DNA from: Deltaproteobacteria bacterium
GTDB taxonomy: Bacteria; Desulfobacterota_B; Binatia; UBA9968
Direction of reading: 5' to 3'
Assembly (NCBI GenBank): GCA_005879255.1
Contig: VBKY01000144.1
Coordinates: forward strand, 1-27,038
Length of the DNA stretch: 27,038 nucleotides
In this document: positions 1-27,038 of the stretch, piece after piece
Position numbering within the stretch: position 1 is the first letter of the stretch
Layout: each line of letters starts with the position of its first letter
The notes under the pieces: model-generated
Seen by the model: only the letters and a program-made list of their open reading frames with translations
What the model was told of the DNA's origin: nothing
Databases searched by the model: none
Made by a program: the position numbers and the translations under genes

Positions 1-861
1 AACGCCTTCAACAGGAAATACGGTCTCAATATAAAAATGAATTACACGCCGTCATCCAACATGACCGGCGACGTTGCCAAATTGGTGATGGGAGCCGCCT
101 CGCGCGCCACCCCGGAATGGGACCTCATGCTCGTCACAGACGCGCACCACGCCACTCTGTGGGGAAGAAAGCTGCATCAGCCATTCGATTACGCAAAAGT
201 AGGCGTCGCGCCGGAATTAATACAGTATGATAACGGGGTCGTCAGCTTAGCCAACCAATTCGTCCTTCCTGCTTACAATAAGAACATCTTGCCCGTGCAA
301 GACGTGCCGAAACGCTGGGAAGATCTTCTCGATGCGAAATGGAAAGGAGGAAAGCTCGGCGTCTCGACCGCGACCCATCATTTATCCCGCTTGGCGGTAG
401 GGCCCTGGGGCGAAGCTAAAACCTCGGAATTTGTCAGCGCGATCTCAAAACAGGATCCGATTCTGGGAACGCTCGCGAATCTTTATAGCCGCCTTCAGGT
501 CGGTGAAATTTTACTGGCCGCGACCCTCACCGATAGTTTTATCTCTCAAGCGAAGAAGGATGGTGCGCCCATCGTATTTGCGGAAGGTTTGGATCCGGTG
601 ATCTCGCCCACTTACAATGCCGGCGTGCCCAAAGGCGCGCGCCATCCCAATGTGGGACATCTTTTTGCGGTTTATCTTACTCAGTTGGAAGCACAAGAAG
701 TCTGGGAAAAATTCAACGGTCAAACGTCAGCGCTTATTCCCGGCACCACCGCTTACAAGTATGCCCAGGGTAAGCGCCTCCTGCAGATGAATGAGAATCA
801 AGCGCAAACCGTGGACCGGCTGGCTCGCCAGTACGGGAAGATTCTGGGTTTCGAAAGGTAG
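1..861 (+). CDS. ABC transporter solute-binding protein, iron/thiamine type (5' end outside window)
   Basis: The reading frame is open from base 1 and the residues before the first ATG at 37 (ending NRKYGLNIK) read like the middle of a periplasmic binding protein, so the gene starts upstream of the window and 286 residues are visible. Features typical of the Fe(3+)/2-aminophosphonate/thiamine extracellular binding family are present: a PKRWEDLLDAKWKGGKLG segment that is common to this family, and a C-terminal lobe ending with a GTTAYKYA segment. The ligand cannot be told from sequence. The signal peptide would lie outside the window. No permease or ATPase of an importer follows; the next gene is an acetyltransferase on the same strand about 100 bases on. 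A weak inverted repeat (CGGCGA/TCGCCG, 862-887) follows the stop, without a T-run. Confidence 0.85.
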   Translation, partial: NAFNRKYGLNIKMNYTPSSNMTGDVAKLVMGAASRATPEWDLMLVTDAHHATLWGRKLHQPFDYAKVGVAPELIQYDNGVVSLANQFVLPAYNKNILPVQDVPKRWEDLLDAKWKGGKLGVSTATHHLSRLAVGPWGEAKTSEFVSAISKQDPILGTLANLYSRLQVGEILLAATLTDSFISQAKKDGAPIVFAEGLDPVISPTYNAGVPKGARHPNVGHLFAVYLTQLEAQEVWEKFNGQTSALIPGTTAYKYAQGKRLLQMNENQAQTVDRLARQYGKILGFER

Positions 862-910
862 CGGCGATACACGACCTGATCTCGCCGTTACTGCCGCACC
901 ATCATCAAAC

Positions 911-940
911 TTGATTGCTTCCCGCCTTTAGAGATAAAAC
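911..940 (+). promoter_or_regulatory. possible sigma-70 promoter for the GNAT gene
   Basis: TTGATT (911-916) and TAAAAC (935-940) are 18 bases apart, 23 bases before the ATG at 964. Both hexamers are imperfect, so this is only a candidate. Confidence 0.25.
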
Positions 941-963
941 GCTATTCGTTAGGCCATTACATC

Positions 964-1464
964 ATGACAAGTTCTGAGCTATCGTTGAGATTGGCACGAG
1001 CAGCAGAAGCTACCACCATTGCCAATTTGTCGCGGGATTTAATTGAATACGGTCTGCGATGGCGTTGGACACCTATGCGGGTAGCGGCGAGTATTCGCGC
1101 CCCCGATGTTAACGTGCTCGTCGCATCCATTCACCAGAACATTGCCGGATTTGCAGTCATGCGTTACGGCGACGACGATGCACACCTCGACCTTCTCGCT
1201 GTGTCTCCGCCCTATAGACGATTAGGCGTCGGACGCCAACTTCTTGAGTGGCTCGAGAAATGCGCCGTCGTAGCGGGCATATTCAGCGTCGCGCTGGAAG
1301 TACGCGCCGGGAATGAAGGAGCCCAACTCTTCTATAAGCGTATGGGCTATCGCACGCTCGTTGACCTTCCCGGCTACTACCAAGGTATCGAGGCAGCGCT
1401 CCGAATGGGCCGAGATTTGTCGTGCCGATCTCTGGACCACAGAATTCGGGGCCCACAATACTAA
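964..1464 (+). CDS. GNAT family N-acetyltransferase
   Basis: A 166-residue single-domain GNAT protein. The acetyl-CoA binding motif A is clear: the beta4 strand AHLDLLAVSPPYRR runs into the pyrophosphate loop RRLGVGRQLLEWL (R/Q-x-x-G-x-G/A). It is followed by motif B (ALEVRAGNEGAQLFYKRMGY), as in RimI-like enzymes. It should transfer acetyl from acetyl-CoA to an amine or protein N-terminus; the substrate is not predictable. The last ~20 residues after GMG... are Arg-rich and do not look conserved. No clear Shine-Dalgarno sequence precedes the ATG at 964. It is probably cytoplasmic, and it has no evident functional link to its neighbours. Confidence 0.85.
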   Translation: MTSSELSLRLARAAEATTIANLSRDLIEYGLRWRWTPMRVAASIRAPDVNVLVASIHQNIAGFAVMRYGDDDAHLDLLAVSPPYRRLGVGRQLLEWLEKCAVVAGIFSVALEVRAGNEGAQLFYKRMGYRTLVDLPGYYQGIEAALRMGRDLSCRSLDHRIRGPQY

Positions 1465-1585
1465 TCGGGCGTCGGGGTCTCATATCTTTCGATCCACCAA
1501 TGCGAACGCGTTGTGCGGATTAGATCCACTACATCCACGAAGGAAGAGGCGACGCCCCGTGGCGCGGACAAGGGTGTGAGGAAGT

Positions 1586-3046
1586 ATGACTCGGAATGGC
1601 GACGAGTATGTGCGCGGCCTGCGTGATGGCCGGACGGTCCTGATGAACGGTGAACGAGTGGCCGATGTGACGACGCATCCGGCCTTCGCCGCCGGAATCC
1701 GTACCATCGCCGAGCTCTACGATCTCGCCCACGATTCGGCCAACCGCGAGTTGATGACTTACCCCTCACCGCGCGACAGCCGCCCCATCAACAAGTGCTG
1801 GCTGGTGCCGCACACACACGCGGACTTAGCTGCGCGGCGGCGCGCCATCAAATTCTGGGCGGATGCCAGCTATGGATTCCTGGGACGCTCGCCTGATCAT
1901 GTCGCGTCGTTTTTCGCCGGCTTCGCGGGCTCGCCCGGCTTCTACGCACGGGCCGGGCAACAGTTCGCCGACAACCTTTTGCGCTTTGCTGCCAAGGCTG
2001 CTGACCAGGATCTGTATATCAGCTATGTCATCGTCCATCCCACCGTCGACCGCGCCAAACCGGCGCATCAACAGGCCGAGCCCTACCTCTACGCCGGCGC
2101 CGCCGCCGAGCGTGACAACGGCATCATCCTTCGTGGGGCGCAGATGCTCGGCACGGGCTCAGTAATGTCAGATTACGTGCTGGTCACGGTGATCTTGCCG
2201 CTCAAGCCCGGTGACGAAGACTACGCGATCTCCTGCGTGGTGCCGAACGGTGCGCCTGGCCTGAAGCTCTACCCGCGGCGGCCCTATGCGCTCGGGCCCA
2301 CTAGCGTGTTCGACTACCCCCTGTCCAGCCGCTTCGACGAGACCGATTCGTTGGTCGTGTTCGACGATGTCTTCGTGCCGTGGGAAGACGTGTTCATCTA
2401 CAAGAACTTGGAGCTGACGGCCGGTCAGTTCAGCGTGACCGCGGCGCACGTGCTGGGCAACACCCAGTCGCACATCCGATCGTGGGCCAAGCTGCAGTTC
2501 CTAGTAGGGCTGGTTAAGCGCTGCATGGACCTGAGTGGGCGCTCGGCTATTGGCGACATGGGCGCTCAACTCGGCGACCTTGCCACCCGTGCCTCGCTCG
2601 TGGAGGGCATGATCCTCGGTGCCGAGGCCGCGGCGGAGCTCGATCAGTTTGGCGTGATGCGCCCCAAGGATGCACTGCTCTACGCCAGTCAGGTGTTACA
2701 GCAGGCGATGTATCCGGCGCTGCTCAACCAGATCCGTGGGCTGATGGGCGGGAGCCTCATCCAGTTGCCGGCGACGGTGGGTGAACTGCGCGCGGCCGGC
2801 CCGGCGGCGGATATCGAGCGCTACGTGCGCTGGCCCAAAGCGGGCGGCCGCGAGCGGGTGAAGCTGCTGAAGCTCTTGTGGGACGCTCTCGGCTCGGAGT
2901 TCGGCTCGCGTCATCTCCAGTACGAAATGTTCTACGCGGGCGAGCCTACAGCTATCCAGGGGCGCGAGTTCCGCAACTTCGATTGGGCGGCTGCGGAAGC
3001 CCTGGTTGATCGTTGCCTCGCGAGTTACGACGTCACCACCCAGTAG
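1586..3046 (+). CDS. HpaB-family FADH2-dependent aromatic hydroxylase (4-hydroxyphenylacetate 3-monooxygenase-like)
   Basis: A 486-residue protein of the HpaB / PvcC / HsaA-like flavin monooxygenase large-component family, close to the usual 480-520 residues. Visible hallmarks: N-terminal RDGRTVLMNGERVADVTTHP, GRSPDHVA at about 100-107, the VIVHPTVDRAK segment with His151, and the late FDETDSLVVFDDVFVPWEDVF segment. The family hydroxylates phenols using O2 and FADH2 supplied by a separate flavin reductase (HpaC); no reductase gene is seen nearby. The exact substrate is unknown, and some relatives are dehydratase-like (4-hydroxybutyryl-CoA dehydratase) or act in natural product synthesis. The start at 1586 is preceded by AAGGG at 11 bases and GAGG at 4 bases. 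The gene is visibly richer in G+C than most of the window, which may mean transfer. Confidence 0.88.
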   Translation: MTRNGDEYVRGLRDGRTVLMNGERVADVTTHPAFAAGIRTIAELYDLAHDSANRELMTYPSPRDSRPINKCWLVPHTHADLAARRRAIKFWADASYGFLGRSPDHVASFFAGFAGSPGFYARAGQQFADNLLRFAAKAADQDLYISYVIVHPTVDRAKPAHQQAEPYLYAGAAAERDNGIILRGAQMLGTGSVMSDYVLVTVILPLKPGDEDYAISCVVPNGAPGLKLYPRRPYALGPTSVFDYPLSSRFDETDSLVVFDDVFVPWEDVFIYKNLELTAGQFSVTAAHVLGNTQSHIRSWAKLQFLVGLVKRCMDLSGRSAIGDMGAQLGDLATRASLVEGMILGAEAAAELDQFGVMRPKDALLYASQVLQQAMYPALLNQIRGLMGGSLIQLPATVGELRAAGPAADIERYVRWPKAGGRERVKLLKLLWDALGSEFGSRHLQYEMFYAGEPTAIQGREFRNFDWAAAEALVDRCLASYDVTTQ

Positions 3047-3099
3047 CTCGGCGTAGCGTAAAATGGATAGAACGAAATACGTGATCGTGTTCGTCAGCG

Positions 3100-3129
3100 C
3101 GTTGTCGCGCATTTAGATGCGCGGCGACG
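3100..3129 (+). terminator. strong stem-loop downstream of the hpaB-like gene
   Basis: Bases 3100-3112 and 3117-3129 form a 13-bp stem closed by a TTAG tetraloop. Two of the pairs are G-T wobbles that only pair in the plus-strand RNA (A-C mismatches on the other strand), so the structure fits the 3' end of the plus-strand hpaB-like transcript. No T-run follows, so it may be an RNA-stabilising end or a Rho-linked terminator and not a classic intrinsic one. Confidence 0.5.
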
Positions 3130-3154
3130 GTTCTACGAGAAACTGTACCGCATA

Positions 3155-3400
3155 TCATCCGCGAGTCTGACGACGGATTTCCGCTTCGATCTCGAGCACG
3201 GCGTCGGGACAATGCTTGAAGGCGACCATCAAGAGCTCCTGGCAGTCCGTGTCACTGCACTCTATTTCGTAAAGACCACCCGGCGGGTCGCCATGCCTGC
3301 TGATAACGGGAGCGCCGGCGAGAACATCGTGCACGAGAGACCCGGGTTGGGTACTGTCAAGCAAGCAGGCGCGAGACTCGGTTTTTAAACGAATCGTCAT
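3155..3400 (-). CDS. hypothetical small protein, 81 residues
   Basis: I do not recognise this protein. It has 81 residues, is acidic toward the C-terminus, and contains a CSDTDCQELLMVAFKHCPD segment with three cysteines and a C-terminal helix (AVLEIEAEIRRQ). It has no membrane segment or signal peptide. On the minus strand the ATG at 3400 is preceded by GTGGAG, a fair ribosome binding site. It is convergent with the hpaB-like gene and sits alone in a non-coding stretch. Codon choice and the ribosome site favour a real gene, but with no family match it could also be a chance frame. Confidence 0.5.
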   Translation of the reverse strand: MTIRLKTESRACLLDSTQPGSLVHDVLAGAPVISRHGDPPGGLYEIECSDTDCQELLMVAFKHCPDAVLEIEAEIRRQTRG

Positions 3401-3646
3401 TACTCCACTCTTTAAAGATCAGACAGATCAAACCGGCATTGGCCGGAATGCCCACTTAAACGATCGGTCCGGATGAATTCGATCCCGCTACGCTCTATAA
3501 AGTATCAGACCTCCTAAAGTTATCGATCGATAATAAAAAAATAGGACGAACATAACCTCAATACAAGGTTGCGTTTCACTACCTACGTTCGCGGCTGCCC
3601 CTCACTTGCCGCTGGAGCTCTGAATCGAGAGTTTCCGCTCCAGTTG
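3401..3646. other. intergenic stretch between the small minus-strand gene and the exporter genes
   Basis: About 246 bases with an A-rich patch near 3520-3545. It would hold the promoter of the 81-residue gene and the 3' end of the ABC permease transcript. I see no clear promoter, terminator or ORF in it. Confidence 0.3.
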
Positions 3647-4431
3647 TCAGCTCTTCAGCCGATAACCGGTCCGGAAAATCCATCCCACTACCGCCAGGCA
3701 GACTACAAAAAAGCCCAGCGTCATTGCCAGGCTCACTCCCACGCTCACGTCGGAGGATTCGTAGAAGCTCCAGCGGAAACCGCTGATAAGATAAACGACC
3801 GGGTTGAACAGCGTGACCGTGCGCCACGCCGGCGGCAGCATGTCGATCGAATAGAACGCCCCGCCCAGAAAGGTCAGGGGCGTCACAATCAGCATGGGAA
3901 TAAACTGCAACTGCTCGAAGCCGTTTGCCCAGATGCCGATGATGAAGCCGAAGAGGCTGAAAGTCGTCGCCGTTAGTACCAAGAAGGTAATCATCCAGAC
4001 CGGGTGCAGAATTTTGATCGGCACAAACAGGGATGCCGTGGCCAGGATGATCAGGCCCAAGACTATCGACTTGGTCGCCGCTGCCCCGACGTAGGCGAGG
4101 ATGATCTCCAGATAAGACACCGGCGCGGAGAGCAGCTCGTAGATCGTGCCGGTGAACTTTGGGAAATAGATGCCGAACGAGGCGTTAGAGATGCTTTCGG
4201 TGAACAGCGAGAGCATGATCAACCCCGGCACGATGAAAGCGCCGTAGGCCACGCCGTTCACCTCACTCATGCGCGAGCCGATCGCGGCGCCGAAGACGAC
4301 GAAATAGAGCGATGTGGTGATCACGGGCGCTACCACGCTCTGGAACAGCGTGCGCAGGGCCCGCGCCATCTCGAACTTGTAGATGGCCCACACGCCGTGC
4401 CTGTTGAATGCCAATGGGTTCGCTGCCGAGC

Positions 4432-4435
<4 letters not shown>
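3647..4435 (-). CDS. ABC-2 type exporter permease
   Basis: A 262-residue integral membrane protein with about six hydrophobic segments. It has the ABC-2 permease pattern: an N-terminal amphipathic part ([32 protein letters not shown]), the [15 protein letters not shown] helix, and the conserved [19 protein letters not shown] and [14 protein letters not shown] motifs near the C-terminus. These are typical of NodJ/DrrB/YadH-like exporters. It forms the membrane half of a half-transporter pair with the ATPase encoded just upstream, whose stop codon overlaps this start in an ATGA (4 bases), so the two are translationally coupled. Likely cargo is a drug, lipid or polysaccharide; nothing in the sequence decides which. 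Confidence 0.92.
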
Positions 4436-5358
<923 letters not shown>

Positions 5359-5719
5359 TGGCTCGATTCAGGCGCAATCGCACGACGAATCGCAGGCGAG
5401 AGCGAAGTCGCCAGACATATTCCAGTCTGTGAAACAAACTTGACTAAATCAACTCCATGGCTGAAAAGTTAACATTGCTGATCTCCGTACGTGGGGCTCT
5501 TTGCGGCGCAGCTTTATCGTCGCCCGCCGCCGCGCGGTAAGCCAGCCATACTTTGATTATGCGGCTGTTCTCGGCTTACTGTGAAAGATTACTCACGACA
5601 AAGACGCAGAGTTCGCAGAGTTATTTTCGACGCACCCGTATGGCTTTGGTCCGTCGTAAGACCTGATAAGATGAATTTAGTATTGGTCCGAGCGACATTA
5701 CAAACAGAGGAAAATGTCC
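5359..5719. other. non-coding region upstream of the PqaA-like gene
   Basis: About 360 bases between divergent genes. It contains a degenerate repeat (5588-5620, listed separately). It also holds a possible -10 hexamer TAAGAT at 5667-5672, with no convincing -35, about 50 bases before the PqaA-like start. No credible ORF was seen. Confidence 0.4.
5588..5620 (+). repeat. degenerate ACGAAG/ACGCAGAG-type dispersed repeat (copy 1)
   Basis: Contains ACGCAGAG followed by TTCGCAGAG after a TTACT start. This resembles the widespread 'accacgaaggcacggagacgcggag' non-coding repeats of environmental bacteria. A related copy in the same orientation lies at 7149-7180. Confidence 0.4.
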
Positions 5720-7063
5720 ATGCACCTGCGAAATAGGTTTTTAATCGTTTTTACGCTGTCTGCTTGTGCCGGAGTCGGTTTCATTGCGACTCCGGGTTGG
5801 GCTGATCTGCAAAAATATGTTGGTAAGCCTGAGGCCGCGTTCGAGTGGAAACTGAAAAGCAAGATCGACGGCGAGCAGGCCGGAGACCGGATTTACGATC
5901 TCCAGTTCGTGTCACAGATTTGGCAGGAGAACAAATGGCAGCACCAATTGCAAGTTTATCTGCCGCGAAGTGTGGCGCCAAACTCGACGATGTTTCTTTG
6001 GGTTACGGGTGGTTCCGCTAGAGCCGAATATATTGCGATGGGCATGGAGCTGGCCCGAAAGATCAGAGCTCCGGTCGCTTTTCTCTATCATGTTCCGAAT
6101 CAGCCGTTACTCGAGGGTAACCTGCGCGAAGACGACCTGATCGCCGAGACATTTGTCCGTTATCTCAAAACCAAGGATGAAAACTGGCCGCTGCTCTTTC
6201 CAATGGTGAAGAGCGTCGTCAAGGCCATGGACGTTCTGCAGGCGTTCGGCAAGAAAGAATGGAGCGAACCGATCGATAAGTTCATCGTCGCGGGCGCGTC
6301 GAAGCGCGGTTGGACAACGTGGCTCACTGCTGCCGTTGACCAGCGGATCAAAGCGATTGCCCCGGTGGTCATCGATACGCTCAACATGCGTGCGCAGATG
6401 CCGCGGCAGCTCCAAGCGTTTGGCGACTATAGCTCCCGGCTTACGCCCTACAGCAACCGAGGACTGCTACCGATACCGGAAACACCCGAAGGTGAGCGCC
6501 TCTTGAGCATGGTCGATCCCTGGGCGTACCGCGACAGGTTGACCATGCCTAAGTTGATCGTCAATGGAACCAATGATTTTTACTGGGCCACGGACGCTCT
6601 CAATCTTTATTGGGACGGAATCCCGGCCGACAAATGGGTGCTTTATGTTCCCAACGCCGGCCATAACCTGAGACGGCAAGACCGGCCTCAACCGGATCAG
6701 TTGAACGACCTTATCAACGGCCTTGCCGCTTTCTCACGCCATCAAATCACTGGCACATCCATGCCGAAGTTGAGCTGGAAACATGAAACCGTGAACGGCA
6801 ACCTGCGTCTGTCCATCGCTGCGACGCCCGCGCCTACAGGCGCGAGGCTTTGGATCGCGCAGACACCGACGATGGATTTCCGCACTGCTGGTTGGAGCGA
6901 GCATAAAGTGAGCCTGACGGACGGGAGAATTGTCGCCGAGATGCCGCCGCCGGACAAAGGCCATCTCGCGTTTTTCGGCGAGCTGGATTACGAGATCGAC
7001 GGCTTGCGTTACCACCTCTCTACTCAGGTGCGGATGACGGAGGCATTGGGCAACAGGCAGTAG
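5720..7063 (+). CDS. secreted PhoPQ-activated pathogenicity-related (PqaA) family protein
   Basis: A protein of the PqaA family, an alpha/beta-hydrolase-like group first named in Salmonella. The hallmark nucleophile-elbow segment GASKRGWTTWLTA lies near residues 192-204, with FLWVTGGS, YHVPNQPL, APVVIDTLNM and VNGTNDFYW around it and a late NAGHNL His motif. These give a Ser/Asp/His set consistent with an esterase or peptidase fold. The N-terminus (HLRNRFLIVFTLSACAGVG then ATPGWA) is a signal peptide, so it acts outside the cytoplasm. Two ATGs exist: 5714, with AGAGG only 3 bases before it, and 5720, with the same site at 9 bases. The second is preferred and gives 447 residues. Its substrate is unknown. 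It stands alone between two repeats. Confidence 0.87.
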   Translation: MHLRNRFLIVFTLSACAGVGFIATPGWADLQKYVGKPEAAFEWKLKSKIDGEQAGDRIYDLQFVSQIWQENKWQHQLQVYLPRSVAPNSTMFLWVTGGSARAEYIAMGMELARKIRAPVAFLYHVPNQPLLEGNLREDDLIAETFVRYLKTKDENWPLLFPMVKSVVKAMDVLQAFGKKEWSEPIDKFIVAGASKRGWTTWLTAAVDQRIKAIAPVVIDTLNMRAQMPRQLQAFGDYSSRLTPYSNRGLLPIPETPEGERLLSMVDPWAYRDRLTMPKLIVNGTNDFYWATDALNLYWDGIPADKWVLYVPNAGHNLRRQDRPQPDQLNDLINGLAAFSRHQITGTSMPKLSWKHETVNGNLRLSIAATPAPTGARLWIAQTPTMDFRTAGWSEHKVSLTDGRIVAEMPPPDKGHLAFFGELDYEIDGLRYHLSTQVRMTEALGNRQ

Positions 7064-7148
7064 GCATAGTAGAAAAACAAGTTTCAGCGTATTGAGCGCA
7101 CGGCCGGAACGGTCGGTGGTTCAAGACGTTCAATCCGATTCGGAGATC

Positions 7149-7180
7149 TTACTGCGGAGGCACGGAGCGCGCGGAGTTCG
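7149..7180 (+). repeat. degenerate GGCACGGAG-type dispersed repeat (copy 2)
   Basis: Contains GGCACGGAG followed by GCGCGGAGTTCG after a TTACT start. It is related to the sequence at 5588-5620 and in the same orientation; the two copies bracket the PqaA-like gene. Confidence 0.4.
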
Positions 7181-7196
7181 TGTGAGTTTGCCCCAG

Positions 7197-8291
7197 CTAT
7201 TTTAGAAGCGTCTTTTCAAATAAAACCGACAGTTTCTTGTAATTCAGGCCGGTTTCCAGAGGGTTCGGCATAAAGAATTTCAGTCCCTGGTGCAGTTCAT
7301 CGTCTTCCGTCTGGACGTCTGTTCGGGCCGGAAGACGCCCGCTGCTTGCCAGCAGGTTTTGGCCGTCTTTCGACAACAAGAAGTCCAGATAGAGCATAGC
7401 GGCATGAGGGTGGGGAGCGTTGGCGGCGAGCAATAGCAAGCTCGGTCGTAGAAGAACAGGCGAAATCCGAATCGGTTCGATGGGCGCGCCGGCCTTCTTG
7501 AGATCGAGAATGAGATTGGCATTGGAAACCATCGTGATCGGGAATTCGCCGGCTGCCAGGAGTTGCAGTTGGAGAGAACGGCCTCTGAGAAATTTGACAT
7601 CCTGTTTGGTCAGTCTTTCGAAGTATCTCAGAGCCCTCTGCTCTCCCATATGCTTGAGCAAAAATCCCATCCATTCGAAGGCTTCCGTGTCCAGGGACAG
7701 CTTGCCCTTCCATTTGGGGTCCAAAAAATCTTCCCAGCTTCTCGGGACTTCATCCGCTTTAACGAGTCTTCTGTTGTAGGCGGCGAAGAGTAATGTCGCG
7801 TGTTGGACCGTCCACAAACCTTCTTTGTCGGCGAATCCTTCCCGAAGGTTCTCCCGCATGGGAGAGACGTATTTTGCCATCACTCCGCGATCGACAAGGC
7901 TTACGATACCCAGCTCGCCCGTTCCAATGACATCCACGGCGTGGAGTCCCGCCTTAGCTTCGGTCTCGGCTCTTTGAATGATCTTACTGCCGCCGATGCG
8001 CGCCAGTTTTACCGAGATGAAAGGATATTTTTTTTCGAAGAGTTTGACTAAGGGCCCGCTCATCTGGTGATTGGTCGAAGTGTAGTCCGCCACTTCGCCT
8101 TCTCTCTTGGCGCCGGCCACGAGAAATTCCTCTCGCGCGCGACCCGAGAGGGATTGAATTTTCATTAAGAGCTCTTCGTTGCCGGCACCGGCGATGTTTG
8201 GAGCCAGCAAAAAGAATGCAAAGAGGCAGAGACGCCAGGTTTTCATCGCCGGCTGATGTAAGATCGGGAAAATGAAATGAGCGAATGTCAT
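7197..8291 (-). CDS. ABC transporter solute-binding protein, iron type (tandem copy 2)
   Basis: A periplasmic binding protein of the bacterial extracellular solute-binding (Fe3+/spermidine-like) fold. Visible segments: VAGAKREGEVADYTSTN in the first lobe, VPRSWEDFLDPKWKGKLSLD at the hinge, and SKDGQNLLASSGRLPAR near the C-terminus. The start at 8291 overlaps the TGA of the upstream paralogue in an ATGA, which suggests translational coupling (364 residues). An internal ATG at 8246 gives a cleaner signal peptide (MKTWRLCLFAFFLLAPNIAGAG, 349 residues) but has no ribosome binding site. Either way the protein is exported. No importer permease or ATPase is encoded nearby. It sits with its paralogue, divergent from hyuA, so it may supply substrate for the HyuAB locus. 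Confidence 0.88.
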   Translation of the reverse strand: MTFAHFIFPILHQPAMKTWRLCLFAFFLLAPNIAGAGNEELLMKIQSLSGRAREEFLVAGAKREGEVADYTSTNHQMSGPLVKLFEKKYPFISVKLARIGGSKIIQRAETEAKAGLHAVDVIGTGELGIVSLVDRGVMAKYVSPMRENLREGFADKEGLWTVQHATLLFAAYNRRLVKADEVPRSWEDFLDPKWKGKLSLDTEAFEWMGFLLKHMGEQRALRYFERLTKQDVKFLRGRSLQLQLLAAGEFPITMVSNANLILDLKKAGAPIEPIRISPVLLRPSLLLLAANAPHPHAAMLYLDFLLSKDGQNLLASSGRLPARTDVQTEDDELHQGLKFFMPNPLETGLNYKKLSVLFEKTLLK

Positions 8292-9388
8292 CGTCGAAGC
8301 ACGATATCTTTGAACAGCTTGTCTGCGGTTGCGCGCAGGCGCTGGGCGTCTTCCGATGTAAGCACCTGGATGGGCACCGCTCCACTCGCCAGTTGATTGA
8401 GCGTCTCAAACTTGGGTTTTACGCCGGCGCGCGCCGGTATCCGGCCGTTGTCTGCTACCAGTTCGGCACCCTCGGCGCTCAAAACAAAATCCAGCAAGAG
8501 CGCGGCAGCGTGCGGGCGTGGAGCGGCAAGCGGAATGGCCCACGACTGGGCGGACGCAACGGTGGTGGGATTGGGATAAACAATATTGATCGGACATCCC
8601 GTGCGTTGCATCTGCGCCGCCGTGTACAAGTAAAGCTCAATGCCGACCTTGTATTCGCCGGCGCACAGGAGCTGCGTCTGAAGTGTATGACCGCGGGTGA
8701 CCGTCACCCCGTTTCGCGCTAGCCCGTCGAGATATCTGCGCGTTTTTTCCTCGCCCCAGGCTTTGAGCCATCCAATGAGAGCTCGCGACGGTTCCGTATC
8801 GATTGTCAGCGTTCCTCTCCAGAACGGACTGAGAAGATCGGGATAATCTTTCGGCGCCTCGCGCGGGCTCACCAGCTTGGAATTGTAACCGATGACGGCG
8901 TGGATCAGGTGCGTCGGCGTAAAATATCCCTCGGCGTCCTTGAACGCGTCGGCGTACGCTTTGCGCTCCGGAGGCAGATAGCGGGCGAGAACGCCGGCGC
9001 CTTTGATCTCGTTGGCGACGTCGAATGCTAGCCCTACGAGATCGGCTTGCAACTTTCCGGCACGGGACTCGGCAAGCACGCGCGTCCCGACTCGATCGCC
9101 GCCGGCGCGCCAGTATTCCGCTTTAACAAAAGGATAGCGCTTTGCAAATGCCGCTTCATATCTTTGCAGCAGGGTGACGTTTTCGCTCGAATAGACCAAG
9201 ACGCCGCCTTCTTTCTTCGCGCCTTCGATCAGCTTTTTTTCGCGTTCCACGGGACTCAACCGGTTCAGCTCGGTGAGGAGAGTTTGCGAATTGCTTGCAG
9301 CGGGGCTCGGCTGCAACACGAGCCAGACAATGAGTAGGAACCAGCGATAGCCGAACACCCTGCGAGAATTTGTCGGCGTGGAAGTCAT
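8288..9388 (-). CDS. ABC transporter solute-binding protein, iron type (tandem copy 1)
   Basis: Paralogue of the next gene downstream on the same strand. Shared features are an N-terminal LIEGAKKEGGVLVYSSEN, DYPDLLSPFWRGTLTIDTEPS, an LLCAGEYKVG segment, and a C-terminal AEGAELVADNGRIPAR. The start at 9388 (366 residues) is chosen because it gives a basic N-terminus followed by a hydrophobic core ending LQPSPAASNSQ, a good signal peptide. The frame stays open upstream to 9478, but those residues look non-coding. It overlaps the downstream paralogue by 4 bases. It is divergent from hyuA, with 166 bases between them. Ligand unknown; it probably shares an unlinked permease/ATPase. Confidence 0.87.
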   Translation of the reverse strand: MTSTPTNSRRVFGYRWFLLIVWLVLQPSPAASNSQTLLTELNRLSPVEREKKLIEGAKKEGGVLVYSSENVTLLQRYEAAFAKRYPFVKAEYWRAGGDRVGTRVLAESRAGKLQADLVGLAFDVANEIKGAGVLARYLPPERKAYADAFKDAEGYFTPTHLIHAVIGYNSKLVSPREAPKDYPDLLSPFWRGTLTIDTEPSRALIGWLKAWGEEKTRRYLDGLARNGVTVTRGHTLQTQLLCAGEYKVGIELYLYTAAQMQRTGCPINIVYPNPTTVASAQSWAIPLAAPRPHAAALLLDFVLSAEGAELVADNGRIPARAGVKPKFETLNQLASGAVPIQVLTSEDAQRLRATADKLFKDIVLRR

Positions 9389-9486
9389 CTGGGACCGGTA
9401 TCGCAGGTGATCGCAGATTGTCAACCGCGCTGCTTCGGGTCGTTTTGGCAGAGATCCTTCACTTCGTTCGGACGACAATGGTCGTT

Positions 9487-9515
9487 TTCAAACTCAGCTG
9501 CTCGTGTGCTATAAA
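9487..9515 (+). promoter_or_regulatory. sigma-70 promoter candidate for hyuA
   Basis: TTCAAA (9487-9492), a 17-base spacer, and TATAAA (9510-9515) with an extended -10 TGC just before it (TGC at 9507-9509). The predicted start would be near 9522, giving a leader of about 33 bases before the ATG at 9555. Confidence 0.5.
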
Positions 9516-9554
9516 AATCGGTTCGGCGCGGCAAGGGTGCGTCGTCATTGCAAA

Positions 9555-11657
9555 ATGGATTACACGATTGGCGTCGATATCGGCGGGACATTTACCGACT
9601 GCGTGGTTCTCGACGAGCAAGGCTTTCTCGACGTCGGCAAGGCCCTGTCGACGCCGCGGGATTTTTCCGTCGGCGCCCTGGACGCAGTCCGCGACGCCGA
9701 TCGTGCACGCGTGAAAGAAAAATCTGGCACACCTGATCAACTCGTCTTCGCTCTTCAACCCCAGGTTTTGTGCGGCGACAACACACTGATCACGCGCTCG
9801 GGGGCCAAGACCGGACTCATCACCACCCGGGGCTTCGGCGACGCCATTCTGATGATGCGGGGCATGACGGCCGAAGGCCTCACCGAAGAGGAAGCGGCTC
9901 ACACGTCCGCGCTGGTCAAGCCCGAGCCCATCGTGCCCGGAACTCTCATCGAAGAACTGACCGAGAGGATCGATTACAAAGGAAGCGTTTTGATTCCACT
10001 GAAGACAGCCGACATCGAGCAGGCGCTCGAAGCCCTGTCGAGCAAAGGCGTGGAGTCCGCGGCCGTATGCCTCCTCTGGTCGATCGCCAACGGCAGTCAC
10101 GAGAAGAAGGTCGCCGAACAGCTTAAACAGAAATACCCGACCCTGTACGTGAGCTTGTCCAGCGAGGTCGCTCCTTTCCTGGGCGAATACGAGCGCACCG
10201 CCACGACCGTGTTCAACGCGTACATCGGCCCGCGCATCTCGGCTTATCTAAATAACCTCGAGCGGATGCTGCGCGCAAAAAATCTTCGCGGCGAGCCATT
10301 GATTATGCAGGCATACGGCGGGGTACTGAACGTGAGCGCGACCTGCGCCAACGCCGTCGGCACGATCGAATCCGGGCCGGCCGCCGGCGTCGTCGGCAGC
10401 CAATACCTCGGTGGGCTGATCGGCGAAGAAAACGTCCTGGCGACGGATATGGGCGGAACCACGTTCAAAGTCAGCGTCATTCATGACGGAAAAATCGAGA
10501 AGGACTATAATCCGGTCATCCAGCGCCACAGGATTTTATCGACCAAGATCTGGGTCGAGTCGATCGGAGCGGGAGGAGGCAGCATCGCCTGGATCGACCC
10601 GGAAACCGGGTTCCTCAAGGTCGGCCCTCAGGGCGCGGGCGCCAGCCCGGGGCCGGTGTGCTACCAGGGGGGCGGCAGCGAGCCTACGGTTTCTGACGCC
10701 GATCTCGTCCTGGGCTATCTGAATGAAAATTATTTTCTCGGAGGTAAGATCCGCCTCAACAAAGAAGCCGCGGAGCCCGCGGTCTCTGAAAAGATCGCGG
10801 CTCCCCTGGGTATGAACACCATCGAAGCGGCGGGCGGAATTTATCGGATCGCCAACGCGCACATGAGCGATCTCATCCGCAAGGCGACCGTCGAGCGCGG
10901 GCATGATCCACGAAAGTTCGTGCTCTTCGCTTTCGGCGGCGCCGGGCCGGTGCACGCCGCCAGGTACACCGAAGATCTCGGCATCAAGCAGGTCGTGATT
11001 CCTCTGACCGCATCTGTTCACGGCGCTACGGGTCTCATCAGCACCGATGTCCTGTATGAATACGGCCGATCGGACCACCTGATCGCGCCGTTCGATCTCA
11101 ATCGGCTGCAGGAGAATTTTGCCGTCTTGATCGCGCAGGCGCGCAGCGATCTCGAAGCTCGCGGATTCAAACCAGCGGAGATCGAAATCGTCCGCAGTCT
11201 GGATATGCGCTACCGCTACCAGGTGCACGAGCTGACCCTCTCCATGCCTCCCGGCAGCGGCGACATTCAGCAACAGGACCTTGAGAAATTGTACGACGAT
11301 TTTCACGAGCTCTACGAAAAATCCTACGGCCAGGGATCCGGTTATCGTGAAGCCGGCATGGAAGTCATGACGTTCAGGCTGACCGCGCGAGGGCGCCTGA
11401 AAAAACCCAACATCGCGAGGATTTCGCTTGACGGCAAAGATTCGACGAGCGCCGTCAAATCCCGCAGGGCGGTTTACTTCGAGGAATATCGGCACGCGGT
11501 GGACACGGCAATCTACGATTTTATCAAGATGAAGCCCGGTAACGCGCTGGCGGGGCCCGCTATCATCGAGACTCCGGTTACGACGATCGTCGTCAATCCG
11601 AACAATCGCGCGTTCATGGACGAGTTCAGAAACATCAGGATCGACGTGGAAACGTAA
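9555..11657 (+). CDS. hyuA: hydantoinase/oxoprolinase family subunit A (HyuA; acetone-carboxylase-beta-like)
   Basis: A 700-residue member of the HyuA / 5-oxoprolinase A family, an ASKHA-fold ATPase subunit. The phosphate-binding strand GVDIGGTFTDCVVLD opens the protein (residues 5-19). A second ATP loop ATDMGGTTFKVSV follows in the middle, then FGGAGPVHAARYTEDLGI and PLTASVHGATGLISTDV. The family activates a substrate with ATP for hydantoin or oxoproline ring opening, or for ketone carboxylation (acetone and acetophenone carboxylases). Start 9555 is set by the family N-terminus; the frame is open 51 bases further up, but those residues are not family-like. The gene is followed 9 bases later by hyuB. 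The link to a gamma-like zinc ribbon two genes down points toward the carboxylase side of the family. Confidence 0.93.
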   Translation: MDYTIGVDIGGTFTDCVVLDEQGFLDVGKALSTPRDFSVGALDAVRDADRARVKEKSGTPDQLVFALQPQVLCGDNTLITRSGAKTGLITTRGFGDAILMMRGMTAEGLTEEEAAHTSALVKPEPIVPGTLIEELTERIDYKGSVLIPLKTADIEQALEALSSKGVESAAVCLLWSIANGSHEKKVAEQLKQKYPTLYVSLSSEVAPFLGEYERTATTVFNAYIGPRISAYLNNLERMLRAKNLRGEPLIMQAYGGVLNVSATCANAVGTIESGPAAGVVGSQYLGGLIGEENVLATDMGGTTFKVSVIHDGKIEKDYNPVIQRHRILSTKIWVESIGAGGGSIAWIDPETGFLKVGPQGAGASPGPVCYQGGGSEPTVSDADLVLGYLNENYFLGGKIRLNKEAAEPAVSEKIAAPLGMNTIEAAGGIYRIANAHMSDLIRKATVERGHDPRKFVLFAFGGAGPVHAARYTEDLGIKQVVIPLTASVHGATGLISTDVLYEYGRSDHLIAPFDLNRLQENFAVLIAQARSDLEARGFKPAEIEIVRSLDMRYRYQVHELTLSMPPGSGDIQQQDLEKLYDDFHELYEKSYGQGSGYREAGMEVMTFRLTARGRLKKPNIARISLDGKDSTSAVKSRRAVYFEEYRHAVDTAIYDFIKMKPGNALAGPAIIETPVTTIVVNPNNRAFMDEFRNIRIDVET

Positions 11658-11662
11658 GGAGG
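11656..11662 (+). promoter_or_regulatory. strong ribosome binding site deciding a TTG start for hyuB
   Basis: AAGGAGG overlaps the stop codon of hyuA and lies 4 bases before TTG at 11667. No ATG in this frame gives the family N-terminus, so the TTG start is well supported. Confidence 0.8.
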
Positions 11663-11666
11663 CCGC

Positions 11667-13487
11667 TTGGCTTTACCCTCGGGAAGTGTGGACCCGATCA
11701 CGTTCGAGATCTTGTCCCATCGGCTGTATCAGATCGCCAAGGAGATGGGCACGACCCTCGAGCGCGTCGGCGGCACCGTCAACACCACGCAGCAGAAGGA
11801 TTATATGGCCGCGCTTTACCGCGCCGACGGCGAGATCCTGTCGGCCGGAGAATCCATCGGCATGCATATGGCGTGCGGCGGATTCGCGGTGAAAAAGATC
11901 CTGGAGCGCTTCGGCAACGACGGCGTCGCTCCGGACGACGTGTTCTTGCTCAACGACCCGTACGTCGCCGCGGTGCACCAGTCGGACCTTTTCATGATCT
12001 CGCCGATTCATTACCACGACCGTTTGGTTGCGTGGAGCGCGACTTTTGTTCACGTCATGGATATCGGCGCTTTGTCGCCGGGCGGCAATTCGCCCGGAGC
12101 CACGGAGATTTTCCATGAAGGCATCAGAATCGCAGGGATCAAGCTGATCGAAGGCGGGACATTCAGGAAAGACCTCTTTGAGATGATCATCAATATGACG
12201 CGGCAACCGACCATGGTCGGTCTCGATCTCAAGTGTGAGATCGCCGCCAACAACGTGGCAAAATCGCGTGTCCAGGAAATGTTCTCGCAGTATGGCCCCG
12301 AGTTGATCGACGCCGTCACCAAAAAGATGATCCAGCATGCGGAGGACGTCCTGAGAAAGCGCATCGCGGAAATTCCCGACGGCGTCTGGAAAGAAACCAG
12401 CGCCATCGAGGCCGATGAGAGTTGGAAGGTCAATCTCGTCTTGCGTAAAATCGGCGACCGTCTGATCTTCGATTTTACCGGCAGCGACCCGCAAGCGAGC
12501 AAGGGCATCAATCTTCCCTATCACGCCACGTTCGGCGTTTGCTTCAGTGCAGTGCTGTCGACATTGGCTTACGACCTGCCGAAAAACCACGGCATTTTTC
12601 GCCCCATCGAAGTCATCGCGCCCAAGGGAACTATCGTAAATCCCCAGCCGCCCGCGCCGGTTTCCATGAATACCACCTCGGGCGCAAAGATCGTTCTATA
12701 CGCCGCGAGCTCGACTTTGATGCAGGCGCTGGCTACCCACCAACGGTGGAAGAGCGAAGTGATGGCCATGACGGTGGGCCGGCGAAATATTCGCCATGCC
12801 GGCATCAACCAGTACGGCACTTATTACGTCTCGAATCTTTCGCAGACTCCTGTAGACGGCGGCGGCGCGAGATCTTTCCAGGACGGGGTGGACTCGGGAG
12901 GCGGCACCAAGAGCTGTCCTAACGTAGAATGGATCGAAAGAAATTTTCCCGTTCTCTATTTGTTTCGGCGCCACGCGAGGGACAGCGCCGGGGCCGGCAA
13001 GTTCCGCGGCGGAGTCGGCGTTGAGACCGCTTTCGTTATCAACGACGCGCCTGAACGGAAAATTAAAGGCGTCGCTTACGGAGTGGTGGGGCTTAAGAAT
13101 TCGGGACAAGGGGTTTTCGGTGGGTATCCTGGCGCGCCCGCCGTGGTCGAGTTGTCCAAGGGCACGAGACTGCGCGAACTCATCGCTGAAGGCGCCGCCT
13201 TGGATCGCATGCAGGACCTGGGCGGTCAAATGAATGCGTTGCCGTACTGCAACTTTGAAGTCACGGAAAACGACGTGCTGTATACCCGTCAATCCAGCGG
13301 CGGCGGTTATGGAGACCCGCTGGAGAGAGATGCCGAGATGGTGCTGAAGGATATCGTGCTGGGATTGGTCTCGACCGAGGCGGCCCGCGAGATCTATGGA
13401 GTCATAATCTATGGCGACAAGATCGATATCGAGGCTACCGAGCGGCTGAGGAAATCCATGAGAGAGGCGCGACTGGGATCAGATTGA
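11667..13487 (+). CDS. hyuB: hydantoinase B/oxoprolinase family subunit (HyuB)
   Basis: A 606-residue HyuB-family protein, partner of HyuA. The N-terminal DPITFEILSHRLYQIAKEMG is the family signature. It is followed by DVFLLNDPYVAAVHQSDLFMISPI, HVMDIGALSPGGNSPGATEIFHEGI, and a C-terminal SSGGGYGDPLERD. In hydantoinases and oxoprolinases this subunit carries out the amide chemistry on the phosphorylated intermediate; in acetone carboxylase the equivalent alpha subunit binds metal. At 606 residues it is shorter than acetone carboxylase alpha (about 770). Translation starts at TTG, driven by AAGGAGG. It forms an operon with hyuA (9-base gap). Substrate is not decided by the sequence. Confidence 0.93.
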   Translation: MALPSGSVDPITFEILSHRLYQIAKEMGTTLERVGGTVNTTQQKDYMAALYRADGEILSAGESIGMHMACGGFAVKKILERFGNDGVAPDDVFLLNDPYVAAVHQSDLFMISPIHYHDRLVAWSATFVHVMDIGALSPGGNSPGATEIFHEGIRIAGIKLIEGGTFRKDLFEMIINMTRQPTMVGLDLKCEIAANNVAKSRVQEMFSQYGPELIDAVTKKMIQHAEDVLRKRIAEIPDGVWKETSAIEADESWKVNLVLRKIGDRLIFDFTGSDPQASKGINLPYHATFGVCFSAVLSTLAYDLPKNHGIFRPIEVIAPKGTIVNPQPPAPVSMNTTSGAKIVLYAASSTLMQALATHQRWKSEVMAMTVGRRNIRHAGINQYGTYYVSNLSQTPVDGGGARSFQDGVDSGGGTKSCPNVEWIERNFPVLYLFRRHARDSAGAGKFRGGVGVETAFVINDAPERKIKGVAYGVVGLKNSGQGVFGGYPGAPAVVELSKGTRLRELIAEGAALDRMQDLGGQMNALPYCNFEVTENDVLYTRQSSGGGYGDPLERDAEMVLKDIVLGLVSTEAAREIYGVIIYGDKIDIEATERLRKSMREARLGSD

Positions 13488-13575
13488 AAGACAGCCGATA
13501 TCAGATGCCAATTTCCATTCGTGCCGAGCCTTCGTCGAAGCACGAGTCAAACTTTTCACCCAGTCAAATGCGACC

Positions 13576-14394
13576 ATGAGCTACCTGCTCAGAGAAAATC
13601 TGGAACTCTTCACCGGACCGCAGGGCGCCGAGATTCGCTGCGCGAAGTGCCAGCACGTTTTTTGCCGCGCCGGCGAAGACTGGAAGCCGGCTTCCCGAGT
13701 TCGATTATTGCCGCCGACTGCCGCAGGGCCTTTAATGAGCGAGGCCAGCGGCAAATACGTTTTGCAACAGAATACCTGTCCGTCCTGCGGCGTTCTGCTC
13801 GACACCGATCTGATCGAAGAAAAGAAGGACGGCAAGGAAGCCAAAGAGCAAGCGCCAAAAAACCCCGAGCCCATGCGGATCGAGGTGGATCGCCGAACAA
13901 CGGCGATATTGGTTCTCGACTTGAGCGCCCGCTGCGAAGACCCGAAGCTGACCTGTCATGCGTTGCTGCCGGGCGTGGCGGGGTTTCTCGAAAAGGCCCG
14001 CGCCGCCGGGATCTTGGTCGTTTTCTCGGTCTCCGCATCACAGCGCGGGACGCCCATGGAGAAAGTCGCGCGCCCGCTTCAGCGCAGGGAGAACGAGCCG
14101 GTTATTTATCCCGACGGCTTCGATAAATTCACCGAAGAAGGCCTGCAGCGTATATTAGAGCCAAGAGGAATCAAGACTGTGATTATCACCGGCTCTGCGA
14201 CCAACGTGGCGGTTCTCTATACGGCGACCGCCGCAGCGCGAATCCATCGCTACGAGGTTATTGTCCCGGTAGACGGCGTCAATGCGCGCACCCAATATGC
14301 CCATGACTACTCTTTGTATCAGCTGAGTGTTTTGCCGGGGGGAGTTTACAAACTTATCCATTTTCCCACCTTGGGAATGATAGGTTTCAAGTGA
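13576..14394 (+). CDS. fusion of acetone-carboxylase-gamma-like zinc ribbon and isochorismatase-like domain
   Basis: A 272-residue two-domain protein. Residues about 1-80 carry CAKC (22-25) and CPSC (68-71), with the spacing and context (HVFCRAGEDWK, then YVLQQNTCPSCGVLLDTDL) of the acetone/acetophenone carboxylase gamma-type zinc subunit. A charged linker (81-104) leads to residues 105-260, an isochorismatase/cysteine hydrolase fold: TAILVLDLSAR with the expected Asp115, GIKTVIITGSATNVAVLYTA, and EVIVPVDGVN. The usual catalytic Cys is Ala212 here and the Lys expected about 33 residues earlier is Pro179, so hydrolase activity is doubtful. It lies 88 bases after hyuB in the same direction. An isochorismatase-type N-carbamoylsarcosine amidase next to HyuAB is known in creatinine breakdown, but the lost residues argue against that here. 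It may be a structural subunit of the complex. Confidence 0.82.
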   Translation: MSYLLRENLELFTGPQGAEIRCAKCQHVFCRAGEDWKPASRVRLLPPTAAGPLMSEASGKYVLQQNTCPSCGVLLDTDLIEEKKDGKEAKEQAPKNPEPMRIEVDRRTTAILVLDLSARCEDPKLTCHALLPGVAGFLEKARAAGILVVFSVSASQRGTPMEKVARPLQRRENEPVIYPDGFDKFTEEGLQRILEPRGIKTVIITGSATNVAVLYTATAAARIHRYEVIVPVDGVNARTQYAHDYSLYQLSVLPGGVYKLIHFPTLGMIGFK

Positions 14395-14450
14395 TTGGTG
14401 ATTATCAGGAAAGTTTAAACTGCAGTGGACAAGAAGCCAACCAAAATATT

Positions 14451-14497
14451 CCCTCTCCACCACGTTTCGTGGGGGGAGAGGGCGCGGGTGAGGGGGC
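14451..14497 (+). repeat. REP-like palindrome (CCCTCTCC...GGGAGAGGG type)
   Basis: CCCTCTCCACCACG (14451-14464) pairs with CGTGGGGGGAGAGGG (14468-14482) around a short loop, followed by GCGCGGGTGAGGGGGC. This closely resembles a dispersed intergenic palindrome family found in many proteobacterial and related genomes. There is no T-run on either strand, so it is not a standard terminator. Confidence 0.6.
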
Positions 14498-14585
14498 ATA
14501 GCGATCAACGGACCATTGTGTGAACCTTCTTAAAGTAGTACGGATGCAGCTATTTCGATCAGCAACTGAAATACGGAGGACTATC

Positions 14586-15509
14586 ATGCGCGAACTAAAA
14601 ATTATCTACCGATCTGAATCTCATGCCCCATTTTGGGTACTGGCCGAGCGGGCGGGAATATGGGAAAACCACGACCTCCGCGTCAACACGAGCCCGGAGC
14701 TGGGCCGCGAAAGGGCCGTTGAGGCGCTGAAAAATGGCCATGTGGATTTGATTTCGGGCAACCACCACAATCTCTACGCTCGCCGGGCGAAAAACCGTGA
14801 GGATTTTGTTCACCTGGCCCAGCTCGGTAACCGTTGGACGGAAAACCATCTCATCGTGACCGACGCGATCAAGAGCGTGCAAGATCTCAGAGGAAAACAG
14901 ATCGCCGTCGATTCGAAGAACTCCCACGCCGGCCTCAACGTGTGGCTCTTTATGCGCCAGGAAGGATTGGATTTGGACAAGGGAGACTACAATTTCGTGG
15001 AAACGCACGCATCGACGGACAAGCGCTGTAAAGGCGTCCTCGCCGGCGAGTTCGATGCGGCTTTTGTCGACCTGCCGCACAATCTACGTGCCCTCAGAGA
15101 AGGAGCGCAGGAAATCACCGTGCGGCCGATGCCGATGATCCGCGGTGTCACCTTGACGACGACTATGGCGTGGGTCAAGAGCCATGAAGAGGAGACGCGC
15201 CTCTTGATACGCGGAACCGTCGAGGCGGTTCATTTCTTTCTCACCCAACCGGAAAAGACCAAGCACATCATGAAGGAGTCAACTATTCTTGGCTTGCACA
15301 ACGATGGGGAAGCGGACGCGCTCTACGATTCATGGTCGAGTTTCTTGGAACGCAAGCTCTACCCGACAACGGAAGCCATCAACAACGTGTTTGCCCTGGC
15401 GGCGCGGCTCAAACCGGAGATCGCGGACTTAAACCCTCTGGTCATGTGGAATACGCATTATTTGAGAGAGTTGGACGATAGCGGTTTCATTGACAACCTG
15501 TACCGATAG
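14586..15509 (+). CDS. NMT1/THI5-like substrate-binding-fold protein without signal peptide
   Basis: The start at 14586 is set by GGAGGA (14575-14580) five bases upstream and gives 307 residues. The N-terminus MRELKIIYRSESHAPFWVLAERAGIWENHDL begins directly with the first beta strand of an NMT1/SsuA-like type-2 periplasmic-binding fold, with no signal peptide or lipobox. Other family features: ALKNGHVDLISGN, SVQDLRGKQIAVDS, VLAGEFDAAFVDLPHNLRAL. The fold is used by ABC-importer binding proteins and also by cytoplasmic enzymes such as 4,5-dihydroxyphthalate decarboxylase and THI5. Without a leader this protein is likely cytoplasmic, as an enzyme or sensor. It lies in the plus-strand run after hyuA-hyuB and before the DUF763 gene (26-base gap). 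Confidence 0.83.
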   Translation: MRELKIIYRSESHAPFWVLAERAGIWENHDLRVNTSPELGRERAVEALKNGHVDLISGNHHNLYARRAKNREDFVHLAQLGNRWTENHLIVTDAIKSVQDLRGKQIAVDSKNSHAGLNVWLFMRQEGLDLDKGDYNFVETHASTDKRCKGVLAGEFDAAFVDLPHNLRALREGAQEITVRPMPMIRGVTLTTTMAWVKSHEEETRLLIRGTVEAVHFFLTQPEKTKHIMKESTILGLHNDGEADALYDSWSSFLERKLYPTTEAINNVFALAARLKPEIADLNPLVMWNTHYLRELDDSGFIDNLYR

Positions 15510-15535
15510 AGCGAACGGTCGAGATAATTTGCCGC

Positions 15536-16726
15536 ATGAAACGCTCCGGCGTCGCAGATCTTCCGCTTCACGGCGGTCGCGTCCCGCAATGGCTTGCGGA
15601 ACGGATGACCAAACTGGGCACGGCCATCACCGAAGCCATCGTCCAAGACTACGGCGCTTCGGTCTTCCTCTCGCGCCTGAGCGATCCCTTCTGGTTCCAG
15701 GCGCTGGGCACGGTGATGGGAATGGACTGGCACTCTTCGGGCATCACCACATCCGTCATGGGAGCCCTGAAGCGAGGCCTAGCGCCACGCGCTGACGAGC
15801 TCGGCATTTACATTTGCGGCGGACGCGGCAGGTTCTCACGAAACACGCCGCAGGAATTGCGATCGATCGCCGAGCGTCGCGGCTTCGATGGCGAAGCCTT
15901 GGTCCACACCAGTAGGCTCACCGCGAGGGTCGACAACAATGCGATCGCCGACGGCTTTCAGATCTATCTCCATAGCTTCGTTGTGAGCTCGAACGGCGAG
16001 TGGGCCGTGGTACAGCAGGGATTGAACGATCGGAGCGGGATGGCTCGCCGCTACCACTGGCACTCCGCGTCGGTGCGCGACTTCGTCGCCGAACCACACA
16101 CCGGCATAGTCGGCGAGAACCAGGGCACGATCATGAATCTCGTGGACGCTCACGCGCAGCCCGCACAAACCGCCCTGCTCGACATCGCTCATGAAAAACC
16201 GGAGACCACGCTCCGCGCCGCGCGCTACCTCCGCATGCCGGACCATCATGAGGTCCGCGCCGAGAACATCGACCTGAAGCGTCTCGGAGCCGTGCTCGCC
16301 GTCGCGTACGAACGCGATCTTCACCAGTTCGCCGAACTGCTGCTTTTGGAGAATCTCGGTCCGCGCACTCTTCAGTCGCTTGCTTTGATTGCCGAAGTTG
16401 TCCACGGCGCACCGAGCCATTTCTCCGATCCCGCGCGTTTTTCCTTCGCACATGGCGGCAAGGATCGCCATCCATTTCCGATCCCGTTGAAGACTTACGA
16501 CGAAACTCTTAACTGCCTCCGGACCTCATTGGATAAAGCCAAGCTCGGCGACAAGGACAAACTCTACGGCTTCCGCCGCCTCGACCGCTTCGTTCACGCA
16601 GTCGAAACCCAGATCAAACCCGAAGCCAACTTCGATGCGGTCATTGCCCACGAAAACGCGATCTCTCGCTCGCTGGACGGCCGTTCTGTCTTCGACGACA
16701 CGCCCAAGCAGCTCTCCCTTTTCTAA
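15536..16726 (+). CDS. DUF763 family protein
   Basis: A 396-residue protein matching the DUF763 family: the N-terminus GVADLPLHGGRVPQWLAERM, RLSDPFWFQALGTVMGMDWHSSG, GRGRFSRNTPQELRSIAER, then a long central conserved part (ENQGTIMNLVDAH, RAARYLRMPDHHEV) and GLIAEVVHGAPSHFSDPARFSFAHGGKD-like text near residue 310. Function is unknown; members are found in archaea and scattered bacteria, often thermophiles. It has no signal peptide or membrane segment. A -10-like GATAAT at 15523-15528 lies 7 bases before the ATG and no Shine-Dalgarno sequence is seen, so a leaderless transcript is possible, although the 26-base gap after the previous gene equally allows read-through. The C-terminus ends QLSLF. 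Confidence 0.88.
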   Translation: MKRSGVADLPLHGGRVPQWLAERMTKLGTAITEAIVQDYGASVFLSRLSDPFWFQALGTVMGMDWHSSGITTSVMGALKRGLAPRADELGIYICGGRGRFSRNTPQELRSIAERRGFDGEALVHTSRLTARVDNNAIADGFQIYLHSFVVSSNGEWAVVQQGLNDRSGMARRYHWHSASVRDFVAEPHTGIVGENQGTIMNLVDAHAQPAQTALLDIAHEKPETTLRAARYLRMPDHHEVRAENIDLKRLGAVLAVAYERDLHQFAELLLLENLGPRTLQSLALIAEVVHGAPSHFSDPARFSFAHGGKDRHPFPIPLKTYDETLNCLRTSLDKAKLGDKDKLYGFRRLDRFVHAVETQIKPEANFDAVIAHENAISRSLDGRSVFDDTPKQLSLF

Positions 16727-17023
16727 TTTCCATACCATTGAGATTGAGCTCTACTCGGTTCGATGCGCTTCGGGCTATCTTTTGCCGGCGCGTTAACCAA
16801 GTTTCGAACTCTTGTCAGCCTCCGTAGCTCTAAGGACTGTCTTTGCGAAACGGATCGGCTAGTTATCGTGTCAAATCCATGACGGCGCATGTGTTAACGG
16901 CGTGACAAACAGGATGCCATTTTTCAGCATTCGGCTGCGCTACCGCACCTATTTGTGAATCGTTGTCGTGGCGGTAACCTATTTAATTGGCGCTTCTTAC
17001 CTCAGATTATCCCGAAACCCATG
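16727..17023. other. non-coding region holding enhancer-like dyads
   Basis: No ORF of note. It holds two dyads (16869-16907) upstream of the sigma-54 element and a weak IHF-like sequence (TAACCTATTTAAT, 16975-16987, two mismatches from the consensus) between them. No terminator was found after the DUF763 gene. Confidence 0.5.
16869..16907 (+). promoter_or_regulatory. two tandem TGTCA-N6-TGACA dyads, likely enhancer-binding-protein sites
   Basis: TGTCAAATCCATGACG (16869-16884) and TGTTAACGGCGTGACA (16892-16907) each match TGTCA-N6-TGACA with one mismatch. They start 23 bases apart, about two helical turns. The second also fits the TGT-N10-ACA form known for NifA-type sites. Their centres lie about 150 and 173 bases before the predicted sigma-54 start, the usual distance for bacterial enhancer-binding proteins. 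Confidence 0.55.
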
Positions 17024-17040
17024 TGGCATACCTGTTGCAA
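17024..17040 (+). promoter_or_regulatory. sigma-54 promoter (-24/-12)
   Basis: TGGCATACCTGTTGCAA carries GG at 17025-17026 and GC at 17037-17038 with exactly 10 bases between them, matching the TGGCAY-N5-TTGCW consensus. The expected transcript start is near 17050, just before the ribosome site of the 42-residue ORF. Confidence 0.7.
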
Positions 17041-17070
17041 TTTAGCTTTACGATCGAAGGGAGAAACCAG

Positions 17071-17199
17071 ATGGAAATAGTCGCAACAATCTCTAAGTCC
17101 AGATCTACTTCTCGGTTGGAAACGATTAACTGGCAATTTCTTGTTTTCTGGCTCACCTACTTGAGTATAATCTCGGGGTTTGTCGTTCGCTTTTTCTGA
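17071..17199 (+). CDS. 42-residue single-pass membrane microprotein
   Basis: A short ORF with a strong ribosome site AAGGGAG (17057-17063) seven bases before the ATG, and a sigma-54 promoter just upstream. The frame stays open to 16987, but the promoter and ribosome site point to 17071. The product has a charged N-terminal third (MEIVATISKSRSTSRLE) and a single hydrophobic helix (FLVFWLTYLSIISGFVVRFF), so it is probably an inner-membrane microprotein. No family is recognised. After the stop a weak hairpin (AGGGC/GCCT) precedes CTTTTT at 17216-17222. Given its size a chance ORF is possible, but three independent signals line up. Confidence 0.6.
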   Translation: MEIVATISKSRSTSRLETINWQFLVFWLTYLSIISGFVVRFF

Positions 17200-17789
17200 G
17201 TAGGGCTCTGCGGCCTCGCTTTTTCCATGCTTTCCCGTTAACTGGATTGATGTGAGCTTGTCGCCGGCTGATCTGCCGCCCTCTTCTGATCTTCTCGCTC
17301 AATCATCTCCTAACAAGAGTTCTTACAAACCGGGCTGGTGCGAACTAGGTATTCGACCATACGAAACTGGTTGAATGCACTCTGCCGTCTCGTTCTGTAA
17401 GATATTTTCTCTACTCCTCCGATACGAGTAATTGCGGATATGCGCGTAGTACTCGTACGGGAAATCCGCGGCTAATACAAAATGATCGAGCCGACGTCAT
17501 CGATCGTTTGTGCGATGACTGTGCCCGTCCTCGGTTTCTTTGTCGGCATGGAAAACCCAAATTCTTACTTTTGCTGATTGTTGTTTTATCCGTCACTCAA
17601 AAGAAATAGAATCTTGTTAACCCGCATCCAGATACTTTCGCTCGACCGCCGGGACCGTCACGGAAAATCGTCGCGAGCTAACGGATCGCCCTCAGACCTA
17701 GAGGGCAGACATATCGAATAGTTTGCCCGAGCTACAACTCGCCGGGCTTGATGCTGAAGTAAACCTCAGACTTCTTACCGAAGGGCTGG
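17200..17789. other. gene-free region with two inverted repeats
   Basis: Nearly 600 bases without a convincing gene. An inverted repeat TACGAGTA/TACTCGTA lies at 17423-17430 and 17450-17457, and GTCATCG/CGATGAC at 17496-17502 and 17513-17519. A GC-rich imperfect hairpin near 17725-17747 may end the minus-strand binding-protein transcript. A small structured RNA cannot be excluded. Confidence 0.4.
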
Positions 17790-18758
17790 TCACTTACCGC
17801 CAACTTTCTTGTCTACCTCGGCAACAAAGCGCATATCCATGAAGTCGTCCGGCTTTGCGCCTTTAGCGGCCGGGTCGTTCGCGGCAATATCAGTCAATAC
17901 CGCTTCCATTGCTTTCCGGCTGACGTAGGGCGGGAATTCCAAATACTCACGAAACTGATTGTAAGTATCCTCCTGAATCTCGACCTCTTTCACCTTGAGC
18001 TGATTCTGGATCATCTTCAGCCCCGCCGCTTTGTTGGTTTTGAAGATCTGAACTCCTTCAGCGTAAGAGCGAACCACGCGACGAACGATATCTTCGTTAG
18101 CCTTCACATATGCCCGGCTTGTGCCGACAGCGACTGAAACAAATTCCGGGCCTTCTTTGGCGATGTTCATCAGCTCGACAAATCCAGCTCTCTTCGCTCT
18201 CGCGTTGGTCGGCGGCGATACCACGCCGGCTTCGATCTGCCCTGCAGCCAATGCGGTGAAGATATTGGGAACTTCGAGCAGCGGCAGCAGTTGAACGTCG
18301 GCGGGCTTAAGGCCGGCGGAGCCGAGCGCGTAAAGAGCCGAGGTATGAGTCGACGATCCGATCCGCGTGATGCCGATTTTTTTGCCTCGCAATTCCGTGA
18401 TCTTCTTTATTTCCGGTTTTGCCATCAGCGAAAAGACCTGGCGGTTGGTCGCACCGGCGACGAGCACTATGTTCGCGCCCTTAAGAGTCGCCTGGGCTGC
18501 ATTGGAGCCGTCCATGAAAGAAAAGGCAATTTCTCCGGCAAGAATTGCTTGTATTCCCCTGGAGCTTGACTGAATATGGATCAGTTCGACGTCCAAACCA
18601 TTTTTCTTGAAGAGCCCTTCTTGTTTTGCCATGAACATGCCGCTCTGCGCGCCGGTCACGGCGGTCCAGTTGATGCGGACCGGTGTTTGAGCTGCCGCCG
18701 GCCTTGCAGAAGAAGCGACGAGAGCAATTAAACTTAAGACAAAGCTACCTGTTTTCAT
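17790..18758 (-). CDS. secreted NMT1/SsuA-like ABC solute-binding protein
   Basis: A 322-residue periplasmic binding protein of the nitrate/sulfonate/taurine/NMT1 type. The start at 18758 is fixed by GAGGAG (18767-18772 on the minus strand) eight bases upstream; a GTG at 18767 would overlap that site. The signal peptide is clear: MKTGSFVLSLIALVASS then ARPAAA with cleavage before QTPVRINW. The mature protein has GMFMAKQEGLFKKNGLDVELI, ILAGEIAFSFMDGSNAAQATLKGA, ITELRGKKIGITRIGSSTHTSALYAL, and FTALAAGQIEAGVVSPPTNARAKRAGF. Ligand is unknown. No permease or ATPase lies nearby. It is divergent from the dihydroxyphthalate-decarboxylase-like gene, with about 115 bases between. Confidence 0.9.
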   Translation of the reverse strand: MKTGSFVLSLIALVASSARPAAAQTPVRINWTAVTGAQSGMFMAKQEGLFKKNGLDVELIHIQSSSRGIQAILAGEIAFSFMDGSNAAQATLKGANIVLVAGATNRQVFSLMAKPEIKKITELRGKKIGITRIGSSTHTSALYALGSAGLKPADVQLLPLLEVPNIFTALAAGQIEAGVVSPPTNARAKRAGFVELMNIAKEGPEFVSVAVGTSRAYVKANEDIVRRVVRSYAEGVQIFKTNKAAGLKMIQNQLKVKEVEIQEDTYNQFREYLEFPPYVSRKAMEAVLTDIAANDPAAKGAKPDDFMDMRFVAEVDKKVGGK

Positions 18759-18838
18759 CAGTTTCACTCCTCAAGATTTTTGCGTCCACAGGCTATTAAC
18801 AAAGACGTCACAGCGAGTCAATTCATTCAATTCGGCAA

Positions 18839-18867
18839 TTGGCATAGCTGGATAACCATGCTAGATA
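18839..18867 (+). promoter_or_regulatory. sigma-70 promoter candidate, probably giving a leaderless transcript
   Basis: TTGGCA (18839-18844), a 17-base spacer, and TAGATA (18862-18867) with an extended TGC before it. Only 7 bases separate the -10 from the ATG at 18875 and there is no Shine-Dalgarno sequence, so transcription would begin at or next to the start codon. Confidence 0.5.
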
Positions 18868-18874
18868 AACGCCC

Positions 18875-19840
18875 ATGAGCAAGAGAATTTACCTCACGTT
18901 AGCCGTTGGCGATTACGAAAGCATTCGCGCTTTAAAAGAAGGTTCAGTCAAGCCCGACGGCATCGAGCTTTCCGTCCTCACCGACATGACCTCGGATATT
19001 AGGCACTGGCGGATGTTGCGCAATCGCGAGTTCGACGTCGCCGAACTATCCATGTCGAACTATTTAATGGCCAAGTATACGGGCCTGCCGTTCATTGCCA
19101 TTCCGGTTTTCCTGCATCGCCGCTTCCGCCATGGCTTCATCTATATTAACACCGCTAAAGGTATCACCACACCGACGGATTTGATCGGCAAAAAAGTTGG
19201 CCTGCGCAACTTTCAAGCAACCGCCAATTTGTGGATCCGCGGTATTCTCAAGCATGAACACGGCGTGCCGCACCGCAGTATCAATTGGTTCAAGCAGGAT
19301 GAAGAAGAAGTCGACTGGACGCCGCCGGCCAATTTGAAAATTTAACGCATAGCGCCGAGAAAAAGCGTCGAGAAAATGCTCGTGGAAGGCGAGCTGGACG
19401 CACTCATTCACCCTGAGGTGATTCAACCGATTCTTGACAAAGACCAACGAGTCACACGTTTGTTTCCCAATTATCGCGACCTGGAGATCGACTATTACAA
19501 ACACACGGGAATTTTCCCGATCATGCACGCAGCCGTAATCAAGCAAGAGATCGTCGACAAATATCCGTGGGTGCCGATCAATTTGATGCAGGCCTTTGAG
19601 GAGTCGAAGAAAGCGGCGTACAAGCGCATGGAAAATCCGCGCATCGTGCCTTTGGCGTGGTTCCGTCACTTTCAAGAAGAGCAGGAGGAAATCCTCGGTT
19701 CGGATCCCTGGGTCTATGGCCTGGGCGAAATCAACAAGAAGGCCTTGGAGACTCTGATGCAATACTCCCAAGAACAAGGCCTGCTGGGCAGAAAGATGTC
19801 TCTCGGCGAACTGTTTATTAATACGGAGGCGCACTCGTAA
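18875..19840 (+). pseudogene. 4,5-dihydroxyphthalate decarboxylase-like / substrate-binding-fold gene interrupted by one in-frame stop
   Basis: The frame from 18875 to 19840 would encode about 320 residues, the normal length for the 4,5-dihydroxyphthalate decarboxylase-like group, but TAA at 19343-19345 splits it after PPANLKI. Both sides stay in the same frame and read as one protein: upstream LTLAVGDYESIRALKEG, FDVAELSMSNYLMAKYTGLPFIAIPVF and GLRNFQATANLWIRGIL; downstream KSVEKMLVEGELDALIHPEVIQPI and YYKHTGIFPIMHAAVIKQEIVDKYPW. No signal peptide is present, as expected for the cytoplasmic enzyme. One base change from GAA or CAA would explain the stop. It could be a recent pseudogene, a sequencing or strain-mixture error, or a readthrough site. 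The SDR gene follows after 3 bases. Confidence 0.85.
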
Positions 19841-19843
19841 ACC

Positions 19844-20551
19844 ATGGAAGTCGCTATTATCGCTGGTGTCGGACCGGGAACCGGCGCAGCCCTCGGGCGC
19901 GCCTTTGCCCGTCAAGGCTATGGCGTCGGTTTGCTGTCGCGCCGCGCCGAATCAAACAATCCGGTCGCCGAAGAAATTCTATCCAGCGGCGGCAAAGCGC
20001 TGGCAGTTCAGACCGATGTCACCAATCGCCAAAGTGTCTTATCGGCGGTCGCGCAGATTCGAAAATCTCTTGGGCCGATCACCGCGCTCGCTCACAATGC
20101 CAGCGGTTACGGGCGCGGCGCGATCTTGCAGTTGGATCCCGAGCAAGTCCGCCAGTCGTTCGAAGCCAACGTGATGGGAGCGCTTCATCTGGCCCAAGCG
20201 GTGATCCCGGATATGCTCAAAGTCGGCCACGGTTTTATCTCCCTTACCGGCGCGACCGCGGCGCTACGCGGGCGCGCCGGCTATGCGCCTCTAGCAATCG
20301 GTAAAGCGGGTCTACGGATGCTTAGCCAGTCCTTGGCTCGAGAGTTCCATCCTAAAGGAATTCATGTTGTTCACGTCATCGTCGACGGCCAAATCGACAC
20401 GCCAAGGCTGAGAGAGCGTGAGCCTAATCGGCCTGCGGAAACGGTCATCCCCCCCAGCGCCATCGCTGATGCGGTCATCGCCTGCCTGCGACAACCACGA
20501 ACTGCTTGGTCACAAGAGATCGACATTCGCCCCGCCACCGAAAGCTTTTGA
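19844..20551 (+). CDS. short-chain dehydrogenase/reductase family protein with atypical active site
   Basis: A 235-residue Rossmann-fold SDR. The nucleotide-binding glycine motif AGVGPGTGAALG lies at 7-18, Asp58-Val59 follows (TDVTN), and HNAS (84-87) replaces NNAG. Asn109 (ANVMG) and Lys154 are kept, but the catalytic Tyr four residues before the Lys is Leu150 and the Ser position is Ala137. The rest (LRMLSQSLAREFHPKGIHVVHVIVDGQIDTPRLRE) is typical of a subgroup of SDRs I recall as having Phe or other residues at the Tyr site. Catalysis by the classical route is therefore doubtful. It starts 3 bases after the stop of the broken gene; a GGAGG lies 14 bases upstream (19825-19829). The two are probably one transcript. 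Confidence 0.87.
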   Translation: MEVAIIAGVGPGTGAALGRAFARQGYGVGLLSRRAESNNPVAEEILSSGGKALAVQTDVTNRQSVLSAVAQIRKSLGPITALAHNASGYGRGAILQLDPEQVRQSFEANVMGALHLAQAVIPDMLKVGHGFISLTGATAALRGRAGYAPLAIGKAGLRMLSQSLAREFHPKGIHVVHVIVDGQIDTPRLREREPNRPAETVIPPSAIADAVIACLRQPRTAWSQEIDIRPATESF

Positions 20552-20657
20552 TGCCACATCTTGGCTAACGTTGATCTTCCCTTAGTATTGGCGTAGATTT
20601 CCCCCCATCTGCTGAGTACGTCCACAGTTACTCATGACATCGGCCAAGGAGGAGTTC

Positions 20658-21020
20658 ATGTTTGGCAAGGGAGTATTCCAAGAAGAAGAGAATCTGCTCA
20701 GAGATATCATTCGCAGCATTGATAAGAAGGTCGACTACACGGCAAAAGAGGGCCAGGGATCGCGGTTCACTGTGCACGTCAAGCTACGTAGTCACGAGGC
20801 CGACGTAATGCTCGACATCGAGGATTTGAAAGCCGCGAGGACTGACATGGTGCGGCGCCACCAAATTCGCCAGAAACTCAAAGCGCGTTGCGATCACTTA
20901 GACATGTCCCGCTATGCCCACGATATTCTTGGTTTAAAGCCAGCAAGACTTTTACGGGCGTCGCCGAAACCAGAATTCACCCCGCAACGCAGCGGTTTCG
21001 GGCGTGGGCCAAGAAGATAG
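20658..21020 (+). CDS. hypothetical protein, 120 residues
   Basis: I do not recognise this protein. The start at 20658 is set by AAGGAGG (20646-20652) five bases upstream, one of the best ribosome sites in the window. The N-terminal half (FGKGVFQEEENLLRDIIRSI, then FTVHVKLRSHEADVMLDIEDL) looks like a small alpha/beta domain. The C-terminal half is helical and basic, ending in a Pro/Arg/Gly-rich tail (GFGRGPRR) that could bind nucleic acid. There is no membrane segment. It lies between the SDR and the lyase on the same strand and may be independently expressed. Confidence 0.65.
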   Translation: MFGKGVFQEEENLLRDIIRSIDKKVDYTAKEGQGSRFTVHVKLRSHEADVMLDIEDLKAARTDMVRRHQIRQKLKARCDHLDMSRYAHDILGLKPARLLRASPKPEFTPQRSGFGRGPRR

Positions 21021-21055
21021 AATAGGAAAAGTCGACGAAATAGCGACAAAGCGTA

Positions 21056-21922
21056 ATGAGGAACGCGCAGCTTATACGGCGTGCCCTGGTTGAACATGGC
21101 CAGCTGATCATGCCTGGCGTTTATGACGCCTTAAGCGCAAAGATTGCCGCGCGCGCCGGCTTCGAAGTCATTTTTATTACCGGTTATAGCGTCTCGGCGA
21201 CGCTCTTGGGCGAACCTGACTTTGGCCTACTGACCCAGACAGAAGTAGTGGGTGCTGCGCGAAGAATCTGTTCAGTTGTGGATACCCCGGTGATTGTCGA
21301 TGCCGACACCGGTTACGGCAACGCCATCAACGTCATTCGAACAGTACAAGATCTCATTCGCGCCGGTGCGGCCGGTATGTTTCTCGAGGATCAAGTCTGG
21401 CCTAAGCGTTGCGGCCATATGAAAGGAAAACAGGTCATTGCTCTCGATGAGCAGCTCAAAAAATTGACCGCGGCTGTAGAGGCAAAAGGAGATAGCGACT
21501 TTTTTATTGTTGCCCGGACTGACTCGCGCCAAGCATTGGGGCTCAATGAGGCGATCACTCGGGGGATTGCTTTTAAACAAGCTGGCGCCGATGCGGTATT
21601 CATCGAGGCACCGGAATCTAAAGATGAAATGAAAGAGATTTCTAAACAGGTACCGGGTCCATTAGTAGCAAATATGCTCGAACGCGGGGTAACGCCCCTG
21701 ATGGGACCAACAGAACTAAAAGATCTAGGCTTTGATCTGATCGTATGGCCGCTCGCGCCGCTCTATGCCGTCGCTAAATCGTTGACCGACGTCTACAGTA
21801 CGCTACGGCACAAGGGGTCGACCTTAGAGATTTTGGATCGCCTGATGCCATTCAATGAGTTTAACGGGATTGTCGGCTTGGAAGAAAAATATGCTCTCGA
21901 CACGAAGTACGGCAAAAGTTAG
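21056..21922 (+). CDS. isocitrate lyase/PEP mutase superfamily C-C lyase (methylisocitrate or dimethylmalate lyase-like)
   Basis: A 288-residue TIM-barrel enzyme. Metal-binding VDADTGYGN (81-89) and EDQVWPKRCGHMKGK (111-125) with catalytic Cys119 identify the lyase branch. ARTDSRQALG and VFIEAPESKDEM follow. Mutases and oxaloacetate decarboxylases of the superfamily usually lack the KRCGH cysteine. The likely reaction is aldol-type cleavage of a 2-methylisocitrate- or 2,3-dimethylmalate-like acid to pyruvate or succinate-type products with Mg2+. The N-terminal GVYDALSAKIAARAGFEVIFITGYSVSAT is also family-typical. The ribosome site is weak. It is convergent with dnaN, with 45 bases between. 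Confidence 0.88.
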   Translation: MRNAQLIRRALVEHGQLIMPGVYDALSAKIAARAGFEVIFITGYSVSATLLGEPDFGLLTQTEVVGAARRICSVVDTPVIVDADTGYGNAINVIRTVQDLIRAGAAGMFLEDQVWPKRCGHMKGKQVIALDEQLKKLTAAVEAKGDSDFFIVARTDSRQALGLNEAITRGIAFKQAGADAVFIEAPESKDEMKEISKQVPGPLVANMLERGVTPLMGPTELKDLGFDLIVWPLAPLYAVAKSLTDVYSTLRHKGSTLEILDRLMPFNEFNGIVGLEEKYALDTKYGKS

Positions 21923-21967
21923 CTCTATGTCTTTTCTCATATTATGTAACTTGGTATTAGGCAAGTA

Positions 21968-23074
21968 TTACAGTCTCATCGGCATCAGCACATAGAGATA
22001 GCTCTCAACACCGATTTTTCGAATAATCCCGGGGCTAAGCTCATCTTTAAGTTCGATATCAATCTCTCCATCACCCCCAAGCACGGCCAACACATCGATA
22101 AGGTAGCGAGCATTAAAACCAATCGATAGTGGCTTACCCTTGTATTCGGCCTCGATTTCTTCAACCGCTTCCCCTAAGTCTGGGTTGTTTGCTGAGATCG
22201 AGACTCTGCCATCGGCAAACTCCATTTTAATTCCCTTGTAGCGTTCGCTCGATAAAATTGATACACGCCGCAGGGCTTGCAGTAATTCATCATGTTCGAC
22301 CTTGGCGATATGCGGATTACCTTTGGGTATGACTTTCGTATAGTCTGGAAAGTCGCCGTCGATCAGGCGCATGAAAAGCTCAATTTTATCTTTGGTGACC
22401 AGCCCCATGTTATCCTTAAATCCCAAAGAGACCACGCCCTCGTCGCCACTTTCCAGCAATTTTTTTAGCTCCGATAAGCCTTTACGAGGTAGGATCACGC
22501 CCTTTGTAAGGCCCAGGGAACCGACGGCTTTCTCTTCGAAAGCGAGCCGATGACCGTCGGTTGCTACCATTCTAACTGTCCCGCCATCACCTTGCTCAAT
22601 AAATACCCCGTTTAAGCTGTAGCGTGTCTCATCTGTCGAAACCGAAAAAATCGTGCGCTCAATCATTTCGCGAATCGTCGAAGCGGGCGTCGTTGACAGA
22701 GATTTACTGTCGAACTTTGGAAACTGGGGAAATTCCTTCGCCTCCATGCCGACAATTTTGAATATCGATTTTCCGCTGCGAATTTCCACCCAGTCGTTTT
22801 CTAGACGCTTGAGCTGAACCTGATCATCCGGCGCTTCTCTAATGATTTCGTAGAGCTTCTTCGCGTTAACGGTTACCGTCCCTTCTTTTACCACGGCACC
22901 TTCGACTTCACCTCTAACCCCAACTTCTAGATCGGTCGCCGTAATACGGATCGAACCTTTCTGCGCTTCTAATAAGACATTGGCAAGAATTGGCATCGTG
23001 TTGCGTCGTTCCACAATGCTCTGCGTCCAATAAAGCGTTGCGAGAAGATCCCCCCGCTTGGCTTTAAATTCCAT
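21968..23074 (-). CDS. dnaN: DNA polymerase III beta subunit (sliding clamp)
   Basis: A 368-residue beta clamp, the normal length. Visible: TMPILANVLLEA near the N-terminus, ITATDLEVGVRG, VNAKKLYEIIREAP, VRMVATDGHRLAF, LIDGDFPDYTKVIP, and the C-terminal hallmark YVLMPMRL, which forms part of the protein-binding pocket. It tethers polymerase III to DNA and is a docking platform for replication and repair factors. A strong GGAGG (23079-23083) lies 4 bases before the ATG. dnaA lies upstream in the same direction with 226 bases between, containing DnaA boxes. The gene is lower in G+C than the catabolic genes to its left. Confidence 0.97.
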   Translation of the reverse strand: MEFKAKRGDLLATLYWTQSIVERRNTMPILANVLLEAQKGSIRITATDLEVGVRGEVEGAVVKEGTVTVNAKKLYEIIREAPDDQVQLKRLENDWVEIRSGKSIFKIVGMEAKEFPQFPKFDSKSLSTTPASTIREMIERTIFSVSTDETRYSLNGVFIEQGDGGTVRMVATDGHRLAFEEKAVGSLGLTKGVILPRKGLSELKKLLESGDEGVVSLGFKDNMGLVTKDKIELFMRLIDGDFPDYTKVIPKGNPHIAKVEHDELLQALRRVSILSSERYKGIKMEFADGRVSISANNPDLGEAVEEIEAEYKGKPLSIGFNARYLIDVLAVLGGDGEIDIELKDELSPGIIRKIGVESYLYVLMPMRL

Positions 23075-23300
23075 ATTTCCTCCGCGTAACTCTTAGTTCT
23101 TTATATATATAAGAATTGAAGAAGTAATAGTAGGGCCTGTGAACAAAGCGGAGAAGGTATTTTGGCGAGAAAAATCAGCAACGTAGCTTGTGGTTTATTC
23201 CTGCAGTCTGTGCCGCTTTAACACAGCATATGGTCCGGCAACCGGCTATATGCACAGCCATGCACAGCGACGCTCACAGTTAACCACAGGTTATTCACAA
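23075..23300. other. oriC: dnaA-dnaN intergenic region, candidate oriC part 1
   Basis: Contains several DnaA-box-like 9-mers: TTATTCACA (23291-23299, perfect TTATNCACA), TTAACCACA (23280-23288, one mismatch), ATATGCACA (23248-23256, one mismatch), and TGTGAACAA (23139-23147, complement TTGTTCACA, one mismatch). ATGCACAGC is repeated at 23250-23258 and 23260-23268. An AT stretch (TTCTTTATATATATAAGAA) near 23097-23115 could unwind. Confidence 0.6.
23248..23299 (+). promoter_or_regulatory. cluster of DnaA boxes next to the dnaA stop codon
   Basis: Three box-like 9-mers and a 10-base-spaced CATGCACAGC repeat fall within 52 bases, ending with the perfect TTATTCACA at 23291-23299. Spacing near 10-11 bases matches helical phasing seen in origins. 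Confidence 0.6.
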
Positions 23301-24635
23301 TTATTTTCGTATGTTCAGGTTTCTTTCGAGCTTCTCAATGGTTTTCTGCATGTGCGGATCTTCTTTTATTTTACGTTCGATTGTTTTCGAGGCGTGAATC
23401 ACCGTTGAGTGATCGCGGCCGCCGAATTTGTCGCCGATTCCGGGAAAAGAAGTTTCCGTGTGTTTGCGACATAGGTACATGGCAACCTGGCGCGGTAGCG
23501 CGATGTTCTGAGTCCGCCTTTTTGCTTTCAGATCTCCCATCCTGATATTGAAATAGTCACAAATGGTTTTTTGAATGTTTTCAACGGTTATTTCTCTCTG
23601 GGCACCCTTCAGGGTATTGCGCAGCAGCTCCTTGGTCAGCTCGACCGTGATGGTTGCTTTAGTCAATGAAGAAAAAGCCCCGAGGCGCGTCAGCGAGCCT
23701 TCCAACTCGCGCACGTTCGAGTCGATATTGGATGCAAGAAAAATTGCCACGTCGTGGGGTAATTGCACGCCTTCTACTTCCGCCTTTTTTTGTAAGATGG
23801 CGACCCGGGTTTCCATGTCGGGCGGCTGAATATCGGCGATCAAGCCCCATTCAAAGCGATTTCTCAAGCGGTCCTCGAGTCCTGGGATCTCTTTGGGGAA
23901 CTTGTCCGAAGTGATGACGATTTGTTTGTGAGTCTCGTAAAGGGAGTTAAAGGTGTGGAAAAACTCTTCTTGGGTTCTTTCCTTGCCGGCGATGAACTGG
24001 ACGTCGTCGAGGATCAAGATGTCGACGTTCCTGAATTTTCTCTTGAATTCGTCCATCTTGTCTCTTCTCAGGGAGGCGATGAGCTCATTCATGAAAGATT
24101 CGGAACTCAAGTAGACGACTTTCAGGCTAGGGCGTTGAGTCATCGAGTGGTGGCCGATCGCATTGACGAGGTGAGTCTTACCGAGACCGACGCCGCCGTA
24201 GATGAAAAGCGGGTTGTAATGATCGCCCGGTTGGTTTGCCACAGCGACGCAGGCGGCATGAGCAAACTGGTTGCTGGCGCCGATAACGAAATTGTCAAAC
24301 GTGTATTTCGGAATTAGGTTGGTGTTTCGCGATGGTCTTTCACGTTCCTTTTCTTCCTTTTTGACGTTTCTATCGACAGTTGAGCGGCTCTCGAGTTTCT
24401 CATTGATTTCAAAAACAACTCTTATTCTATCCTTTGCCAACAAACTCAAGACATCTTCGATTTGAATGAGATAATGCTCGGTGAGCCAATCGCGGAAAAA
24501 TTTATTGGGAACCTCAAGGTTGATCTCGCTCTTACTCCTCGAGGCAAAACGAATCGGCTTGATCCATGTCTCGTAATTTTGTTTGCCAATCCGCTCTTTT
24601 ACTTCGATCATGGCTTGGTTCCACAACTCAGGCAT
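23301..24635 (-). CDS. dnaA: chromosomal replication initiator DnaA
   Basis: A 444-residue DnaA. Domain I (1-80) has ELWNQAMIEVKERIGKQNYETWIKPI. A charged linker (85-105) leads to the AAA+ domain beginning YTFDNFVIGASNQFAHAA. Walker A GGVGLGKTH lies at 147-155, Walker B is in ILILDDVQFI, sensor parts are in ITSDKFPKEIPGLEDRLRNRF, and the C-terminal DNA-binding domain IV carries FGGRDHSTVIHASKTIERK. It binds TTATNCACA boxes and opens the origin. DnaA boxes flank the gene on both sides, including a palindromic pair 54-85 bases upstream of the start, so autoregulation is likely. Gene order dnaA-dnaN is conserved in bacteria. Confidence 0.98.
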   Translation of the reverse strand: MPELWNQAMIEVKERIGKQNYETWIKPIRFASRSKSEINLEVPNKFFRDWLTEHYLIQIEDVLSLLAKDRIRVVFEINEKLESRSTVDRNVKKEEKERERPSRNTNLIPKYTFDNFVIGASNQFAHAACVAVANQPGDHYNPLFIYGGVGLGKTHLVNAIGHHSMTQRPSLKVVYLSSESFMNELIASLRRDKMDEFKRKFRNVDILILDDVQFIAGKERTQEEFFHTFNSLYETHKQIVITSDKFPKEIPGLEDRLRNRFEWGLIADIQPPDMETRVAILQKKAEVEGVQLPHDVAIFLASNIDSNVRELEGSLTRLGAFSSLTKATITVELTKELLRNTLKGAQREITVENIQKTICDYFNIRMGDLKAKRRTQNIALPRQVAMYLCRKHTETSFPGIGDKFGGRDHSTVIHASKTIERKIKEDPHMQKTIEKLERNLNIRK

Positions 24636-24688
24636 AATAACACCACTAAATCATTGAAAAATTGCGACAAAAGATAAAATAGTTACAC

Positions 24689-24720
24689 ACAGAGTTATCC
24701 ACAGCTGTGGATAACTCTGT
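24689..24720. promoter_or_regulatory. perfect 32-bp palindrome of two inverted DnaA boxes
   Basis: TTATCCACA (24695-24703) and its complement TGTGGATAA (24706-24714) face each other across GC, and the symmetry extends without mismatch to ACAGAG/CTCTGT at the outer ends. It sits 54 bases upstream of dnaA. Confidence 0.85.
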
Positions 24721-24970
24721 AGACGCCAACTTTGTTTGGGTAAGCGGAAGTAACGACATAGCAATCGACACGACCGGACCATCAACCGTGCTTTAGCAAC
24801 AAGTGCAGAGACAAACTGACCGCTTACAGCGGGGAAAAATTTTCCTCATTCTGTCCAAAAAAAAATGAAAATAACACGCGCGAGATTCGGAAGAATTTGT
24901 AATAGTCCTTTTCAAATTTCTTTGCAAGAAAAAATATTCAAAACTTTTTTTTCGCGCGTCGCTAATTTTC

Positions 24971-24999
24971 TTGACACCCTATTGCTGCGGTGCTAGCAA
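24971..24999 (+). promoter_or_regulatory. sigma-70 promoter candidate for hemL
   Basis: Perfect TTGACA (24971-24976), 17-base spacer, TAGCAA (24994-24999, weak) with an extended TGC before it (24991-24993). The ATG is only 9 bases after the -10 and has no Shine-Dalgarno sequence, suggesting a leaderless hemL transcript. Confidence 0.5.
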
Positions 25000-25008
25000 C
25001 ACTCGCTC

Positions 25009-26301
25009 ATGCCCGTGAAACGATCGAGGCGGATTTTTCGTCGAGCGCTGAAGAGAATTCCAGGCGGTGTGAATAGCCCGGTGCGCGCATGGAAAGCTGT
25101 CGGTGGCGATCCTCTGTTTATTGTTCGTGGCAAAGGGAGTCACATCTTTGACGCGGATGGCAAGAGTTACATCGATTTTGTCGAGTCGTGGGGACCGCTG
25201 ATTTTAGGGCATGCCCACGCCAAAATTATTTCCGTCGTGAAACGTTGCGTCGCCAAGGGGACCTCGTTCGGGGCGCCGACCGAGGCTGAGGTCGAGCTAA
25301 GCGAATTCGTGTGTCAACGAATGCCGTCGATTCAGAAGCTGCGACTGGTCAGTTCGGGCACCGAAGCAACGATGAGTGCGCTCAGGCTCGCTCGGGCATT
25401 TACCCGGCGCATGAAAATAATTAAATTCGACGGCTGTTATCATGGCCACTCAGACGGTCTCCTAGTCAAAGCAGGTTCCGGTGTGGCGACCTTGGGGCTC
25501 CCTGACAGCCCCGGCGTTCCAGCCGGATTCGCGCGCGAAACCTTATCAGCCAAATACAACGATATTATGTCAGTGCAAAGATTATTCGCGCGTCATCCGA
25601 AAGATGTAGCCGCCGTGATTGTCGAACCGATATGCGGCAACATGGGTGTCATTCCTCCGCACGCCGACTTTCTCTTACAATTGCGCGACATGACAAAGCG
25701 ACGCGGGTCCCTTCTCATCTTCGATGAAGTCATCACCGGTTTCCGAGTTGCGCTCGGCGGCGCCCAACAAGTGTTTCATATTAAACCCGACCTCACCTGT
25801 TTGGGCAAAATACTGGGCGGCGGCTTCCCATTAGCAGCTTTTGGCGGGCGTCGTGAAATAATGGATCTGCTCGCGCCGATCGGGCCGGTTTATCAAGCGG
25901 GGACGCTTTCCGGAAATCCCGTCGCTGTCACGGCCGGGATGACAACTTTGAGCCTGTTAGCCCGCCCCGGCACTTACGAAGTCTTAGAGAATAAGGCACA
26001 AAAACTCGAAGAAGGGTTCAGATCGATTATCAATAATTACGGTATTCGAGCTGCGATAAACCGGTTTGGCTCTATGATGACGTTATTCTTCGGCGTCGAT
26101 CAAGTCATCAATGCGGATGAAGCGCGAAAATGCAATCGCCGGCAATTTTCCAGATTTTTTCATGGTATGCTCAAGCGGGGAATTTATTTGCCGCCGGCGC
26201 CGTTTGAAGCGATGTTTGTTTCGCTGGCCCATGCCAATTCCGACTTAAACGAAACAATCGCCGCGTTCGACGACTGGGCCAAAAGGGAAACAACAGGTTG
26301 A
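25009..26301 (+). CDS. hemL: glutamate-1-semialdehyde 2,1-aminomutase
   Basis: A 430-residue PLP enzyme of the C5 haem pathway, converting glutamate-1-semialdehyde to 5-aminolevulinate in the cytoplasm. Signature text: IPGGVNSPVRAWKAVGGDPLFI at the N-terminus, GPLILGHAHAKI, SSGTEATMSALRLAR, FDGCYHGHSDGLLVKAGSG, LLIFDEVITGFRVALGGAQ, and the PLP lysine in CLGKILGGGFPLAAFGG (Lys267). Length is normal. The ATG at 25009 has no ribosome site but follows a promoter by 9 bases, so the mRNA may lack a leader. It is followed by the ATP synthase accessory genes with a short gap. Confidence 0.97.
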   Translation: MPVKRSRRIFRRALKRIPGGVNSPVRAWKAVGGDPLFIVRGKGSHIFDADGKSYIDFVESWGPLILGHAHAKIISVVKRCVAKGTSFGAPTEAEVELSEFVCQRMPSIQKLRLVSSGTEATMSALRLARAFTRRMKIIKFDGCYHGHSDGLLVKAGSGVATLGLPDSPGVPAGFARETLSAKYNDIMSVQRLFARHPKDVAAVIVEPICGNMGVIPPHADFLLQLRDMTKRRGSLLIFDEVITGFRVALGGAQQVFHIKPDLTCLGKILGGGFPLAAFGGRREIMDLLAPIGPVYQAGTLSGNPVAVTAGMTTLSLLARPGTYEVLENKAQKLEEGFRSIINNYGIRAAINRFGSMMTLFFGVDQVINADEARKCNRRQFSRFFHGMLKRGIYLPPAPFEAMFVSLAHANSDLNETIAAFDDWAKRETTG

Positions 26302-26335
26302 CCCCCTCAGACCTTCATGTTAAAAAATCACCGCA

Positions 26336-26623
26336 GTGGGGAATGTCGGGGATCGCCCCAATAGCCGGCAAAACAATCAAACTCACTTCCTGCGCCGAGC
26401 AGGCCTGTACCTAGGAGTTGCTTTCGAGCTGCCAGGCACGATTTTGGGAGGCCTGATCGTAGGCTACTTCATGGATAATTATCTCGGCACCTCTCCTTGG
26501 TTCCTCATTGCGGTGACTGCGATCGCATTTGCCGGTGCCTTCGTGAGGTTGGTGAGGTGGGTTAAGTTTTTTGCACGCGAGCGAGATGGAAGCCGCAGCG
26601 AAAAAGACGATACTGCGAATTGA
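26336..26623 (+). CDS. atpZ: AtpZ/AtpI family F-type ATP synthase accessory protein
   Basis: A 95-residue protein with two hydrophobic helices: GLYLGVAFELPGTILGGLIVGYFMDNYLG and WFLIAVTAIAFAGAFVRLVRWVKFF. A short acidic loop (MDNYLGTSP) between them is typical of the AtpZ/AtpI group, which helps F1Fo assembly or carries Mg2+. The start is uncertain: GTG at 26336 has no ribosome site, and no ATG precedes the first helix in this frame. It overlaps the next gene by about 38 bases, as part of an operon leading into atpB. Confidence 0.8.
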   Translation: MGNVGDRPNSRQNNQTHFLRRAGLYLGVAFELPGTILGGLIVGYFMDNYLGTSPWFLIAVTAIAFAGAFVRLVRWVKFFARERDGSRSEKDDTAN

Positions 26624-26963
26624 GCTGTGGCAGGGGCTCATACTGTTCGCACTGCTCGTTACCCTAAGACAAACGGGGTGGGTTGATCCCAAAGCGCTCC
26701 TACTTGGCGGCGTTTTTATGGGGATCAATTTTTTTTTGCTGAGCTACGGCGTAGCTTTGGTGCTCACGCCACTGGCGGGCAAAGGTCGAATACGCGCTGG
26801 TGTGGGATTGTTGGTTCTAAAGATCATTCTTTTTCTGGGTCTTTTAACGACGCTTTTCTTCCGATTTGATTTAGATGCGATCTCGTTTGCCCTAGGTTTC
26901 TCGACGTTGATCATCGCAATTCTTGTGGAAGTTTTGCGAAAAACGACCGTAGTGGCGCGGTAG
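26586..26963 (+). CDS. atpI: ATP synthase subunit I (AtpI) family protein
   Basis: A 125-residue membrane protein with four hydrophobic segments: LWQGLILFALLVTLRQTG, ALLLGGVFMGINFFLLSYGVALVL, VGLLVLKIILFLGLLTTLFF, and FALGFSTLIIAILVEVL. This is the layout of the AtpI family encoded just ahead of atpB, which helps assemble the c-ring of ATP synthase. ATG 26586 is preferred; a TTG at 26571 in the same frame is possible. It overlaps the preceding gene and ends 5 bases before the next start. Confidence 0.8.
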   Translation: MEAAAKKTILRIELWQGLILFALLVTLRQTGWVDPKALLLGGVFMGINFFLLSYGVALVLTPLAGKGRIRAGVGLLVLKIILFLGLLTTLFFRFDLDAISFALGFSTLIIAILVEVLRKTTVVAR

Positions 26964-26968
26964 AATAA

Positions 26969-27038
26969 ATGGAACACCCATTTACATGGTATAATTTGCT
27001 TCCGGAAGGATTGCAGCATTCGTTCGGCGATCACACTT
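26969..27038 (+). CDS. atpB: F-type ATP synthase subunit a (start only; runs off the window)
   Basis: After the atpI stop (26961-26963), ATG at 26969 opens a frame to the window end encoding MEHPFTWYNLLPEGLQHSFG and three more residues. A short MEHPFTW... start ahead of the first helix is typical of deltaproteobacterial AtpB as I recall it. Position after atpZ-atpI supports subunit a, the membrane stator that forms the proton path against the c-ring. Only 23 residues are visible, so this rests mainly on context. Confidence 0.7.
   Translation, partial: MEHPFTWYNLLPEGLQHSFGDHT

Follow-up and report, generated by a model that had tools for sequence, protein, structure and literature searches.

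Promoters read by RpoN (sigma-54) together with an enhancer-binding protein are the closest described systems for the locus analysed here, which lies between two genes in a window of 27,038 nucleotides (the whole stretch of DNA that was analysed). The locus shares with them the GG-N10-GC spacing of the promoter element and a cluster of half-sites 121-155 nt upstream. A more specific parallel comes from Aquincola, in which PEP-CTERM genes are under RpoN and PrsK-PrsR (PMC9850573); the likeness is that genes for the envelope or matrix depend on RpoN. The proteins of that system carry a sorting signal, whereas the 42-residue open reading frame (ORF) of the window has no PEP motif and no match in Pfam or NCBIfam. 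RpoN promoters of relatives have TTGCT followed mostly by C in the -12 element, in contrast to TTGCA followed by A in the window. Two tandem genes of the relative G026 (L238 and L239) resemble the window unit in the distance from the -12 element to the start codon (26-27 nt, compared with 31 nt in the window), in a single hydrophobic stretch, in size (43 versus 42 residues) and in the TGACA half-site cluster upstream, which is a triple TGACA in G026. They differ from it in that there is no sequence similarity and that their hydrophobic part is N-terminal and followed by a basic tail, the reverse of the order in the window ORF. Sigma-54 control is of a known kind; the 42-residue protein had no earlier counterpart in the databases searched. 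The open-licence literature searched yielded no account of a sigma-54 regulon rich in small proteins. We propose that the locus is probably a genuine sigma-54 unit of recent origin, whose ORF is translated into a lineage-restricted microprotein, a reading based on its sequence and that of its relatives.

Genomic context

The window has a G+C content of 55% and carries genes for solute-binding protein, hydantoinase, HpaB, DUF763, dnaN and dnaA, as assigned by scanning 20 window ORFs against protein families. About 1,060 bases without an ORF of at least 80 aa separate the DUF763 gene (15536-16726, + strand), the upstream neighbour of the unit, from an NMT1-like solute-binding-protein ORF (17790-18767, - strand), which is the next called ORF and lies on the opposite strand. 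No same-strand gene follows the 42-residue ORF, in agreement with a first-pass annotation of this DNA that saw no neighbouring gene for the promoter to serve.

DUF763 is 83-86% identical to its counterparts in metagenome-assembled genomes (MAGs) deposited as Deltaproteobacteria and up to 85% identical to those in Acidobacteria MAGs; these matches are almost equal, so placement in a lineage rests on dnaN identity and on dnaA-dnaN synteny. Among 97 relatives of MAG G001, dnaN is 80-87% identical in G012, G014, G015, G018, G020, G023, G026 and G027 (the eight close relatives). The block from dnaA to the solute-binding-protein gene is syntenic in these genomes, with single genes missing in some and the solute-binding-protein gene matched only in part in G018. 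Genes for RpoN were detected in 8/8 close relatives, in 3/3 further MAGs deposited as Deltaproteobacteria and in two Acidobacteria MAGs. Just past the stop of the solute-binding-protein gene, the segment at 17718-17778 shows 80-86% identity to parts of G027, G023 and G012 and, judged by eye, is possibly the remnant tail of another gene.

The -24/-12 element

The predicted sigma-54 promoter, TGGCATACCTGTTGCA, occupies 17024-17039 on the + strand, with GG at 17025-17026 and GC at 17037-17038. It is the sole exact match to TGGCAY-N5-TTGCW in the window and satisfies the GG-N10-GC spacing. The annotated 'textbook' -24/-12 element at 17024-17040 stands in its spacing, at 17024-17039; its -12 sequence, TTGCA, is off the lineage form. 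Transcription would presumably start at 17050 on the + strand, 12 nt after the -12 GC, a distance that we take from general sigma-54 promoter geometry. A scan of 16700-17850 found no sigma-70-like promoter.

The lineage form was drawn from the eight close relatives, in which TGGCAY-N5-TTGCT occurs 241 times, compared with 42 times for reversed-pattern controls. Sites were listed for G012, G015, G018, G026 and G027 (145/241) and 140 were fetched, none from G014, G020 or G023; the five left out were mostly at contig ends. Removal of duplicates and of sites near a locus end left 138 distinct sites, which a rough longest-ORF rule of gene calling divides into 94 with an ORF of at least 100 aa starting nearby, 10 inside such an ORF and 34 orphans. 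These sites were chosen by exact pattern and therefore cannot reveal how far real promoters deviate from it.

Measured against this set, the window promoter, if real, is atypical and perhaps weak. Its -12 element reads TTGCAA and does not match the lineage form, TTGCT then C; the base after the element is A at 4% of the 138 sites, where C is most common. The TTGCA version is not over-represented in the close relatives (15 versus 32 for the control), and 9/15 of its occurrences, two of them near-copies, fall between genes by the rough longest-ORF caller, an uncontrolled count. The flanks of the window site score -1.76, compared with 1.6 ± 2.5 at relative sites and -2.9 ± 3.1 at random places, such that 38% of random places score as high and 9% of sites as low. 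Against TGGCAY-N5-TTGCTC the window site agrees at 10/12 positions, as do three further window places, all of which lack GG or GC. With up to two mismatches allowed, the window contains 20 matches compared with 21.2 expected, which is chance level.

The unenriched TTGCA form and the near-random flanks, together with at least one exact TGGCAY-N5-TTGCW match in 4.7% of 150 window shuffles, favour an alternative, chance assembly: a match resembling a promoter, a handful of TGAC words and a short random ORF would have come together by coincidence in rapidly changing DNA between genes, where synteny breaks off between DUF763 and the solute-binding-protein gene. We regard such a coincidence as unlikely, though it is the likeliest of the rivals. 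By rough estimate, the -12 base and the flanks lower the odds of the site about 50-fold; in its favour, intergenic sites of this type in the lineage are real more often than not.

The 42-residue ORF

The ORF extends from an ATG to a TGA stop at 17071-17199 on the + strand, starting 31 nt after the -12 element. As annotated at first pass, it encodes one computed hydrophobic helix (residues about 22-40), and its highest 19-residue Kyte-Doolittle mean is 1.83 (residues 24-42). A Shine-Dalgarno-like sequence, GAAGGGAG, lies at 17056-17063 on the + strand, 7 nt before the ATG, and accounts for the AAGGGAG placed earlier at 17057-17063. A Shine-Dalgarno sequence and ATG opening an ORF of at least 42 codons within the first 60 nt arise in 0.4% of 1,500 shuffles, which argues against a chance assembly; we roughly estimate that the correctly placed Shine-Dalgarno ORF weighs about a hundredfold for the unit.

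Codon usage of the ORF is random-like, at -0.23 bits per codon; pieces of genes score 0.29 ± 0.17 and random ORFs -0.34 ± 0.16. This counts for chance assembly and also for a real promoter that makes a small RNA of about 170 nt in which the ORF is incidental. The small ORFs of relatives mostly score near zero on the same scale (-0.36 to 0.47, with the window value at the low end), so the codon-usage test is weak. A small RNA would also suit the weak terminator-like hairpin (17203-17216) that, with its T run, lies directly after the ORF at 17203-17224 on the + strand; terminator-like sites in the scanned region number 5 compared with 1.3 expected. However, the predicted fold of the whole transcript is no better than that of shuffles (z -0.04), the Rfam search gave no match, and the Shine-Dalgarno sequence and ATG are placed where relatives start small ORFs. 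We consider a small-RNA product improbable. Searches for tRNAs and repeats, like that of Rfam, returned nothing bearing on the unit.

Upstream half-sites

Three half-sites of a presumed activator precede the promoter on the + strand: TGTCA at 16869-16873, TGACG at 16880-16884 and TGACA at 16903-16907, within GTGACAAAC, which lie 155, 144 and 121 nt, respectively, before the -24 element. A degenerate arm, TGTTA (16892-16896, + strand), has one mismatch to TGTCA and was excluded from half-site tests. At first pass these elements had been described as two near-identical TGTCA-N6-TGACA dyads 23 bases apart. Their starts are indeed 23 nt apart, but neither is exact: 16869-16884 reads TGTCA-N6-TGACG and 16892-16907 reads TGTTA-N6-TGACA, one mismatch each to a perfect dyad. 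The accompanying enhancer-to-promoter distance of 150-173 bases is correct if measured to the presumed start near 17050 but not to the -24 element, from which the half-sites are separated by 121-155 nt.

Dyad matches with up to one mismatch number 3 in the whole window, compared with 0.63 expected, and 3/100 shuffles reach 3. A pair of any alike imperfect dyads within 300 nt upstream is unremarkable, occurring in 40% of 300 shuffles, which is consistent with chance assembly. This generic dyad test was given less weight only once the half-site motif had been derived from relatives without the window. Counted as TGAC[AG] half-sites, the locus has 3 pairs within 45 bp, an unusual level found in 0.6% of 1,343 overlapping window tiles (its own place included) and in 0.76% of 6,945 relative tiles. 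The cluster weighs for the unit about tenfold by rough estimate.

The motif itself emerged from a 5-mer clustering test upstream of relatives' sites that was run without the window sequence. Across 131 non-redundant stretches upstream of sites, no 5-mer clusters as strongly as TGACA, with 31 pairs at 5-45 bp compared with 2.5 in shuffled stretches, much of this count coming from a few sites, some from one small-protein family; words overlapping it, such as GACAA, rank behind. TGAC[AG] pairs upstream of relatives' sites number 86 compared with 13.7 in shuffles, and a pair is present at 26% of sites compared with 8% of shuffles. At least three pairs occur at 11/135 sites, compared with the 0.76% of relative tiles given above, and half-sites are most frequent 75-125 nt before the -24 element. 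The eight close relatives contain exact TGTCA-N6-TGACA palindromes at 18 places and the reversed pattern at 6. Half-site spacing is variable, and 'half-site cluster' is therefore a better term than 'dyad'. About three quarters of relative sites have no TGAC[AG] pair, so a TGACA-reading protein would be one activator among several. An expectation-maximization motif model, by which the window was no better than its own shuffles (21%), was discarded as it had drifted to base composition. We note that a second word, GTCGA, also pairs closely upstream of relatives' sigma-54 sites (22 pairs versus 4.3 in shuffles) and is perhaps the site of another activator.

The second dyad is also an exact TGT-N10-ACA (16892-16907), and, taken as an upstream activator sequence, it would make the ORF a NifA-controlled nitrogen-fixation gene. 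Upstream of lineage sites, TGT-N10-ACA is no commoner than in controls (2/135 stretches versus 3/136 control stretches), and it occurs once in 61 upstream regions, the window's own included, compared with twice in 59 control stretches. None of the 20 window ORFs that were scanned matches a family of nif type. NifA control is thus very improbable, and the nitrogen role offered earlier for the microprotein is not borne out.

With regard to the Aquincola parallel, G018 has a site with TGACA half-sites that precedes the gene of a PEP-CTERM-like protein, recognized by eye (L307). The PrsR model (TIGR02915) scores over its curated cut-off in 1/8 relatives; profile-match counts of 20-77 per genome in this search take in fragments and isolated domains, and 12/14 control genomes match the model too, so these counts do not equal numbers of enhancer-binding proteins.

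Conservation and weighing of the evidence

A protein search of 5.8 billion sequences found no homologue of the 42-residue ORF, and a genome-contig scan with a 49-aa query gave 593 pattern matches, none of which was confirmed as one. Searches of the 97 relatives and of 148 class genomes likewise gave no homologue; both returned the same three weak hits (E 0.011, 0.040 and 0.099). These were rejected on inspection because identity is 33-41% and none has a lineage-type site upstream, and also because two are parts of longer open frames (of 104 and 99 aa) and the third has an internal stop. When the intergenic DNA was compared with the 97 genomes, matches with E no higher than 0.1 turned up in 17/97, with at most four candidates scored per genome; among the matches listed, none includes the promoter or the half-sites, and a single one, 23 bases long, reaches the end of the ORF. 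Homology to the window stops at the 3' end of the solute-binding-protein gene in 7/7 relatives examined, and a -24/-12-like pattern is present in 0/7 flanks of that gene (two of them short, at 764 and 851 bases, at contig ends). Beside DUF763, homology stops at the stop codon in 4/5 relatives and earlier in the fifth.

Conservation of the ORF and promoter in relatives was a check set beforehand, and neither sequence is conserved in any relative searched, which favours chance assembly. The first-pass annotation had named missing conservation, or missing rpoN, as what would count against its reading; as ORF and promoter are unconserved, half of that objection applies, whereas rpoN is present throughout the close relatives. 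Against chance, the half-site cluster, the promoter and the Shine-Dalgarno ORF at 31 nt are three independent fits to rules that were derived from relatives without the window. By rough estimate, the half-site cluster and the placed Shine-Dalgarno ORF together outweigh the -12 base and flanks. The core of the first-pass proposal, a predicted sigma-54 promoter that has activator sites upstream and serves a single small ORF, remains the best explanation, as promoter type, half-sites and start spacing match the habits of relatives. The protein is probably lineage-restricted and young.

From the sequence elements and the architecture found across the lineage, we infer the following course for the sigma-54 unit. 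An enhancer-binding protein would bind the TGACA/TGACG half-sites 121-155 nt upstream and, by DNA looping, reach RpoN polymerase at 17024-17039, triggering a transcript that starts near 17050. The Shine-Dalgarno sequence in its leader would direct translation from 17071, and the 42-residue product would insert into the membrane as a single-helix microprotein. The unit would be free-standing, following a lineage habit of small-protein genes behind sigma-54 promoters. Its function may lean to the cell envelope, given the one helix and some of the genes found with TGACA clusters in relatives, namely the PEP-CTERM-like L307 and the lytic-transglycosylase-like L215, both named by eye. If correct, the unit would show stringent control of a young gene.

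Small proteins behind sigma-54 sites in relatives

At 16/34 orphan sites, an ORF of at least 40 codons with a Shine-Dalgarno sequence and ATG starts 20-45 nt after the -12 element (one of these, L226, runs into a contig end), compared with 0/1,167 random orphan positions, which come from eight loci and are non-independent. Starts of stop-terminated ORFs per 26-nt bin number 15 at 20-45 nt and 6 at 46-71 nt, with 0-3 in the other bins from -214 to 383, and antisense ORF starts are absent among those bins.

Several of these ORFs form families. Zinc-ribbon-like proteins, so named by eye from Cys/His positions, comprise a 49-aa family in four genomes (L229, L261, L276 and L291), which matches zf-C2HE below cut-off only, a 69-aa family in four genomes with TGAC[AG] clusters upstream (L233, L271, L285 and L301) and a related 66-74-aa family in three genomes (L272, L292 and L317). 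A 66-71-aa family in four relatives (L182, L244, L299 and L309) matches HTH_17 and an excisionase model above cut-offs. Other small ORFs behind sites encode membrane or secreted proteins that have no relative within the set. Among the small proteins are the 43-aa single-helix proteins L238 and L239 (G026:C14), which each have a separate sigma-54 site and a triple TGACA cluster. One of the two, searched against the 5.8 billion proteins, matched itself and two clusters at 81-84% identity; with so sparse a distribution there, the narrow distribution of the window ORF is not unusual.

These observations suggest, tentatively and as close to an even call, that the lineage runs a small-protein-rich sigma-54 regulon (zinc-ribbon-like, excisionase-like and single-helix membrane proteins), partly via an activator that reads TGACA clusters, and that the window gene is a newly born membrane-microprotein member of it. 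Several small families recur in four genomes each, so the regulon is testable without the window's own gene. Such a regulon in an uncultured lineage would also offer a way to find microproteins that homology searches miss, namely to inspect the DNA 20-71 nt downstream of a -24/-12 element of the lineage type, and this would work best with clustered TGACA half-sites upstream. Exact -24/-12 sites also occur back to back in G004 (C29, C48, C57, C105 and C152), diverging and about 140-235 bases apart.
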